Positions 1 to 64,000 of a DNA stretch of 64,000 nt are shown piece after piece. A model generated the notes under the pieces. The model was not told the DNA's origin and made no database searches. It worked only from the letters and a program-made list of their open reading frames with translations. Position numbers and translations under genes: made by a program. The stretch lies in the NCBI RefSeq assembly GCF_024362405.1, contig NZ_CP101454.1, positions 372,001 to 436,000 of the forward strand, written 5' to 3'. Source of the DNA: Halorarius litoreus. GTDB lineage: Archaea > Halobacteriota > Halobacteria > Halobacteriales > Haloarculaceae. Within the stretch, counting starts at the first letter, position 1; every line of letters begins with the position of its first letter.

Positions 1-402
1 GAGCGACGCGCTCCCTTCCTCGGCGTCCTCGCTGGACTCAACGAGGCTGTCCGCGTCCGGCAGCTCGCCGAACGCGAGGTCATCCGGACTGGCAACGTCG
101 TCGGTGGGCGCGCCGTCAGTGGCACCCGTGACCGAGCTGGCCGTCGAGTCGACCGTGTCGGTCGCTTGGTCGGTGGTATCCGAGACCCCGTCGTCCGTGC
201 CGAGCGTGTCGGTCGTCGAGTCGACCGTGTCGGCCACCGTGTCCGTCGTGTTGCTGATGAGTCCGCCGTCATCGTCGCTGTCGTCGCCCTCCAGCAGCCC
301 CCCGTCGTCGGGGGTCGCTGCGACCGGGGCGCTGAGCGTCGCGAGGACGACGACCAGCGCCAGAACGGTCGTGGTGAATCGCGTGAAACGGTTCCGTGGC
401 AT
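1..402 (-). CDS. Secreted acidic protein, partial (C-terminus outside window)
   Basis: The reading frame runs from an ATG at 402 down to base 1 without a stop (134 codons), so the C-terminus lies outside the window. The start MPRNRFTRFTTTV leads into a hydrophobic stretch (VLALVVVLATLSAPVAA), a Sec-type signal peptide with an AxA cleavage site near residue 30. What follows is low-complexity, rich in D, T, S and V, with repeated phrases such as DTVDST. This suggests an exported, probably unstructured or cell-surface linker protein. A TATA-like element lies at 457-464 in the right orientation. No domain is recognised. Confidence 0.65.
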   Translation of the reverse strand, partial: MPRNRFTRFTTTVLALVVVLATLSAPVAATPDDGGLLEGDDSDDDGGLISNTTDTVADTVDSTTDTLGTDDGVSDTTDQATDTVDSTASSVTGATDGAPTDDVASPDDLAFGELPDADSLVESSEDAEEGSASL

Positions 403-719
403 CTATCGTTCTGTCTCAACCACACCCACATTTCAGTTCTCCCGGGTATTCTGGGTTATTTATACAACAGTAATAAACTATCCTCGTATGAACGGTGATT
501 GCTTGTACATTGTGTCAACAATTGCCACGAGATATCACCGGGGACTTTTAGCCTGGAGAGATGTTCAATACATAAATCTCCCACCCGGTTCGGTGATCGA
601 GCCGTGGAGCCGGGGGCGGTCGACCTGCACAGGCTGGGGTGGCACCGAACCCCACGCGGGATGGCATCCGAAACCTTCAATTACACCACCGGGCTACGGT
701 TGAGTGCACACAGCAGGTC
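403..719. other. Intergenic region before tRNA-Val
   Basis: No credible gene is seen. It holds the minus-strand promoter at 457-464, an unusually AT-rich patch (about 440-580) and a weak inverted repeat ATTGT-N4-ACAAT at 509-522. The last 50 bases should contain the tRNA promoter, but no strong TATA is obvious there. Confidence 0.5.
457..464 (-). promoter_or_regulatory. TATA box of the secreted acidic protein
   Basis: Read on the minus strand this is TATAAATA, an almost ideal archaeal box A. It should place the transcript start near 431-438, giving a leader of about 30 nt before the ATG at 402. It sits in the most AT-rich stretch of the region. Confidence 0.5.
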
Positions 720-794
720 GGGTTCGTGGTCTAGGCTGGTTATGACACCTCCTTGACATGGAGGAGGCCGGCGGTTCAAATCCGCCCGAACCCA
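720..794 (+). tRNA. tRNA-Val (anticodon GAC)
   Basis: A complete cloverleaf can be drawn. The acceptor stem GGGTTCG (720-726) pairs with CGAACCC (787-793), followed by discriminator A at 794. The anticodon stem CCTCC (748-752) pairs with GGAGG (760-764), around loop TTGACAT with anticodon GAC at 755-757, which reads GUC and GUU valine codons. The T arm has the TTCAAAT loop. CCA is not encoded and no intron interrupts the anticodon loop. Confidence 0.95.
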
Positions 795-858
795 TTACTT
801 CTGCCGCGAGCAACACCGTGAGCGACGGGTGGGTCGTGCGTCTCGGGGTCGATGAAGG

Positions 859-1344
859 TTACTCTGCGGTACTCTCGAGGTGTCCCCCGAGTACCCACTT
901 CACGGCTTCGGACTGCTGTTCGACGCGGTCGTAATCCTCCTCTCGCAGCGCGGCCCCGATATCGTCCGTTAGCTGCTCGGGGACGCCGCTGGTCTCGGCA
1001 TCGAGCCCGTGGTCCAGTTCCTGAACCGCATCGAGGACCGAGTACGTGCTGGACACGCGCTCCATCACCTGCGTCACGGTTCGGCCCCGAACCGCGTTGT
1101 AGAACTGCATCACGCTGTCTGCCGTCCGGAGCGCATCCCTGACGGCGACGAACTGTTGGGTGAACAGGGGGTCGGCTGTCGGCTCAGGGGGCCACAAACT
1201 CACCGTGTTCTCGCCGGCCGCGTCGGTGGTCAGCCGGAGGACGAGCCCCGTATCGGTCCGTTCGAACTCGATTTCGTCGCGCGTCTGCGTCTCGAGCGAC
1301 CATCCCTGTGGGAGGTCGTCGAAGTCTCGTACGTTGAAATCCAT
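859..1344 (-). CDS. Haloarchaeal protein of unknown function (161 aa)
   Basis: The ATG at 1344 opens a 161-residue acidic, soluble protein with no signal peptide or membrane segment. The first 60 residues look like beta strands (DFNVRDFDD, IEFERTDTGLVLRL) and the rest like helices. No motif allows a function to be assigned. A TATA-like element (about 1365-1375, minus strand) gives a leaderless start, and a perfect 13-bp palindrome lies just upstream of it (1382-1394), suggesting specific regulation. Codon use resembles neighbouring genes. Confidence 0.7.
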   Translation of the reverse strand: MDFNVRDFDDLPQGWSLETQTRDEIEFERTDTGLVLRLTTDAAGENTVSLWPPEPTADPLFTQQFVAVRDALRTADSVMQFYNAVRGRTVTQVMERVSSTYSVLDAVQELDHGLDAETSGVPEQLTDDIGAALREEDYDRVEQQSEAVKWVLGGHLESTAE

Positions 1345-1381
1345 AGCTGGTTGCGTTTCGCGACCGGATAGCGATACTCGA

Positions 1382-1394
1382 CGTTACGGTAACG
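1382..1394. promoter_or_regulatory. 13-bp palindrome upstream of the 859-1344 gene
   Basis: CGTTAC and GTAACG flank a single central G, giving a perfect palindrome directly upstream of the putative minus-strand TATA element (about 1365-1375). This is where an archaeal dimeric regulator could touch the BRE/TATA. A second inverted repeat, TCAGTA-N5-TACTGA, lies at 1412-1428. Confidence 0.4.
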
Positions 1395-1639
1395 CCGTGA
1401 TAGTTCTATCTTCAGTACGGCTTACTGATTCGGTAGATACCACTCACGTCTCCGTCCGGCCGACGCCGACACCGAAGCCACGCGACCGGCACCCGGCTCA
1501 GGTGGACGACTCGTCCGTTTTCCGGGGGACCCCGCCGAAACGTTCGAGACCCCCCCGGTTGTAGAGCCACCTGTCGCTTCTGAGTGGGCATCAAGTTTCA
1601 AGAACGCTCGCGGCGAAGCGGAGTGAAGAGTGATATTAG

Positions 1640-2782
1640 ATGGATATTGAAGACATCGCGACCCGCGAGTTCAGCGAGGTCGACGTGGACGAACGGCTGG
1701 GCAAGGTCCGGTCCCTGTTAGAGCGAGAGAACCTCAAGGGCATCATCGTCACCGGCGACGGTGAGTACGCCGGGGTCATCACCGAGAAACAGCTGTTGCA
1801 GTCGCACGTCGAAGACAACACGAAGGCGGGTGCGATGATGCGGACGGCCCCGCGGGTGAGTCGCGAGGACGACGTCCGCGACGTCGCGCGCGTCCTCGTC
1901 GAGGGTGGCGTGAAGGTCGCGCCGGTGTTCGAGAACGGCTCGCTGTGGGGCATCGTCACCGCCGACGCCATCCTCGAGGCGGTCCTCGACAACCTCGACG
2001 TCCTCACGGTTCACGATATCTACTCCGAGGACGTCATCTCGCTGCCCGAAGACGCCACCATCGGGCAGGTCATCAACAAGATGCGCGAGAACGGGATCTC
2101 CCGGCTCCCCGTCCTGAACGAGAACGGCTACCTCTCGGGGATGGTCACCACCCACGACGTCGTCGACGTCGTCGTCCGCGACATGAACAAGGCGACGACT
2201 GGCGACCGCGCGGGTGACATCGAGCGCATCCTCGACATCCCGGTGTACGACGTGATGAACAGCCCCGTCGAGACCGCGACGGTCACCACCAGCGTCCGCG
2301 ATGCCGTCGAGGGGATGCTCAACGGCGACTACGGCGGGCTCGTCATCACCCCGGACGACGACGACCGGCTCGTCGCCGGCATCCTCACCAAGACCGACGT
2401 CCTCCGGGCGCTCACCTACACCGAGGAGGACCACATGGACGTGCAGATCACGAACGTCGACGCGATGGACACCCTCACGCGCGAGGAGGTCCGCACCTCC
2501 ATCGAAGAGGTCGTCGACAAGTACCAGGACATGCAGGTGCAGCACGCGCACGTCCGGTTCAACCAGCACAAGGAGAAGCTCCGGGGGACGCCGCTCATCT
2601 ACTGTCAGATTCGCCTCCGGACGAACGTCGGGCAGGTCGCCGGCACCGGCGAGGGCTACGGCGCCGACTCCGCGTTCCGCGTCGCACTCGACAAGCTCGA
2701 GCGCAACGTCATCGAGCTGAAGGGCGTCCAGGCGGACGAGGAGTACGAGGGGCAGCTCCTCCGGAAGCTCGGCGAGCTGTAG
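1640..2782 (+). CDS. Four-CBS-domain protein with C-terminal HPF/RaiA-like domain
   Basis: Of the 380 residues, about 1-265 form four tandem CBS domains (two Bateman modules). The typical phrases recur: GIIVTGDGEYAGVIT, VAPVFENGSLWGIVT, RLPVLNENGYLSGMVT and GLVITPDDDDRLVAGILT. CBS pairs usually bind adenine nucleotides. Residues about 275-380 (HAHVRFNQHKEK, then a glycine-rich GTGEGYGADSAF, then ALDKLERNVIELKG) resemble the ribosome hibernation promoting factor fold. The inferred role is an energy-sensing ribosome or translation regulator. The CBS call is firm; the HPF-like tail rests on pattern resemblance only. The next gene (2787) is convergent. Confidence 0.8.
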   Translation: MDIEDIATREFSEVDVDERLGKVRSLLERENLKGIIVTGDGEYAGVITEKQLLQSHVEDNTKAGAMMRTAPRVSREDDVRDVARVLVEGGVKVAPVFENGSLWGIVTADAILEAVLDNLDVLTVHDIYSEDVISLPEDATIGQVINKMRENGISRLPVLNENGYLSGMVTTHDVVDVVVRDMNKATTGDRAGDIERILDIPVYDVMNSPVETATVTTSVRDAVEGMLNGDYGGLVITPDDDDRLVAGILTKTDVLRALTYTEEDHMDVQITNVDAMDTLTREEVRTSIEEVVDKYQDMQVQHAHVRFNQHKEKLRGTPLIYCQIRLRTNVGQVAGTGEGYGADSAFRVALDKLERNVIELKGVQADEEYEGQLLRKLGEL

Positions 2783-2786
2783 GCCC

Positions 2787-3119
2787 TCACCGCACCAGTT
2801 CTTCGGTCGTGTCGAACACCTGCAGCAGCGAGTCGAACCGTCGGCCACAGTCGTAGCCAGCGTCGGTGTCCTGCACTACGCAGGCGGATTCGAGCTTCGG
2901 GAGGTGTCGCGCCGACAGCTCGATCTCGACCTCGCGTTCGGCCAGGTCACGCGGTCGGGCCGACGGCTCCGGATGGTCGCGAGCGGCGACCAACCGCGCC
3001 AGTTCCGTCGTCGAGAGCGGTGCGGCCTCCGCCAGCGCGGCGACCGCCGCGCGTCGCACCGGGTGAGCCAGTAGCTCGTGGGCCGTCCGGGCGTCGAGGT
3101 CGCAGTCTGACGGCGGCAC
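2787..3119 (-). CDS. Winged-helix protein, DUF7344 type
   Basis: This 110-residue protein starts at GTG (3119). Its pattern is the haloarchaeal DUF7344 winged helix: a first helix LLAHPVRRAAVAALAE, a recognition region LSTTELARLVAAR, then LSARHLPKLESACVVQ leading into the wing. Such proteins are presumed DNA-binding regulators, and the target is unknown. A TTTTAAGC-type TATA lies on the minus strand at about 3150-3162, which implies a short leader. No metal-binding cluster is visible. Confidence 0.7.
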   Translation of the reverse strand: MPPSDCDLDARTAHELLAHPVRRAAVAALAEAAPLSTTELARLVAARDHPEPSARPRDLAEREVEIELSARHLPKLESACVVQDTDAGYDCGRRFDSLLQVFDTTEELVR

Positions 3120-3179
3120 CGTAGGTACGTCAGACGACTTTCGAACGGGGGCTTAAAAGCGTGACGCCGGCCGGCACGC

Positions 3180-3605
3180 TCACCGGACCACCGTCACCGG
3201 GACGTGCGCGCGGCGGACGACAGCCTCGGCGACGCTCCCGAGGAGGATGCGCGAGACACCCTTGCGGCCGTGACTCCCCATGATGATCTGGTCGACCCCG
3301 TGGTCGTCGGCGAACTCGACGATGACGCGGGAGGGCTGGCCGACCTCGACCTCGGTCCGGAGGTCCACGCCCGGCGGTGCGTCGGCGCGAGCGGTCTCGA
3401 ACAGCTCGTCGGCCGCCTCCTCGGCGTCGTCGTACCACTCCTCGGAGAACGACGGGATGCCCGCCTGTGCGCCGTAGCCCGCCCGTGTCGGGTTGATGAC
3501 GTGGAGGAGCGTCACCCGCGCGTCCGGGAACTGCTCGTAGGCGAACGCGACGGCCGCGTTCGCGGGCTCCGAGCCGTCGATGGGGACCAGCAGATGTTTG
3601 TCCAT
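3180..3605 (-). CDS. Universal stress protein, UspA family
   Basis: A 141-residue single Usp domain. It opens with HLLVPIDGSEPANAAVAFA and closes with the ATP-binding signature GSHGRKGVSRILLGSVAEAV...VPVTVVR, i.e. the G-2x-G-9x-G(S) type. The family is cytosolic, often dimeric and frequently ATP-binding; its cellular role is rarely known. It is transcribed in the same direction as herA upstream but is 46 bp away, so co-transcription is possible but not required. Confidence 0.92.
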   Translation of the reverse strand: MDKHLLVPIDGSEPANAAVAFAYEQFPDARVTLLHVINPTRAGYGAQAGIPSFSEEWYDDAEEAADELFETARADAPPGVDLRTEVEVGQPSRVIVEFADDHGVDQIIMGSHGRKGVSRILLGSVAEAVVRRAHVPVTVVR

Positions 3606-3651
3606 AGTTGACAGTTGGCAATCTGTGACAAAAAGGTTCGCGGCCCGGCGG

Positions 3652-5457
3652 TCAGTCGCGGCCGTGGCGGGTGAGGCAGTTCGGGAGCCCGACGACCTCC
3701 ACCGGCTCGGAGTTGTCCGGCGAGTAGACGGCCATCTGCCCCTTCTCGAAGTACGGCACCTTCCCCTCCAGCGAAGCGGGGATGTTGACCGACTTGATGG
3801 CGTCCTCGTCGCCCAGATTCAGCACGACCGTCGTGTTCACCTGCTTGAACACGGGGTCCGCGATGTCCTGTGGGTCCTGCGTGATGAGGAACAAGCCGAG
3901 CCGCTCCTTGCGGCCCTGTTTGGCCGCCTCGGAGAACTTCCCGATGACCTTCCGCGCCTGGACGCTGTCCGCGTCGGTGAGGAAGTTGTGGGCCTCGTCC
4001 ATCCCCAGTACGAGCGGCGTCTCCTTCACGCGGTCGAACCGCGGGTCGTTCGAGAGCTTCTCGTCGACGAGCAGGGAGGCGAGCGCCAGCACGACCGTCG
4101 TCGTCTTCCGCGAGTCGTTGACGTGATAGGTGGGGACGGTCGTGAGTCCCCCGGGGCGGACGAACTCGTGGACGAGGTCGGTGATGGGGGGCGCGTTCTG
4201 GTCGAACACCGCCCCGAAGCCGTACGTCTTCCGCTTCACCGCGTCGTACGTCGCCTCGTGGACGCGACCGGACTCGTGGAGCTCTTCTCTGAGAGCGGGG
4301 TCGTCGAGGAACGACCGGAACTGCTCGTACGTCCCGTCGTCGCCGTGCTGGCGGAAGAACCGGTCGAGCAACTGCTGGAGCGCCGGATACTGGTTGTCGT
4401 TGAGCCCGCCGCCCGCGACGAGCCACGGGCGCGAGCGGACCATCGAGAACGGGACGGTGAACTCCACCTGCTCGGCGCGGTGGTGGCTCGCGGCGTACGT
4501 CGAGTCGCCCACGACCGGAACGAACGCCTTCGTGTCGGCGTGCCCGCCGTGTTTGACGCCCTCGCGCTCGATGCGTCGGGCGAACTCCGGTGAGTAGTCG
4601 CCGTCGTCGTGCATCTGGGCGTACTCGTCCTGCGGGTCGAACTGCACGACCGCCACACCCGGCGTGCGACCGTCGCTCATCTCGTAGGTGCGCCCGAGAT
4701 ACTGCCGGAGGATGTTCTTCGAGGCGTGGGTCTTCCCCGACCCCGTCCCGCCGGCGACGAGCGTGTGACGGAAGACGAGCGGGTCGCCCGAGTCGTAGTC
4801 GTCCTTCAGGCGGTAGTCGACCGTCGGCGGCTCCGCCGCCGTCTGCACTTTCTCGCCACCCACGGCGAGATGCCCGAGGAACACCCCCTCTTCGGGGACC
4901 TTGAGCCCGGTCTTCACCTCGGTCTTGTCCTCGGCCTGCCGCACCACGGTCTCGGGCTTGGGGACGCGGTCGGCCATCCGGCGTTTGAGCTCCCCACCAT
5001 CCTCGTAGAGGACGGCGACGGGCTCCAGCGACGCCATGAACTTGTAGTCGGCCTCGTCGATGCCGTCGCTCCGCATCGCGCGGCGGGCGTGAATCTCGGT
5101 GGCGTCGTCGGCGCGGAACTCCTGGGCGTACTCGAGGGTGACGATGCGGCAGAACAGCCGCTCCCCGTCGGGATAGTCGGCGACCAGATAGGACCCGACG
5201 CGGACGTCCGAGCGGTTCTTCACCGTCACGTACGCGCGGATGCGCGTCTCGTCCTCGTCCTCGCCGATGGAGAGCCCCTCGGCGGCCGAGAGGGTGCCGA
5301 CGCCGCGGTCCCGGCCCACCGGCGACACCGACAGCTCCTCGAACTCGTCTGTGGCCCGGTCGCCGGGGTCGTCAGCCATCGCAGTGTCGTCGGTCGGTTC
5401 CGACGCGTCGCCGTCGTCGTCGGGTTCGAAGTCGGAGAAGTCGCCGAGGTCGGACAT
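3652..5457 (-). CDS. herA: HerA family DNA translocase/helicase
   Basis: 601 residues from ATG 5457. A longer reading to 5535 lacks coding character, and a TATA (about 5480-5491, minus strand) supports the shorter start. An acidic N-terminal tail (1-60) is followed by a HAS-barrel (about 70-200), Walker A GGTGSGKT (236-243), Walker B in LVLGMDEAHNF, and the sensor-like LFLITQDPQD. HerA hexamers work with the nuclease NurA in 5'-strand resection of double-strand breaks, alongside Mre11-Rad50. nurA lies 446 bp upstream on the same strand, with a small gene on the other strand in between. Confidence 0.92.
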   Translation of the reverse strand: MSDLGDFSDFEPDDDGDASEPTDDTAMADDPGDRATDEFEELSVSPVGRDRGVGTLSAAEGLSIGEDEDETRIRAYVTVKNRSDVRVGSYLVADYPDGERLFCRIVTLEYAQEFRADDATEIHARRAMRSDGIDEADYKFMASLEPVAVLYEDGGELKRRMADRVPKPETVVRQAEDKTEVKTGLKVPEEGVFLGHLAVGGEKVQTAAEPPTVDYRLKDDYDSGDPLVFRHTLVAGGTGSGKTHASKNILRQYLGRTYEMSDGRTPGVAVVQFDPQDEYAQMHDDGDYSPEFARRIEREGVKHGGHADTKAFVPVVGDSTYAASHHRAEQVEFTVPFSMVRSRPWLVAGGGLNDNQYPALQQLLDRFFRQHGDDGTYEQFRSFLDDPALREELHESGRVHEATYDAVKRKTYGFGAVFDQNAPPITDLVHEFVRPGGLTTVPTYHVNDSRKTTTVVLALASLLVDEKLSNDPRFDRVKETPLVLGMDEAHNFLTDADSVQARKVIGKFSEAAKQGRKERLGLFLITQDPQDIADPVFKQVNTTVVLNLGDEDAIKSVNIPASLEGKVPYFEKGQMAVYSPDNSEPVEVVGLPNCLTRHGRD

Positions 5458-5562
5458 GCGCCAGCGTGGGGGCTGCTCCGGTAAAAACCCACCCGAGCCG
5501 GGGTGGAAGTGGTCGCACCCCACCCCCGCGAGCATATACGGCTTCGATACGTAGGCAGGTCC

Positions 5563-5907
5563 ATGCTACTGATTCGGGGGAACGCCGGGGGCACGGCGCT
5601 GACGGGCACGCTGTACGAGCGCGGCGAGGAGCCACCGTCGTTCAAGGGTGCACCGGACGAGGGGGCACCGTACGTCTGGGTCTGCGACGCCTTCTACGAG
5701 GTCGAGAGCGGCGGCCAGGTCCAGAAGCTCGGCGACCGCGAGCTCCGCGTCGCGTTCGAGACGCCGATGCCACGCGGCTTCGAGACGAAACAGCAGGCCA
5801 TCGAGGCCGCCAAGGAGCACGTCCGCACGCAGTTCGCACGCCTCGGCGTCGTCGAGGACAGCGTCGCCGTCGAGGTCGTGAAAGAGGAGCCGGGTATCGA
5901 GCCCTAG
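5563..5907 (+). CDS. Small conserved haloarchaeal protein (DUF7113-like) between herA and nurA
   Basis: 114 residues from ATG 5563. A TATA (CATATAC, about 5533-5539) 26 nt upstream implies a leaderless transcript divergent from herA. The protein begins MLLIRGNAGGTALTG, continues APYVWVCDAFYEVESGG and ends in a mixed alpha/beta segment. From memory it fits the haloarchaeal family DUF7113; no function is known to me. Its TAG shares 4 bp (CTAG, 5904-5907) with the nurA stop on the opposite strand. Its place between the two subunits of a repair complex suggests a link to resection, but this is inference. Confidence 0.8.
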   Translation: MLLIRGNAGGTALTGTLYERGEEPPSFKGAPDEGAPYVWVCDAFYEVESGGQVQKLGDRELRVAFETPMPRGFETKQQAIEAAKEHVRTQFARLGVVEDSVAVEVVKEEPGIEP

Positions 5908-7160
5908 TAGTCGAACGCGCCCCAGCGGTCGTCGTTGTAGTCGGTCTCTATCTCGGAGTCGAACGCCGTCTCCAGCGAGCGCCGCAGCGCGGTCGTCTCT
6001 CTGTGGCCGATCTTCGCGAGCGAGTCGGCCTTCCCGACGGCCTCGGGCGGGCCGCGCTCGACGGCGATACCCTTGAGGACGTGCCGGAGCAGGTCCTCGC
6101 GGAGGTCGGCGTCCTCGGTGAACGCGCGGGGGGCCTCGACCCGGTAGATGGTGTCGGTCCGCGGGTCGTACACCATCGAGAACGTGACCTCGTAGTCCGC
6201 GGGGTCGCGCACCCGCTCGACGCCGTACGGGAGGTCCGTCGCCGAGAGCGTGCCGTCCGTCCCCCCGCGCGAGACGAACCAGTTGGTGAACGTGAGTTCG
6301 TCCGTCTCGCGAGTCCAGACCCCCTCGTCGAACGCGCCACGTTCGAGCACCTGCGAGAAGAACGCCGCGTCGTTGAGCCACGGCGCGTTCCCCTCGCGCT
6401 GGCGAACGGTGCGCGTGACGAGCCGGCTCGCGGGGTTCTTCACGAAGCCTATCAGGGGAACGTCCTGCTCGATGAACCGCTCGACCATCCGGACGTAGCT
6501 CTGGATGATGCGCTGGGGCTGTTCTTCCTCGCGGAGGAGTTCACCCAGTTCGGGGTCACGGTTCGCCCACGTCAGGAGTCCTTTGGGGTAGATGGGGCCG
6601 TCCATCACGAGCAGGTCGTCGACCTCCGGGGCGTTGTCGCGGGCGTGGGTGATCTCGGCGAGGTAGAGCGCGAGTTCGTGGACGACGGCGGTCATCGACC
6701 GGTCGACCTGTGGGACGTGCAGGAGTCGCTGGCGGACGTAGCCCGCGTCGTCCATGTGCCAATCGTTGTCGAGCGCGACCGTCACGTCGTTCGAGTGGAC
6801 CGCGACGACCATCGTCCGCCCTCGATGGAGTTCGAGGTCGGAGGGGACCTTGCTCATCGCGGCCTGCGCCACGTCGACGACGAGGCCGTTCTTGAACGTC
6901 GTCGGGTTGATGGTGCCCGAGTCGAGGCCGTGACTGGTCGGGAAGCGGTCGGCCTCCAACGACACGTCTTCGATGTCGACGCGGCGGCGCCGCTGCTCGC
7001 CCATCGGCTCGATGATGGGCTCGCCGTCGGCGTACAGCGGGTCGAGATACTCGTTCCAGACGGTCGCCGCGAAGTCCCGGTGTTCGTCCTCGTCGACCGT
7101 GCGCTGGACGCGGCCGGCCAGCCGCGAGATGGCCTTGAAGTGCACCGGGTCGAGCGTCAT
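5904..7160 (-). CDS. nurA: DNA repair nuclease NurA
   Basis: 418 residues from ATG 7160. The frame stays open much further upstream, but that part is antisense to gpmI, and a T-rich TATA at about 7186-7193 supports this start. NurA-type acidic motifs are visible: NGLVVDVAQAAMS followed by MVVAVHSNDVT in the first half, and LLVMDGPIYPKG in the middle, which matches the second NurA metal-binding Asp. NurA is a toroidal 5'-3' exo/endonuclease that docks on HerA, and the nearby herA supports the call. Confidence 0.88.
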   Translation of the reverse strand: MTLDPVHFKAISRLAGRVQRTVDEDEHRDFAATVWNEYLDPLYADGEPIIEPMGEQRRRRVDIEDVSLEADRFPTSHGLDSGTINPTTFKNGLVVDVAQAAMSKVPSDLELHRGRTMVVAVHSNDVTVALDNDWHMDDAGYVRQRLLHVPQVDRSMTAVVHELALYLAEITHARDNAPEVDDLLVMDGPIYPKGLLTWANRDPELGELLREEEQPQRIIQSYVRMVERFIEQDVPLIGFVKNPASRLVTRTVRQREGNAPWLNDAAFFSQVLERGAFDEGVWTRETDELTFTNWFVSRGGTDGTLSATDLPYGVERVRDPADYEVTFSMVYDPRTDTIYRVEAPRAFTEDADLREDLLRHVLKGIAVERGPPEAVGKADSLAKIGHRETTALRRSLETAFDSEIETDYNDDRWGAFDY

Positions 7161-7253
7161 AGCCGTGCCGTGGATGGGTGGCGACAAAAAAGGCGCGGCA
7201 CAGCCACCTGGGTTTCGAACCGTACTTACGCGGGGGCGAACTGCACACACGCA

Positions 7254-8783
<1,530 letters not shown>

Positions 8784-10313
8784 TTATCGGTAGACGACGT
8801 CGCCACCGACGAGCGTCATCGCGACGTCGATGTCGGCGATTCTCTCGTCGGCGACGGCCCACGGCGACTCGTCGAGCACCACGAGGTCCCCACGTTTCCC
8901 GACCTCGACGGTTCCCAGTTCGTCCGCCTCGCCAGCGGCGTACGCCGCGCCGTGGGTGTACGCCCGCAGCGCCTCGGTCACCGAGAGCCGCTGGCTCGCA
9001 TCGGGGGCGGTGACGGCCTGCTCGATGCCGAACAGTGGGTCCATCGGCATGCAGTCGGAACCGAACGCCAGCGGCACGCCCGCGTCGAGCAGTTCGCGGA
9101 AGGGCATGACGTCGCCACGACGGTCACCGAGTCGGGCGTCGTACAGGCCGTCGTCCCGCGCCCACTTCAGGAAGTTCGGCTGGACCGACGCAACTGCCCC
9201 GACCTCGGCGAACCGCTCGACGAGGTCGCCCGTGAGGAGTTCGGCGTGCTCGACGCGGTGGCGGGCGGCGGCGGCGGCGTACTCGGAAAACACGTCGAGG
9301 ACGCCCGCGACCGCGGCATCGCCGATGGCGTGGGCGGTGAACTGGAGGCCGGCGTCGTGCGCAGTCGCCACGAACTCGTCGAGCGCGTCGGGATCGACGA
9401 CCCACTTGCCGTCCGTCTCGCCGTCGGGTGCGTCGGCGTACGGCTCGCGGAGTTTGGCCGTGCGCCCGCCGAACGTCCCGTCGGTGTAGGTCTTGATGGC
9501 GCCGGTGCGGACCATGGCGCTCCCGTGGCCCGTCTGGAGGCCGGTGTCGACGACGCTGTCGAGGTGCGTCGTCCAGTAGTTGATTCGGGTTCGGAGGGTG
9601 AGGTCGCCCGCGGCGTCGAGGGCGCGGTAGACACGGGGCTTGTGCGAGTCGCGACACATGTCGTGGACGCCCGTGACGCCGAGTTCGTTCGCGCGCTCTT
9701 GTGCGGCGACGACGAGGTCGCGCGTCTCCGCATAGTCAGGCTCGGTCGCCTCGAACAGCGGGTCGACGGCCTCCTCGACGACGACGCCGGTGGGCTCACC
9801 ACCCTCGGTCTCGACGTCGCCGTCGGGCATCTCGTCGCCGTAGCGGTCGAGCGCCGCCGCGTTCACGGAGGCGGTATGCATGTCCTCGCGGAACGCGATG
9901 ACCGGCCGGGTCTCCGAGACGGAATCGAGGTCCTCGCGCGTGAGGTAGCGGGTCTCGTTCCACGTCGACTCGTCGTAGCCGTAGCCGACCACGAGGCCGT
10001 CGGTCTCCTCGGCGCGGGCACGGAGCCGGTCGACGGCCTCAGCGGGCGAGCCGGCCCTCCGAAGGTCAGCGTGGACGAGATGCTGGCCGACCATCTCCAG
10101 GTGGGTGTGGGCGTCGATGAACCCGGGGAGAACGACGTTCCCCTCGCAGTCGACGACGTCGGTGGCGACTCCCTCCAGAAACGCGACCTCGTAGGCGCTG
10201 CCGACGCGGACGATGCGGCCGTCGCGGACGGCGACCGCCTCGTGCGTCTCGTCGGGCTCCGCGAGCGTGTGGACCTCGGCGTTCGTCAGGATGCGGTCCG
10301 CGGGTGCAGGCAT
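8784..10313 (-). CDS. Metal-dependent amidohydrolase, YtcJ-like (amidohydrolase 3)
   Basis: 509 residues from ATG 10313. Markers of the cyclic amidohydrolase superfamily occur in order: FIDAHTHLEM (HxH metal site), IKTYTDGTFGGRTA, FTAHAIGDAAV, HRVEHAELL, SVQPNFLKWA, and FGSDCMPMDPLFGIEQAV with the late metal Asp. The C-terminal beta sandwich GTVEVGKRGDLVVLDE is typical. YtcJ-like enzymes act on exocyclic amide or C-N bonds and the substrate is usually unknown; the context (gpmI, a membrane protein) does not help. Probably cytosolic. Confidence 0.85.
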   Translation of the reverse strand: MPAPADRILTNAEVHTLAEPDETHEAVAVRDGRIVRVGSAYEVAFLEGVATDVVDCEGNVVLPGFIDAHTHLEMVGQHLVHADLRRAGSPAEAVDRLRARAEETDGLVVGYGYDESTWNETRYLTREDLDSVSETRPVIAFREDMHTASVNAAALDRYGDEMPDGDVETEGGEPTGVVVEEAVDPLFEATEPDYAETRDLVVAAQERANELGVTGVHDMCRDSHKPRVYRALDAAGDLTLRTRINYWTTHLDSVVDTGLQTGHGSAMVRTGAIKTYTDGTFGGRTAKLREPYADAPDGETDGKWVVDPDALDEFVATAHDAGLQFTAHAIGDAAVAGVLDVFSEYAAAAARHRVEHAELLTGDLVERFAEVGAVASVQPNFLKWARDDGLYDARLGDRRGDVMPFRELLDAGVPLAFGSDCMPMDPLFGIEQAVTAPDASQRLSVTEALRAYTHGAAYAAGEADELGTVEVGKRGDLVVLDESPWAVADERIADIDVAMTLVGGDVVYR

Positions 10314-10462
10314 ATCTCGGGGGAGTTGGGGAGAGGCGTTAACGGTTCGGGACGGGAGCCGACGAGCGCGCACCACCGGCCCGGACGGTCAGTCTCACCC
10401 GGTAAGACTCACCGGACGAGTCCAAGCCGGGGCGGAACCATCTAGCACGATGGTGAACCCCT

Positions 10463-11158
10463 ATGGGCATCCTGAACCGATTCGGTGGGAGCGCGCTTCG
10501 ACTGGTCGCCTCGGTATTCGGCATCCTCGCAGGCATCGGTGGCATCACCCACGGCATCGGTGAGATTCGGCAGGGGAACGTCGCACCGGACGGTCTCTTC
10601 TTCGACTCCTGGACCGAGGGCCCCATCGCGTCCCAGATGGGCGGGGACCCGGCCATCAGCCTCGTCCCGAACCTCTTCGTGACGGGCATCCTCACCGTCC
10701 TCGTCTCGGTCGTCCTCATCGTCTGGGCCGCCGCGTTCGTCCAGCGACCGAGAGGCGGCTGGGTGCTTCTCGGGCTTTCAGTCGTATTACTGTTGGTCGG
10801 CGGTGGGGTCGGGTCGCCAGTGGTCGGCATCCTGGCCGGCGTCGCTGGAATCGCCAGCGGTGCCTCGCTAACCAGGTTCCGAACCCAACTGCCCGACCGG
10901 CCCCGGAGGCTCCTCGCAGCACTGTGGCCGCTGGCGTTCAGCGTCGCCCTTCTCAACGGGCTGTTCCTGTTCGTTGGGGCAGTCGTCCTCGTGTACCTCA
11001 CCGACGTGGGCAGCGCGGAGCTGTTCCTGAACAGTTTCTTCTTCGCCGTGGTCTCGCTGCTCGTGACCCTGCTCACCGGTGCCGCGTACGACAGTCAACA
11101 CCGTGTCTCGGCGGAGTTCGTCGGGAAGTCACCCCGACACTCGTCGCCCCTCAGATGA
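10463..11158 (+). CDS. Haloarchaeal membrane protein of unknown function
   Basis: 231 residues with about five hydrophobic segments: around residues 10-30, 70-95, 100-130, 150-180 and 185-215. A polar loop (31-65, GEIRQGNVAPDGLFFDSW) probably faces one side of the membrane. No enzyme or transporter motif is seen. A short inverted repeat ACCATC-N6-GATGGT (10437-10454) lies just before the start. The gene ends 35 bp before hmgA, which has its own TATA-like element. Confidence 0.75.
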   Translation: MGILNRFGGSALRLVASVFGILAGIGGITHGIGEIRQGNVAPDGLFFDSWTEGPIASQMGGDPAISLVPNLFVTGILTVLVSVVLIVWAAAFVQRPRGGWVLLGLSVVLLLVGGGVGSPVVGILAGVAGIASGASLTRFRTQLPDRPRRLLAALWPLAFSVALLNGLFLFVGAVVLVYLTDVGSAELFLNSFFFAVVSLLVTLLTGAAYDSQHRVSAEFVGKSPRHSSPLR

Positions 11159-11193
11159 ACAACGCTTAGGGGGAGACACCCCCATCCACGGCC

Positions 11194-12405
11194 ATGACTG
11201 ACGCCGAGGACCTCGCCGCGAAGGTACAGGCCGGCGAGTTGCGGCTGCACGAACTCGAAGCACACGCCGACCACGACACCGCCGCCGCGGCGCGCCGGCA
11301 CCTGCTGGCCGAGGAGACGGGCGCCGACCTCGACACCGTCGGCGACTACGCGTTCGACGCCGAGCAGGCCGACTCCGCCATCGAGAACATGATGGGTGCG
11401 GCCCAGGTGCCGATGGGTATCGCCGGCCCCATCCCCGTCAACGGTGGCGCCGCGGACGGCACCCACTACCTCCCGCTCGCCACCACCGAGGGCGCGCTCG
11501 TCGCCTCGGTAAACCGTGGCTGTTCCGCGATTCGCGCAGCAGGCGGCTCGACCGCCCGCGTGCTGAAGAACGCGATGACCCGCGCGCCCGTCTTCCGGGT
11601 CGCGGACGTGGGCGAGGCCGCCGAGGTGTCGTCGTGGGTTCGCGCGAACGCCGACACCCTGCGCGAGGCCGCCGAGGCGACGACGAGCCACGGCGAACTC
11701 CGCGAGGTGACGCCGTACGTCGTCGGCGACAACGTCTTCCTGCGATTCGCCTACGACACGAAGGACGCGATGGGGATGAACATGGCCACCATCGCGACGC
11801 AGGAAGCCGCCGAACTCGTGGAGGCCGAGACCCCCGCCGAACTCGTGGCGCTCTCGGGCAACCTCTGTACGGACAAGAAGCCCGCGGCCATCAACGCCGT
11901 CGAGGGCCGGGGAAGAACGGTCGCCGCCGACGTGCTGCTCTCCCGCGAGCAGGTCGAAGACCGGTTCAAGACCACGCCGGAGGCCATCGCCGAGGCCAAC
12001 ACCCGCAAGAACCTCGTCGGCTCCGCGAAGGCCGGAAGCCTCGGGTTCAACGCCCACGCCGCCAACACCATCGCCGCTGCGTTCCTCGCCTGCGGGCAGG
12101 ACATCGCACAGGTCGTCGAGGGCTCGAACGCGATCACGACCGTCGACGTGCGCGGCGACGAACTCTACGCGAGCCTCACCATCGCCTCCCTGGAGGTCGG
12201 AACGGTCGGTGGTGGCACCAAACTCCCCACGCAGGCCGAGGCGCTCGACGTGCTGGGCGTGCGTGGCGGCGGGGACCCCGCGGGCGCGAACGCCGACGCG
12301 CTCGCCGAGGTCATCTGCACGGGGGCGCTCGCCGGCGAGCTCTCCTTGCTGGGCGCACTCGCCTCCTCGCACCTCGCCAGCGCCCACGAAGAGCTGGGCC
12401 GGTAA
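11194..12405 (+). CDS. hmgA: HMG-CoA reductase (NADPH), class I
   Basis: 403 residues, the soluble archaeal length without a membrane anchor. It reduces HMG-CoA to mevalonate for archaeal isoprenoid lipids and is the target of mevinolin. Catalytic motifs: ATTEGALVASVNRG (Glu), CTDKKPAAINAVEGRGR (Lys), DAMGMNMAT (Asp), and the C-terminal His in SSHLASAHEELGR. The substrate motif ENMMGAAQVPMGIAGP is intact, so the enzyme should be active. A box A-like CTTAGG at 11165-11170 fits leaderless transcription from the ATG at 11194. Confidence 0.97.
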   Translation: MTDAEDLAAKVQAGELRLHELEAHADHDTAAAARRHLLAEETGADLDTVGDYAFDAEQADSAIENMMGAAQVPMGIAGPIPVNGGAADGTHYLPLATTEGALVASVNRGCSAIRAAGGSTARVLKNAMTRAPVFRVADVGEAAEVSSWVRANADTLREAAEATTSHGELREVTPYVVGDNVFLRFAYDTKDAMGMNMATIATQEAAELVEAETPAELVALSGNLCTDKKPAAINAVEGRGRTVAADVLLSREQVEDRFKTTPEAIAEANTRKNLVGSAKAGSLGFNAHAANTIAAAFLACGQDIAQVVEGSNAITTVDVRGDELYASLTIASLEVGTVGGGTKLPTQAEALDVLGVRGGGDPAGANADALAEVICTGALAGELSLLGALASSHLASAHEELGR

Positions 12406-12518
12406 TCGGCACCGGATTCGGCACGGCGAGAACCGAGTGACTGCGGCCCTGTTCTCGAAACCGGAACCACCGGAAGCCACCCGAGCGCACTGAAGGGCGA
12501 GCGACGACGAGTTCGGGC

Positions 12519-12641
12519 GTGGTCCGAAACGAGCCCCCCGAGCCGGTCACGCCCCTGTACCGACGCCTGCGGCTGGTGAAGCTGACGCTCGGTATCGTGG
12601 CGACGGCGCTCACCATCGCCCGACTGCTCGGCCTCCTCTAG
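12519..12641 (+). CDS. Small single-span membrane protein (40 aa)
   Basis: The GTG at 12519 opens 40 codons: a polar proline-rich start (VVRNEPPEPVTPLYRRL) and one hydrophobic helix (LTLGIVATALTIARLLGLL). Two facts support coding: the pattern NEPPEP + RR + helix looks like a small haloarchaeal membrane protein family, and the TAG stop overlaps the stop of the convergent gene by exactly 4 bp (CTAG, 12638-12641), as at other convergent ends in this window. No ATG is available and the start is uncertain. Confidence 0.5.
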   Translation: MVRNEPPEPVTPLYRRLRLVKLTLGIVATALTIARLLGLL

Positions 12642-13036
12642 CGGTCGCGGAGCTCCGTCGCGAGAAACAACACCCCACCCAGCACGACCGCGAGCCCGAG
12701 CCAGACGAACAGGAGGCTCCCCACCCCGGACGCGGCGAACAGGATGCCGAACCCGACGGCACCGATGGCGTGAGCGATCCAGACGAGGCGGTCGCCGCGC
12801 CGGAAGTAGACCACCGCACCGAGCCCGAACCCGAGCGAGAGCACGCCGCCCGAGAGGACGAACAGCGGCACCTCCGCCCCCAGCACCGACAGCGTCCGAA
12901 TCTGCGGCTGGAGGAACAGCAGCAGCCCCGCGATTCCGACGATGAGCCCGACGACGACCTGCGCGGGGTCGAACTCGATTCCGTTTCCGGGCTCCGGGTC
13001 GTCCCACTCGTCGTCGACCCAGTCGTCGGGGCTCAT
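12638..13036 (-). CDS. Small four-helix membrane protein of unknown function
   Basis: 132 residues with an acidic cytosolic N-terminus (MSPDDWVDDEWDDPEP) and four hydrophobic segments (about 25-45, 52-75, 82-103, 105-127). No recognised motif. Its ATG overlaps the TGA of the upstream DUF5817 gene (ATGA, 13033-13036), so the two are probably translated from one message. Confidence 0.75.
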   Translation of the reverse strand: MSPDDWVDDEWDDPEPGNGIEFDPAQVVVGLIVGIAGLLLFLQPQIRTLSVLGAEVPLFVLSGGVLSLGFGLGAVVYFRRGDRLVWIAHAIGAVGFGILFAASGVGSLLFVWLGLAVVLGGVLFLATELRDR

Positions 13037-13545
13037 ACCAGCCGGTACCGCCCCCCGGACTCGCTCACCTCGCCGCGCTGTCGGAGCTTCTGGAGCGCGC
13101 GGTCGACGTAGTCAGTGTCGACGCCGTGGGCGGCCGCGTACTCGCGGATCTCCGACTCGGTGGGGCGGTCCTGCTCGTCGATGGCGTCGAGCACGACGTC
13201 GCGCCGCGACCGGGAGCGACCGGACGACTCGGCGCGCTCGCCCGCCGCCGCGACCTCGTCGGCGTCGAGTCCCGACGCGGTCAGGAACTCCTCGTCGCTC
13301 ATCCCCGACGCCATCGCGTCGCGTTCGAGCGTGACGAAGTCCTCGACCTCGATGTCGGCGTCGCTCCGGCCCTGCAGCATCCGGGAACGCGCCTCCTTCG
13401 CACTGTCTGCAGTGGTGGTCTCGGCGAACCGCTTGAGCTTCGTGTACTGGTGGCGCTTCCCGCAGCGGGGACAACTCGTCGTGTCGGGACGGCCCTCCAC
13501 GACCCACAGCGCGCTGCACTCGTTGCAGCCGACGACCGCGAACAT
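13033..13545 (-). CDS. DUF5817 protein: zinc ribbon plus winged helix
   Basis: 170 residues from ATG 13545. The N-terminus MFAVVGCNECSALWVVEG...TTSCPRCGKRHQY holds two CxxC pairs (zinc ribbon). The centre is helical and charged, and the C-terminal 70 residues (RRDVVLDAIDEQDRPTESE then VDRALQKLRQRGEVSESGG) form a winged helix. This matches the haloarchaeal DUF5817 family. Proteins combining a zinc ribbon and a winged helix usually act in transcription; the target is unknown. Translationally coupled to the downstream membrane protein. Confidence 0.85.
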   Translation of the reverse strand: MFAVVGCNECSALWVVEGRPDTTSCPRCGKRHQYTKLKRFAETTTADSAKEARSRMLQGRSDADIEVEDFVTLERDAMASGMSDEEFLTASGLDADEVAAAGERAESSGRSRSRRDVVLDAIDEQDRPTESEIREYAAAHGVDTDYVDRALQKLRQRGEVSESGGRYRLV

Positions 13546-13645
13546 ACTCGACGTAGCGTCGGCCGACCCTTGACTGCCCCGGTCGCGTCCCTCTTCGGCC
13601 GCGACCACCCGCGGAGTTTAGCCAGTGGGGCACGTTACCACGCGC

Positions 13646-13978
13646 ATGGAGCGCGTTCCACTGGGGGAGGAGACCGAGGCAGTCGACGCAGTGCATCTCG
13701 CACAGCTCGCCGCAGGCGACGAGATGAGCGTCCAGCACTTCCGCGTCGAGCCGGGCGCGACGGTGCCCGAGCACGACCACCACCACGAGCAAGCCGGGTT
13801 CGTCTACGAGGGCGAGTTGACCTTTTTAGTCGACGGCGAGGAGATCGTCGTCCGGGCGGGCGACTCCTACGCGATTCCGGGCGGGGAGCCGCACGCCGCG
13901 GAGAACCGCGGCGACACCGCGGTCCAGGGCGTCGACATCTTCTCGCCACCGCGGCCGAACCCCGACTGGGCTGAATGA
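13646..13978 (+). CDS. Small cupin-domain protein
   Basis: 110 residues from ATG 13646. Cupin motif 1 is PEHDHHHEQAGFVYEGELTF (His/Glu metal ligands), followed by the turn GDSYAIPGGEPHAAENRGDT with motif 2 His. Single-domain cupins bind a divalent metal and serve varied roles (isomerase, dioxygenase, sensor); this one cannot be narrowed down. Its TGA overlaps the ATG of the next gene (ATGA, 13975-13978). Confidence 0.9.
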   Translation: MERVPLGEETEAVDAVHLAQLAAGDEMSVQHFRVEPGATVPEHDHHHEQAGFVYEGELTFLVDGEEIVVRAGDSYAIPGGEPHAAENRGDTAVQGVDIFSPPRPNPDWAE

Positions 13979-14862
13979 GGTGGCGACTGGTCGTGCCGGT
14001 GCTGGCGCTCGTTCTCGCCGGCTGTAGCGGCTTCGGCGGCCTCGATGGTTCGGGCGATTCCCGAACGACGACGCTCACCCCGGTCGACGTGCCCGAGCGG
14101 AGCACCGCCGTGGACGCGACGCCCTCGACGGCGACCGCCGAGAACCGGCTGCTCCCGGGGTTGACCACCGAGGGCGTCACCGACCCGTTCGTGCTCGCGG
14201 ACGCACACCACGACCTGCTGGCGAACCGGTCGTACACGCGCATCACCGACCGGACGCTCGACGGGCCGAACGGTACGCTCCGCAGCACCCACCAGGAGCT
14301 ACGCGTCGCGGAGGGCGGCAGGCGCTATCACCTCACCGCCACCTCGGAGTCAGCGCCGTCGTACCCCGTGAGCGCGGTCGCATCGCGGCTCGGACTCTGG
14401 TACGACGACGCGCCCGCGCTGTTCCGGGTCGGCCAGGGTGAGAACGTCTCGTACCGCGTCGGGATGACCGGGTCGCTCGACGGACCCGTCGGCGACATCA
14501 CGGGCGAGGACCGGCTCGTCGGGCTCTACGGGACGGTCGACCGCTGGTCAGTCAAGCCGATGGTCAGCTGGAACAACCAGCGGCTGCTCGTCCTCGAGTC
14601 CCGCGAGCCACCGGACCACGACGTGTTGCGGCTCCCCACGCTGGTCGAGGAGCCGCGTGACGCGGAGCTACAGGTCGTGCTGACGAACGACGGCGGGGTC
14701 GTCTCCCACCGGCTGCGCTACAATGCCACGTTCGACGGCCAACCGGTACGGGTCGTCGAGCACGTCCGATACGTGCAGGTCGGGTCGACGACCGTCGACG
14801 AGCCGGCGTGGCTCGACGAGGCGATCGAGGAGACCATCGACGACCGGCGTGGCAGCGGCTAA
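13975..14862 (+). CDS. Haloarchaeal lipoprotein of unknown function
   Basis: 295 residues. The short signal MRWRLVVPVLALVLAGCSG ends in a lipobox (LAGC) with lipid-anchored Cys17. A T/S-rich linker (about 20-60) precedes an extracellular beta-rich domain. The layout (LTTEGVTDPFVLADAHHDLLANRSYT, then repeated strand pairs) resembles the haloarchaeal lipoprotein family DUF7537. Translationally coupled to the cupin upstream. Substrate or role is unknown. Confidence 0.8.
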   Translation: MRWRLVVPVLALVLAGCSGFGGLDGSGDSRTTTLTPVDVPERSTAVDATPSTATAENRLLPGLTTEGVTDPFVLADAHHDLLANRSYTRITDRTLDGPNGTLRSTHQELRVAEGGRRYHLTATSESAPSYPVSAVASRLGLWYDDAPALFRVGQGENVSYRVGMTGSLDGPVGDITGEDRLVGLYGTVDRWSVKPMVSWNNQRLLVLESREPPDHDVLRLPTLVEEPRDAELQVVLTNDGGVVSHRLRYNATFDGQPVRVVEHVRYVQVGSTTVDEPAWLDEAIEETIDDRRGSG

Positions 14863-14961
14863 CCGACGAACGGAGAAGAACGAGAGAAGATGGGCCTGAG
14901 GACCGAGGTACGCGAGGTCCTCGATGGTGCCGGACGGCGTCCGGCAGCTGAACGAACTCGC

Positions 14962-16224
14962 CTACGCGAGGTCTTCGATGTTCTCGACGATCTCGTCGGC
15001 GAACTCGCTCGTCGCGAGCTTCTCGCCGCCTTCGATCTGCCGCTCGATGTCGTAGGTGACCTTCTTCGAGGAGATGGTGGCCTCGATGGCGTCACGGACG
15101 AGCTGGGCGGCGTCCTCCCAGCCGAGGAACTCGAGCATGATGCGGCCCGAGAGAATCATCGCGCTCGGGTTCACCTTGTCCTGGCCGGCGTACTTGGGGG
15201 CCGAGCCGTGGACCGGCTCGGCGAGGAAGCGACCGTCGCCGATGTTCGCGCCGGGGGCGATGCCGAGCCCGCCGATCTGCGCGCCACAGGCGTCAGAGAG
15301 GTAGTCGCCGTTGAGGTTCGGCATCGCCAGCACGTCGTACTGGTCCGTCCGCGTCAGAATCTGCTGGAGCATGTTGTCCGCGATGCGGTCGTTGACGACG
15401 ACGGCATCCTCGGGGGCCTCGCCGTCGCGCTCGTTCCAGAGCGTGTCCTCGGTGATGACCTCGTCGCCGTACTCCTCTTCGGCGACCTCGTAGCCCCAGT
15501 CACGGAACGCGCCCTCGGTGAACTTCATGATGTTCCCCTTGTGGACGAGCGTGACGGAGTCGCGGTCGTTCTCCAGCGCGTAGTCGATGGCCTTGCGTAC
15601 CAGCCGCTTCGTGCCGAACTCGGTGATGGGCTTGATGCCGATGCCGACCGGGCCGTCGTGGATGGTCGAATCGAAGCCCATCTCGTCTTCGACGAACTCC
15701 TTGACCTGCTGGACCTCGTCGGTGCCGGCCTCCCACTCGATGCCGGCGTAGACGTCCTCCGTGTTCTCACGGAAGTTGACCATGTCCATCTGCTCGGGCG
15801 CCTTCACGGGGGAGGGGACGCCGTCGATGTGGTACGTCGGCCGCATGTTCGTGTAGAGGTCGAGCTTCTTGCGGAGCGCGACGTTCAAACTCCGGAAGCC
15901 CGCGCCAACGGGCGTCGTGAGCGGCCCCTTGATGGAGACGCGGAACTCCTTGAGCGCCTCGACGGTGTCGTCCGGGAGGTTCTCGTCGTACTTCTCGCGG
16001 GCGGCCTCGCCCGCGTACACCTGCATCCAGTGGATCTCGCGGCCCGTCGCGTTCGCCGCGGCCTGCAGTACCTTCTGGGCTGCCGGCCCGACGTCGACCC
16101 CGATGCCGTCCCCGTGGATGATGGGGATGATGGGGTTGTCGGGAACCTCGAGCTCGTTGTCGCCGACCGCCTCGATTTTCGCCCCCGCCTCGGGCACCTC
16201 AACCTTCTCGTACTCGTGGCTCAT
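14962..16224 (-). CDS. icd: Isocitrate dehydrogenase (NADP+ type)
   Basis: 420 residues from ATG 16224. A TATA-like TTTCAA at about 16247-16252 fits this start, so the in-frame ATG five codons upstream is less likely. The enzyme oxidises isocitrate to 2-oxoglutarate in the TCA cycle. Motifs: IIPIIHGDGIGVDV near the N-terminus, the substrate loop TTPVGAGFRSLNVALRKKLDLY, FRENTEDVYAGIEW, VHKGNIMKFTEG, and the metal/cofactor region MPNLNGDYLSDACGAQIGG and AEPVHGSAPKYAGQDKVNP. These match the homodimeric icd type and all appear intact. Confidence 0.95.
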   Translation of the reverse strand: MSHEYEKVEVPEAGAKIEAVGDNELEVPDNPIIPIIHGDGIGVDVGPAAQKVLQAAANATGREIHWMQVYAGEAAREKYDENLPDDTVEALKEFRVSIKGPLTTPVGAGFRSLNVALRKKLDLYTNMRPTYHIDGVPSPVKAPEQMDMVNFRENTEDVYAGIEWEAGTDEVQQVKEFVEDEMGFDSTIHDGPVGIGIKPITEFGTKRLVRKAIDYALENDRDSVTLVHKGNIMKFTEGAFRDWGYEVAEEEYGDEVITEDTLWNERDGEAPEDAVVVNDRIADNMLQQILTRTDQYDVLAMPNLNGDYLSDACGAQIGGLGIAPGANIGDGRFLAEPVHGSAPKYAGQDKVNPSAMILSGRIMLEFLGWEDAAQLVRDAIEATISSKKVTYDIERQIEGGEKLATSEFADEIVENIEDLA

Positions 16225-16360
16225 GCCCGTTGCTTCCAATGCAGCCTTGAAAGGCGTACCGTTCTCCCGGCGAATCTTGCGTGAACGACCATGAACGACG
16301 CGGCAATGACCGGGTCGTTGATGTCGGGTGGCTTAACTCGCCCGCGACGGTTCGTCCGCT

Positions 16361-17239
16361 ATGCGAGTCATCGTTCACGGCGGCGCGGGTGGAGCACCCG
16401 ACGACCCCGCCACGCGGCAGGCAGTCGTCGACGAGGCCGCCAGCACAGGCGCGAGCGAGTCGACCGTCACGGAGGCCGTCTGTGCGGCCGTCCGCGTCCT
16501 CGAGTCGTCCGCGACGTTCAACGCCGGCGTGGGCTCGACAGTCCAGAGCGACGGCGTCATCCGCACCGACGCGGGGCTCATGACCGACGACCGTGAGGTC
16601 GGGGCCGTCTGCTCGATGCCCGGCGTCGAACACGCCGTCGACGCCGCGAGAGTGGTCAAAGCGGAGACGCCACACGTCCTCGTCTCGGGCGTTCACGCGG
16701 TCGATCTCGCCGACGAGTTCGGCGTCGAGACCGACGTGGACCTCTGGACGGACGCCCGGCGCGAAGCGTGGGAGGAACTGGAGGCGGTGCCGCCGCTGAA
16801 CGAGAAGCGTGAACAGCTCGACTGGCTCCGTGAGCAGTTCGGCGGCCACGACACGGTGGGCGCGGTGGCCCGCGACGGCGACCGCGTGGCTGCTGCGACC
16901 TCCACGGGCGGCCGGTGGCTGGCGCTCGCCGGCCGCGTCGGCGACGTCCCCCAGATAGGCTCGGGCTTCTACTGTACGCGAGCAGGGGGTGCCTCCGCGA
17001 CCGGCGCGGGTGAGGACATCGCCCGCGTGACGCTCGCGCGGCGGGCGGTCGACCACCTCGAACACGGTCGAGACGCACAGGCCGCCGCGGACCTCGCCAT
17101 CGAGGAGTTCGAGGACCTGACGGGGAGCGACGCGGGCGTCATCGTCATGCGGAACGACGGTGACGCGGGGTTGGCGTACAACACCGAGGCGATGCAGACG
17201 GCGGTCGCGGGTGAAAGCGGCGAGGACGGCGAGAACTGA
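16361..17239 (+). CDS. Isoaspartyl peptidase / plant-type L-asparaginase (Ntn hydrolase)
   Basis: 292 residues. It starts MRVIVHGGAGGAP, the family signature, and contains FNAGVGSTVQSDG. The autocleavage site is in GGHDTVGAVARDGDRVAAATSTGG, where the Thr becomes the N-terminal nucleophile of the beta subunit. The later RVGDVPQIGSGFY and GEDIARVTLARRAVDHL are also typical. Such enzymes hydrolyse isoaspartyl dipeptides and asparagine. TTAACT at 16333-16338 is a good leaderless promoter, in a 136-bp divergent space shared with icd. Confidence 0.92.
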   Translation: MRVIVHGGAGGAPDDPATRQAVVDEAASTGASESTVTEAVCAAVRVLESSATFNAGVGSTVQSDGVIRTDAGLMTDDREVGAVCSMPGVEHAVDAARVVKAETPHVLVSGVHAVDLADEFGVETDVDLWTDARREAWEELEAVPPLNEKREQLDWLREQFGGHDTVGAVARDGDRVAAATSTGGRWLALAGRVGDVPQIGSGFYCTRAGGASATGAGEDIARVTLARRAVDHLEHGRDAQAAADLAIEEFEDLTGSDAGVIVMRNDGDAGLAYNTEAMQTAVAGESGEDGEN

Positions 17240-17256
17240 GACGACGACGCGGACGC

Positions 17257-18015
17257 TTACTGCGGCGCGGCGTCGTGCTCGATGATCTTCCGGTCGGCAC
17301 GGGACTGGTACTCCTCCTCCGCGGGCACCGTGATGAGCTCGTCCGCGTAGTAGTCGTAGGCGGTGAGTTCGCCGCCGTAGACGCAGCCGGTGTCCAGGCC
17401 GACGGCGTACTCGGAGACGAACGGCTCGTCGAGGACGGTGTGGCCGAAGAACACTCGTGGGGACTCCTCGCGGAGTTCGAACCAGAACGGCCCGTCGTAG
17501 CCGTTCTCGGGGGGGACCGACCGGAAGTTCAGCAGGTCGTCGAGCGAGTGCTCGTCGAGATCGCGACGGGGGTCGACGCCGCCGTGGACGACCATCGCGT
17601 CGTCGAACAGGAGGACGACAGGCATCTGGTCGAGGTAGTCGCCGAACGGGTCCGTGACGGCGTCGAGCTCCTTGCGGCCGTGGATGAGCTTGTCCTCGTT
17701 GTTGCCCCGGACGGAGACGAAGTTGTCGTGCGAGCGGACGAGGTCGACCACGCCACGCGAGTCAGGGCCCTTGCGGACGAGGTCACCGACGAACACCACG
17801 AGGTCGTCGTCGGAGGGGTCGAGGCGGTCGAGGAGAGTCTCCAGCTCGCTCCGGCAGCCGTGGACGTCGCCGACGAGGAATAGGTCGTCGTACGCGCTCG
17901 CGTCGACCGTACGGACGTGTGGGGCGACCTCGGGCGCGAACGACTCTGGGGCGAGCATCGCCTTCCGCGACGCATCCGTCGACGAAAACGCTTCCTCTGC
18001 GCTCTCGGTTGACAT
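17257..18015 (-). CDS. Metallophosphoesterase (PPP-type phosphatase)
   Basis: 252 residues from ATG 18015; a box CTTATC at about 18036-18043 supports this start over an upstream ATG. The calcineurin-type motifs come in order: LFLVGDVHGC, VVFVGDLVRKGPDSRGVVD, SVRGNNEDK, VVHGGVDP and FFGHT. This is the layout of PPP-family Ser/Thr phosphatases and ApaH/PrpE-like nucleotide phosphatases. The substrate cannot be told. The N-terminal 40 residues are an extra polar extension. Divergent from the methionine aminopeptidase gene. Confidence 0.9.
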   Translation of the reverse strand: MSTESAEEAFSSTDASRKAMLAPESFAPEVAPHVRTVDASAYDDLFLVGDVHGCRSELETLLDRLDPSDDDLVVFVGDLVRKGPDSRGVVDLVRSHDNFVSVRGNNEDKLIHGRKELDAVTDPFGDYLDQMPVVLLFDDAMVVHGGVDPRRDLDEHSLDDLLNFRSVPPENGYDGPFWFELREESPRVFFGHTVLDEPFVSEYAVGLDTGCVYGGELTAYDYYADELITVPAEEEYQSRADRKIIEHDAAPQ

Positions 18016-18067
18016 GGGTGACTGGAGGCTATCGAGACGATAAGCCGTTTCTATGTGGGGTGCCATG

Positions 18068-18079
18068 GTCTATATAGAC
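18068..18079. promoter_or_regulatory. 12-bp palindrome with symmetric TATA between two divergent genes
   Basis: GTCTATATAGAC is a perfect palindrome about 55-60 bp from both divergent start codons (18015 and 18139). It could be a regulator site or a bidirectional TATA. Better-placed TATA candidates for leaderless transcripts exist closer to each gene. Confidence 0.35.
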
Positions 18080-18138
18080 ACTCAGAGTCAGGCGTGCGCG
18101 ACGGCAAACCATTTGCCCGCGCCGCGGCAACCCCGGGT

Positions 18139-19032
18139 ATGAGCGACGTCGACCTGTCGGCAGAGAAGTACGAGAAGCACCGCGAAGCGGGGAAGATTCT
18201 CGCGCAGGTGCGCGACGAGGCCGCCGAGCGCCTCGAAGTCGGAACGGGCTACCTCGAGATCAGCGAGTGGGCGGAAGACCGCATCCGCGAACTCGGGGGG
18301 ACGCCCGCGTTCCCGGTGAACGTGAGCGTCGACCACGAGGCCGCCCACGGCGCCGCGGCCCCGGACGACGACCGGACCATCGGCGAGGAGATGGTGAAAC
18401 TCGACATCGGCGTCCACATCGACGGCTGGCTCGCCGATACGGCGGTGACCGTCGACTTCACCGGCCAGCAGGAACTGGTCGAGGCGAGCGAACAGGCGCT
18501 CGACGCGGCGCTGGAGGTCGTCGAACCGGGCGTCCACACCGGCGAAATCGGCGCCGAGATCGAGGACGTCATCGACGGCTACGGCTACAACCCCGTCGTC
18601 AACCTCACCGGCCACGGCCTCGGCCACTGGGAACAGCACACCAGCCCGAACATCCCGAATCGCGCGGTCGACTCCGGCGTCGAACTCGAAGTCGGCGACG
18701 TGGTCGCCGTCGAGCCGTTCGCTACCGATGGTGGTGGCAAGGTGACCGAGGGCTCGGCCGAGGAGATTTACTCCCTGGAGCGGGAGGCCTCCGTCCGGAA
18801 CCGACAGGCGCGCGAGGCGCTCGAACAGATCGTCGAGGAGTTCAAGACGCTCCCGTTCGCCCGCCGCTGGCTCGACACCCGCCGGTCGGAGATGGCGCTG
18901 CGTCGGCTCGAACAGCAGGGGGTCGTCCACGGCTACCCCGTGTTGCAGGAACAGGACGGCTTCTACGTCTCACAGCGCGAACACACCATCATCGTCACCG
19001 AGAGTGGCTGTGAGATAACGACGGAGCAGTAG
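18139..19032 (+). CDS. map: Methionine aminopeptidase, type II
   Basis: 297 residues from ATG 18139. It removes the initiator Met co-translationally. The five metal ligands of the family can be placed: Asp89 and Asp100 in KLDIGVHIDGWLADTA, His159 in NLTGHGLGHW, Glu192 in VVAVEPFAT, and the late Glu in QREHTIIV. The helical insert about residues 205-270 is the type II hallmark shared by archaea and eukaryotic MetAP2. An alternative in-frame start 84 bp upstream is not supported by spacing. Confidence 0.95.
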   Translation: MSDVDLSAEKYEKHREAGKILAQVRDEAAERLEVGTGYLEISEWAEDRIRELGGTPAFPVNVSVDHEAAHGAAAPDDDRTIGEEMVKLDIGVHIDGWLADTAVTVDFTGQQELVEASEQALDAALEVVEPGVHTGEIGAEIEDVIDGYGYNPVVNLTGHGLGHWEQHTSPNIPNRAVDSGVELEVGDVVAVEPFATDGGGKVTEGSAEEIYSLEREASVRNRQAREALEQIVEEFKTLPFARRWLDTRRSEMALRRLEQQGVVHGYPVLQEQDGFYVSQREHTIIVTESGCEITTEQ

Positions 19033-19082
19033 CTCACCGCACGAGTCGGCGCCCGACGGGGGCGCGGGAGCAGAAACGTACC

Positions 19083-19286
19083 TCAGGCGTTGTTCATCCG
19101 GGTCTTTTCTTCTGCGCCACAGACCCCACACACCGCGACGCGGTAGGGCTCGCGCGAGAACTGCGCGTTCTCCGTCTTCGTGCTCTCCGTCAGGATCTGG
19201 ACGGAGACGGTGTGGGGTGTTTCGCGGTCGCACGACGTACAGGTCTCGAGCATCGTGTCGTCGTCCGAGTGGGTTGTGGTCGCCAT
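19083..19286 (-). CDS. Small zinc beta-ribbon protein (DUF7835-like)
   Basis: 67 residues from ATG 19286. Two CxxC pairs (ETCTSCDRETPHTV and VAVCGVCGAEEKTRMNN) make a four-Cys zinc ribbon. From memory it fits the haloarchaeal family DUF7835. Role unknown; small single zinc ribbons of this kind may bind nucleic acid or protein. A strong box A (TTTTATGC on the minus strand, about 19313-19320) lies 27 nt upstream. Confidence 0.85.
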   Translation of the reverse strand: MATTTHSDDDTMLETCTSCDRETPHTVSVQILTESTKTENAQFSREPYRVAVCGVCGAEEKTRMNNA

Positions 19287-19571
19287 CGCATCCTGTCGTA
19301 CCGGAGGTGAGAGCATAAAAGGAGAATTCTGTTCGATGGGTTCGCGGGGTAAAACCACCAGACAGCGACCCATCGAGATGGTTTCGAGGCCGCAGAGCCG
19401 TCGAGAGGGTTCAGAAACGGACGAAAAACAGTCTCGAAGGGATTGCCGGATTGAACGGCCGAAGCACTTTTAGTCGAGAGTGAAACCCCGCCACCATACC
19501 ACACAGCACCGGGTGTGTGGGTGACACGCGTACACAGGGGAGTTATGCCGGCGGCGGCCGCACCCCCCAGC

Positions 19572-20108
19572 ATGGAGCAGGTGTTCGCGCCGTGGCGCAT
19601 CGAGTGGGTGGAGCGCGAGGACAAGAACGAGGGGTTCGACGGCTGTGTCTTCTGCGACCTTCCCGACCGTGAGGACGCCCGCGAGTCGCGGGTCGTTGCA
19701 CGCAACGATCAGGCGTACGTCCTGCTCAACAACTACCCGTACAACCCCGGCCACTCGATGGTCATTCCGTTCGACCACACCGGCGACTACCGTGACCTGG
19801 ACGACGAGACGCTGCTGGGTCACGCGCAGTTGAAACAGCGGACGTTCGACGCGCTCGACGACGCCCTGAATCCACAGGCGTTCAACGCCGGCCTCAACCT
19901 CGGCGGCCCCGCAGGGGGGTCCATCACCGACCACGTCCACACTCACGTCGTCCCGCGGTGGGGTGGCGACACGAACTTCATGCCCGTCATCGCGGACACG
20001 AAGGTCATCGTCGAGGCCGTCGACGACACCTACGACCGACTCCACGAAGCGTTCGCCGCACAGGACGGTGCGACGCTCGTCGATGCGGACGACGCCGTCG
20101 AGTTCTGA
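19572..20108 (+). CDS. HIT family hydrolase
   Basis: 178 residues from ATG 19572 (MEQVFAPWRIEWV, a common start of archaeal HIT proteins). GCVFCDLP gives half of the CxxC zinc site seen in HIT proteins. NNYPYNPGHSMVIP and the catalytic HVHTHVVPRW (HxHxH) are intact. HIT enzymes cleave or transfer nucleotides, for example Ap4A or adenylate conjugates. GAGTTATGC about 28 nt upstream may be the TATA. A second box A-like element at about 19465-19472 has no gene at the expected distance. Confidence 0.9.
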   Translation: MEQVFAPWRIEWVEREDKNEGFDGCVFCDLPDREDARESRVVARNDQAYVLLNNYPYNPGHSMVIPFDHTGDYRDLDDETLLGHAQLKQRTFDALDDALNPQAFNAGLNLGGPAGGSITDHVHTHVVPRWGGDTNFMPVIADTKVIVEAVDDTYDRLHEAFAAQDGATLVDADDAVEF

Positions 20109-20152
20109 GTCGGAGCGATACGCCTTTCCACCGACCACTCCAACGCTTGCCA

Positions 20153-21070
20153 ATGGCACGTTCGCGGGCGCTCCGACGGGTCGGACTCGTGATCCTCGGC
20201 GCGAACCTCCTGCTCGCGCTCGCCAAGGGACTCGTCTACTACTGGACGGGGAGCCTCGCCGTCGGCTCGGAGGCCGTCAACAGCCTCGCCGACGCCGCCT
20301 ACTCGATCATCGTCCTCGCGGGGCTCTACCTCACGACCCAGCCTCCGGACTTCGAGCACCCGCACGGCCACGAGCGCATCGAGCCGTTCGTCTCGCTCGT
20401 GGTCGCGCTCGGCATCTTCGCCGCCGGCGGCGCCATCCTCTACAACGCCGGCACGACCCTGCTGTCGGGTGACGTGACCGTCGCCCGCGGCCCGGTCGCC
20501 GGCGTGGTGCTAGGCGCAGCGGCGCTGGTGAAGTTCGGCCTCTACCGCTACGTCCTCGACATCGCAGACCAGTATCGCTCGCCGGCACTCACGGCGACCG
20601 CCGTCGACAACCGCAACGACATCCTGACGGCAGGGGCGGCGCTCGTCGGCGTCGTCGGCGCCCAACTGGGCGCACCCCTGCTCGACCCGCTCGCCGCGGG
20701 CGTGGTCGCCGTCGCCGTCGTCTACACGGGCGTCGACATCGTCCGCGACAACGTCTCGTATCTCGTGGGCGCTGCCCCGCCCGAGGACCTCAGAAAGGAG
20801 ATCATCCGCCGCGCGCTCGAACACCCCGACGTGCAAGGTGCACACGACGTCATCGCCCACTACGTCGGCCCGGAGATCGACGTCTCGCTCCACATCGAAG
20901 TGGAGGGTGAGAAGACCCTCAACGAGGCACACGCCATCGAGACCGCCGTGATGAACTCGATTCGCGAGCTCCCCGAGGTGGACGACGTGTTCGTCCACGT
21001 CGACCCGAAGGAGCTCGGCGAGTGGAAAGACGACGCGGAGGTCGACCGGCTCGCGGGCATCCGCGACTAG
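20153..21070 (+). CDS. Cation diffusion facilitator (metal exporter)
   Basis: 305 residues: six membrane helices (about 8-210) and a cytosolic ferredoxin-like tail (about 215-290). The transport site in helix 2 is SEAVNSLADAAYS, and in helix 5 TAVDNRNDILTAG. The DNRND form with acidic ligands, rather than HxxxD, is the type seen in Mn/Fe-transporting CDF proteins, so manganese or iron export is a fair guess. HPHGHERIEP after helix 2 is a typical loop. Stops overlap by 4 bp with the convergent gene. Confidence 0.9.
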   Translation: MARSRALRRVGLVILGANLLLALAKGLVYYWTGSLAVGSEAVNSLADAAYSIIVLAGLYLTTQPPDFEHPHGHERIEPFVSLVVALGIFAAGGAILYNAGTTLLSGDVTVARGPVAGVVLGAAALVKFGLYRYVLDIADQYRSPALTATAVDNRNDILTAGAALVGVVGAQLGAPLLDPLAAGVVAVAVVYTGVDIVRDNVSYLVGAAPPEDLRKEIIRRALEHPDVQGAHDVIAHYVGPEIDVSLHIEVEGEKTLNEAHAIETAVMNSIRELPEVDDVFVHVDPKELGEWKDDAEVDRLAGIRD

Positions 21071-22005
21071 TCGAACAGCGCCCGCGAGAGGTACGCCGAG
21101 ACGACGACGTTCTCGTTGACGACCTCGTTCACTTTCAGGTCCGCCGCCACCGAACAGAGCAGATACGCCTCGGCCCGCGAGATCCCGTACTCGTCGTGAA
21201 CCAGTTCGACGAGTTCGCTGACGGCCTCTCTCGTCGCCTGGTGCTGGTCGGGAGCGACCCCCGACGTGGCGACCGTCCGACCGCCGCCCGCCGGCTCGAA
21301 CGGCCCGTCGGTCTCGAAGACGGGTCCGTCGACCGCCCTGTCGACGAGTCGCAGACGCAGTCGGACGGTCATCGGCGCCTCGATGGCCGTGACACAGACC
21401 TCGCCGTCACCCTGCGCAGCGTGACAGTCCCCGACCGAGAACAGCCCACCAGCGACCTCGACAGGGAGGTACAGCGTGCTCCCCGCGGTGAGGTGTTTGA
21501 TGTCGAGGTTGCCGCCGACGCACCGTGGCGGGACCGTGGCGTGTGGACCTGGCTCGGCGGGGGCGACCCCGAGGACGCCCGGGAACGGATGCAGGGGAAC
21601 CTCGATTCCCTCGACGAAGTGGCCCACGTCGCCGTCGAGGGCCCACGTGTGGACCGCGGCGTCGGCGAACGCCTCGGGGAGGAGGCCCTGCTCCCGCTCG
21701 CTGGGGTACGCGTACGTCCAGCCGACGCCGTGGTGCTCGAGGTCGAGGACGTCGACCGCGAGCGTGTCACCCGGGTCGGTCCCCGCGATGGCGACCGGGC
21801 CGGTGAGCGCGTGCCCCTGGAAGTCGAGGGCGAGCACGTTCTCGGGCGTCGCGTCGCGGGGGAGTTGGCCGTCGGCCGCGTCACGGCACTCGACCTCGAT
21901 GATGTCGCCCGACTCGACGGTCAGGACGGGAGTGCGGTCACGGTTCCAGTCGTAGTGGACCGTTTCGGCTGTCGCGTCGAGTCGATAGTCGGGAGCGGGA
22001 GGCAT
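21067..22005 (-). CDS. Acetamidase/formamidase family protein
   Basis: 312 residues from ATG 22005, supported by a TTTTGC box about 27 nt upstream. Family signatures: VLTVESGDIIEVECRDA, ALTGPVAIAGTDPGDTLAVDVLD, the HPFPGVLGVAP loop, and CVGGNLDIKHLTAGSTLYLPV followed by GLFSVGDCHAAQGDGEV. These enzymes hydrolyse formamide and short amides to release ammonia; the true substrate here is unknown. Confidence 0.9.
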   Translation of the reverse strand: MPPAPDYRLDATAETVHYDWNRDRTPVLTVESGDIIEVECRDAADGQLPRDATPENVLALDFQGHALTGPVAIAGTDPGDTLAVDVLDLEHHGVGWTYAYPSEREQGLLPEAFADAAVHTWALDGDVGHFVEGIEVPLHPFPGVLGVAPAEPGPHATVPPRCVGGNLDIKHLTAGSTLYLPVEVAGGLFSVGDCHAAQGDGEVCVTAIEAPMTVRLRLRLVDRAVDGPVFETDGPFEPAGGGRTVATSGVAPDQHQATREAVSELVELVHDEYGISRAEAYLLCSVAADLKVNEVVNENVVVSAYLSRALFD

Positions 22006-22344
22006 ATCCGACAGTCGAGGGGTGTGAGCAAAACTGGTCGGTTGGCTCAGGTGGCACGCGGGCCTCGGCAGGTTTATCCGGGAGCTTCCACTACGCCCAC
22101 AAGCAAGTCGGCAGCCGGTCGATGGCCACCTTTCGCACCGACGTTCATTCGTTGGTGTCCCGTCGTCGACCGTAGCACCAACTTTGCACTCAACACTTCT
22201 GAGAGGCATCGACGTGGCGACGGCACGGATAGTTGGCTGCCGACGTACGCGTAGAACAGCCGATGGCATCCTCGACTCGTCGCTCACGCTCGACCCACGC
22301 AGCCGGAGAGAACCTCGACCACCATCGACCAGAGGCGGTCCCAC
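22006..22344. other. Intergenic region, no gene seen
   Basis: About 340 bp between two co-directional minus-strand genes. The first 50 bases hold the acetamidase promoter. A plus-strand TATA-like GTTTATCC at about 22070-22077 has no gene behind it. Frames crossing the region have poor haloarchaeal composition (many S, R and C), so I do not call a gene. Confidence 0.5.
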
Positions 22345-23268
22345 TCAGGGCGACGCGGGCACCTGTTCCATCGCACGAACCTCGAACGCCTCGTCGAGCG
22401 TGACCCGGAGTTCCTCGTCGTCGAGCCGAATCGCCACCTCGATTCGGAGTGGCTCCTCGCTGACGACGGTCGTCCGCTCGTTGCTGATACACCACTCCGG
22501 TTCCCAGTACGGGACCGCGTGCAGGTCGATACCGTGCTCACGGTGGAACTCGACCACGGTCGGGTTCGTGAGCAGGTGCATCCCTGGGGTCCCGTAGTCC
22601 CAGGCGTCACACTGGGTACACGGATACTTCATCCCCAAGCCGAACATCAGGAAGTCCGACGCGACGAGGTCCAGCCCCCCGATGTGGACCTCTTCCGGGT
22701 TCCGAATCAGGATCGCGTCCATCCGCCCCCCACACATCGAACACACACCGTTCGACGAGAGGGCGAAGTCGTGACGTTGCCACTTCTCGAACGCGGCGAG
22801 CAGCTCGTGGCCGGTCCGGCCGACGACACCCCCGGGCGGAAACATCCCCATCGCGTGCATCACTTCGCACGAGGAGCACTGGATGAACACCATCTCGTGG
22901 TCGTACTCCGCGACGAGCGGTGCGTCGCAGACGACGCACGCGCCACCCGTCTCGAACGGCGCAATCCGTGGATGCTCGGTGAACGACCCCTCGACGATGG
23001 TCCGAATCACGTTGACGCCAGCGTGGCGGATTTCGTAGCCGCCGTCGGTCTTCGTGACGAACGGACCCTCGAGCTTCTTGAGGTGGTAGTTGAACTGTGA
23101 GCCGTCGCGCATTCCAACGCGTTTGCGGAGGTCCGAGAACGTCATCGGGCGCTCCCCGTTATCGACGAGCACCTGCAAGATGGTGAGGCGCGTCTCGTTC
23201 CCGACGATACCGAACGCCTCCGCGGGGGTGAGACGGGTCCCCTCGTCGATTCGGTGTGTAGAACTCAT
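22345..23268 (-). CDS. Winged-helix regulator with C-terminal zinc domain (DUF7351-like)
   Basis: 307 residues. Residues 1-80 are an ArsR-like winged helix (EAFGIVGNETRLTILQVL, MTFSDLRKRVGMRDGSQFNYHLKKL). Residues about 105-310 hold three CxxC pairs (CVVCDAP/CSSCEVMH, CSMCGG, CTQCDAW) and a beta-rich tail. From memory the C-terminal part is the haloarchaeal DUF7351 type. This is a likely transcription regulator sensing a ligand, redox state or metal through the Cys domain. An 8-bp inverted repeat surrounds its own TATA (23285-23314), suggesting autoregulation. Confidence 0.85.
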   Translation of the reverse strand: MSSTHRIDEGTRLTPAEAFGIVGNETRLTILQVLVDNGERPMTFSDLRKRVGMRDGSQFNYHLKKLEGPFVTKTDGGYEIRHAGVNVIRTIVEGSFTEHPRIAPFETGGACVVCDAPLVAEYDHEMVFIQCSSCEVMHAMGMFPPGGVVGRTGHELLAAFEKWQRHDFALSSNGVCSMCGGRMDAILIRNPEEVHIGGLDLVASDFLMFGLGMKYPCTQCDAWDYGTPGMHLLTNPTVVEFHREHGIDLHAVPYWEPEWCISNERTTVVSEEPLRIEVAIRLDDEELRVTLDEAFEVRAMEQVPASP

Positions 23269-23284
23269 GGAGAGGGTAGGTCAC

Positions 23285-23314
23285 CAGCGACGATAGCAGT
23301 ATCTAGCGTCGCTG
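23285..23314. promoter_or_regulatory. Inverted repeat bracketing the TATA of the winged-helix/zinc regulator
   Basis: CAGCGACG (23285-23292) and CGTCGCTG (23307-23314) are perfect inverted repeats with a 14-bp spacer. The spacer contains the minus-strand TATA-like GATAC about 27-30 nt before the start codon at 23268. This is the layout expected of an autorepressor operator. Confidence 0.45.
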
Positions 23315-23373
23315 AACTGTACTAGAGACGAGAACATTGCGCGACACGCCCGACAGAGAATCGCGGAGGGGTC

Positions 23374-24660
23374 TCAGTCGGCGGCCGCCGCTTCCTCGGA
23401 CTCCGCAGGCGACGACACGGGCTTCCCGAACGCGTAGACCGTCTCGCCGGAGAGGACCTCGACCTCGATGAAGTCGCCCGGCTCGATACCGTACTCGGAG
23501 GCGTTCTGGACGACGATCTGGCGGTAGGCCGAATCGCGACACTTCACCGAGTCGCCGTGGCCCGGCTGGACGACGAGCACCTCTCGCCGGGTGCCGACGA
23601 GTTCGTCGTACGCCTCGGCGACCACGTCCATCTTCAGCGCCGACATCGCCTTCGAGCGGTCCTTCTTCGTCTGGCCGCCGAGCCCCTTCATGTCGGCGGC
23701 GTCGGTCCCCGGGCGCTTCGAGAACCGCGTGACGTTGATCTTCTCGGGACGAACCTCGCGCAGGAGGTCCATGCTCAGTTCGTGGTCCGCGTCGGTCTCG
23801 GTGGGGAAGCCGACGATGAAGTCGGTCGAGAGCGTCCAGTGCTCCAGACGTGAGTCGAACGTCTCGACGATCTCTCTGAACTTGTCGACGCGGTGCTGGC
23901 GGCGCATCTCCTCCAGGACCTCGTCCGACCCCGACTGGACGGGGAGGTGGATGAAGTCGTAGAGCTTGTCGTTGCGAGCGAACACGTCGGCGAGCTCCTC
24001 GCGGATGCCGTGGATACCACCGGGGTTCGCCATCCCGACTCTGACTCGAAACTCGCCGTCGATGTCGCAGATGCGGTCGAGGAGTTCGGGGAGCGTTCGC
24101 TCACCCTGGTCCCAGCCGTACACCCCCGTATCCTGGCCCGTCACGCGAATCTCCTTCGCGCCGGCGTGGACGAGCGCCTCCGCCTTCCGGACGTTCTCCT
24201 CGACGGGCGGCGAGTCGATGCGCCCGGTCGCGAACTTCGTGATGCAGTACGAGCAGTTGCTCATGCAGCCGCGGGCGATGGGGAGGATGCCGATGACCCC
24301 GTCGAGGATGGGTTCGGAATCGGGCGTCGGCGTCGGGCACTCGCCGTTCGTCACCGCCGCAGGCACGTCGTCCCAGTTGAGAATCTGGGCGTCGATGTCT
24401 GCCTCGGCGAACTCCTCGCCCTGGGCGAGCGCCATGCAGCCGGTGACGATGAGGTCCGAGACTTCGTCGTCGAGTTCCTCCGCGCGCCGGAGCATGTTCC
24501 GCTCGGTCTTCTCGACCACGGTGCAGGTGTTGAGGATGGCCACGTCCGCCTCCCCCAGCGGCGTGCGGTGGTGGCCCGCGTCGCGCAGCCGGCGCTCGAT
24601 CTCGCGGCTCTCACCGCGATTCGAGGTGCAGCCGTACGTCTCGATGTGGTAGCGGGCCAT
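23374..24660 (-). CDS. tRNA t6A37 methylthiotransferase (MtaB-type radical SAM)
   Basis: 428 residues. The N-terminal UPF0004 domain has Cys in YGCTSNRGESR, LNTCTVVEKTE and VTGCMALAQ, which bind the auxiliary Fe-S cluster. The radical SAM motif is CMSNCSYCITK (CxxxCxxC). Then come the TIM barrel (HLPVQSGSDEVLEEMRR, DFIVGFPTETD) and a C-terminal TRAM domain. Archaeal members (e-MtaB/CDKAL1 clade) convert t6A37 to ms2t6A37 in ANN-reading tRNAs; I choose this over MiaB because archaea lack i6A. Cytosolic. Confidence 0.93.
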   Translation of the reverse strand: MARYHIETYGCTSNRGESREIERRLRDAGHHRTPLGEADVAILNTCTVVEKTERNMLRRAEELDDEVSDLIVTGCMALAQGEEFAEADIDAQILNWDDVPAAVTNGECPTPTPDSEPILDGVIGILPIARGCMSNCSYCITKFATGRIDSPPVEENVRKAEALVHAGAKEIRVTGQDTGVYGWDQGERTLPELLDRICDIDGEFRVRVGMANPGGIHGIREELADVFARNDKLYDFIHLPVQSGSDEVLEEMRRQHRVDKFREIVETFDSRLEHWTLSTDFIVGFPTETDADHELSMDLLREVRPEKINVTRFSKRPGTDAADMKGLGGQTKKDRSKAMSALKMDVVAEAYDELVGTRREVLVVQPGHGDSVKCRDSAYRQIVVQNASEYGIEPGDFIEVEVLSGETVYAFGKPVSSPAESEEAAAAD

Positions 24661-24748
24661 TCGTTTTCACCTACGTGCGCGACGGCAAGAGGGTGACGGA
24701 ACGCGTCGGACAGAAGAGCTTTGGTCCGTCGGTTGACAGGCGAACACG

Positions 24749-25945
24749 ATGTCCTCCAGACGTGAAACGCTAGCCGCAGCCGGTGGCGGGCTCCTTGTAG
24801 GACTCGCCGGCTGCTCCGGGGTGGCGAGCCAGCCCGACGAGCCACCGACCCCCGACGACGGCCCGGACCCGGACCCCGAGAACCACATCCACGGCGCGGA
24901 CGGGGCGTGGTCGAGTTTCGGCTGTAACGCCGGCAACACCCGCGAGGTCGCCGATGGGCAGGCCCCGGTCGACGGCGTGACCGAGCGGTGGCGCGTCGAA
25001 GTGGGCGACCTGAACCGTGCCGAGCCGGTCGTCGCGGACGGCCGCGTGTTCCACCGTCTCGGTGGTGAGGACCTCGTCGTCTACGACGCCGCCGACGGCA
25101 CGGAGCTGTGGCGGGCGACCGACGCCCGGACGCTCCCGCTGGTCCACGACGACACCGTCTACGTCGGGGGGGTGGGGCACGTCCGGGCGCTCGCCGTCGA
25201 GGACGGCACCGAGCGGTGGCGCACCGAGTTCGACACCCCAGGACCGGTCGCGACGCCGGCGACACACGGCGGCGACGAACTGCTCGTCGGAGCCGACGAA
25301 CACGTCCATCGACTCACCGCCACGACCGGCGAGGTCGAGTGGTCTCGTCGACTGTTCGGCAGGGTCGTCGGCCCCGCCGCCATCTACAAGGCGCACTTTG
25401 CGTGCGTCGTCACCGAGGCGGGGAAACTGTACGCGCTCGACCCCGAGGGCACCGGCTGGGGCGAGTGGGACCTCCCGTCTCGCCCGCAAGCCCCGCCGAC
25501 CGCCCACTCCGACGGCGTCTACGTCAACTGTCTCGACAGCCGGACGTACGGTATCTCGCTGGAGAACACGTCCCAACTGGACATCGACTGGTCGGCCGAG
25601 ACCGGCTGGGCGAACGCCGGCCTCGCCGTGAACAAGTACCTCTACGCCGCCGGAACCCGGGGACTCGTCGCCATCGACCCCGAGACCGGCGAGGAGCGGT
25701 GGACCCACGACACCGGCGACTGGCGGCACACCGCACCCGCGCTGGCGCGCGACACGCTGTTCGTCGGCGGTGACGCGCTGTACGCGTTCGACCCGACGCC
25801 CTCGGTCGGGAGTGGCCCCGCGCTCCGATTCGAACACTCGCTCTACGGCCCGGTGAACGCGCCCGTCCTCGACGACGGCGTGCTGTACGTCACGGCCAAG
25901 ACCGACGAGTCGACTGCTCACCTGCTCGCGCTGGAGGCCGCATGA
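24749..25945 (+). CDS. Tat lipoprotein with PQQ-like beta-propeller
   Basis: 398 residues. The N-terminus MSSRRETLAAAGGGLLVGLAGCSG has a twin arginine and a lipobox (LAGC), the usual haloarchaeal Tat-lipoprotein export signal. The rest is built of PQQ/BamB-type blades with recurring phrases (LVVYDAADGTELWRA, LAVEDGTERWRTEF, VAIDPETGEERWTHD), each with the terminal W. It likely acts on the cell surface as a binding scaffold. No PQQ-binding Cys pair or dehydrogenase residues are seen. Its TGA overlaps the ATG of the next, related gene (ATGA, 25942-25945). Confidence 0.88.
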   Translation: MSSRRETLAAAGGGLLVGLAGCSGVASQPDEPPTPDDGPDPDPENHIHGADGAWSSFGCNAGNTREVADGQAPVDGVTERWRVEVGDLNRAEPVVADGRVFHRLGGEDLVVYDAADGTELWRATDARTLPLVHDDTVYVGGVGHVRALAVEDGTERWRTEFDTPGPVATPATHGGDELLVGADEHVHRLTATTGEVEWSRRLFGRVVGPAAIYKAHFACVVTEAGKLYALDPEGTGWGEWDLPSRPQAPPTAHSDGVYVNCLDSRTYGISLENTSQLDIDWSAETGWANAGLAVNKYLYAAGTRGLVAIDPETGEERWTHDTGDWRHTAPALARDTLFVGGDALYAFDPTPSVGSGPALRFEHSLYGPVNAPVLDDGVLYVTAKTDESTAHLLALEAA

Positions 25946-27153
25946 ACCGCCGGAGCTACGTGGCGGCGCTCGGCACCGCCGCGACCGCCGGGCTGGCGGG
26001 CTGTTCGGGGAGTGACTACGACGCCGTCGCGGCCGACGCCGGCGACGCACGCGACTGGCCGATGCCCGGCCACGACGCGGCGAACACCCGGTACATCCCC
26101 GAGGGAACGGCGCCTCGTTCGGGGGTGGAGACGGTGTGGCGGACCGAGGTACTCATGCCGACCGGCCCGCCGTCGGTCGCAGAGGACACGGTGTTCCTCC
26201 CCGTTGGAAACGACGTGCTCGCGGTCGACGCCGCCTCGGGCGAGATTCGGTGGCGAGCGGACCCGGACGAGAACGCCGCCGTCTACTGGTCGGCCCCGAC
26301 CGTCCTCGACGGCGTCGCCTACCTCGTTGGCGACGATGCGCTCCGGGCGCTCGCGGTCGACGACGGCACCGAGCAGTGGCGCTACGAGTTCGACGACCCG
26401 ACGGGCTATCTCGCGCCGACGCCCGGTTTCGGTGGTGACGAACTGTTCGTCGCCGCGGGCGAGACCGTCTACCGGTTCGACACCGACACGGGCGACCTGG
26501 AGTGGGAACGAGACGTGTTCGGCCAGGTTCGACAGACGCTGGCCTACCGGCCCGGGATGGTGTTCGCCGTCACCGAGGGCGGCGACGTGTACGCGCTCGC
26601 GGATGGCGACGGTGGTGGCTACTGGCGAACGGCACTGCCCGACATGGTGCAGTGCCCGCCGACGTTCGCGGACGGTCGGCTCTACGTCGGCTGTTTCGAC
26701 GGGAACCTGTACGCGCTCAACGAGCGCGGTGCCATCGAGTGGTCGACCGATATCGGCGGCTTCGCGAAGGGCGGTATTGGCGCCGCCCACGACACCGTCT
26801 ACGCCGACGGCGGCCGCTCGCTCCACGCGCTCGACGCCGAAACCGGCAACAAACAGTGGGCCGTGAGCCTCGGCACGACTGGCGACCACCCGCCGGTCAT
26901 CGTCGACGACACGGTCTACACGGGTGGGGCGAAGCTCCGCGCGCTGAAGCTCGGTGGCGGCCTCGGCGTCGGTGGAACGCGTATCGAACCCGCGCGCTTC
27001 ACGGCCGACCTCGGCGAGTACGTCGGCCAACTCGTGGCGGCCGACGGGTCGCTGTACGCGGCCGTCGAGGTGAAACGCGACCCGAACGGGGGGACCGACT
27101 CGGACAACCGCAAAACGGAGCTACAGCGACTCGACGCTCAGTCGTCGGGGTAA
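25942..27153 (+). CDS. Tat lipoprotein with PQQ-like beta-propeller (second of a tandem pair)
   Basis: 403 residues with signal [23 protein letters not shown] (RR plus lipobox). Blades recur as [43 protein letters not shown] and [14 protein letters not shown]. It is clearly paralogous to the gene directly upstream (same HDAANTR-like start of the mature part, same blade order), so the pair arose by tandem duplication and is probably co-translated. Surface location is inferred. It ends with a 16-bp overlap with convergent deoC. Confidence 0.88.
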
Positions 27154-27776
27154 CCGCGCAGAATCTCGACGCCGGAGGACGCCCCGATGCGCTCGGCACC
27201 CGCTTCTATCATGGCCATCGCCTTCTCGTACGAGCCGATGCCACCGGAGGCTTTGACGGGGAGGTAGTTCGCCATCCGCTCGACGTCCTCGATGGTCGCA
27301 CCGCCCACCGAGAAGCCCGTTGCCGTCTTCACCATCGCCGCGTCGGCCTCCTGCGCGAGTCGGCAGGCACGGTCGAGTTCCTCGTCCGTCAGAAGCGGCG
27401 CCTCGACGATGACCTTCACGGGGAGCGGGACCGCGGCGACGACGCTCGCGATGTCCTCGCGGACGGTTCCGTCGTCGCCGGCTTTCAGCCGGCCGACGTT
27501 GATGACCATGTCTATCTCGTCGGCCCCGTCCTTCCACGCGAGTTCGGCCTCGGCCTCCTTCGCGCCCGTCGCGTGGTTGCCGTGCGGGAACCCGACGACG
27601 GTGGCGATGGTCAGGTCCGTCGCGTAGTCGTCGGCTTCGGCGACGTAACACGGCGGAATACAGACGTTCATGCCGTGTTCGAGCGCCTCGTCACAGACCC
27701 GCTGGACGTCCGCGGGCGTCGTCTCCGGCCCGAGAACGGTGTGGTCGATGCGTGCGGCGAACTCCTCCCGGTTCAT
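27138..27776 (-). CDS. deoC: Deoxyribose-phosphate aldolase
   Basis: 212 residues from ATG 27776, supported by CTTTTCAC 26 nt upstream. It cleaves 2-deoxyribose-5-phosphate to glyceraldehyde-3-phosphate and acetaldehyde. Motifs: [12 protein letters not shown] at the start, [22 protein letters not shown] (Asp), the Schiff-base Lys in [14 protein letters not shown], and LPVKASGGI (second Lys). Length is normal. It lies next to other nucleoside/pentose phosphate genes (29-35 kb). Confidence 0.95.
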
Positions 27777-28329
27777 ATCCCCTCCCCAACGTCTGGCGGT
27801 GAAAAGTCTCCGATTCCACCGTTCCACCTTTTTACGCTCGGGTCGCCTTCGGCGACCGCTCGCGCAACAAATCTGCATTGCTGGACCGGAGGTCCAGCAG
27901 GCTTCCAGATCGCCAGCGGCGACTCGGAAGGGCCAAAAAAAGGCCGAGCGCGCCGACAGCGCGCTCGGGGGAACCGCTCGCTTCGCTCGCGGATGCTGTA
28001 GCGCGTGCTGGCGAGCAGTCTCGTCTGCGAGCCAGTACCGCGCGAGGGATGACGGAGCGAGGCGGAGTCAAGCGGCGGAATCGGTTGGGGAGGCATGTGG
28101 CTGACACCAGCACGAGGACTCCTGGGTTCGCGCGAGCAGGACACTCCCATGGCTGCCGTGGTCGATACAGACGCCCGAATTATCAATTCGTGGCGTATTC
28201 TACCGGCTATCCGCCAGAACGGACGTGCGAGATACAGAGGGTGTATGCAGCAGGGGTGTACGGGATATCCGTACTACGTTCGGAACACACGTGAGACCGA
28301 TATTTCGGCAGTTCGTCGCTGATATGGCG
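27777..28329. repeat. Hairpin-rich intergenic island
   Basis: This 553-bp gap has no credible gene but many perfect short palindromes: GGTCGCC-TTC-GGCGACC (27841-27857), GCTGGACC-GGA-GGTCCAGC (27880-27898), CCGAGCGCG-N7-CGCGCTCGG (27944-27968), and a 10-bp stem with one bulged base around CGAATT-ATC-AATTCG (28172-28195). The phrase CGCTTCGCTCG (27978-27988) is also present. Related GAGCGAAGCGAG motifs occur near 45003 and similar sequence near 51545. The first 30 bases are the deoC promoter. Confidence 0.5.
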
Positions 28330-28923
28330 CTATCGGGTGGCGATGAGGACCCCGACCGATTCGGTGATGATTTCGACGTCGGTGAGCGTGAAGCCTGCGC
28401 CTGCGAGGAGATTGGCGACAGTTCCCATCCGTGGCACCGTTTCGTAGTCGCTGGGGGTTCCCGTCGGCCCGAAGCACATCTTGTCAGCAACCACTACACA
28501 GTGTGGTTGTAACCCCGCGAGACCGTCGATGGCCGCGCGTAATTCGTCCTCGCCTCCCTCGTCGTAGGCCATGTACAGAGCATAGCTCGCAACGACCACA
28601 TCGACCGGTTCGTCGACGTTCGGTTCACGGAACGACCCGTGGTCGAACGAGACGTTCTCGATGCCGCGCTCTGTAGCCTTCTCACGGGCGTACTGGAGCC
28701 ACTCGTCGTAGATGTCCCGCCCGATTACGTGCTCACACTTCGACGCAAGTTCGAGTGCGACGATACCGGTACCCGTCCCGATGTCGAGCACAGTATCGTC
28801 GCGGTCGATTGGAGCGTGCGTGAGAAGTGCGGACAGACACCGCTGGTACACCTCGTCTGCCTCGCAGTCCGCATCGTAGTCCATCGCGGTGTAGCCGTGG
28901 TACTCGCGTTCTGTGTCGGCCAT
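28330..28923 (-). CDS. Class I SAM-dependent methyltransferase
   Basis: 197 residues from ATG 28923; CTTATCC about 28 nt upstream supports this start rather than an upstream ATG. The SAM-binding motif I is VLDIGTGTGIVALELASK, then IGRDIYDEWL (motif II) and VDVVVASYALYMAYDEGGE (motif IV region). The substrate is unknown; the sequence looks like a small-molecule methyltransferase. It is slightly richer in A/T than its neighbours and lies beside the hairpin-rich gap. Confidence 0.85.
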   Translation of the reverse strand: MADTEREYHGYTAMDYDADCEADEVYQRCLSALLTHAPIDRDDTVLDIGTGTGIVALELASKCEHVIGRDIYDEWLQYAREKATERGIENVSFDHGSFREPNVDEPVDVVVASYALYMAYDEGGEDELRAAIDGLAGLQPHCVVVADKMCFGPTGTPSDYETVPRMGTVANLLAGAGFTLTDVEIITESVGVLIATR

Positions 28924-29155
28924 CAGTACGGCGACTAGGATGTGCTGAAGGATAAGGGTCTCAAGAATCATCGCTGACACGTCCGACCGACTCGCGCTGT
29001 GAGTTCAGCACGGCTCTCGATGGATGACGGGCCGCTGAGAGATGTTCCTCCTGACGCGTCACCATACACACCGACCGCAATCTGAATGGTTCACACGTAC
29101 GTCCACAGATGGAGTCCACGACCATCCACGTGACAGCGAGACTGGCTCCCCCGCG

Positions 29156-29163
29156 TTTTTATC
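29156..29163 (+). promoter_or_regulatory. TATA box of the ribose-1,5-bisphosphate isomerase gene
   Basis: TTTTTATC centred about 26 nt before the ATG at 29185, implying a leaderless transcript. The identical octamer precedes the PfkB kinase gene at 31451-31458. Confidence 0.6.
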
Positions 29164-29184
29164 CTCACCTGGCCAAGAGTTCGC

Positions 29185-30126
29185 ATGGTCCACCCGGACG
29201 TCGAGGAGACCGCCACAGCCATCGCGGAGATGGAGATTCGGGGGGCGGCGACCATCGCCGACGCGGCGGCTGCGGCGCTCGCGATCCACGCCCGCGAAGC
29301 CGAGGCCGACTCCCCCGAGGCGTTCCGCGCGTCGATGCGCGAGGCCGCCCGCGCTCTCTACGACACTCGCCCGACTGCGGTCTCGCTGCCGAACGCGCTC
29401 CGCTACGTCCTCTACGGGATGGAGGGCACCACGGTCGAGGCGCTCCGCGGGTCGGTCACGGCGCGTGCCGACCGATTCCGCCGTGAGCTCGACCAGGCGC
29501 AGTCGAAACTGGGGCGCGTCGGCGCGGGGCGCATCCGCGACGGCGACGTGGTGATGACCCACTGCCACTCGACGGACGCGATGGCCTGCATCAGAGCTGC
29601 CATCGAGCAGGGCAAGCACGTCGAGGCCATCGTGAAGGAGACGCGACCCCGACAGCAGGGGCACATCACCGCCCGCGAGCTCCGCGAGCTCGGCGTGCCC
29701 GTCACGCTCATCGTCGACAACGCGGCGCACCGCTACCTGAACGACGTCGACCACGTGCTTGTGGGTGCCGACTCCATCGCCGCCGACGGGAGCGTCATCA
29801 ACAAGATCGGCACCTCGGGGCTCGCCGTCTCCGCGCGGGACCGCGGGACGCCCATCATGGTCGCCGCCCAGACCATCAAACTCCACCCCGACACGCTCAC
29901 TGGGCAGGCCGTCGAGATAGAGATGCGCGCCGAGAGCGAGGTCATCGACGCAGAAACGCGCGAGGAGATCGGCGACATCGAGGTCAGAAACCCGGCGTTC
30001 GACGTGACCCCGCCGCGACACATCGACGCCATCGTCACCGAACAGGGGCAGTTCCCACCTGAGAGCATCGTCACGCTGATGCGCGAACTGTACGGCGAGA
30101 GCGTCGACCAGCCGTGGGCGGAGTGA
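29185..30126 (+). CDS. Ribose-1,5-bisphosphate isomerase (eIF2B-like family)
   Basis: 313 residues. It converts ribose-1,5-bisphosphate to ribulose-1,5-bisphosphate in archaeal nucleotide degradation. Signatures of this branch of the eIF2B/MtnA superfamily: the catalytic Cys region VMTHCHSTDAMACI, VKETRPRQQGHITARELRELGVP, VDNAAHRY, the catalytic Asp region VLVGADSIAADGSVINKIGTSG, and PAFDVTPPRHIDAIVTEQG. An alternative reading as an eIF2B-like regulatory subunit is less likely because of these motifs. A PfkB kinase and a nucleoside phosphorylase lie within 5 kb. Confidence 0.9.
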   Translation: MVHPDVEETATAIAEMEIRGAATIADAAAAALAIHAREAEADSPEAFRASMREAARALYDTRPTAVSLPNALRYVLYGMEGTTVEALRGSVTARADRFRRELDQAQSKLGRVGAGRIRDGDVVMTHCHSTDAMACIRAAIEQGKHVEAIVKETRPRQQGHITARELRELGVPVTLIVDNAAHRYLNDVDHVLVGADSIAADGSVINKIGTSGLAVSARDRGTPIMVAAQTIKLHPDTLTGQAVEIEMRAESEVIDAETREEIGDIEVRNPAFDVTPPRHIDAIVTEQGQFPPESIVTLMRELYGESVDQPWAE

Positions 30127-30133
30127 CGTAAGC

Positions 30134-30523
30134 TCAAGCGACGAGCGTCGCGCCGGCGTAGACGACGGCCGTCGCGACCGCGCCGACGCCGAGACCGACG
30201 AGGAACAGTCGGAACCCGTACCGCCGGTCGCTCGGCTGTGCGTCGTCGGGTACTGTCCCGCGCTGGCCGTCGAAACTGAACCGCCCGGAGAGCGCGAGCC
30301 CCGCACAGAACGCCCGTCGAGCCTGCAGCAGCCACTCGGTACCGAGCGACAGCGGCACGACGAGCCCGACGAGCAGGAACGTCGGCGTGTCGGAGACGAG
30401 GACGACCGCCGCGTACACGAGCGCGACGAGGTACGCGGCGGCCGCCAGCCGGTAGCGGTGGCGGCGCTCGCTGCCGCCGATGTTGCACACCCCGGGACGG
30501 TACTCGGGAGGTGTCGTTGCCAC
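30134..30523 (-). CDS. Small membrane protein with GVCNIG N-terminus
   Basis: 129 residues from GTG 30523. The frame extends to an ATG at 30574, but a TATA (CCTATACATTTC, 30541-30552) fits a leaderless start at the GTG. The N-terminus ATTPPEYRPGVCNIGGSERRHRYRL looks like a conserved haloarchaeal family, then come four hydrophobic segments (about 30-48, 50-65, 68-85, 108-128). No function is known to me. Divergent from the DUF63 gene. Confidence 0.7.
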   Translation of the reverse strand: MATTPPEYRPGVCNIGGSERRHRYRLAAAAYLVALVYAAVVLVSDTPTFLLVGLVVPLSLGTEWLLQARRAFCAGLALSGRFSFDGQRGTVPDDAQPSDRRYGFRLFLVGLGVGAVATAVVYAGATLVA

Positions 30524-30614
30524 ACAGTCGGTTGGGTCTGGAAATGTATAGGCCGCTCGGCGACGGCACGCCACGACCGCAATGCTTTCAGCCGTTCCGT
30601 TACCCCACGGAGGT

Positions 30615-31433
30615 ATGCCACTGCTCCCGTCGGGGTTCGCGCTGCCGCCGCTGCCGTATCTGCTCGCGGTGGTGGTCGGGACCCTCGGCGTCGCCGGGCT
30701 GCTCTACCGGCGCGGCCCGCGCGTCACCCCACGGGTGGTCGCGGCGTTCGCCCCGTGGATGGTCGCCGGCGCGACCGGCTACGCGCTGTTCCAGGTCGGC
30801 GCCGTCCCCGCCCCCATCGAACCGCTGTTCGGCAACCCGATCGTCTACGCGACCACCTTCGTGCTCGCGGGGCTCGTCTGGCTCGCGGCGCTGGGTCAAC
30901 CCGCCGACCGCTGGGACCTCCCGTCGGTGCCCGGCACGCTCGCTGCGACCGGCGGCCTCGTCGCCGGCGCACTGCTCGCGTACGCGGCCGTCGTCGGCCT
31001 CACGGGCGACGGGCTCTCGCTGTTCTGGCCGGGCGTCGGCCTCGTCGTCACCGTACTGCTCGCCGGGGTGACGTGGGTCGTCCTCCGCGACCGGTTCGAC
31101 GCCGGCGTCACCGGCACGCTCGGGCTGCTCGTGGTGTTCGGCCACGTCCTCGACGGCGTCTCGACCGCCGTCGGCACCCACCTCGGGTTCGGCGAACAGA
31201 CCCCGCTGTCGAACGTCGTCATCGAGTTCGGTGCCGACCTCCCGCCTGCCGCCTTCCTCGGCGAAGCGTGGCTGTTCGTCCTCGTGAAGCTCCTGCTCGC
31301 GGCGGTCGTCGTCTCCCTGTTCGTCGACTACGTCCGCGAGGCACCCGGAGAGGGGTCGCTCCTGCTGGGCGTCGTCGCCGCCGTCGGCCTCGGGCCGGGC
31401 GCGCACAACCTCGTGCTGTTCGCGCTCGCCTGA
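30615..31433 (+). CDS. DUF63 family membrane protein
   Basis: 272 residues from ATG 30615, with about eight hydrophobic segments. The conserved DUF63 feature is the glycosylase-like pattern GHVLDGVSTAVGTHLGFGEQTPLSN in the second half, with FAPWMVAGATGYALFQVGA in the first. DUF63 proteins are found across Euryarchaeota and their function is not established. The gene ends 48 bp before the PfkB kinase, which has its own TATA. Confidence 0.88.
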   Translation: MPLLPSGFALPPLPYLLAVVVGTLGVAGLLYRRGPRVTPRVVAAFAPWMVAGATGYALFQVGAVPAPIEPLFGNPIVYATTFVLAGLVWLAALGQPADRWDLPSVPGTLAATGGLVAGALLAYAAVVGLTGDGLSLFWPGVGLVVTVLLAGVTWVVLRDRFDAGVTGTLGLLVVFGHVLDGVSTAVGTHLGFGEQTPLSNVVIEFGADLPPAAFLGEAWLFVLVKLLLAAVVVSLFVDYVREAPGEGSLLLGVVAAVGLGPGAHNLVLFALA

Positions 31434-31450
31434 TCCCCGCGACGGGTGCC

Positions 31451-31458
31451 TTTTTATC
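31451..31458 (+). promoter_or_regulatory. TATA box of the PfkB kinase gene
   Basis: TTTTTATC centred about 27 nt before the ATG at 31482 indicates leaderless transcription independent of the DUF63 gene upstream. Confidence 0.6.
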
Positions 31459-31481
31459 GCGCGGCGTCGCACTCGGAAGGG

Positions 31482-32351
31482 ATGCCTCGCGTGCTGTGTG
31501 CCGGCCACGTCAACTGGGACGTGACGCTCCGCGTCGACCGCCTCCCGACCCCGGACGGTGAGTCGGCAGTCCGGGCGACACGGCAGGGCGGCGGCGGGAG
31601 CGCCGGGAACGTCGCGGTCGGGCTCGTCGGCCTGAACTGCAAGGCCGCGCTGCTCGGGAGCGTCGGCGACGACGAACACGGGCAGTTCGCACGCCGTGAC
31701 CTCGACCGCTCCGGGGTCGACCTCTCGGGCGTCGTCACCACGGAGGGCGTCACGACGACGAAGTACCTGCTCGTCGACGACGAGGGGCGGGTGGCCGTCC
31801 TCGGTGCCCCGGGCGTCAACGAGGCGCTCGGCCCCGACGACATCGACCCCGACGTGGTCGACGGCGCGGACCACGTCCACCTCACCTCCCAGCGGCCCGA
31901 CACCGCCGCCCGCATCGCCGAAGTCGCGAGCGACGCCGGCATCCCGGTGTCCGCCGACCCCGGCCGCCGGCTCACCGACCGCGATTTCGGCCCCGTCATC
32001 GAACACGCGGACCTCCTGCTGCTCAACCGGGTCGAGGCCGAGGCGCTCGGCGACCTCCCCGACGACCGCGAGGTCGTCACGAAACTCGGCGCGTCCGGCT
32101 CGCGACTCCGAACGCCGGAGGCGACGTACAGCCACCCGGGGTTCGACCTGCCGGCCGTCGACACGACGGGCGCAGGCGACGCTTTCGCCGCAGGGTTCAT
32201 CGCCGCCCGCTTGCAGGGCGCTGACCCCGAGCGGATGCTAGCGGTGGCGAACGCCTGCGGCGCGCTCGGGGCGGCGACCGAGGGTCCGAAGACCGACCTC
32301 TCGTGGGAGCGCGTCGAGGCCGTCCTCGCCGGCGAACGCCCCGGGTTTTAG
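31482..32351 (+). CDS. PfkB family sugar/nucleoside kinase
   Basis: 289 residues from ATG 31482. N-terminal signature AGHVNWDVTLRVDRLP, the GG motif QGGGGSAGNVAVGLVGL, and the C-terminal catalytic motif VDTTGAGDAFAAGF with the base Asp. PfkB kinases phosphorylate ribose, fructose, nucleosides or ribose-1-phosphate. Nearby ribose-1,5-bisphosphate isomerase and nucleoside phosphorylase make ribose-1-phosphate kinase an attractive guess; sequence alone cannot decide. It ends 24 bp before the next gene. Confidence 0.88.
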   Translation: MPRVLCAGHVNWDVTLRVDRLPTPDGESAVRATRQGGGGSAGNVAVGLVGLNCKAALLGSVGDDEHGQFARRDLDRSGVDLSGVVTTEGVTTTKYLLVDDEGRVAVLGAPGVNEALGPDDIDPDVVDGADHVHLTSQRPDTAARIAEVASDAGIPVSADPGRRLTDRDFGPVIEHADLLLLNRVEAEALGDLPDDREVVTKLGASGSRLRTPEATYSHPGFDLPAVDTTGAGDAFAAGFIAARLQGADPERMLAVANACGALGAATEGPKTDLSWERVEAVLAGERPGF

Positions 32352-32375
32352 TCGTCGCCCCCGTAGGGCCGCCAA

Positions 32376-32882
32376 ATGGACCCCTTCGTGTTGCACATCA
32401 ACGACGTGCCCACGACCACCGGCCGGGTGGCCATCGGCGCGGTCGCCGGCCTCCTCGCGACGGTCATCATGAACATCCCGATGCAGCGGCGCCCGGAGGG
32501 CTCGACCCCCCCGTTCATCGCCGCGGGGGCGCTCACCGGGCAGCCGCTCGACGAAGTCGACCCGAAACTGGCCTCAGGCGTTCACTACTCCGCGGGCATC
32601 CTCGGCGGCGTGCTGTTCACGCTGCTCGCCATCGGCTTCGAGTCGGTCCTGCCGTTCACCGCGGCGCTCACGGGCGTCGGCCTCCGGCTCGTCCCGCACT
32701 TCCTCGCGACGCTCGTCACGTACGGGTTCCTCGTCGCGTTCTTCGCGTACCTCGTCTTCCCGCAGTTCGGGAAGAGCGCGAACCAGCGCGGCGAGCAGGT
32801 CCGAACCGACTGGGTCATCTCGGCGAGCGTCTACGTCGTCGCGCTCGCCCTGTGGATTCCGCTACTCATCGCGAGTCTCTGA
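32376..32882 (+). CDS. Haloarchaeal membrane protein of unknown function
   Basis: 168 residues with four or five hydrophobic segments (about 17-35, 70-90, 92-108, 112-130, 145-167). The polar loop GSTPPFIAAGALTGQPLDEVDPKLASGVHYSAG between the first two is rich in G/P and may be a re-entrant or extracellular loop. No known motif. It is 24 bp downstream of the PfkB kinase and overlaps the 3' end of the convergent DUF7509-like gene by 21 bp. Confidence 0.72.
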   Translation: MDPFVLHINDVPTTTGRVAIGAVAGLLATVIMNIPMQRRPEGSTPPFIAAGALTGQPLDEVDPKLASGVHYSAGILGGVLFTLLAIGFESVLPFTAALTGVGLRLVPHFLATLVTYGFLVAFFAYLVFPQFGKSANQRGEQVRTDWVISASVYVVALALWIPLLIASL

Positions 32883-33395
32883 CCCCGGTGGGAACGGGAG
32901 TTCGCCGGTCGTCTCGCGCCGCATCACGTCCCTGACGAACAAGCGCACCTCGTCGCGCAACCCCGCCTCGTCCTCGAACGTCTTGACCACGGCGTCCCAG
33001 CGGTCCGCGACCGAGGCGATCATCGCACTCCTGACGCCCTGCGCGTGACAGAACAGCACGCGCTCGGGAGCGCGCTCCGAGAGGTCTTCGAGGACGGCAC
33101 CCGTCTCGATGCCCACCCCGAGGTTCATCGTCTCGCGCCGGACGACGAACACGACGACGTTGCTCGCGCGGGCGAACTCGATGGTCTGGGTGCCCGCGTC
33201 GAGTTCCTCCAGGGGAATCTCGGGGTCGGTCGCGAGGAAGGCGTTGAACCCCTCCGCGCGGAGCCCGTCACGGGTCCGTTCGAGGAACGTGAACGCCTCG
33301 TCCGCGGGGTCGTGGCTCTTGTACGGCCCCATCACGTAGACGAGAAATCGCCGATAGCGCGTCGGCGAGAGTTCGCGGAGCAGGCGGTCGCGCAT
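32862..33395 (-). CDS. Nucleoside deoxyribosyltransferase-like protein (DUF7509)
   Basis: 177 residues. From memory this is the haloarchaeal family DUF7509. The fold pattern recalls nucleoside 2-deoxyribosyltransferases: strand plus turn FLVYVMGPYKSHD (residues 17-29), helix RTRDGLRAEGFNAFLA, then IEFARASNVVVFVV and NLGVGIETGAVLE, where Glu97 sits where the nucleophile Glu would be. Activity is not established. A TATA (TTTATATAA, 33417-33425) gives a leaderless start. It is divergent from a winged-helix gene and lies in a nucleoside-metabolism neighbourhood. Confidence 0.78.
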   Translation of the reverse strand: MRDRLLRELSPTRYRRFLVYVMGPYKSHDPADEAFTFLERTRDGLRAEGFNAFLATDPEIPLEELDAGTQTIEFARASNVVVFVVRRETMNLGVGIETGAVLEDLSERAPERVLFCHAQGVRSAMIASVADRWDAVVKTFEDEAGLRDEVRLFVRDVMRRETTGELPFPPGSETRDE

Positions 33396-33416
33396 TGGTG
33401 GAGGCTCTCGACGACA

Positions 33417-33425
33417 TTATATAAA
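33417..33425 (-). promoter_or_regulatory. TATA box of the DUF7509 gene in a divergent promoter
   Basis: TTTATATAA on the minus strand, centred 26 nt from the ATG at 33395, is one of the strongest TATA elements in the window. The divergent winged-helix gene uses TTATAG at 33462-33467. A small inverted repeat ACTGT-N6-ACAGT (33470-33485) lies just before that gene. Confidence 0.55.
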
Positions 33426-33497
33426 GGCAGTTGTTTTCAGGGTTTGTTGACTCAAGAAGTGTTATAGGTACTGTCGTGGTACAGTTCGATAGAGGCA

Positions 33498-33869
33498 ATG
33501 GCCCACGCGAAACGCTACGATGCCCCCGACCTCCCGGCGGACAGCGTGCTCACCCTCGAGGAGTACCTCGCGATGCAGCGCGCCGTCGGCCAGGAGACCC
33601 GCTATCGCGCGCTCGCCGAGCTCCTGCGCGAGGGTAAACTGAGCGCCTCGGAGCTGGCAGAGCGACTCGACACGCCCTCCAACCGGCTCCACTACCACCT
33701 CGACGAACTCGAATCCGTGGGGCTCGTCGCCAACCGGAAGCGCCGGGAACGCGGCGCGGATGGGCTCTACTCGTACTACACCGCGACCACGCTCGGCGAG
33801 GCCGTGATGACCCACGGCGTCGCCGAACTCATCCGCGAGGAGCGCGACCTGCTGGAGCGGTATCGGTAA
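33498..33869 (+). CDS. ArsR-like winged-helix regulator
   Basis: 123 residues. The N-terminal 30 residues are polar, then comes a winged helix: VGQETRYRALAELLREGKLSASELAERLDTPSNRLHYHLDELESVGLVANRKRRE, followed by a wing (GLYSYYTATTLGEAVMTHGVAELI). No metal-binding Cys is present. It is divergent from the deoxyribosyltransferase-like gene across a 102-bp promoter region and 37 bp ahead of a nucleoside phosphorylase gene, so control of one or both is plausible. Confidence 0.85.
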   Translation: MAHAKRYDAPDLPADSVLTLEEYLAMQRAVGQETRYRALAELLREGKLSASELAERLDTPSNRLHYHLDELESVGLVANRKRRERGADGLYSYYTATTLGEAVMTHGVAELIREERDLLERYR

Positions 33870-33906
33870 CCGAGGGCGTTTTCACCCGCGCGGTTGGAGG
33901 CTCGAT

Positions 33907-34632
33907 ATGGCCAAACAGCCGCACCTGCTCGTCGAGGAGGGAGACGTACACGACATCGCGCTCATCCCGGGGGACCCCGGTCGGGTCGACCGCATCGCGG
34001 GGCAGTGTGACTCTTCGGAGGTCATCGCCGAGAACCGCGAGTACAAGGTCGTCAACGCCACGTTCGAGGGGCGCGACCTGACCATCTGTTCCACGGGTAT
34101 CGGCTGTCCCTCCGCAGCGATCGCCGTGGAGGAACTCGCTGCGGTGGGCGTCGAGACGTTCATCCGCGTCGGCACCACGGGCGCGCTACAGGAGGGCATC
34201 GAGATCGGTGACATGATCGTCGCCACCGGGGCCGCGAAGAACGAGGGGACGAGCCGCCGGTACGAGGCCGTGGAGTATCCGGCCGTCCCGGATTACGACG
34301 TGCTGTCGGGGCTGGTCGACGCCGCCGAAGCCAACGACGAGGACGTCCACGTCGGGCCCATCGCCTCCGACGACGCGTTCTACGCCGAGACCGACGCCTA
34401 CGTCGAGGACTGGGAGGCCGCTGGCCTCCTCTCCGTCGAGATGGAGGCCGCCGCAGTCTTCTCCATCACGCGCCGGAAGGGACTGCGCGCGGGCGCCATC
34501 TGTACCGTCGACGGCAACCTCGTGGAGGGCACCCAGAAGGGCGAGACCGAGGACGACGAGCTCCCGGAGAAGGCGAAGAACAACGTCGAGCGCGCCATCC
34601 GAATCGCGCTGACCGCGACGACCGAGCTGTAG
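33907..34632 (+). CDS. Nucleoside phosphorylase (PNP/UDP family)
   Basis: 241 residues. It splits nucleosides with phosphate to free base plus ribose-1-phosphate. Signatures: IALIPGDPGRVDRIA (phosphate loop), ICSTGIGCPSAAIAVEELA, RVGTTGALQEGI, and the base/ribose site SVEMEAAAVFSI. The layout is closest to uridine phosphorylase-like members; haloarchaeal relatives can act on purine nucleosides, so the base is left open. TTTTCAC at about 33881-33887 fits leaderless transcription from the ATG at 33907. Confidence 0.92.
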   Translation: MAKQPHLLVEEGDVHDIALIPGDPGRVDRIAGQCDSSEVIAENREYKVVNATFEGRDLTICSTGIGCPSAAIAVEELAAVGVETFIRVGTTGALQEGIEIGDMIVATGAAKNEGTSRRYEAVEYPAVPDYDVLSGLVDAAEANDEDVHVGPIASDDAFYAETDAYVEDWEAAGLLSVEMEAAAVFSITRRKGLRAGAICTVDGNLVEGTQKGETEDDELPEKAKNNVERAIRIALTATTEL

Positions 34633-34673
34633 GAGAGAAACCCATTTGGCGAGGGGTTTCGTAGCCGGGGCGC

Positions 34674-36251
34674 ATGGACGGTCCTCGCGAGCGCGTGCGG
34701 ACGGTGTTGTTGCGGCTCCGACGGCTCGAACGCCGTGAGGTCCGCGAGTTCCGTGCGTGGCTGGAGACCACCCGGAACCTCGTCCATCTCACCGTCCTCC
34801 TGCTCGTTCCACTCCTCATCGCGCTCGTGACTGCCATCTCTAACGCCGAGAGCTTCCTCCCGTTCGTGCTGTTCCCGCCGCTCGCGTCGGGGACGTTCAC
34901 CCTCTTTTCCGAGCCGGAGGGGCAGTACGCCTCCCCCCTGAGGTTCGTCGGGGGGCTCACCGCCGGGGCAGTCTGTGGCTCGCTCGCGGTGGCGGCCGCG
35001 CTGTTCACCGGCGCAATCGACCCTTCGGCCGTCGGTACGTTACGGGGCATCTCACCGGTGGCCGCCGCCCTCGCCGTCTTCCTCACCGGTGGCGTGACGT
35101 GGGCGTTCGACGTCGAGGAGCCGTCGGCGTTCTCGACCGCGCTGCTCGCGCTCATCGCCCCCGCGTTCACGCCCGGCGACCCCATCGTCGAGGTGCTCGG
35201 GCTGTTCGTCGCGAGCGTGTTCGCCGCCGCCAGCCTCGTCGCGAGCGTGTTCTACGTCTGGCGCGAGCGGTTCTACGAGCGCCGCGCGGAGTTCCTCTAC
35301 CAGTCGACGAAGGGCGACGACCACGTCCTCGTCCCCATCCGCGGCGACGACCCCCGCTCCACGGTGATGCTCGGCGCACGGCTCGCCGCGGCGCACGACG
35401 CTGGAAAGGTGGTGCTCCTCGACGTGGTCGAAGACGAAGACGTCGCGGCCGCCCGCCGCGACATCCTCCACGCGGACGAGCCGGCCGCGGAGACGATGGC
35501 CGAGGACGCCAGGCCGGCCGACCCGGCCCGACCCGTCGCCCCCGAGACCGACGAGGACACCACCGAGACGGCCGACACCTCCGACGAAGCGCTCGACGAG
35601 CAGGCCGAGGAGCGCGCCGCGGCGACGGTCGCGACCGAGCTCGAAGCGATGGCCGGCCGCGTCGAGACGAAGGTCGGCGTCCCCTGTCAGGTGGCGGTGG
35701 CCGTCGAGTCGGCCACCCGTGCCCAGACGGTGCTGACCGCCGCCCACGAGGCGAACTGCGACCTCATCGTCACGCCGTACGAGGAGCGCCACGGCGCGCT
35801 CTCGCCGTTCGTCCGGGACCTGTTCCGCAGCGACACCGACGTGCTCGTCCACCGTCCCGGCGGCGAACAGACCCGGACCCGCTGGCGGGACGTCCTGGTT
35901 CCCGTCCGGCGTGCCAGCGACGCCGCCCACACGATGGTCGACTTCGGAACCCGGCTGTCGGGCGGTGTCGGTCGGGTCGCCGTCTGCACCTGCATCGGCC
36001 CCCGCGACGACCGCCGCCGTGCCGAGTCGATGCTGTCGGACCTCGTCGAGACGTTCCACGGCTCGCTCGAAACGCGAGTGGCCAGACAGCCCATCGAGAA
36101 GTTCCTCGCGCGCAACGCCCCGCAGTTCGACCTCGTCATCATCGGCGCGTCCACCGAGCGCTCGAAGGCCTCGCGCTTCATCTCCCCGCCGACGTTCGAA
36201 CGCATCCAGGAACTGGAGTGTGACGTGGCGGTCCTCGACCGGAACTACTAG
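34674..36251 (+). CDS. HPP-domain membrane protein fused to two Usp domains
   Basis: 525 residues. Residues about 30-205 form an HPP-type membrane domain with five to six helices and the typical phrase VLFPPLASGTFTLFSEPEGQYASPLRFVGG. Residues about 215-400 are a Usp domain (DDHVLVPIRGDDPRS) interrupted by an acidic D/E/A/T insert (about 275-320). A second Usp domain follows (WRDVLVPVRRASDAA, LVIIGASTERSKAS). HPP domains are linked to nitrite transport in plants and cyanobacteria; the Usp pair suggests cytosolic nucleotide-dependent control. Confidence 0.85.
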   Translation: MDGPRERVRTVLLRLRRLERREVREFRAWLETTRNLVHLTVLLLVPLLIALVTAISNAESFLPFVLFPPLASGTFTLFSEPEGQYASPLRFVGGLTAGAVCGSLAVAAALFTGAIDPSAVGTLRGISPVAAALAVFLTGGVTWAFDVEEPSAFSTALLALIAPAFTPGDPIVEVLGLFVASVFAAASLVASVFYVWRERFYERRAEFLYQSTKGDDHVLVPIRGDDPRSTVMLGARLAAAHDAGKVVLLDVVEDEDVAAARRDILHADEPAAETMAEDARPADPARPVAPETDEDTTETADTSDEALDEQAEERAAATVATELEAMAGRVETKVGVPCQVAVAVESATRAQTVLTAAHEANCDLIVTPYEERHGALSPFVRDLFRSDTDVLVHRPGGEQTRTRWRDVLVPVRRASDAAHTMVDFGTRLSGGVGRVAVCTCIGPRDDRRRAESMLSDLVETFHGSLETRVARQPIEKFLARNAPQFDLVIIGASTERSKASRFISPPTFERIQELECDVAVLDRNY

Positions 36252-36344
36252 CGCCCGTTTTCCGCGAGCGGCCAGGGCTCGCTCGGCTCCGTCGGTCGGA
36301 GCACCGACACTGCACCCCGTGTGAACTCGACACAGTATCCCGCT

Positions 36345-36359
36345 CGGTGGGACCCACCG
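36345..36359. promoter_or_regulatory. 15-bp palindrome upstream of the DUF998 gene
   Basis: CGGTGGG and CCCACCG flank a single A: a perfect palindrome. It lies directly upstream of the TATA-like CATATCGG (about 36368-36375) that would serve the gene at 36407. Confidence 0.4.
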
Positions 36360-36406
36360 TTGGACCCCATATCGGCTCGCCGCCATTCTACGACTGGGTG
36401 AAAACC

Positions 36407-37051
36407 ATGTCCCAACAAGTCGTCGACACCACGACCCCCACCGGGGTCATCCGGGGGACGGTCGAATCGAGTCGAGCGCGCGCCGGTGTGCTCCTCATCG
36501 CGCTGTCCGCACAGTTCATGGTCGTCATCATGCTCGCCGCAGCGATGGCACCGAACTACAACTTCAACACGGCCGCCATCAGCGACCTCGGGGTCTTCCC
36601 CGAGACGGCGTGGCTGTTCAACGCGTCGCTGGTCGTCGTCGGGCTGCTGAACCTCGTGGCCGGGTACTACTTCTACCGCAGCCACGGGAAGCGCTGGCTG
36701 CTCGCCGCGTTCGCGCTGGCCGGCATCGGGGCCCTCGGCGCGGGCGTCTTCCCGCTCGACACGGGTGATGCCCACTCGCTGTTCGCGCTGCTCGCGTTCC
36801 TGTTCTTCAACGTGCAGGCGCTCGGGAGTGCAACCGAGTTCCCCGGCGTGATGAAGCTCCTGTCCGTCGTCGCCGGCGGTATCGGCATCGCGTTCGTCGT
36901 CGTCATGGTCGTCGGGGACGGCGGCAACACCGCCGTCTTCGGCCCCATCGGCCACGGCGGCGCCGAACGCATGATCGTCTACCCGGTCATGCTCTGGATG
37001 GTCGCCGCCGGTGGCTACCTCCTCGGTGTGCGTGATACCGCGACCGCGTGA
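36407..37051 (+). CDS. DUF998 family membrane protein
   Basis: 214 residues from ATG 36407; a longer start at 36347 would run through the palindrome and TATA. Six hydrophobic segments follow an N-terminal polar tail. The DUF998 hallmarks are MAPNYNFNTAAISDLGVFPETAWLFNASLVVVG at the first extracellular loop and the GVFPLDTGDAHSLFALLAF loop in the middle. Members are multi-span proteins without an established biochemical function. Confidence 0.85.
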   Translation: MSQQVVDTTTPTGVIRGTVESSRARAGVLLIALSAQFMVVIMLAAAMAPNYNFNTAAISDLGVFPETAWLFNASLVVVGLLNLVAGYYFYRSHGKRWLLAAFALAGIGALGAGVFPLDTGDAHSLFALLAFLFFNVQALGSATEFPGVMKLLSVVAGGIGIAFVVVMVVGDGGNTAVFGPIGHGGAERMIVYPVMLWMVAAGGYLLGVRDTATA

Positions 37052-37157
37052 CCGCCCCGGAGCCGGCTTCCAGCTCCGGTGAACGCCTCCCGCTTCGACT
37101 CGACCGCCGCGAGGGCGTCGGGTGCGAACGACCACTGCCCTCGCACGACCCACTCCC

Positions 37158-39104
37158 ATGCACCTCCGACACCGAGACCTGTACCTCGTCCTCGTCGTGG
37201 TGTCGCTCGTGAGTTCGCCGGCGCTCGCCGCGGTCTCGCTCACGGACACCACGGCAGTCGAGACGCAACCGAACGTGACCGACGCCGCCACCGTCGAAGC
37301 CTGGGTCGACGAGACGATGGCCGACCAGCTGGAGCGGTACGACGTCCCAGGGGCGACGGTCGTGCTCGTCGCCGACGGCGAGTTCGTCCTCGCGAAGGGC
37401 TACGGCTACGCGGACGTCGACGCTCGCCGCCCGGTCGTCGCCAACGAGACCGTGTTCCACATCGGCTCGACGGGGAAGCTGATGACGTGGACGGCGGTGA
37501 TGCAGGGCGTCGAGGACGGCCGACTCGACCTCGACCGCGACGTCAACGCCTACCTCACCGACTCGCCCGTGACGGTTCCCGACACCTACGAGGAGCCCGT
37601 CACGCTGACGCACCTCGGAACGCACACCGCCGGCTTCGAGGACTCCTTCGCCGGGATGCTCGTCGACACGCCGAGCGAGCTTCGGCCGCTGAGCGAGACG
37701 CTCGCGGCCAACCAGCCCGCCCGCGTCCGTCCACCGGGCGAGTTCGTCGCCTACTCGAACTACGGGACCGGCCTCGCCGGCCACGTCGTTGCCGAACAGT
37801 ACGACACCACGTTCACCGACTACGTCGACGACCGGGTGTTCACGCCGCTCGGGATGGCCGACACCACGTACGCCCAGCCGCTTCCAGCCCATCTCGAGTC
37901 GCGCCGGGCACTCGGCTATGCCTCCCAGAACGGCGCGTACCAGGCACAGGAGCCGCCCGTCTGGGCGATCGCGCCGCAGGGCGGCTCCCTCAAGTCGACG
38001 GGGACCGACATGGGCCGGTTCATGCTCGCGTATCTGAACGAGGGCGCGTACGACTCGGCGCGCATCCTCGACCCCGAGACGGTCCGTGCGATGCACCAGC
38101 GACACGTCACGAAGGCGCCCGACGTACCCGAACTGAACGGGATGGCCTACGGCTTCATCGAGATGGACCGCAACGGCGAGCGCATCGTCGGCCACTGGGG
38201 CGACACGACGTACTTCAAGAGTCTGCTGGCGCTGTTCCCCGACCGCGACGTCGGCCTGTTCGTCGTCTACAACAGCCCTGGGGGCGCGCCCGCACGGTTC
38301 GACCTCCTCCAGTCGTTCGTCGACCGCTACTACCCGCGGTCCGAGACGCCCGTCGTCGAGCCGCCGGTCGGCGCTGCCGAGCGAGCCGCGGCCCTGGCCG
38401 GTGACTACCGCTCGTTGACGATCTCCGAGAGCTCGTGGGAGCGGCTGCTCGGCGTGCTCACCCGAACCTACACGGTCGACGCGACCGACGACGGCTACCT
38501 CACGACCACGCGACTGGGCGAGGAGACCCGAACGTGGGTGGAGCGTCGTCCCGGCGTGTATCAGGCGGTCGGGGGCGACGAACTGCTGGTGTTCCTGGGC
38601 GACGAGAACGGCGAGGCGACGCACGTGTTCTTCGGGAACTTCGCGCCAGCGTCGTACGAGCGGGTGCCCTGGTACGAGTCGCAGGACGTCCTCTACGGGG
38701 CCGTCGGGGGCGGGGCGCTGCTGCTCGGCTCGATGCTCCTCGTCTGGGGCGGCGGTCCCGTGTATCGACGCCTGCGCGGGCTCGACGCCCCCAGTGACCG
38801 CGAACGCGCAGCCAGGTGGCTCCTCGGTGTCGTGAGCCTCCTGTGGCTGGCCGTCCTTGTCGTCTTCGTGCGCGCCTGGATCGAGTTCAACGCGGAGATG
38901 GCCTCCCCCTCGCTCGCCCTGCAGGTCGGGACGCTCCTCCCGTACGTGGCGCTCGTCGGGACGGTCGGGGCCGTCGGCGTGACGGCGCTCGCGTGGCGCG
39001 ACGGCTACTGGGGTCTGCCAGCCCGGCTCCACTACGCGCTGGTCACGGTGGCGGCGCTGCTGGTCGCCTGGCAGCTCTACTACCTCAGAATCCTGGCGCT
39101 GTAA
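37158..39104 (+). CDS. Secreted/membrane serine hydrolase, beta-lactamase (class C-like) family
   Basis: 648 residues from ATG 37158. A signal peptide (about 1-28, ending SSPALA) is followed by a beta-lactamase-fold domain (about 45-400) with the catalytic Ser and Lys in HIGSTGKLMTW (SxxK), the Tyr motif in AYSNYGTG (YxN) and GHWGDT in place of KTG (HxG, as in many esterases of this family). An extracellular linker domain and four C-terminal membrane helices follow (about 520-645). It probably acts on a cell-surface ester or peptide. Confidence 0.9.
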   Translation: MHLRHRDLYLVLVVVSLVSSPALAAVSLTDTTAVETQPNVTDAATVEAWVDETMADQLERYDVPGATVVLVADGEFVLAKGYGYADVDARRPVVANETVFHIGSTGKLMTWTAVMQGVEDGRLDLDRDVNAYLTDSPVTVPDTYEEPVTLTHLGTHTAGFEDSFAGMLVDTPSELRPLSETLAANQPARVRPPGEFVAYSNYGTGLAGHVVAEQYDTTFTDYVDDRVFTPLGMADTTYAQPLPAHLESRRALGYASQNGAYQAQEPPVWAIAPQGGSLKSTGTDMGRFMLAYLNEGAYDSARILDPETVRAMHQRHVTKAPDVPELNGMAYGFIEMDRNGERIVGHWGDTTYFKSLLALFPDRDVGLFVVYNSPGGAPARFDLLQSFVDRYYPRSETPVVEPPVGAAERAAALAGDYRSLTISESSWERLLGVLTRTYTVDATDDGYLTTTRLGEETRTWVERRPGVYQAVGGDELLVFLGDENGEATHVFFGNFAPASYERVPWYESQDVLYGAVGGGALLLGSMLLVWGGGPVYRRLRGLDAPSDRERAARWLLGVVSLLWLAVLVVFVRAWIEFNAEMASPSLALQVGTLLPYVALVGTVGAVGVTALAWRDGYWGLPARLHYALVTVAALLVAWQLYYLRILAL

Positions 39105-39139
39105 CGGAGCCGAAACGCGAATACGGGGCCTCGGGCGTC

Positions 39140-41365
39140 CTACTGGAACCCGATACGCCCGCTCGTGGACCGCTGCTCGATGCCCGAGGAGCCGCCCTTG
39201 AACTGGTCTTTCATCTGCTCGTAGTAGTCGCGGATGTCCTCGTTGATGGTGGGCCGGACCTGTTCGAGCGCCTGCCGGAAGTGGCGCATCTCGACCTCCT
39301 CGGCGTCGTCGTCCTCGCGCAAGGCCTCGATGGCCGCCTCACGCGCGATGGATTCGAGGTCCGAACCGACGTAGCCCTCGGTGATCTCGGCGATCTCGTG
39401 GAGGCTCACGTCCGGCGCGAGCGGCATCCCCTCGGTGTGGATGTTGAGGATCTGCTCGCGGCCCTCCACAGAGGGTTCGCCGATCATGACGAGGCGGTCG
39501 AACCGCCCGCTACGGATGAGCGCGGGGTCGATCATGTCCGGGCGGTTCGTCGCGCCGATGACCATGACGTCGCCCATGTCTTCGAGGCCGTCCAGCTCGG
39601 TCAGGAGCTGATTGACGACGCGCTCGGAGACGTTCGAGCCCACGTCGCCACCCCGTCCGGGGGCGAGCGAGTCGAGCTCGTCGAAGAAGATGACCGTCGG
39701 GGCCACCTGTCGCGCCTTCCGGAACGTCTGCCGGATGGCCTTCTCCGACTCGCCGACCCACTTCGACAGGAGCTGCGGTCCCCTGACGGAGATGAAGTTG
39801 GCGTTCGTCTCGTTGGCGACAGCTTTCGCCATCAGCGTCTTCCCGGTGCCCGGCGGGCCGTACAGCAGCACGCCGGAGGGCGGGTCGATGCCGAACCGCT
39901 CGAACTTTTCAGGCGAGGAGAGCGGCCACTCGACGGACTCCTGGACCTTCTCCTTCGCGTCGTCGAGGCCACCGACGTCGTCCCACGACATCTTCGGCAA
40001 CTCGACGAGCACCTCGCGCATCGCGCTCGGGTCGACCTCGTTGAGCGCCCCCCGGAAGTCGGACTTCTTGATGATCATCCGGTCGATGAGGCTCGGCGGG
40101 ATGTCCTCCTCGTCGAGGTCGATCTCGGGGAGGTACCGGCGCAGGGCCTTCATCGCGGCCTCCTTCGTCAGGCTCTCGATGTCCGCGCCGACGAAACCGT
40201 GGGTCTCGTCCGCGAGGTGGTCGAGGCTCACGTCGTCCGAGAGCGGCATCCCGCGGGTGTGGATCTGGAGAATCTCCTTGCGGCCGGTCTCGTCCGGCAC
40301 GCCGATTTCGATTTCGCGGTCGAACCGACCGGGGCGACGCAGGGCCGGGTCGACGCTGTCGACGCGGTTGGTCGCGGCGATGACGATGACCTGCCCGCGC
40401 GATTCGAGGCCGTCCATCATCGTCAGCAACTGGGCGACGACGCGGCGTTCGACCTCCCCGGTCACGTCCTCGCGCTTGGGCGCGATGGAGTCGAGTTCGT
40501 CGATGAAGATGATCGCCGGTGACTCCTCGGCTGCGTCCTCGAAGATTTCCCGGAGTTGCTGTTCGGACTCACCGTAGTACTTCGAGATGATTTCGGGGCC
40601 GGCGATGGAGAAGAACGACGCCGACGTCTCGTTGGCGACGGCCTTGGCGAGGAGGGTCTTGCCCGTGCCCGGCGGGCCGTGGAGGAGGACACCCTGCGGT
40701 GGCTCGATGCCGAGCTTCTTGAATATCTGCGGGTGTTTCATCGGCAGTTCGACCATCTCGCGGACGCGCTGAATCTCCCCCTGGAGGCCGCCGATGTCCT
40801 CGTACGTGATGCCGCCGCCGGTCTTCTCGAATCCCGAGATGGGCTCCTCGCGGAGTTCGACCTCGGTGTCCTCGGTGATGAGGACGACCCCCTCGGGTTC
40901 GGTGTCGACCGCAATCAGCGGAATGGCCTGTCCGGGCGAGCGCATGAACGGGTGGTTCGTGCTCGACATCACGGGGACGATGTCGCGCTGGACGACCGGC
41001 CGTTTCAGGATCTGTCGTTTCACCATCCCCGCGGCGTCGCTTCCGAACTGGACGGACGCCTCCTCTGGCGGGGCGAGCGTGAGTTTCTCGGCCTTCGTGG
41101 CGTCTGCCTTGCGGATGGTGACTCGTTCACCGATACCCACGTCCGCGTTCTGCCGGGTGAACCCGTCGATGCGGACGGTGTCGGTGTTCCAGTCCTGCCG
41201 GTCGGCGCGCCACACCTTCGCGGCCGTGGTGTCGGCACCTTCGATCTCGATGATGTCCCCGGGGGAGAGCTTCAGATGAAGCAACGTGTCGGGGTCGAGG
41301 CGGGCGATGCCGCGACCCGAGTCGTTCGGGTACGCCTTCGCCACCTCAAGTTGAACCTCGTTCAT
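39140..41365 (-). CDS. cdc48: CDC48/VAT-type AAA+ ATPase
   Basis: 741 residues from ATG 41365. It has the N-domain (about 1-180, double-psi barrel and clam), D1 (Walker A GPPGTGKT near 225, Walker [16 protein letters not shown]) and D2 (GPPGTGKT near 500, [15 protein letters not shown]), each with the second region of homology ([42 protein letters not shown]). It is a hexameric unfoldase that feeds proteins to the proteasome. The C-terminus GRIGFQ replaces the HbYX motif often seen in proteasome-docking ATPases. Its TATA is at about 41404-41413. Confidence 0.95.
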
Positions 41366-41475
41366 GGGCGTGGTATGTCGTGTCACTCAGTTCGCGGCGG
41401 AGATATGCTTTATGCTCCGACAGCCATGCGGTGAAGCGAGCATCAGGACGCCGTAGCGCGAAAACATCTGTTTCA

Positions 41476-41492
41476 GTGACACACCGTGTCAC
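41476..41492. promoter_or_regulatory. Inverted repeat GTGACAC-N3-GTGTCAC between cdc48 and larC
   Basis: A perfect 7-bp inverted repeat with a 3-bp spacer lies about 30 bp upstream of the larC TATA (about 41521-41526). A further half-site GTGTCAC is at 41380-41386, close to the cdc48 start. This looks like a dimeric regulator site in the divergent promoter region. Confidence 0.45.
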
Positions 41493-41552
41493 ACCCGCTC
41501 GTCCGTCGTCCGACCCCGAACGGTTTACCAGCGTCGCCCCCCGCCTCCGAGT

Positions 41553-42872
41553 ATGCGAACGCTCGCCTTCGACGGCCGCACGGGCGCGGCCGGCGACATG
41601 ATACTCGGGGCACTGCTGGCCGCGGGCGCGGACCGCTCGGTCCTCGAACCGGTCGAGGCTGCCCTCCCCGTCGAATTCCGGGTCGAGGAGGTCGACCGTA
41701 ACGGCATCCGCGCGACGACCGTCGACGTGCTGCTGGTCGAGTCCGACGGCGGCGAAGACGACGGAAACGGGCACGACCACAGCCACGACCACGACGAGCA
41801 CGACCACACACACGACCACGACGAGCACGACCACACACACGACCACGGCGACCACAGCCACGAGCACACACACGCCGAGGGCCACGGCACCGCCCGAACG
41901 TACCGCGAGGTCCTCGACGTCGTCGACGAGATGGCCCTGCCGGAGGCAGTCGCAGCGGACGCCGAAGCCGTCTTCCGCATCCTCGGAGAGGCCGAAGCCG
42001 CCGTCCACGGCACCGACCTCGAGGACACACACTTCCACGAGGTCGGCACCGACGACGCCATCGCGGACGTGGTGGGGAGCTGTCTCCTGCTCGCCGACCT
42101 CGACCCCGACCGCGTCGTGACGACGCCCGTGTTCGCCGGCGGCGGCGAGGTCGAGATGAGCCACGGCCGCTACCCGGTTCCGGCACCGGCGGTCGTCAAC
42201 GTCGCCGCGAGCGCCGACTGGGAACTCCGCGGCGGGCCGGTCGACACCGAACTGCTCACCCCGACGGGCGCGGCCATCCTCGCGCAGTTCGCCGAGGGCG
42301 TCGACTCGCTCCCCCCGATGCGCGTCGACGGGTCGGGCTACGGCGCGGGCACCAAGCAGTTCGACGACCGACCGAACGTCCTGCGGGCGACCGTCGGCGA
42401 GGCGCAGGGCGAGCTCGTGCACGACGACGTGCGCGTCCTCGAAACGAATCTCGACGACGCCAGCCCCGAGGTGCTGGGGGGCCTCCAGCGGTCGCTGAAG
42501 TCGGCGGGGGCACGCGACGTGACGGTCCTGCCGGCGACGATGAAGAAGGCGCGACCCGGCCACCTCGTGAAGGTCGTCGTCAAGCCCGAGGACGCCCAGC
42601 AGGTCGCCCGCCGACTCGCCGAGGAGACGGGCACGCTCGGCGTCCGCGAGTCGAATGCCGGCCATCGCTGGGTCGCCGAACGGCGGTTCGAGACGGTCGA
42701 ACTGGAGATCGACGGCGAGACGTACGAGGTGACGGTGAAGGTCGCGAGCGACTCGGAGGGGAGTGTGTACGACGTGAGCGCGGAGTTCGACGAGGCCGAT
42801 GCGGTCGCCGCGGAGACGGGACTCGCGACCCGTGAGGTGCTGCGGCGGGCCGAGAGCAAATACCGGAGTTAG
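41553..42872 (+). CDS. larC: LarC-type nickel insertion protein (DUF111) with His-rich loop
   Basis: 439 residues in one uninterrupted frame. The N-terminus MRTLAFDGRTGAAGDMILGALLAAGA, the middle FHEVGTDDAIADVVGSCLLLADL and GGPVDTELLTPTGAAIL, and the C-terminal LETNLDDASPEVLGGL are LarC/DUF111 signatures. LarC uses CTP to insert nickel into the pyridinium dithiocarboxylate cofactor of lactate racemase-type enzymes. A His/Asp-rich segment (residues 74-111), including two identical nine-residue units, could store or bind Ni. No larA, larB or larE is in the window. Confidence 0.9.
   Translation: MRTLAFDGRTGAAGDMILGALLAAGADRSVLEPVEAALPVEFRVEEVDRNGIRATTVDVLLVESDGGEDDGNGHDHSHDHDEHDHTHDHDEHDHTHDHGDHSHEHTHAEGHGTARTYREVLDVVDEMALPEAVAADAEAVFRILGEAEAAVHGTDLEDTHFHEVGTDDAIADVVGSCLLLADLDPDRVVTTPVFAGGGEVEMSHGRYPVPAPAVVNVAASADWELRGGPVDTELLTPTGAAILAQFAEGVDSLPPMRVDGSGYGAGTKQFDDRPNVLRATVGEAQGELVHDDVRVLETNLDDASPEVLGGLQRSLKSAGARDVTVLPATMKKARPGHLVKVVVKPEDAQQVARRLAEETGTLGVRESNAGHRWVAERRFETVELEIDGETYEVTVKVASDSEGSVYDVSAEFDEADAVAAETGLATREVLRRAESKYRS
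41791..41844 (+). repeat. 27-bp perfect tandem duplication in the larC His-rich loop
   Basis: Two identical 27-bp units (41791-41817 and 41818-41844) encode DEHDHTHDH twice, in frame. Flanking sequence holds further degenerate His/Asp codons, so the loop grew by duplication. Confidence 0.9.
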
Positions 42873-43087
42873 TCGGCCCGCTCGACGCCGACGGTGACCA
42901 CGTCGGCGAGGCCGTTCGCGAGGAACACCCAGCCGAAGTAGACGACGGCGATGGCTGGCACGAGCAACAGCGATCCGAGAAGCGACTGCCACGCGAACGC
43001 GGCGCCCGCGAGGCCGAGCCCGGCAGCGACGAACAGGCTGCCGACGGTCAGCGAGCGGGTGGCGCCGGCGAGTGTGGAGGGCGACAT
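42869..43087 (-). CDS. Small two-helix membrane protein
   Basis: 72 residues with two or three hydrophobic segments (about 12-32 and 36-60: AAGLGLAGAAFAW, LLLVPAIAVVYFGWVFLANGL). No recognised motif. Its stop shares 4 bp (TTAG, 42869-42872) with larC. It lies 31 bp after the RuvC-like gene on the same strand and may be co-transcribed with it. Confidence 0.65.
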   Translation of the reverse strand: MSPSTLAGATRSLTVGSLFVAAGLGLAGAAFAWQSLLGSLLLVPAIAVVYFGWVFLANGLADVVTVGVERAD

Positions 43088-43118
43088 ACTGGGGCGACTC
43101 GGCGGAGCGAACTAACCG

Positions 43119-43850
43119 TTACTCCTCGTCGTCGCCGCGGTGTTCCGCCAGCGCCTCCTCGATGGTCAGCTCCCCGGCGGCGACCCGGCGGGCGAGTACC
43201 TCGCTTATCGTTCGATTTGCCTCGCTCTGCTCGCGCGAGCGGTTCTTGATGACCTGCAGCTCGCCGGCGGTTGGCTCGATGTCGCGGGAGTCGACCGGCT
43301 CACCCGCCAGGTGGGCGATGTTGACGGCCGCGAGCACGTCGCCCATCCCCCGCGCGCCGGTCCCGAGATACGGGGTGGTGCCGGTCTCGTCGACGAGTTC
43401 GACCCGGACGCCGTCGAGGTCGTCGATGATCTTCGCGCCCTGGAGCCGGGCACCGTCGCCGATGCGGACCACGGGGTCCGGCGCCCCTTCGATTTCGCCC
43501 AGGACGGTCTCGGCGGCCTGCGTGAGCGGGACGTGGAAGGCGGCGACGACGGTCTCGCCGACGAGGACGGCGATGCCGGGGCGCTCCCCAGGGTCGATGC
43601 CGACGACGGTCTGTCCCGACCCGCCGCGCATGAGGGCGAGCGCCTCCTCGACCGCGTGCCGGGAGTCCTCGGGGGCACCGCGTACGACCGGCACCTCGGC
43701 GTCGAGGTCGTCGTCTTCACCCGTGATAACCACCTCACAGTCGGGGAGGTCGTCGCCGAGTTCGACCGTCGTGAACGTCACCCCGCGGTCGCGGAGTTCA
43801 CCCACGACGCCGTGGTAGAGCTCGAAGTCATCGGTGGCGACGACGATCAC
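43119..43850 (-). CDS. RNase H-fold (RuvC/YqgF-like) protein divergent from radB
   Basis: 243 residues from GTG 43850; TTATAC at 43873-43879 implies a leaderless GTG start. An N-terminal alpha/beta domain (1-60) precedes an RNase H-like domain. TVVGIDPGERPGIAV has Asp86 at the end of strand 1. VRVELVDETGTTPY offers Glu151/155 near the fourth strand, and GMGDVLAAVNIAHLAG has Asp171 in the last helix, the order seen in RuvC and YqgF. The C-terminal helix (REQSEANRTISEVLARRVAAGELTIEEAL) is extra. Nuclease or resolvase activity is a prediction. Confidence 0.75.
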   Translation of the reverse strand: MIVVATDDFELYHGVVGELRDRGVTFTTVELGDDLPDCEVVITGEDDDLDAEVPVVRGAPEDSRHAVEEALALMRGGSGQTVVGIDPGERPGIAVLVGETVVAAFHVPLTQAAETVLGEIEGAPDPVVRIGDGARLQGAKIIDDLDGVRVELVDETGTTPYLGTGARGMGDVLAAVNIAHLAGEPVDSRDIEPTAGELQVIKNRSREQSEANRTISEVLARRVAAGELTIEEALAEHRGDDEE

Positions 43851-43927
43851 GTCTCGACCTTCGCGGCGGCGAGTATAAGCGCGACGGGAAGCGGGAGTTT
43901 TTCACCGGTGACGCGGTAGAGCCGGGT

Positions 43928-44626
43928 GTGAGCGAGCCGATTCAGACGGGGTGTGACGCGGTCGACGACCTGCTGGACGGGGGGTTCGAGCGCGGCGCGG
44001 TGACGCAGGTGTACGGCCCCCCGGCCGCCGGGAAGACGAACCTCGCGCTCGCCGCCGCCGTCGGGGTCGCCGCGCGCGGTGACGTCGCCCTCTACATCGA
44101 CACCGAGGGGCTCTCCGTCGACCGGTTCGAGCAGCTCGCCGCCGCGTACGCGACCGACGACCAGACGGTCGAGGACATCGCCTCGCGCGTCATCATCTCG
44201 GAGGCGCTCGACTTCGCCGAGCAGGAAGAAGCGGTGCGAGACGCCGCGGAACTCGCCAGCCGCATCGACCTCATCGTCCTCGACTCGGCCACGGGGTTCT
44301 ACCGTCTGGAGCGGACGAACGAGTCGGGCGGCGAGGCCCTTCGCAAGGTCGCGCGGCAGGTGACCCACCTGCTGTCGCTCGCTCGGAAGGAGGATCTGGC
44401 CGTGGTCATCACGAATCAGGTGTTCTCGGACCCCGACAGCGAGAGCGAGCGCGTCCGGCCCCTCGGCGGCAACACGCTGAGCCACTGGGTCGCAGCCATC
44501 GTTCGACTCGAACGGTTCCGCGGGGGGAACCGCCGGGCCACGCTCGAAAAACACCGGTCGAAGCCTGCTGGCGGGACGGCGCGATTCCGCATCACTGGGA
44601 CGGGGCTGGAGAGCGTCGAGGAGTAA
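43928..44626 (+). CDS. radB: DNA repair and recombination protein RadB
   Basis: 232 residues from GTG 43928, with TTTTTC at 43898-43903 giving a leaderless GTG start. RadB is the short RadA paralogue without the N-terminal HhH domain. Walker A is YGPPAAGKTNLA, Walker B is IDLIVLDSATGFY, and VVITNQVFSDPDSESERVRPLGGNTLSHW is the typical C-terminal motif. RadB helps load RadA and affects recombination. Divergent from the RuvC-like gene over 77 bp. Confidence 0.95.
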   Translation: MSEPIQTGCDAVDDLLDGGFERGAVTQVYGPPAAGKTNLALAAAVGVAARGDVALYIDTEGLSVDRFEQLAAAYATDDQTVEDIASRVIISEALDFAEQEEAVRDAAELASRIDLIVLDSATGFYRLERTNESGGEALRKVARQVTHLLSLARKEDLAVVITNQVFSDPDSESERVRPLGGNTLSHWVAAIVRLERFRGGNRRATLEKHRSKPAGGTARFRITGTGLESVEE

Positions 44627-44821
44627 TCACCGGCCGAACAGCAGGACCACGAGCGCGACGAAGGCGAGTATCGACCCGACGACGCCGCCGAGCATGGCGT
44701 GCCCGCCGGTCGCCTGGCCGACGGTGACGGCCGCTAGCCCCCCGACGAACAGGCTCCCGACGACGAGCAGCACCACCCCCCGCCAGTCGACGAGCGGCCC
44801 GGCAACGGGCTGTTGAGGCAT
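44627..44821 (-). CDS. Small two-helix membrane protein
   Basis: 64 residues from ATG 44821 (MPQQPVAGPLVD); an ATG six codons upstream is possible. Two hydrophobic helices (about 12-32 and 40-62: VLLVVGSLFVGGLAAVTVG; LGGVVGSILAFVALVVLLFG). Unknown function. It abuts radB tail-to-tail with no gap. Confidence 0.65.
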   Translation of the reverse strand: MPQQPVAGPLVDWRGVVLLVVGSLFVGGLAAVTVGQATGGHAMLGGVVGSILAFVALVVLLFGR

Positions 44822-45165
44822 ACCGGGCTGGCACGCCACACCCTCTTGAGTGTTGCGCGGATTGCCGGAACATTGTCATCGACTGGTCGGCAGAGAATCC
44901 TCGTCTGTGCTGTGTGACGACGAAGAGAGACTGTTCGTGAGTGAATGTGGCGGCCCGTCGGGCGAGCGCCGCTATGCGGCCCGAGACGACGGAGCATCCG
45001 CCGAGCGAAGCGAGGCGGTTCCCCGCGCCGACCGCAGGGAGGCGCGGGACCGAGGCCTGACTAACGCGCGACGACCGAGGGGAGCCGCGCGGCTGGAAGG
45101 CCGATGTGTCTTTTTCATGAACGTTTTTGCCCGAGCGAGCGGAGCGAGCGAGGTGCAAAAAGGTG
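44822..45165. repeat. Intergenic region with GC-rich hairpins and a possible terminator
   Basis: No gene is seen. Features are CCCGCGCC-N11-GGCGCGGG (45022-45048), a CCGCC...GGCGG stem enclosing GAGCGAAGCGA (44998-45018), and TTTTTGC...GCAAAAA (45124-45161) around repeated GAGCGAGCGGAGCGAGCGAG. The last one lies just after the stop codon of the KaiC-like gene; on its transcript it gives a U5 run followed by a stem and could end transcription. Confidence 0.45.
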
Positions 45166-46038
45166 CTAGAAGATATTCGCCTGCTGGTACACCGAGATAC
45201 CCTCGTTCGTAATCTCGTAGGGCTTCGTCTCCCGCGAGTGGTTCGCGTTCCGGATCTTCTGGATTTCGACGGCCAGCCGCGTCTCGCGGAACTCCGAGCG
45301 GACGTACTGGAGGACGAACACCGCATCCGTGAGGTACTCGATGATGCCGTGCCGGGAGGCGTACGGGTTCCCCTCGGAGGCCTCGCTCGTCAGCATCGTG
45401 GTGACGCCCGCCCGCTTGAGGCTCTTGGTGAAGTCGAACACCTCGGTACGGCGCTCGGCCTGTTTGTCGTACATCATCTCCAGGAGGGAGACGGAGTCGA
45501 GCACGAGGCGGTCCGCGCCGAACTCGTCGACGAGCCGGGGGAGGTCGTTGCGGATGGAGGCCAGCGAGTTCGCCATCTCGACGGGGTCGAGGTCGACGAT
45601 GGCGAGCCGGTCGTCGTCGATGTGTGACTGGAAGTCCCAGCCCTTCTCGTTGCCGGCGGCGACGATGTCCGGTTTGGTCTCTTCGAGCGTGATGAACACG
45701 GCGCTCTCGCCGGTTTCGAGCCCCTGGTGGAGGAACTGGAGGCCGAAGGTGGTTTTCCCGGTACCGGCAGACCCCATGACGACCATCAGCGACCGCTCGG
45801 GGACGCCCCCCTGCACCATCTCGTCGAGCCCCTCGATGCCGAGGTCGATGCGCGGGATGTCCGACTCGAACTCCTCGTCGAACTCCGCGCTACCGACGTC
45901 GGCGCCGCCCTGGAAGGCGGACTCGAAGTCGTCATCGAACAGGTCACTGTCGCCGCTCCCTTCGAACGGGTCGTCCGCGTCCCCCTCGAAGGCGTCGTCC
46001 CCACTCGACTCGAACCAGTCGTCGGGGTCTTCGCTCAC
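45166..46038 (-). CDS. Single-domain KaiC/RAD55-like ATPase with acidic repeat N-terminus
   Basis: 290 residues from GTG 46038; no in-frame ATG is available nearby. Residues 1-62 are an acidic, Phe-spaced tail (DDAFEGDADDPFEGSGDSD type repeats). The RecA-like domain follows: IDLGIEGLDEMVQGGVPERSLMVVMG, Walker A GSAGTGKTTF (about 90), a catalytic Glu pair in FITLEETK, and Walker B DRLVLDSVSLLEMM. Such archaeal KaiC-like proteins are thought to act in signalling, often as partners of response regulators or membrane receptors. A clock role should not be assumed. Confidence 0.85.
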   Translation of the reverse strand: MSEDPDDWFESSGDDAFEGDADDPFEGSGDSDLFDDDFESAFQGGADVGSAEFDEEFESDIPRIDLGIEGLDEMVQGGVPERSLMVVMGSAGTGKTTFGLQFLHQGLETGESAVFITLEETKPDIVAAGNEKGWDFQSHIDDDRLAIVDLDPVEMANSLASIRNDLPRLVDEFGADRLVLDSVSLLEMMYDKQAERRTEVFDFTKSLKRAGVTTMLTSEASEGNPYASRHGIIEYLTDAVFVLQYVRSEFRETRLAVEIQKIRNANHSRETKPYEITNEGISVYQQANIF

Positions 46039-46140
46039 GGCGACACCTCCACCGCGTCGGTCATACGCGGCAATGAGACCGGGAGAAGATAACGCTTGCC
46101 CGTCGTGACGCTTATTCCGGGTGGCACCGAACTCCCGTCG

Positions 46141-46956
46141 ATGCACGTCGGCATCGTCGCCCAGCGGGGGAACCCCCGCGCCGCAGAGTTGGCGGAGGAC
46201 ATCCGCCGCGCGCTGGACGCGCGCGTGTCGCTCGACGCAGAGACCGCCGAGAGCCTCGGTGTCGAGGGTCGAGCAGCCGACGCGCTGGTCGGCTGTGACC
46301 TCGTCGTCTCCATCGGCGGCGACGGGACGTTCCTCTACACGGCCCGCGCGGTCGGGGACACACCCATCATGGGTGTGAACCTCGGCGAGGTGGGCTTCCT
46401 CAACGCGACCCCACCGGACGACGCCATCCGGGCGGTCCGTGCCGAGGTCGCCCGCCTCCGGTCGACGGACGACCCCGGGTTCCAGGAGATGGCGCAGGTG
46501 AAGGCCACCGGCGACGGGTTCGAACTTCCGGCGGCGCTCAACGAGGTGACGGTGCTCGGCCCGCAGCGCGGCCACGGCCAGGGCGTCGGCATCGAGGTCC
46601 GACTCGACGGCGAACTCTACACGGGCAGCCGCGCGGACGGCGTCATCGTCGCCACGCCCACCGGGTCGACGGCCTACAATCTCTCGGAGGGCGGGCCGCT
46701 CGTCCATCCCGACGTGAACGGCTTCGTCGTCACCGAGATGTGTGCGGAGGGGCCGATGCCGCCGCTGGTCGTCGACCCCGACCGCGAGCTCACGGTGCGC
46801 GTCGAGGAGGCCGAACGGGCGTACGTCGTCGCCGACGGCCGGACGAAACACGAGGTGACGCCACCGACCCGGATCCGTCTCCAGCGCGCCGAGCGCCCGG
46901 TTCGCGTGGCGGGCCCGCCGCTGGATTTCTTCGCGGCGCTCGGCAAGCTGGACTGA
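46141..46956 (+). CDS. nadK: NAD kinase
   Basis: 271 residues from ATG 46141 (MHVGIVAQRGNPRA), preferred over an upstream ATG whose first 15 residues look non-coding. It phosphorylates NAD to NADP. Motifs: VVSIGGDGTFLYTAR (GGDGT), GVNLGEVGFLNATPPDD, the NE motif LNEVTVLG, and the glycine-rich DGVIVATPTGSTAYNLSEGGPLV. All are intact and the length is normal. Confidence 0.95.
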   Translation: MHVGIVAQRGNPRAAELAEDIRRALDARVSLDAETAESLGVEGRAADALVGCDLVVSIGGDGTFLYTARAVGDTPIMGVNLGEVGFLNATPPDDAIRAVRAEVARLRSTDDPGFQEMAQVKATGDGFELPAALNEVTVLGPQRGHGQGVGIEVRLDGELYTGSRADGVIVATPTGSTAYNLSEGGPLVHPDVNGFVVTEMCAEGPMPPLVVDPDRELTVRVEEAERAYVVADGRTKHEVTPPTRIRLQRAERPVRVAGPPLDFFAALGKLD

Positions 46957-47014
46957 CCCACGGAACCCTCCGGGTTGGAAACCACTTTACGCGTGACGGC
47001 CCTTTTACACGCCA

Positions 47015-47947
47015 ATGAGTAAGCAACTCCCGGATGTGCAGGCGAGCAGCCCCGAGGTGAGTGTCGGGCTCAACCGCGTCGGGGTGACGGGCGTCGAGAA
47101 GCTGGTGAAGATCGACCGCGACGGCAAGCGGCCCATCGTGCTGATGGCCGAGTTCGAGGTGTACGTCGACTTGCCGAAGTGGCGGAAGGGCATCGACATG
47201 TCCCGGAACATGGAGGTCGTCGACGAGATCCTGGAGGAGGCGACCTCCGAGCCGGCGTTCCGCGTCGAGGACGTCTGTGGCGACGTCGCCGAGCGTTTGC
47301 TGGAAAAACACGACTACACCTCGCGGGCGGAGGTGCAGATGGAGGCCGAATACATGATTCGCGAGAAGACGCCCGCGACCAGTCGGCCGACGCAGGCCGT
47401 CGCCGACATCATCGCGAGCGCCACCGCCACCGACGAGGGGACGAGCGAGGAGATCGGCTGTCACGTCGTCGGGATGACGGTCTGTCCCTGCTCGCAGGGG
47501 ATGTCCGAGGCCCGCGCCCGCGAGACGCTCGACCAGCTCGGCGTCGACGGCGAGGTCATCGAGGAGTTCCTGGACGAGGTGCCACAGCCCGGCCACAGCC
47601 AGCGCGGTCACGCGACGCTGACGGTCGAGGCCGACGGCTCACCCGATGTCGAACTCCACGACCTCATCGACATCGCGCGCGACTCGATGTCCGCCCGCAT
47701 CTACAACTTCGCGAAGCGGCCCGACGAGGACTACATGACCTACCAGTCGCACGCCCACGCGAAGTTCGTCGAGGACTGTGTTCGGGCGCTCGCGGAAGGC
47801 GTCGTCGAGCGGCTCGACCTCCCAGACGACGCCATCGTCCGCATGGAGCAGTCGAACGACGAGTCCATCCATCAGCACAACGCCCACGCCGAGCGCGTCG
47901 CGGAGTTCGGCCAGCTGAAGGCGGAGCTGAACGGCGACGATGAATAG
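47015..47947 (+). CDS. mptA: GTP cyclohydrolase MptA (type IB)
   Basis: 310 residues. It converts GTP to the 7,8-dihydro-neopterin 2',3'-cyclic phosphate intermediate used for archaeal pterins/folates and deazapurines. Signatures: [22 protein letters not shown] at the start, the metal/catalytic segment [21 protein letters not shown] with conserved Cys and His, [16 protein letters not shown], and the C-terminal [20 protein letters not shown] about 28 nt upstream is the likely TATA. Confidence 0.95.
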
Positions 47948-47970
47948 CCGAAGAAACCGACCGCCCCAGG

Positions 47971-48819
47971 TCAGTCCGAAGCGACCGGGGTCGTGCGGGT
48001 GGTGCGTTCCTTCTCGGTGGTCGCACGGCGCGTGTACTCGACGGCGCCGACGAACACGACGGCCCAGAGCACCGCGAGCGCGCCCCACAGCACGCCGGCG
48101 CTGGACTCGACCGTGAAGAGGATGGAGGAGACCCCGAGGATGAGGGCGACGACGCCAGCGCTCCACGCGGCGAACCGCCAGTCGCGCTCGCGGACGACCG
48201 CGAGGACGCCCATCACGAGGACGTACATCGACGCGATGGCCATGCCGGCGTAGTGGACGAACATGGCGTGTTCGTCTGCGAGCGTGAGCTGTCGGACCAA
48301 TTGGTCACCGGCGTACAGCAGGAGCGGCACGGCGGCGACGACGAGCAGGCCGACGAGGATGCGCGACGGCGACTCGGTGCGGTCGAACCGCAGCAGGTCG
48401 CGGCCCGCCGGGTGTAACACCAGCGCGACGAGCCCGAGCACGCCGAAGATGAGCGGGAGCATCAGGATGGGGGAGTTCGCCAACGCGGCGAAGATGGCGA
48501 CGGGGACGAGGAACAGAATCGGGGCGAGTATCGTGTTGACCCGTCGGGCCGGACGGTAGAGCAGGAGCGCGAGGGGGACGACGAGCGCGAGCCACAGCAG
48601 CCCGAAGATGGTCAGGTCGTGGATCTGGTGGATGCCGAGGTTCTCGACCCAGCCCGTGATGCCGAGCAGGAGTTCGCCGCCTAGCATGAACACAGCGAGC
48701 CCGAGCGCCCCGACCGCGACGACGTAGAACGCAGCCCGGCGGACCTTCCCGACGATGTCGAGGTCACGCCACTGGGCGGGCGATGGTCGGCCGACTATAG
48801 GAGTGGTGGTGGTTGCCAT
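47971..48819 (-). CDS. Eight-helix membrane protein of unknown function
   Basis: 282 residues from ATG 48819. A 25-residue polar N-terminus (GRPSPAQWRDLDIVGKVRRA) is followed by about eight hydrophobic segments, for example AAFYVVAVGALGLAVFML and FGLLWLALVVPLALLLY. The tail is polar (YTRRATTEKERTTRTT). No transporter or enzyme motif is seen. Confidence 0.75.
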   Translation of the reverse strand: MATTTTPIVGRPSPAQWRDLDIVGKVRRAAFYVVAVGALGLAVFMLGGELLLGITGWVENLGIHQIHDLTIFGLLWLALVVPLALLLYRPARRVNTILAPILFLVPVAIFAALANSPILMLPLIFGVLGLVALVLHPAGRDLLRFDRTESPSRILVGLLVVAAVPLLLYAGDQLVRQLTLADEHAMFVHYAGMAIASMYVLVMGVLAVVRERDWRFAAWSAGVVALILGVSSILFTVESSAGVLWGALAVLWAVVFVGAVEYTRRATTEKERTTRTTPVASD

Positions 48820-48914
48820 GAATATTCGGAACACATGTACGCTCGCCGAGGAGATAACCGTTCGTCGACCTGTCTTCGTGCCGGCGCGTCGGTGCTGTGA
48901 GAAACCGGAAACCG

Positions 48915-49721
48915 TTACAGTGTGAGTTCGTCGGCGCTCTCCCACCGCGGTTCGAACTCCTCCCGGACCGACTGGGCGAACTCGTGGTCCTTGAGGTCGA
49001 TGAGCGCGAACGCCGTCTCGCTCTTCAGCGGGTGCGGCACCTCGATGACCGTCTCGTTGCGGTCGATGAGGTTGAACGTGCCCGAGACGTTCTCACTGAC
49101 CCGGACCTCGAAGTTCTCGTGTTCGGCGAGCGACTCGGTGTAGCGCTCGCCGAGGCTCTCGGGGAGCACGGGGACGAGGTCGGGGCGCATCAGCAGCTTC
49201 ACCTCGACGCCGCGGTCGAGCGCCGCGTCGAGCTGGTCGAGGATGAGCGTCCCGACCTTGTCGATGTCGAAGAACTGCTCGGTGTACGTCGACAGCACCA
49301 TGACGATGGTCGAGTCGGCGGCCGCGAGCCGCTCGACGAGCAGGTCGATGGTCTCCTCCGGCCCGACAGACGCGGTCCAGAACGTCTCCTCGACGGGTTC
49401 GGCCGTCTCGAGTTCCCCCTGCAGGTCGTCGACGATGTCCTCGTACTGCTGGACCTTCTCCTCGAGTTCGCGCTTCTTGTCTTCGAGGAGCCGTTCGAGC
49501 GCCGTCGAAGGATCGACGGCCACGTACTTCTTCGGTCGCGAGGCCGACTGCGAGCGGACGAGGTTGAACTGCTCGATGGAGTTGAGCACGTCGTAGATGC
49601 GGCCCATCGGCACGTCGCTGACCCGTGACAACTCTTTGGCGGTTGTCGGACCGGTTTGCAACAGCGAGCGGTATGCTCGCGCCTCGTACTCGGACAGGCC
49701 GAGGTCACGCAGATTCGCCAT
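48915..49721 (-). CDS. TrmB family transcriptional regulator
   Basis: 268 residues from ATG 49721; TTTATC at 49745-49751 (minus strand) fits. The N-terminal winged helix (LGLSEYEARAYRSLLQTGPTTAKELSRVSDVPMGRIYDVLNSIEQFNLV) and coiled coil (ALERLLEDKKRELEEKVQQYEDIVDDLQ, about 80-110) are typical of TrmB. The C-terminal domain (110-268) resembles the phospholipase D-like effector-binding fold. TrmB proteins usually sense sugars; the ligand here is unknown. Direct repeats of AGTTTAC lie upstream (49761-49784). Confidence 0.9.
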   Translation of the reverse strand: MANLRDLGLSEYEARAYRSLLQTGPTTAKELSRVSDVPMGRIYDVLNSIEQFNLVRSQSASRPKKYVAVDPSTALERLLEDKKRELEEKVQQYEDIVDDLQGELETAEPVEETFWTASVGPEETIDLLVERLAAADSTIVMVLSTYTEQFFDIDKVGTLILDQLDAALDRGVEVKLLMRPDLVPVLPESLGERYTESLAEHENFEVRVSENVSGTFNLIDRNETVIEVPHPLKSETAFALIDLKDHEFAQSVREEFEPRWESADELTL

Positions 49722-49780
49722 TACCGACACGTTCGCACGCGGCGTGATAAACACACCGGAAGTTTACGTGCAGTCGGAGT

Positions 49781-51400
49781 TTACTCGTCGGCGCGCGTCG
49801 AGGGACCGCCGTCGGCCGCCCGGTCCATCAGTTCGTCGGGGGTCGCCGCGGGCGCCGACCGCTCGCCGCCCCGGACGACGACGGCGTCGTCGCGGTCACC
49901 CGGCACAACGACCTTCTCGTGGTCCGCGACCCGCCACGCCGCGCGGTGGAGGTCCGTGTTCGGGGGAGGCGTCTCGATGACCAGTGGGTCGTAGACGTAC
50001 CGGGCACACGCCGCACCGTAGCCCGTGACCTGCGCGCCCATCCGGTCGTACGCCCCGGCGAACGCTTCGAGCGCCTCACCCGCGGCCGCTCTGTAGGTCG
50101 TATCGCCGGTGAGCGCCGCGAGGTCCAGCAGGGCGTCGGCGAGTTCGACGTTCGTGTCCAGTGGCCGAAGCGGCCGGTCGAGCATTCCGGGACCCTCGGC
50201 GGGCCCATCGAGGAACGCGCCGTCGTCGGCCTGCAGATCGAGCGCCCGGTCCGCGACGGCGCGAGCCGCCTCCAGATAGTCGCCCGTCGCCTGCGCCCCG
50301 GCGGTGAGTCCGGCCAGTACGCGGGCGTGGTCGAGCAGGAGTCCCGTCTCGCTGTCATCGCCCGCGTAGTGGGCGACCACGCCGTCGTCGACGAGCGTAT
50401 CGAGGACGTGCTCCAGTGCGCGCTCGGCGTACCGCGTGGCGTCGCCGTCGTCGGTGTACGCGCCGAAGCGGAACAGCGCCGCGGCGGCGAGCCCGTTCCG
50501 GTCGGCGTAGACCGTCTCGTCGATTCGGGGGGCGTCGGCGGCCTCGCGGTCGCTCGGCTCCAGCGTGAAGTAGTCGCCGCCGGCCTGCGACCCGGCGAAG
50601 GCGTCGCCCGTCCAGAGATCGGTCGTCAGGTAGTCGATGGTGCCCGCGGCGGTCTCGCGATAGCTCTCCTCGCCCGTGTAGAGGTAGCCGGTGGCGAACG
50701 CGCCGACGAGTGCGGCGTTCTCGTCGAGCAGTTTCTCGCGGTGGAGTTCGCCACCCCAGTTCCGGTTCGTCGCGTACCGGTAGAACCCGCCGCCGTACGT
50801 GTCGTAGAGGTGCGTCTGGACGGCCTCCAGGGTGCGACGCGCACGGTCGCGGTCCCGCTTCGCCGCGAACTCGATGGTGTTCGGGAGGGGGAACTTCGCG
50901 CCGTCACCCCAGCCGCCGAACTCCTCGTCGAACGCCGCCGCGACCTGTTCGACGAAGTGCGCCTCGATGTCGGCGGTGACGGGTCCCTGCGGCGGGTCGG
51001 GGTCCTGGAGCGCTCGGGGGACGCGGCCCGCCTCCGCCCCCTTGCCGTCCCACGTCCGCCGGACGGTGTCGAGCGCCTGTCGCAGGCCGTCGCTCGACAT
51101 GAAGCCGGCCCCCGTGAGGAGTTTCCCGTCGGGCGTCGCGAACACCGTCGACGGGAACCCGCCCATGTTGTATCGTTCACGGACGCGGGGCTGTTCGTCC
51201 ACGTCGACGCGCACGGGGACGAACCCGTCTTTGAGATGTGCCGCCAGTTTCGGGTCGGCGTACGCCCCGCGGTCCATCTCGTCACAGGCGGTACACCACG
51301 ACGCCGACAGCGCCAGCAGGAGCGGCTTCGATGCCCGGGCAGCCTCCTCGAACGGCGCGGCGCCCCACTCGCGCCACTCGACGAGCGTGTCGTCCTTCAT
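49781..51400 (-). CDS. Thioredoxin-domain protein, DUF255/YyaL family
   Basis: 539 residues. The N-terminal DUF255 thioredoxin-like domain (1-125: VEWREWGAAPFEEAARASKPLLLALSASWCTACDEMDR) is followed by an alpha/alpha-barrel of six-hairpin glycosidase type (about 150-500) with FGGWGDGAKFPLPN and DTYGGGFYRYATNRNW. Most relatives carry a CHWCHVM motif; here it reads WCTACDEM, so the redox pair is kept but the flanking residues differ. The exact function of the family is not settled. Cytosolic. Confidence 0.88.
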   Translation of the reverse strand: MKDDTLVEWREWGAAPFEEAARASKPLLLALSASWCTACDEMDRGAYADPKLAAHLKDGFVPVRVDVDEQPRVRERYNMGGFPSTVFATPDGKLLTGAGFMSSDGLRQALDTVRRTWDGKGAEAGRVPRALQDPDPPQGPVTADIEAHFVEQVAAAFDEEFGGWGDGAKFPLPNTIEFAAKRDRDRARRTLEAVQTHLYDTYGGGFYRYATNRNWGGELHREKLLDENAALVGAFATGYLYTGEESYRETAAGTIDYLTTDLWTGDAFAGSQAGGDYFTLEPSDREAADAPRIDETVYADRNGLAAAALFRFGAYTDDGDATRYAERALEHVLDTLVDDGVVAHYAGDDSETGLLLDHARVLAGLTAGAQATGDYLEAARAVADRALDLQADDGAFLDGPAEGPGMLDRPLRPLDTNVELADALLDLAALTGDTTYRAAAGEALEAFAGAYDRMGAQVTGYGAACARYVYDPLVIETPPPNTDLHRAAWRVADHEKVVVPGDRDDAVVVRGGERSAPAATPDELMDRAADGGPSTRADE

Positions 51401-51850
51401 GGGTGTGGCTGTGGGGTACCGACGGAAAGCGTTTGCACTTCGCGGCTAGGTGTCGGTCGACCAGTCGAGTTCCGTGGGGCCGCGGGTGACGGTGGTGAAA
51501 CCGCACCTGACACTACTTCGAAAGCCCTCGGGTGCTCAGTTACTCGGCTCGCTGCGCTCCTCGGATCGGCACTCCGTGCCGACACCTGCGGTGCTTTCTT
51601 CGCCTCCTGACACCGACCACCCGGCCCCTTTCAGTCCCACCCTCTGGTCAGTTCAGTAGTCGTCACAGACGACTGCTCGGTGTGGACGCGCGACCGGTGG
51701 TCACGTGGACTCACGGGTCGCTATCGCTCCCCGTTCGCAATCCCGTGGCCCCGCTCAGCCGGAGCGAGCTCCGGCACGGCCCTCGTTCACGCGGACTCCG
51801 CTCGGCCACGCACCCGAAGCCCCCTTACTTCCCCCCTCCGTAGAGGGGGT
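51401..51850. repeat. Intergenic region with several short-loop perfect hairpins
   Basis: No gene is called in these 450 bp. Perfect hairpins: TCGGCAC-TCC-GTGCCGA (51566-51582), AGTCGTC-ACA-GACGACT (51658-51674), GCCGGAGC-GA-GCTCCGGC (51758-51775), and CCCCCTC-CGTA-GAGGGGG (51832-51849) ending one base before the next ATG. GAAAGC near 51521 and GCTTTC near 51590 could enclose the first. It resembles decayed intergenic repeat material of the kind at 27.8-28.2 kb. Confidence 0.5.
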
Positions 51851-52171
51851 ATGGTCTCGGTCGTAGAACTCGTCGGCCTCCTCGTCATCCTGGGGATAAA
51901 CGCGGCGGCCGCGGCGCTCCTGACCCGCATCTTCCGCGTCCGACTCAACACCCAGTGGGGGGCGGTGCTCTACAGCATCCTCCTCATCCCGGTCGTCCTG
52001 CTGGTCGTGGTGCTGATTCTCGGGGGGGCCGGTCTCGGCCCGAACCTCGGGAGCCCGGCGACCGTCGTCGGTGTCACCATCGTCCTACCGATGGCACTCG
52101 GGATGGCGTTCGACTACTTCTGGCAGCCGGCGCCCGACGAGGTCGAACTGCCCGACAACTACGGGAGCTAA
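51851..52171 (+). CDS. Small membrane protein of unknown function
   Basis: 106 residues from ATG 51851: three hydrophobic segments (about 3-25, 37-60, 68-88) and an acidic C-terminus ([14 protein letters not shown]). No known motif. CTTACTT about 25 nt upstream may be the TATA, with a perfect hairpin between it and the start codon. Stops overlap by 4 bp (CTAA) with convergent tmk. Confidence 0.75.
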
Positions 52172-52749
52172 TCGAGCAGGCGCTCGATGGCCCGCTCGGC
52201 CGCGTCGATGACGTGCTCCGGTGACTCCGTAGCGTCGATGCGGACGAACCGCTCGGGTTCGTACTCGATGAGCTGCTCGTAGTTCGACTGCACCGCGGCG
52301 AGGAAGCCCGCGTGCTCCATCTTGTTCGTCGCCCCGGCACGCTCCGCGCCGGTCTGGGGGTCCACGTCGAAGTAGAGCGTCGCGTCCGGCGGCCGGGTGA
52401 AGGGCTGGTGGATCCCCCGAATGTACTCCATCGGGCGCTTGATGTGGCCCTCGAGCGAGGCGCCCTGGTACGCGTACCGCGAGTCGGAGTAGCGGTCGGA
52501 GATGACGAGTTCGTCGTCGTCGAGCGCAGGCTCGACGACCCGCGAGAGGTGGTCGGCGTGGTCCGCCGTGAACAGGAACAGCTCCGCGATGGGGTCCGAG
52601 TCGTCCGCGTCGATCGAACGATTGACGGCGTCGCCGTACCACGAATCCGTCGGCTCGTGGGTGAAGACAGCCTCCGGAAAGGCGTCGTGGAGCGCCTCCC
52701 ACACCGTCGTCTTCCCCGAGCCGTCGATACCTTCCAGCGTGACGAGCAT
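52168..52749 (-). CDS. tmk: Thymidylate kinase
   Basis: 193 residues from ATG 52749. It phosphorylates dTMP to dTDP. Motifs: [14 protein letters not shown] (P-loop), [11 protein letters not shown], the DR(Y/H) motif in [16 protein letters not shown], and the lid-side sequence [25 protein letters not shown] about 27 nt upstream on the minus strand is the TATA, mirrored by that of the divergent epimerase-like gene. Confidence 0.94.
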
Positions 52750-52839
52750 ACCCGCACGTCGGGGTGTCGCCACGTAAACGCCGCGACTGCTACCCACGAG
52801 CACACTACCTTTACGTCAGTTCGGCGAGAAGAACCGGGT

Positions 52840-53922
52840 ATGAAAGTGCTCGTCACCGGCGGTACCGGGTTCGTTGGCACGGCCCTCTGCGAAGAACTGG
52901 CGGCGCGGGGCCACGAGGTTACCGCCCTCGCCCGGAACCCCCACGAGGGGACCTTCGAGGGCGAGGTCGAGACCGTCCGCGGTGACGTCACCGACTACGA
53001 CAGCATCGAGCCCCACTTCGAAGGCCAGGACGCCGTCGTCCAGCTCGTCGCGCTCTCCCCGCTGTTCCAGCCGAAAGGGGGCAACCAGCGACACTTCGAG
53101 GTCCACCTCGGCGGCACCGAGAACGCCGTGAAAGCCGCGAAAGAACACGGCGTCGGAACGTTCCTCCAGATGAGCGGCGTCCACGCGTCGCCGGACGCCG
53201 AGACGGCGTACCTGAAGTCGAAGGGGGAAGCCGAGGACGTGGTGACAGACTCGGGACTCGACTGGATCATCTTCCGGCCGACCGTGCTGTTCGGCGACGG
53301 CGACGAGATTCGGTCGTTCGTGAAGACCGTCGCGACGCCCTACCTCACGCCGCTGCCCGGCGGCGGCAAACAGCGGTTCCAGCTGATGTGGGTCGACGAC
53401 TGTGCTCGGCTGATGGCCGGCGCGCTCGAAGGGAAGACGGGAGCAGCCCTCGGCGAAGACGCCGAAGAGGAGGTGGACGAAAAAGTGGACGAGGAGCTCG
53501 AGGCCGAGGAAGACGCCGAAGCGGACGAAGAAACGGACGAAGAAGCGGATGCAGACGCCGACGACGAGAGCGACGACACGGAGGAACCCGCACCCGCCGA
53601 ACCCGGGGAGAACCCCCACGTCGGGCAGATATACGAGGTCGGGGGCCCCGAGGTGCAGAAGTTCTCGGAGGTCGTCGAACTCATCTACGCCGCCGAGCAC
53701 AAGCCGGTGAGCGTGATTCCGGTGCCGATGGCGCTCGCCGACATCGGGCTGTCGGTGCTCGGGGCCGTCGGCGGGCCGCTCGGTCCGGATCAGGCGAAGT
53801 CACTCCGCAAGGACCTCGTAGTCCAGCACAACGACATCGACGCGTTCGGCGTCGACCCCGAGGAGCTGACGACGTTCGCCGACTACCTCGGCGTCGACGA
53901 GTCCGAGCTGGACGGGCGCTGA
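52840..53922 (+). CDS. NAD-dependent epimerase-like protein (complex I NDUFA9-like) with acidic insert
   Basis: 360 residues from ATG 52840. The Rossmann motif is VLVTGGTGFVGTALCEELAARGHEVTALARNP. LVALSPLFQPKGGNQRHFEVHLGGTENAV and the SxxxYxxxK-like stretch HASPDAETAYLKSKGEAE place it in the atypical SDR group related to NDUFA9. Residues about 206-258 form an acidic insert (almost only D, E, A, T) before VGQIYEVGGPEVQ. Relatives are thought to bind NAD(P)H; no reaction can be assigned. Confidence 0.87.
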   Translation: MKVLVTGGTGFVGTALCEELAARGHEVTALARNPHEGTFEGEVETVRGDVTDYDSIEPHFEGQDAVVQLVALSPLFQPKGGNQRHFEVHLGGTENAVKAAKEHGVGTFLQMSGVHASPDAETAYLKSKGEAEDVVTDSGLDWIIFRPTVLFGDGDEIRSFVKTVATPYLTPLPGGGKQRFQLMWVDDCARLMAGALEGKTGAALGEDAEEEVDEKVDEELEAEEDAEADEETDEEADADADDESDDTEEPAPAEPGENPHVGQIYEVGGPEVQKFSEVVELIYAAEHKPVSVIPVPMALADIGLSVLGAVGGPLGPDQAKSLRKDLVVQHNDIDAFGVDPEELTTFADYLGVDESELDGR

Positions 53923-54060
53923 GGGGTACGTGACCGGCCGTGCGTACGTCTCTCCCGCCCGCGTACGGCGTTCAGCGGAGTCGAGACGCGTGAATCGAAC
54001 CCCGTAGTAGCCGAAAGCTTATCGTGTACGGGGCCACCTTTGGGGGATAGTGACCGATAG

Positions 54061-55239
54061 ATGAAGCTTGCAATGATCGGCTTCGGGCAGGCCGGCGGCA
54101 AGATCCTCGACAAGTTCCTCGAGTACGACGAGCGAACGGGTAGTGAGATCGTCCGCGCTGCCGTGGCTGTCAACAGCGCGAAGGCCGACCTGCACGGCCT
54201 GAAGCGTGTCCCGATGGACAACCGCGTCCTCATCGGGCAGGCGCGAGTGAAGGGCCACGGCGTGGGTGCCGACAACGAACTGGGTGCTGAGATCGCCGAG
54301 GAGGACATCGACGAGATCCAGGGTGCCATCGACAACATCCCCGTCCACGAGGTCGACGCGTTCCTCGTCATCTCGGGGCTCGGCGGCGGGACCGGCTCGG
54401 GTGGTGCCCCGGTCCTCGCCAAACACCTCAAACGCATCTACACCGAACCCGTCTACGGCCTCGGGGTGCTCCCGAGCCAGGACGAGGGCGGTATCTACAC
54501 GCTGAACGCGGCCCGCTCGTTCCAGACGTTCGTCCGCGAGGTCGACAACCTCCTCGTGTTCGACAACGACGCGTGGCGCAAGACCGGCGAGTCGATGGAG
54601 GGTGGCTACGCCGACATCAACGACGAGATCGTCAAACGGTTCGCCATCCTGTTCGGTGCCGGCGAAGTCAAGCCCGGCGGCGAGGTCGGCGAGTCGGTCG
54701 TCGACTCCTCGGAGATCATCAACACGCTCGCCGGCGGGGGCGTCTCCACCGTAGGCTACGCCGCCGAGAAGATCGAGAAGCAGGAGAAGGGCCTGCTCTC
54801 ACGGTTCACCGGCAGCGGCAATCAGGACGACGGCATCGACGCGGCGAACACGACGAACCGCATCACCTCGCTCGTCCGGAAGGCCGCGCTCGGGCGGCTG
54901 ACGCTCCCCTGTGAGATCGACGGCGCGGAGCGTGCGCTGCTCGTGATGTCCGGCCCGCCGAAGTTCCTCAACCGGAAGGGAATCGAGCGCGGCCGGAAGT
55001 GGCTCGAGGAGCAGACCGGGTCGATGGAAGTGCGCGGGGGTGACTACCCCGTCTCGGAGTCGAACTACGTCGCCTCCGTCATCCTGCTGTCGGGCGTGAC
55101 GAACGTCCCGCGCATCAAGGAGCTCCAGCAGGTCGCCATCGAGGCCCAGGAGAACATCGAGGACATCCGCGAACACAGCGAAGAGAATTTACACCGGTTG
55201 GTCGAAGACGACGAAGATGAGTTGGAGCCGCTGTTCTAA
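54061..55239 (+). CDS. cetZ1: CetZ tubulin-superfamily GTPase, CetZ1 type
   Basis: 392 residues. The N-terminus MKLAMIGFGQAGGKILDKFLEY and the GTP-binding loop SGLGGGTGSGGAP (residues 106-116) are CetZ hallmarks; NSAKADLHGLKRVP and RSFQTFVREVDNLLVFDNDAWR support the CetZ1 group over FtsZ. CetZ1 controls rod shape and motility in Haloferax. The C-terminus is acidic (EDDEDELEPLF). CTTATC at about 54016-54021 implies a leader of about 20 nt. The last 23 bp overlap the next gene. Confidence 0.93.
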   Translation: MKLAMIGFGQAGGKILDKFLEYDERTGSEIVRAAVAVNSAKADLHGLKRVPMDNRVLIGQARVKGHGVGADNELGAEIAEEDIDEIQGAIDNIPVHEVDAFLVISGLGGGTGSGGAPVLAKHLKRIYTEPVYGLGVLPSQDEGGIYTLNAARSFQTFVREVDNLLVFDNDAWRKTGESMEGGYADINDEIVKRFAILFGAGEVKPGGEVGESVVDSSEIINTLAGGGVSTVGYAAEKIEKQEKGLLSRFTGSGNQDDGIDAANTTNRITSLVRKAALGRLTLPCEIDGAERALLVMSGPPKFLNRKGIERGRKWLEEQTGSMEVRGGDYPVSESNYVASVILLSGVTNVPRIKELQQVAIEAQENIEDIREHSEENLHRLVEDDEDELEPLF

Positions 55240-55987
55240 GGCACTCGTTGTCTCGCTTCTGCTGTTGACCGCTGCCGTCGTGCCGGCCGCCGCCGTCTCG
55301 ACGAGCAAGGACGGCGTTCCCGACGAGACTGCGGAGGGGAGCGAAGTCACCGCCACCTACCGGTTCACCGAACTCTACTCGGAGTTCGAGACGTGGACAC
55401 TCAACGGCCGGACCGAGCTCTCCGACGTGACGTGGACGGTCCGGAAGCTCGATCAGGCGGGCAACCAGATCAACCAGACCTCCTACGACGGCGCGTCGTT
55501 CAACGAGTCGGTCGACATCGGACAGGATACCGCCGAAATCGTCGTCCGGGTTCGTGGGACGGCCCCCACGGTCGAGAACTTCACGTACGACCCGGCCGAG
55601 CAGTTCACGTTCGCGCGATTCCAGCTCCGCCGGCAGGGTGGGTCGAACCAGCAGATAACGGCTGACGAGACCCACCACTTCACCGAGGAGTCGAAGGAGG
55701 CCCGCGACGAGATCGAGTCGGCACAGCAAGCTATCGACGCGGCCGGCGGCAACCAGCAGGCCGAACAGACGCTCGCGAACGCCATCTCGGCGTACAACGC
55801 GGGCAACTTCGGGAACGCCGTCGACCTCGCGAACCAGGCCGAACAGCGCGCGAACCAGGCGCAGTCGAGCCAGAACACGACGCAGTTGCTCCTCTACGGA
55901 GGCATCGGGCTCGTCGTGCTGCTGCTCGTGATCGGTGGGCTCGCCTACTACCGTTCACAGCAGGACACCTACGACAAGCTCCGGTAG
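55217..55987 (+). CDS. Exported single-span protein encoded in the cetZ1 operon
   Basis: 256 residues. A signal peptide (MSWSRCSKALVVSLLLLTAAVVPAAA) leads to a beta-rich extracellular domain (about 30-150: YRFTELYSEFETWTLNG, VTWTVRKLDQAGNQIN). A helical Q/A/N-rich stretch follows (155-220, AEQTLANAISAYNAGNFGNAVDLANQAEQRANQAQ), then one membrane helix (LLLYGGIGLVVLLLVIGGLAYY) and a short charged tail. The topology puts the domain outside. It overlaps cetZ1 by 23 bp and abuts cofC. No function is known to me. Confidence 0.82.
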   Translation: MSWSRCSKALVVSLLLLTAAVVPAAAVSTSKDGVPDETAEGSEVTATYRFTELYSEFETWTLNGRTELSDVTWTVRKLDQAGNQINQTSYDGASFNESVDIGQDTAEIVVRVRGTAPTVENFTYDPAEQFTFARFQLRRQGGSNQQITADETHHFTEESKEARDEIESAQQAIDAAGGNQQAEQTLANAISAYNAGNFGNAVDLANQAEQRANQAQSSQNTTQLLLYGGIGLVVLLLVIGGLAYYRSQQDTYDKLR

Positions 55988-56587
55988 ATGCGCGTCGTCG
56001 TCCCCTTCGGAACACGCGACCCGAACAGTCGCCTCGACCCGTTTCTCACGCCCGACGAGCGCCGCGCGTTCGCGACCGCGATGTGTCGTGACGTGCTCGA
56101 CGCGCTCGCCGACTACGGCCCCGAGCTGCTGGTCGATTCACCCGTCGACCTCGACGCCCCGACGGTAGTCGACGACCGACCGCTGGGAGCTGCGGTCGAC
56201 GCCGTGCTCGACGAAGGCGTCCCGGTGGCGATTGTGATGGCCGACTTGCCGCTCCTGCAGCCCGAGACGGTCGACCGGCTGTTCGAGCCCGACGCCGACC
56301 TCGTGTTCGCGCCGGGGCGCGGCGGCGGGACGAACGCGATGGTCGTCCGTCACCCCGACTTCCGGACGGACTACCACGGCGCGTCCATCCGTGACCACCG
56401 GGCCATCGCCCACGAGATCGATGCGTCGGTCGCCGAACTCGACTCCTTTCGGTTCGCCACCGACGTCGACGAGCGGGCGGACCTCGCGGAGGTGCTGTTG
56501 CACAGCGACGGTGTGGCAGCCGATTGGCTGGCCGACGCCAGCATCGAAATCCAGGTGCAGGACGGACGTGTCGGTGTATCGCGATGA
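55988..56587 (+). CDS. cofC: 2-phospho-L-lactate guanylyltransferase CofC
   Basis: 199 residues starting directly after the previous TAG. The MRVVVPFGTRDPNSRLDPFLTPDERRAFATAM start, the nucleotide-binding MADLPLLQPETVDRLF, and FAPGRGGGTNAMVVRHPDFRTDYHGAS are CofC signatures. It activates 2-phospho-L-lactate (or a related acid) with GTP for coenzyme F420 side-chain assembly. cofG follows 242 bp later and cofH lies near 61 kb. Confidence 0.93.
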   Translation: MRVVVPFGTRDPNSRLDPFLTPDERRAFATAMCRDVLDALADYGPELLVDSPVDLDAPTVVDDRPLGAAVDAVLDEGVPVAIVMADLPLLQPETVDRLFEPDADLVFAPGRGGGTNAMVVRHPDFRTDYHGASIRDHRAIAHEIDASVAELDSFRFATDVDERADLAEVLLHSDGVAADWLADASIEIQVQDGRVGVSR

Positions 56588-56668
56588 ACCGGCATTCTGA
56601 CCCGGAGAAGGCAACCATTTAGTCGGTGGGCGTTGTACCCCTGCCTGCGCGAGTCCCGTTCGCGCTCC

Positions 56669-56728
56669 GACGCGTCGACCCGGATTTGCCGGTCGAGGGC
56701 ACCCTGACTGTCACTGGGTCGACGCGTC
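56669..56728. promoter_or_regulatory. 13-bp perfect inverted repeat upstream of cofG
   Basis: GACGCGTCGACCC (56669-56681) and GGGTCGACGCGTC (56716-56728) are perfect inverted repeats with a 34-bp spacer, about 100 bp before the cofG start. Each arm contains the smaller palindrome GACGCGTC. It may be a pair of operator half-sites or a stem-loop at the end of the cetZ1-cofC transcript. Confidence 0.45.
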
Positions 56729-56829
56729 CACCACTCATCGGTGCCCTCGCCACGTCGCATTTTTCGCGGTCTCCCTCGGAGAGCACCGCACATCCGCACG
56801 CTTTTGCTCGTCCGCGAGAACTCTCGGGC

Positions 56830-57915
56830 ATGTTCCCCGGGGCCGACGAGTACGGCATCGACCTGACGGTCACGGACGCGGCTGTCGAGCGTGCGCTATC
56901 GGTCCAACCTGCGGACGTCGAGCCCGCGCGTGAACTCTCCTACTGTCGGAACGTGTTCGTCCCGCTGACGACCGCGTGCCGATACACCTGTACGTACTGC
57001 ACCTACTACGACGTGCCCGGTCAGGCGAGCCTACTCTCGCCGGAGGAGGTCAGAACGATCGTCGAGCGCGGCGCGGATGCCGGTTGTACCGAGGCGCTGT
57101 TCACCTTCGGCGACGACCCCGACGACCGCTACACGGAGATTCACGACCAGCTCAGTGAGTGGGGTCACGACTCCATCCACGCGTATCTTCGGGAGGTGTG
57201 CGACATCGCGCTCGACGCGGGGCTCCTACCACACTCGAACCCCGGCGATCAGACCCACGAACAGATGGAGCTCGTCGCGGACCTGAACGCGTCGATGGGC
57301 GTGATGCTGGAGACCACGGCCGAGGTACGGGCGCACGGCGGGCCGCGCGCGAAGTCGCCAGGGCAGCGGCTCAACACCATCGAGACGGCGGGCGAACTCG
57401 GTATCCCGTTCACGACCGGGATTCTGGTTGGCATCGGCGAGACGTGGCGCGACCGCGCGGAAAGCCTGCTCGCCATCCGCGAACTCCACGAGCGCCACGG
57501 ACACGTTCAGGAGGTCATCGTCCAGCCCGTCTCCAACAACGAGCGGTGGCGGGACGGCTCGCCCTCGCTCGAGACGATGCGCCGGGTGACGGCGATGGCC
57601 CGCGCCGTCCTCCCCGAGGACGTATCGGTCCAGTCGCCCCCGAACCTCGCGCCCGTCCGCGACCTGCTGGACTGCGGGATCGACGACCTGGGTGGCGTCT
57701 CTCCCGTCACGGACGACCACATCAACCCCGACTACGCGTGGCCGGCGCTCCGCGAACTCGAAGACATCGCCGACGAGGCGGGCGTGCCCCTGCGCGAGCG
57801 CCTCCCCGTCTACGAACGCTACCTCGACGACGAGTGGGTGAGCCCCCGGATTCGAGCGGCCATCGACGCCGACACGGACGCAGGCGCACGATACCGGTCG
57901 GTACTCGGTGACTGA
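56830..57915 (+). CDS. cofG: FO synthase subunit CofG
   Basis: 361 residues from ATG 56830; CTTTTGC 26-30 nt upstream supports a leaderless start. The radical SAM motif is TTACRYTCTYCTYYD (CxxxCxxC). MLETTAEVRAHGGPRAKSPGQRL, GILVGIGETWRDRAESLLAI and QPVSNNERWRDGSPSLETMRRV are typical of CofG. With CofH it makes 7,8-didemethyl-8-hydroxy-5-deazariboflavin, the F420 chromophore. The enzyme pair is split here, with cofH 2.5 kb away on the other strand. Confidence 0.95.
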   Translation: MFPGADEYGIDLTVTDAAVERALSVQPADVEPARELSYCRNVFVPLTTACRYTCTYCTYYDVPGQASLLSPEEVRTIVERGADAGCTEALFTFGDDPDDRYTEIHDQLSEWGHDSIHAYLREVCDIALDAGLLPHSNPGDQTHEQMELVADLNASMGVMLETTAEVRAHGGPRAKSPGQRLNTIETAGELGIPFTTGILVGIGETWRDRAESLLAIRELHERHGHVQEVIVQPVSNNERWRDGSPSLETMRRVTAMARAVLPEDVSVQSPPNLAPVRDLLDCGIDDLGGVSPVTDDHINPDYAWPALRELEDIADEAGVPLRERLPVYERYLDDEWVSPRIRAAIDADTDAGARYRSVLGD

Positions 57916-58105
57916 GCGAACAGGCGACGGCGGCTTGTTCCCGAGTGGTCCGTCGCACTCCCGCCTCGACGCACCCGGGACCGTTCTCAGCGCACGGCGT
58001 CGCTGGCTGCGTCTTCGTACATAAACGTCGGGCCATCGCTCAGTCGCTCGTGGGTGCCCACCGACGCAAACCACTTCAGTCGTTCACGGATTGGAGGTGA
58101 ACCCG

Positions 58106-59980
58106 TCAGTCGTCCGCGCGGCTTTCTGCGTCCCGGCGCGCGACCCCCTCGACGAACGACTCGGGGAGCGACTGGAGGTCACCCACCTGCACCGCCCAGA
58201 GGTTCGCGTAGAGGCCGCCGTCGTCGAGGAGCTGTTCGTGGGTGCCGTGTTCGACCACCTGCCCGTCGTCGAGGACGACGACGTGGTCGGCGCTCCGAAC
58301 CGTCGAGAGCCGGTGCGCGATGACGAACGTCGTTCGGTCCTCGATGAGGTCGGCGAGCGCCCGCTGGATGAGCAGCTCCGTCTCGTTGTCGACGTGCGAC
58401 GTCGCTTCGTCGAGGACGAGAATCGGCGGGTCCTTCAGGACGACGCGCGCGATGGCGACGCGCTGGCGCTGCCCGCCCGAGAGCTTCACGCCCCGCTGGC
58501 CGACCGTGGTGTCGTAGCCATCGGGGAGGTTCGAGATGAATTCGTGGGCGGCGGCGGCGCGCGCGGCGGCCTCGACCTCGGCGTCGGTGGCGTCGGTGCC
58601 GTACGCGATGTTCTCGCGGATGGTCCCCGAGAAGAGGAACGGGTCCTGTGAGACGTAGCCGATGGCGCCCCGGAGACTCGACAGCGAGTACTCGCGCACG
58701 TCGTGCCCGTCGACGCGTATCGCCCCCGAATCGGGGTCGTACAGGCGCAACAGGAGCTTCATCAGCGTCGACTTCCCGGAGCCGGTGGGGCCGACGAGCC
58801 CCACGAGGGCACCCGCGTCGGCCGTGAGCGAGACGTCGTGGAGCACCGGTTGCGGGCCGTCGTCGTCATCGCGGTCGTTCGTGGGGTAGGCGAACGAGAC
58901 GCCGTCGTACTCGACGCGTCCCCGGACGTTCTCGAGCGCCAGCGCGTCGTCGTCCTCGGGGACAGCCACCGGGTAGTCCATCAGCGCGAAGACGCGCACG
59001 GCAGAGGCCTTCACGTCCTCGTAGTTGTTGAGGAGCATTCCGGCCTGCGCCATCGGCTGGGTGAACTGTCGGGTGTAGTCGAGGAAGACGACGAGCGTCC
59101 CGACGGTGAGCGCCCCAGTGAAGATCCAGGGTGGGCCACCGACGACCCACAGCCCGCCGACGAGCAGGACGAGCGCGAAGCCGTAGCCGGTCACGAGCGA
59201 GAGGCTGGGACCGAACCGGATGTTGAGCGCCGCCGCGGCGAACCGCGCGTCGACGTGCGTCTGCGAGGCGTCGCGGATACGGTCGGACTCGAACTGCTCG
59301 GTCGTGAACGACTTCACGACCTCGATGCCCGAGAGGTTGTTCTCGACTCGTCCCGACAGCCGGCCGAAGCTGGCGCGCGCCTCGCCGTACTTCGGACGGA
59401 TGCGCTTGACGAACGCGTAGCTGAGCACCGCGAGGACGGGCGCCGGCACGAGCGCGACGAGCGCCAGCTGTGGGTTCAGGGTGAGCATGACGACACCCGT
59501 CCCCAGCAGTTGCACGACGATGGAGAGGGTGCGGCCGAGCCAGCCGTTGAGAAAACTGTTGAGCTGGTTCACGTCGCTGCCGACGATGCTCGACAGCTCG
59601 CCGGTCTGCCGCTCGGTGAAGAACTCCATGCCGAGCCGCTGGAGCGTGTCGTACGTGTCCGTCCGCACGTCGTGCTGGACCGTCTCGGCGAACGCCGTCC
59701 AGCCGTAGCTGCCGGCCCACGACAGCAGGGTGTTGCCCGTGTATGCGAGGACCACGACGCCGACGGCGAACCAGAGCTGACCGACGGGGTCGGTGGGAAC
59801 GACCGACGCCGGAACGAACGGGAGCGTGAACGCTCTCGTTTCCGTGAACAGCGCGTCGATGGCCGTCCCGAGCACGTACGCCGGAATCAGAATCAGCAGC
59901 GGTGACAGCGCGTTCGCCCCGAGCGCGAGCAGCAGCGGCGCCGGGTAACGCCGGCCGTAGACGGTGAGCAGCCGGAACAT
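58106..59980 (-). CDS. ABC exporter (transmembrane domain fused to ATPase); true start probably upstream
   Basis: From the first ATG (59980) the protein has 624 residues: six membrane helices (about 10-330) and an ATPase domain with Walker A GPTGSGKST, Q-loop YVSQDPFLFSGT, signature LSGGQRQRVAIAR, Walker B ILVLDEATS and the H-loop IAHRLSTV. It is a half-transporter that should homodimerise. The frame stays open to 60143, and residues just upstream of the ATG (DDPDGPFAEQRAAIDRP) look coding, but no ATG/GTG/TTG exists there; CTG at 60061 is the only near-cognate choice. The substrate is unknown. Confidence 0.9.
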   Translation of the reverse strand: MFRLLTVYGRRYPAPLLLALGANALSPLLILIPAYVLGTAIDALFTETRAFTLPFVPASVVPTDPVGQLWFAVGVVVLAYTGNTLLSWAGSYGWTAFAETVQHDVRTDTYDTLQRLGMEFFTERQTGELSSIVGSDVNQLNSFLNGWLGRTLSIVVQLLGTGVVMLTLNPQLALVALVPAPVLAVLSYAFVKRIRPKYGEARASFGRLSGRVENNLSGIEVVKSFTTEQFESDRIRDASQTHVDARFAAAALNIRFGPSLSLVTGYGFALVLLVGGLWVVGGPPWIFTGALTVGTLVVFLDYTRQFTQPMAQAGMLLNNYEDVKASAVRVFALMDYPVAVPEDDDALALENVRGRVEYDGVSFAYPTNDRDDDDGPQPVLHDVSLTADAGALVGLVGPTGSGKSTLMKLLLRLYDPDSGAIRVDGHDVREYSLSSLRGAIGYVSQDPFLFSGTIRENIAYGTDATDAEVEAAARAAAAHEFISNLPDGYDTTVGQRGVKLSGGQRQRVAIARVVLKDPPILVLDEATSHVDNETELLIQRALADLIEDRTTFVIAHRLSTVRSADHVVVLDDGQVVEHGTHEQLLDDGGLYANLWAVQVGDLQSLPESFVEGVARRDAESRADD

Positions 59981-60170
59981 CGGCCGGTCGATGGCCGCCC
60001 GCTGCTCGGCGAAGGGGCCGTCGGGGTCGTCCTCGCGTGGCCGCGAGGCTCTGATGTGCAGGATGGCGATAACCTCTGGTAAGTGATACCCAGTATATGA
60101 CGTTACCGCGGGTCCCGACGGGTCCGCCCGGCGACGTGACGCTTACCTACCTCGGCGGTGATACGGGGCC

Positions 60171-60371
60171 ATGGGAGACGCACTCGACGCGCTGGCGACT
60201 GGGCTGTTCGTCGCCGCGCTGGTGTACGTGAGTACGCGGTGGGGAGGCGACGGTGACGGGGCCGGGCGGGCGGCGGCACTCGCCTTCCTGGCGGCGACGC
60301 CGGTGAACTATCTCGGTCGGCGACTGCTCGGGAGCGCCGCGGCCGCGGAGGCGGAACCCTCGACGGCTTAG
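60171..60371 (+). CDS. Small membrane protein (66 aa)
   Basis: 66 residues: one or two hydrophobic segments (ALATGLFVAALVYVST and AAALAFLAATPVNYLGRRL) separated by a glycine/aspartate loop, ending in an alanine-rich tail. No motif. Its stop overlaps that of cofH by 4 bp (TTAG, 60368-60371). Confidence 0.6.
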   Translation: MGDALDALATGLFVAALVYVSTRWGGDGDGAGRAAALAFLAATPVNYLGRRLLGSAAAAEAEPSTA

Positions 60372-61747
60372 TCGTCCGCGCTCGCGGCGTCAGTCGCCGT
60401 CTCGCGCTCCGCCGGCGAGAGCAGGGGCGTCCCGTCCGCCCGGGGACCGAGCGTCGGACCGTGGGGGCCGTCACCCTCGACGACCCGGCGCTGCTCGTAG
60501 TCCGTGGAGCGCTCGACCGGGACCCGACCGACGGCGCGAATCATCTCGACGTACTCGTCGAACGACCGGAACTCGCCGTGGCCGCCGCCCGCGCGCTTCG
60601 TGATCTCCTCCGAGAGGATGGTACCCATGAAGTCGTCGGCGCCACACGAGAGCATCTTCAGGCCGCGCTCGTCGCCGTACTTCACCCACGACGACTGAAC
60701 GTGGTCGACGTTGTCGAGGAAGAGTCTGGAGACGGCAATCATCAGTTCGTCCTCGGCGGGGGAGGCGCCGCCGTCGACGACCCCGCGCTCGTACAGCGGG
60801 GTGGTCTCGTGGACGAACGAGAGCGGGACGAACTCGGTGATGTTGCCGGTTCTGTCCTGCAGGTCCCGGACCTCCTTCAGGTGCATGACGCGGTGCATCT
60901 CGTTGTCGACGTGGCCGTACATGATGGTCGCCGTCATCGGCAGCCCCACGCTCGCGGCGGCCTCCATCGCGTCGAGCCAGTCCTGTGTGTCGATTTTTCC
61001 TGGGCAGATGACGTCACGCACCTCGTCGACGAGGATTTCGGCTGCGGTGCCGGGAACGGAGGCGAGCCCCGCATCGCGGAGGCGACGGTAGGCGTCCTCG
61101 TACGTCCAGTCGGTGCCCCGAATCGCGTGGTACGCCTCCTCGGGCGTCATCGAGTGGAGGTGCGCACCGTCTCTCGACATGGCGCGCATCTGTTCGAGGT
61201 AGGTGCCGGGGTCGGTGTCGTACCGCTCGGGGGGCTTGTAGTTCACCTCGTTGGCGGGCGAGTCGTAGCTCGCGAGAATCTCGTGGTGTTCGTCGTCGAG
61301 TGCGAACGCCGGATGGAGCCCCGAAACGGAGGTGACCTCGTAGATACCCCGCTCCAGCGCGTCGCGGACGATGGCCCGCGACTCTTCGGGCGTCTTCGTG
61401 AATCCAGGGTGGTCGACCCCCGAGCCACGCTCGAAGTTCGCGGCGGTGTCCTTGAAGTTGCAGAACAGACAGCCGGTGTTGCACGCGGTCGTGACGTTGT
61501 TGTTGAGGTTGGCGACGAACGTCACCTCGTCGCCGACAACCTCTGCGCGCCGGCGGTCGGCGGCTTCGAGCACCTGCTCTTTTCTGGCGGTGTCGATACC
61601 CCCAGTGTCGGTGCCGGTGGTGAGGAGTTCGACGCCGTCGGCGACGGTGAGCCGGTCGCCGTCCCGAGCCTTCGCCAGCGCGTTCTCGAAGGACTGGTCG
61701 CTCTCGGGGACGTGCTCGAACCCGAAGTCGTCCACGGCGTCGGTCAT
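60368..61747 (-). CDS. cofH: FO synthase subunit CofH
   Basis: 459 residues. VTFVANLNNNVTTACNTGCLFCNF holds the radical SAM CxxxCxxC. ITEFVPLSFVHETTPLYERGVV, YGHVDNEMHRVMHLKEVRDLQ and the final KYGDERGLKMLSCGADDFMGTILSEEITKRAGG are CofH features. It supplies the tyrosine-derived half of the reaction completed with CofG. The C-terminal 50 residues are polar and variable. Confidence 0.95.
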   Translation of the reverse strand: MTDAVDDFGFEHVPESDQSFENALAKARDGDRLTVADGVELLTTGTDTGGIDTARKEQVLEAADRRRAEVVGDEVTFVANLNNNVTTACNTGCLFCNFKDTAANFERGSGVDHPGFTKTPEESRAIVRDALERGIYEVTSVSGLHPAFALDDEHHEILASYDSPANEVNYKPPERYDTDPGTYLEQMRAMSRDGAHLHSMTPEEAYHAIRGTDWTYEDAYRRLRDAGLASVPGTAAEILVDEVRDVICPGKIDTQDWLDAMEAAASVGLPMTATIMYGHVDNEMHRVMHLKEVRDLQDRTGNITEFVPLSFVHETTPLYERGVVDGGASPAEDELMIAVSRLFLDNVDHVQSSWVKYGDERGLKMLSCGADDFMGTILSEEITKRAGGGHGEFRSFDEYVEMIRAVGRVPVERSTDYEQRRVVEGDGPHGPTLGPRADGTPLLSPAERETATDAASADD

Positions 61748-61891
61748 GGGGTTGACTCTCCCCTCCGGGAATAAAACCGTGCCGGGTAGCGGAGATAGCG
61801 TCTAGAAGTACGGGCTCACCTAGATGACGTACTGTACCGACGGCTCGATTCCCGTCGCCCTCGCTGACGTCCGAGATAGTTCTACCGTCCC

Positions 61892-61905
61892 TCGAGAATT
61901 CTCGA
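61892..61905. promoter_or_regulatory. 14-bp perfect palindrome upstream of the purC TATA
   Basis: TCGAGAATTCTCGA is a perfect palindrome, extended by CC/GG after one mismatch on each side. It ends about 10 bp before the likely TATA (CTATCAC, about 61916-61922) and about 38 bp before the start codon. A dimeric regulator here would contact the BRE region. Confidence 0.5.
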
Positions 61906-61943
61906 AGGGAAACCACTATCACCGCACACCGGGACCCTCGCGT

Positions 61944-62963
61944 ATGACGAGCGTCAAGGAGTTCCGGGTCGAGGAGGCCGCGACGCCGGGACGACTGGGG
62001 CGGGGCGCGTTCGTGTTCACTGATGACTACTCCGTCTTCGACTGGGGGAAGATGCCCGACGCCATCCCGAACAAGGGCGCGTCGCTGTGTACGATGGGCG
62101 CCACCAACTTCGAGCTGCTGGAGGCGCACGACATCCCGACACACTACCGCGGCGTCGTCTCGAACGGCGAGGTCGTGTCAGTCGCGGACGCCGCCAGCCC
62201 ACCGCGGGAGATGGCCATCGACCTGACGCGCGTGCCCGACCTCCCGCACGAGGGCCGCGACTACGACTACGACGCGTTCCACGCCGACGCCGAGGAGAAC
62301 TACCTGATTCCGCTCGAAATCGTCTTCCGAAACACCGTCCCCATCGGCTCCAGTCTCCGCTCGCGGGCGACTCCTGCCGACTTCGACCTCGACTACGACG
62401 AGTGGCCCGACGAGCCCGTCGACCTGCCCGAAGCGGTCGTCGAGTTCTCGACGAAGTTCGAGGAGTCCGACCGCTATCTCACCCGCGAGGACGCGGACGA
62501 GATCGCCGGGGGCGCGAGCGTCGACGACCTCGAAGCCGTCGCGCGCGAGGTGAACGACCTCGTGACCGACCAGGCGGCTGACGCCGGGCTAGTCCACGAG
62601 GACGGCAAGATCGAGTGTCTGTTCTTCGATGGCGAGATTCGGGTGGCGGACGTCGTCGGCACGTTCGACGAGAACCGCTTCTCGTACGACGGCCAGCAGC
62701 TCTCGAAGGAGGTCATCCGCCAGTACCACAAGCGCACGCAGCCCGAGTGGGTCGACGCCGTCGACGAGGCGAAAGCCCGCGCCAAGGACGAAGACGTCGC
62801 CGACTGGCGGACGCTCTGTGCGGTCGACCCCGAGCCGCTCCCCAAGCACGTCGTCGACGCCGCCCGCGACATGTACACGGCGGGCGCGAACGCCTACATC
62901 GGCCGCGAGCTGTTCGACGCCCCGGACCTTCCCGAGGCCGTAGCGACTGTTCGAGACCTGTAG
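61944..62963 (+). CDS. purC: SAICAR synthetase (PurC)
   Basis: 339 residues from ATG 61944. It joins CAIR and aspartate with ATP in purine synthesis. Motifs: [31 protein letters not shown] (start of the nucleotide-binding half), [23 protein letters not shown] (SAICAR signature 1) and [43 protein letters not shown] (signature 2). The archaeal form is longer than the about 240-residue bacterial one. A perfect palindrome lies just upstream of its promoter. Confidence 0.94.
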
Positions 62964-63003
62964 GACAGAAGCCATTTACTTGTGCGCACCGACCCGGTGA
63001 GCG

Positions 63004-64000
63004 ATGCCCTCCAGACGCGCGTTCCTCGGTGTAGCCGGTGCGGCCACACTCGCAGCCACGAGCGGCTGTACCGCGCTCTCGAACCTCACGAATCCACTCC
63101 GTTCGCACGTCCTCCACGAGGAAGCCCCCATCGACGCACTCGAGGGACCGTGGCCGACGCACGCCGCCGACCCCGCACGGACGGGTGCAGTCACGGACGA
63201 ACGGGCCCCAGCGGCGGACGCACAGGTGTACGAGCTGACGAGCATCGGTCGCTACGCTGACTCCCAGCCGGCGATCGCGGGCACTCACGGGTTTCTCGGC
63301 GTCGACCGCCGCGAGTTCGACGGAACCGAGTTCGAGGCTGGCGAGTTCACCGGACTCGTGGCGCTCGACCTCACGACGAGCCGTCCCGGCGACGAGCTGC
63401 TGTGGCGCGCGCCCGAAGGTGGGCCGAGTACGCCGTTCACGCCGAGCGTCCGCGGCCGCGTCGTCTACGCCCCTGTCGGCGAGGGAGTGAAGGCGCTGAA
63501 TGCCGCGACCGGCGACGTGTACTGGCGCACGAACGCCGGCGGCCTCACGCCGACCGTCGACGGTCGGGACTGTTTCACAGTCGGGGGCGACGACGGTGTC
63601 GTCGCGCTCGACGCCAGCACCGGCGAGACCCGGTGGCGAAGTGAGGCGACCGCGCACTCCGCGTCCGGGTTCGCCGTCACCGACGACGCCGTCTTCCTCG
63701 CCTGTGGTGACGGGGGCGACGGGTCGCTGTGGGCGTTCGAGCGCGCAGACGGGGCGACGCGCTGGCGCTACCTCGACCTCGGAGAGAGCTACGCCACGGC
63801 CGTCGCTGACAGCGACCGGGCGTACGCCGTCTCGACCGGGGGCCAGCTCCACGCCGTCGGCCAGACCGACGGCGAGCGCCGCTGGACGTACCGCGTCGAC
63901 GGCGACTCGTACATCCAGCCCGCGGTGGCCGACGGCACGGTGTACCTCGCGGGCACGAACAGCGACTGGCTGGTCGCGCTGGAGGCCGAAACGGGCGACC
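63004..64000 (+). CDS. Tat lipoprotein with PQQ-like beta-propeller, partial
   Basis: The frame opens at ATG 63004 and runs off the window end (332 codons). The signal MPSRRAFLGVAGAATLAATSGCTAL has a twin arginine and a Cys lipobox (TSGC). Blades recur as VKALNAATGDVYWRTN, VVALDASTGETRWRSE and LHAVGQTDGERRWTYR. It is related in design to the tandem pair at 24.7-27.2 kb but not adjacent. It is probably an envelope-anchored scaffold; no cofactor residues are visible. Confidence 0.85.
   Translation, partial: MPSRRAFLGVAGAATLAATSGCTALSNLTNPLRSHVLHEEAPIDALEGPWPTHAADPARTGAVTDERAPAADAQVYELTSIGRYADSQPAIAGTHGFLGVDRREFDGTEFEAGEFTGLVALDLTTSRPGDELLWRAPEGGPSTPFTPSVRGRVVYAPVGEGVKALNAATGDVYWRTNAGGLTPTVDGRDCFTVGGDDGVVALDASTGETRWRSEATAHSASGFAVTDDAVFLACGDGGDGSLWAFERADGATRWRYLDLGESYATAVADSDRAYAVSTGGQLHAVGQTDGERRWTYRVDGDSYIQPAVADGTVYLAGTNSDWLVALEAETGD

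Follow-up and report, generated by a model that had tools for sequence, protein, structure and literature searches.

A GTG-started gene divergent from radB

The window analysed here is a 64,000-nucleotide stretch of the Halorarius litoreus genome (contig NZ_CP101454.1, positions 372,001 to 436,000), in which two genes face away from each other across a shared promoter region of 77 bp (43851..43927). On the minus strand, an open reading frame with a GTG start (43119..43850) encodes a nuclease-like protein of 243 amino acids, while the plus strand carries radB (43928..44626), a 232-residue frame that also starts at GTG and whose product is a RadA paralogue and recombination mediator. The RadB identity is given by NCBIfam model NF006861 (399.8 bits against a cut-off of 278, E 3.6e-120), with TIGR02237 also matched. 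An earlier note on this DNA had described the pair, and its coordinates, both GTG starts and the 77-bp gap proved exact when checked against the open reading frames. The 243-residue protein comprises a small alpha/beta N-terminal domain (residues 1-76), a predicted YqgF-type RNase H-fold domain (residues about 80-186) and conserved C-terminal helices (residues 195-241).

Two further genes of the window lie close by. At 45166-46851 on the minus strand, near radB, is a RecA-family ATPase of the KaiC_arch_3 type (residues 338-561 of the frame match), with an acidic stretch before the matching region. At 41553-42872 on the plus strand is a LarC nickel-cofactor protein with a long insert rich in His, Asp and Glu.

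Each gene of the pair has a TATA-like element inside the shared region. For the nuclease gene this is a TTATA box on the minus strand (43873..43878, about -28 to -23 from the GTG), and for radB a TTTTT run on the plus strand (43898..43902, -30 to -26 from the GTG). We compared the 60 bases preceding each start in the haloarchaeal relatives. Upstream of the nuclease gene, A+T content peaks at -28 to -26 (0.86-0.91, 92 orthologues), and upstream of radB at -30 to -26 (0.83-1.00, 54 relatives), with a further A/T signal at -10 in both genes. The TATA boxes that the earlier note placed some 26-28 nt ahead of both GTGs thus belong to A/T peaks kept at the same place across haloarchaeal relatives. 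Shine-Dalgarno (SD) motifs are nearly absent from these haloarchaeal upstream regions (0/54 for radB and 5/92 for the nuclease gene). Since the A/T peaks lie near -27 and -10 and SD motifs are almost missing, the upstream sequences agree with leaderless transcription of both genes. Leaderless transcripts are common in Haloferax, where they make up 72% of all transcripts and where GUG starts account for 6% of the leaderless ones (PMC4983044). The GTG itself is conserved in all 86 scorable haloarchaeal orthologues of the nuclease gene and in 54 of 54 radB genes. We do not regard this conservation in haloarchaea as a special feature by itself, because the larC controls likewise keep their ATG (57/57).

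Judged by gene order, the divergent pairing with radB is old and conserved; a lack of such conservation was one of the outcomes that the earlier note had named as refuting its proposal. radB is divergent from the nuclease gene in 83 of 96 haloarchaeal loci and lies within 400 bp of it in 67 of them, where the gap measures 76-264 bp (median 120). Among the other loci, 11 have no radB inside the stretch examined and two show other orders. Of 20 loci outside Halobacteria, 10 have the two genes adjacent and oppositely oriented. Loci with a broken pair show other neighbours: in one family a co-directional fen1 gene (XPG_N/XPG_I) immediately precedes the nuclease gene (loci L133, L134 and L136), and in two other families a DUF373 gene adjoins it. 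A NERD-domain nuclease gene is found nearby in two radB-linked loci of a further family. Part of this synteny may be inherited gene order, since larC often stays close to the two genes of the pair throughout the phylum although this nickel-cofactor gene is not known to act in repair.

The neighbourhood also points to a probable counterpart in a genetic model. In Haloferax mucosum, the far side of radB is occupied by a gene (locus L007, 1423-3021) for a protein with four CBS domains and a weak tail resembling S30AE/ribosome-hibernation proteins; this gene matches HVO_2384 (PMC12607858). As HVO_2383 is RadB, the neighbouring HVO_2382 is the probable Haloferax volcanii orthologue of the nuclease gene. 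HVO_2382 has been given among uncharacterised proteins (PMC10470531). Binding of HVO_2384 to RadA and RadB has been reported as a personal communication (PMC3820547), and RadB mediates the loading of RadA (PMC5480776, PMC7776575).

Regarding distribution, a tblastn search of 392 Halobacteria genomes detected the gene in 323 and no copy in the other 69, which include several members of one genus (g21). A profile search recovered full-length relatives in seven further families of the phylum, with E-values of 1e-56 or better except for one fragmented copy. We checked 12 haloarchaea lacking the nuclease gene, and all 12 retain radB and Hjc; as far as these genomes indicate, the gene is therefore not obligatory for RadB function.

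Predicted fold and acidic residues of the 243-residue protein

No Pfam or NCBIfam family matches the 243-residue protein above threshold, and a comparison against PDB sequences found no relative. Only DUF460 surfaces in the Pfam search (E 0.049, 13.8 bits against a cut-off of 28), and neither PF03652 (YqgF/RuvX) nor any NCBIfam model gave a match at E-values up to 10. The whole protein and the isolated domain were each modelled with AlphaFold2 (mean pLDDT 86.6 and 86.7), and both models present the strand and helix order of the RNase H fold (b1-b2-b3-aA-b4-aB-b5-aC). The nearest Foldseek matches are phage RuvC-like resolvases (probability 1.00, E 2e-4 to 6e-4), and the chloroplast Holliday-junction resolvase MOC1 (6lct, 6kvo) is matched as well (probability 0.99-1.00, E 0.006-0.04); against the PDB no E-value falls below 0.001. 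Taken together, the models make the RNase H fold well supported, but not the exact structural neighbour.

Asp86, in a GIDPG motif (codon 43593..43595, minus strand), is placed by the model at the end of strand 1 and is conserved without exception in the 92 haloarchaeal orthologues and in 20 other sequences. The E-L-V-D-E stretch of residues 151-155 (codons 43386..43400, minus strand) falls at the end of strand 5, which is the YqgF-type acidic position, with Glu151 and Glu155 invariant and Asp154 nearly so. Asp171 (codon 43338..43340, minus strand) lies in the last helix of the fold and is also invariant. Asp86, Glu151, Asp154, Glu155 and Asp171 show no exception among the 92 haloarchaeal orthologues. 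Because Asp86, Glu151, Glu155 and Asp171 also remain invariant in a deep set of 28 sequences, including 20 relatives from outside Halobacteria, the acidic pattern is, on this alignment, not a product of chance. The RNase H-fold landmarks listed in the earlier note (Asp86, Glu151/155 and Asp171) are thus present and invariant, and they sit on a fold that AlphaFold2 predicts to be RNase H-like.

The same note had described these residues as following a RuvC/YqgF order. In YqgF the acidic triad occupies strand 1, the end of strand 5 and the last helix, whereas RuvC uses a glutamate on strand 4 (PMC9601230). The residue at the end of strand 4 in our protein, Asp132, is an aspartate in haloarchaea and His, Asn, Ser or Arg elsewhere. 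Since outside Halobacteria the strand-5-end glutamate is conserved and the strand-4 acid is not, the predicted active-site layout is YqgF/RuvX-like rather than RuvC-like, in partial agreement with that description.

Start codons of relatives outside Halobacteria

Of greater novelty is how the gene starts outside Halobacteria, a feature invisible to the single-sequence view of the earlier note. In 44 of 52 relatives from outside Halobacteria, a count that excludes the ATG-bearing family f22, none of ATG, GTG and TTG occurs downstream of the preceding in-frame stop and ahead of the conserved N-terminus. Instead, 43 sequences carry a GGAGG-like SD motif 7-8 nt ahead of an in-frame AGG (28/29 in family f38, 9/9 in f34, 4/4 in f25 and 2/4 in f19). 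The single f17 sequence has its AGG 5 nt after the SD, with a TTG also present just before it, and seven other sequences from two families have ATA, ATT or ATC 7-8 nt after the SD. Many of these relatives (L118-L137 and L204-L251) come from fragmented assemblies, and the start pattern recurs in at least four families.

Family f38 gives the clearest view of where coding begins. Conservation starts at the SD, and the AGG is fully conserved except in one genome (L229), which has ATG in the same alignment column. A stop codon stands directly before the AGG in 22 of the 29 f38 sequences, and also in L118 and L121. The third codon of the AGG frame varies between AAG (16 of 29) and AAA (12 of 29), and because this variation is synonymous, the coding region includes that codon.

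Several other explanations were considered for the missing starts. An artefact was rejected, since in most of the same loci larC (ATG or TTG) and radB (mostly ATG) begin where expected with a canonical codon, and the DUF373 ORFs also run their full length from such codons. That upstream conservation ends at the SD argues against a leader ORF or an additional exon upstream. A prfB-like frameshift at GGAGGG-CTT-TAA was rejected because the gene continues in the stop codon's own frame, and so was a start at the ATA of residue 2, from which the SD would be 19 nt away and which would not account for the synonymous third codon of the AGG frame. From these alignments, the simplest reading is that translation initiates at AGG, or at AUA, AUU or AUC, outside Halobacteria.

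We know of no earlier conserved natural use of AGG as an initiator, and a phrase search of the literature found no report of a prokaryotic AGG start. In archaea, aIF1 destabilises initiation complexes formed on non-AUG codons (PMC6237735), and the AUG start is under purifying selection in prokaryotes (PMC5622118); given both, a weak start that is nevertheless conserved suggests regulation and hints at an unusual translational control of the nuclease gene. A broader proposal is that the conserved non-AUG start, AGG in most relatives and AUA, AUU or AUC in two families, would represent deliberate near-cognate initiation in archaea, probably autoregulatory, and on the comparative data we judge the chances of this to be evenly balanced. 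Such starts raise the question of how archaeal ribosomes choose start codons and whether genes may be built to exploit weak initiation. They also have a practical consequence, as gene callers restricted to ATG, GTG and TTG would truncate the protein in most of these genomes and drop invariant N-terminal residues.

Proposed function and relation to known systems

The predicted fold, the conserved acids, the radB pairing and the leaderless GTG promoters are each supported by computation. Our favoured reading, to which we give about an even chance of being right, is that the gene encodes a genome-maintenance endonuclease with a YqgF/RuvX-type site, held in an old divergent pair with radB. It draws on the RNase H topology, the resolvases among the Foldseek matches, the invariant acids and a gene context of radB, fen1, DUF373 and NERD genes. 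Mechanistically, a metal-dependent RNase H-fold endonuclease with an active site of the YqgF/RuvX type would most likely trim or cut structured nucleic acid, such as branched DNA or an RNA:DNA hybrid, as part of the recombination-linked upkeep of the genome in haloarchaea and related archaea. A non-AUG start would keep its expression low or under control: GTG in haloarchaea, and AGG or AUA/AUU/AUC after a strong Shine-Dalgarno in most of the other lineages. We infer catalysis, a recombination-intermediate substrate and joint action with RadB alike, and a role as a resolvase or a RadB partner, which the earlier note had raised, is plausible from gene context. The literature we searched holds no activity, phenotype, interaction or epistasis data for the gene. 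The favoured reading is weakened by the Halobacteria that lack the gene, by the co-synteny of larC, by the weak PDB E-values and by the fact that bacterial YqgF acts largely on RNA (PMC9601230).

In the main rival reading, the protein would be an archaeal YqgF counterpart working in RNA processing, for instance in 16S rRNA maturation, its linkage to RadB being incidental. By analogy, its own non-AUG translation might then be tuned by the state of the small subunit, in a feedback resembling that of the AUU start of bacterial infC. This account fits the YqgF-like site and the start-codon behaviour better than our favoured reading does: YqgF cleaves RNA and has been reported in 16S processing (PMC9601230), the starts outside Halobacteria are non-AUG, and such a start can sense initiation stringency, given the effect of aIF1 (PMC6237735). 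It is weaker on context, however. No rRNA or ribosome genes were found among the annotated neighbours, where the hibernation-like tail encoded by the CBS gene on the far side of radB is the sole link of this kind; the radB and fen1 contexts point to DNA, and absence from 69 of 392 Halobacteria speaks against a housekeeping step in rRNA maturation. Overall, we consider an RNA-processing role unlikely, though a serious competitor.

A genuine Holliday-junction resolvase, standing in for Hjc and RuvC or serving as their backup, is less probable still. Its appeal lies in the Foldseek matches, which are resolvases, and in the 28 non-Halobacteria genomes with the nuclease gene: a clear Hjc is found in none of them, RuvC is present in 10, and the remaining 18 carry neither. 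In the cross-tabulation of 312 non-Halobacteria genomes of the phylum, clear Hjc (58 genomes) and RuvC (112) are mutually exclusive (overlap 0) and 142 genomes have neither. Yet of the 284 relatives in which the gene is missing, 124 are likewise devoid of both resolvases, and the resulting difference (p = 0.046, uncorrected for shared ancestry) is not convincing. Moreover, three of the families with the gene mostly carry RuvC too, and haloarchaea hold Hjc with or without it. Replacement of Hjc is thus suggestive for four families but not convincing. We find it hardest to credit an RNase H-fold protein that is regulatory or catalytically inactive and owes its place beside radB to inherited gene order and a common promoter. 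The retention of larC and its neighbours in the block would suit such a protein, as would a site of just three to four carboxylates, but acids that stay invariant over deep divergence (about 42-50% domain identity) would be unusual for a dead enzyme. The endonuclease reading adds an unstudied, probably catalytic nuclease to the small Haloferax set of recombination-linked genes, in a genus where deletions and their epistasis with radB, hjc and hef are tested as a matter of routine.

With respect to known families, the closest parallel in the predicted site is YqgF/RuvX (PF03652, COG0816), which shares the RNase H fold, the strand-1 Asp, the strand-5-end Glu and the last-helix Asp, together with a likeness in the motifs D-x-G, DE-x-x-T-T and D-x-x-A-A. 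On the other hand, the 243-residue protein has no Pfam RuvX match, its profile alignment to E. coli YqgF is non-significant (Prob 0.6), and it is archaeal, with an extra N-terminal domain and C-terminal helices.

DUF460/COG2433 (PF04312), predicted to be RNase H-like and close to RuvX and Tex (PMC3985635), is, on profile evidence, a possible distant relative. Both are archaeal and have the GIDPG strand-1 motif, and a domain profile comparison with hhalign is roughly collinear (Prob 84.5, E 7e-6), although the global alignment reaches only Prob 2.7. Scores stay below the Pfam cut-off of 28 bits in our protein (13.8) and in other relatives (15.7-20.7), and DUF460 proteins mostly have 600-700 amino acids, or about 400 in some families, as opposed to 243. 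A separate DUF460 gene is present in the Halorarius litoreus genome and in 115 of 120 sampled genomes. The form of about 400 residues, seen in several families, lacks the start of the Pfam domain.

RuvC (PF02075) has the fold and the strand-1 Asp in common with the 243-residue protein, which differs in having neither the strand-4 Glu nor a Pfam match to RuvC, and many related genomes in the phylum encode a true RuvC separately. As for the start codon, the bacterial infC gene, encoding IF3, has a conserved non-AUG start, AUU. Two families of the nuclease gene resemble infC and other non-AUG-start genes in placing AUA, AUU or AUC behind a strong SD, whereas the encoded protein is unrelated to IF3 and most of its relatives show AGG instead.
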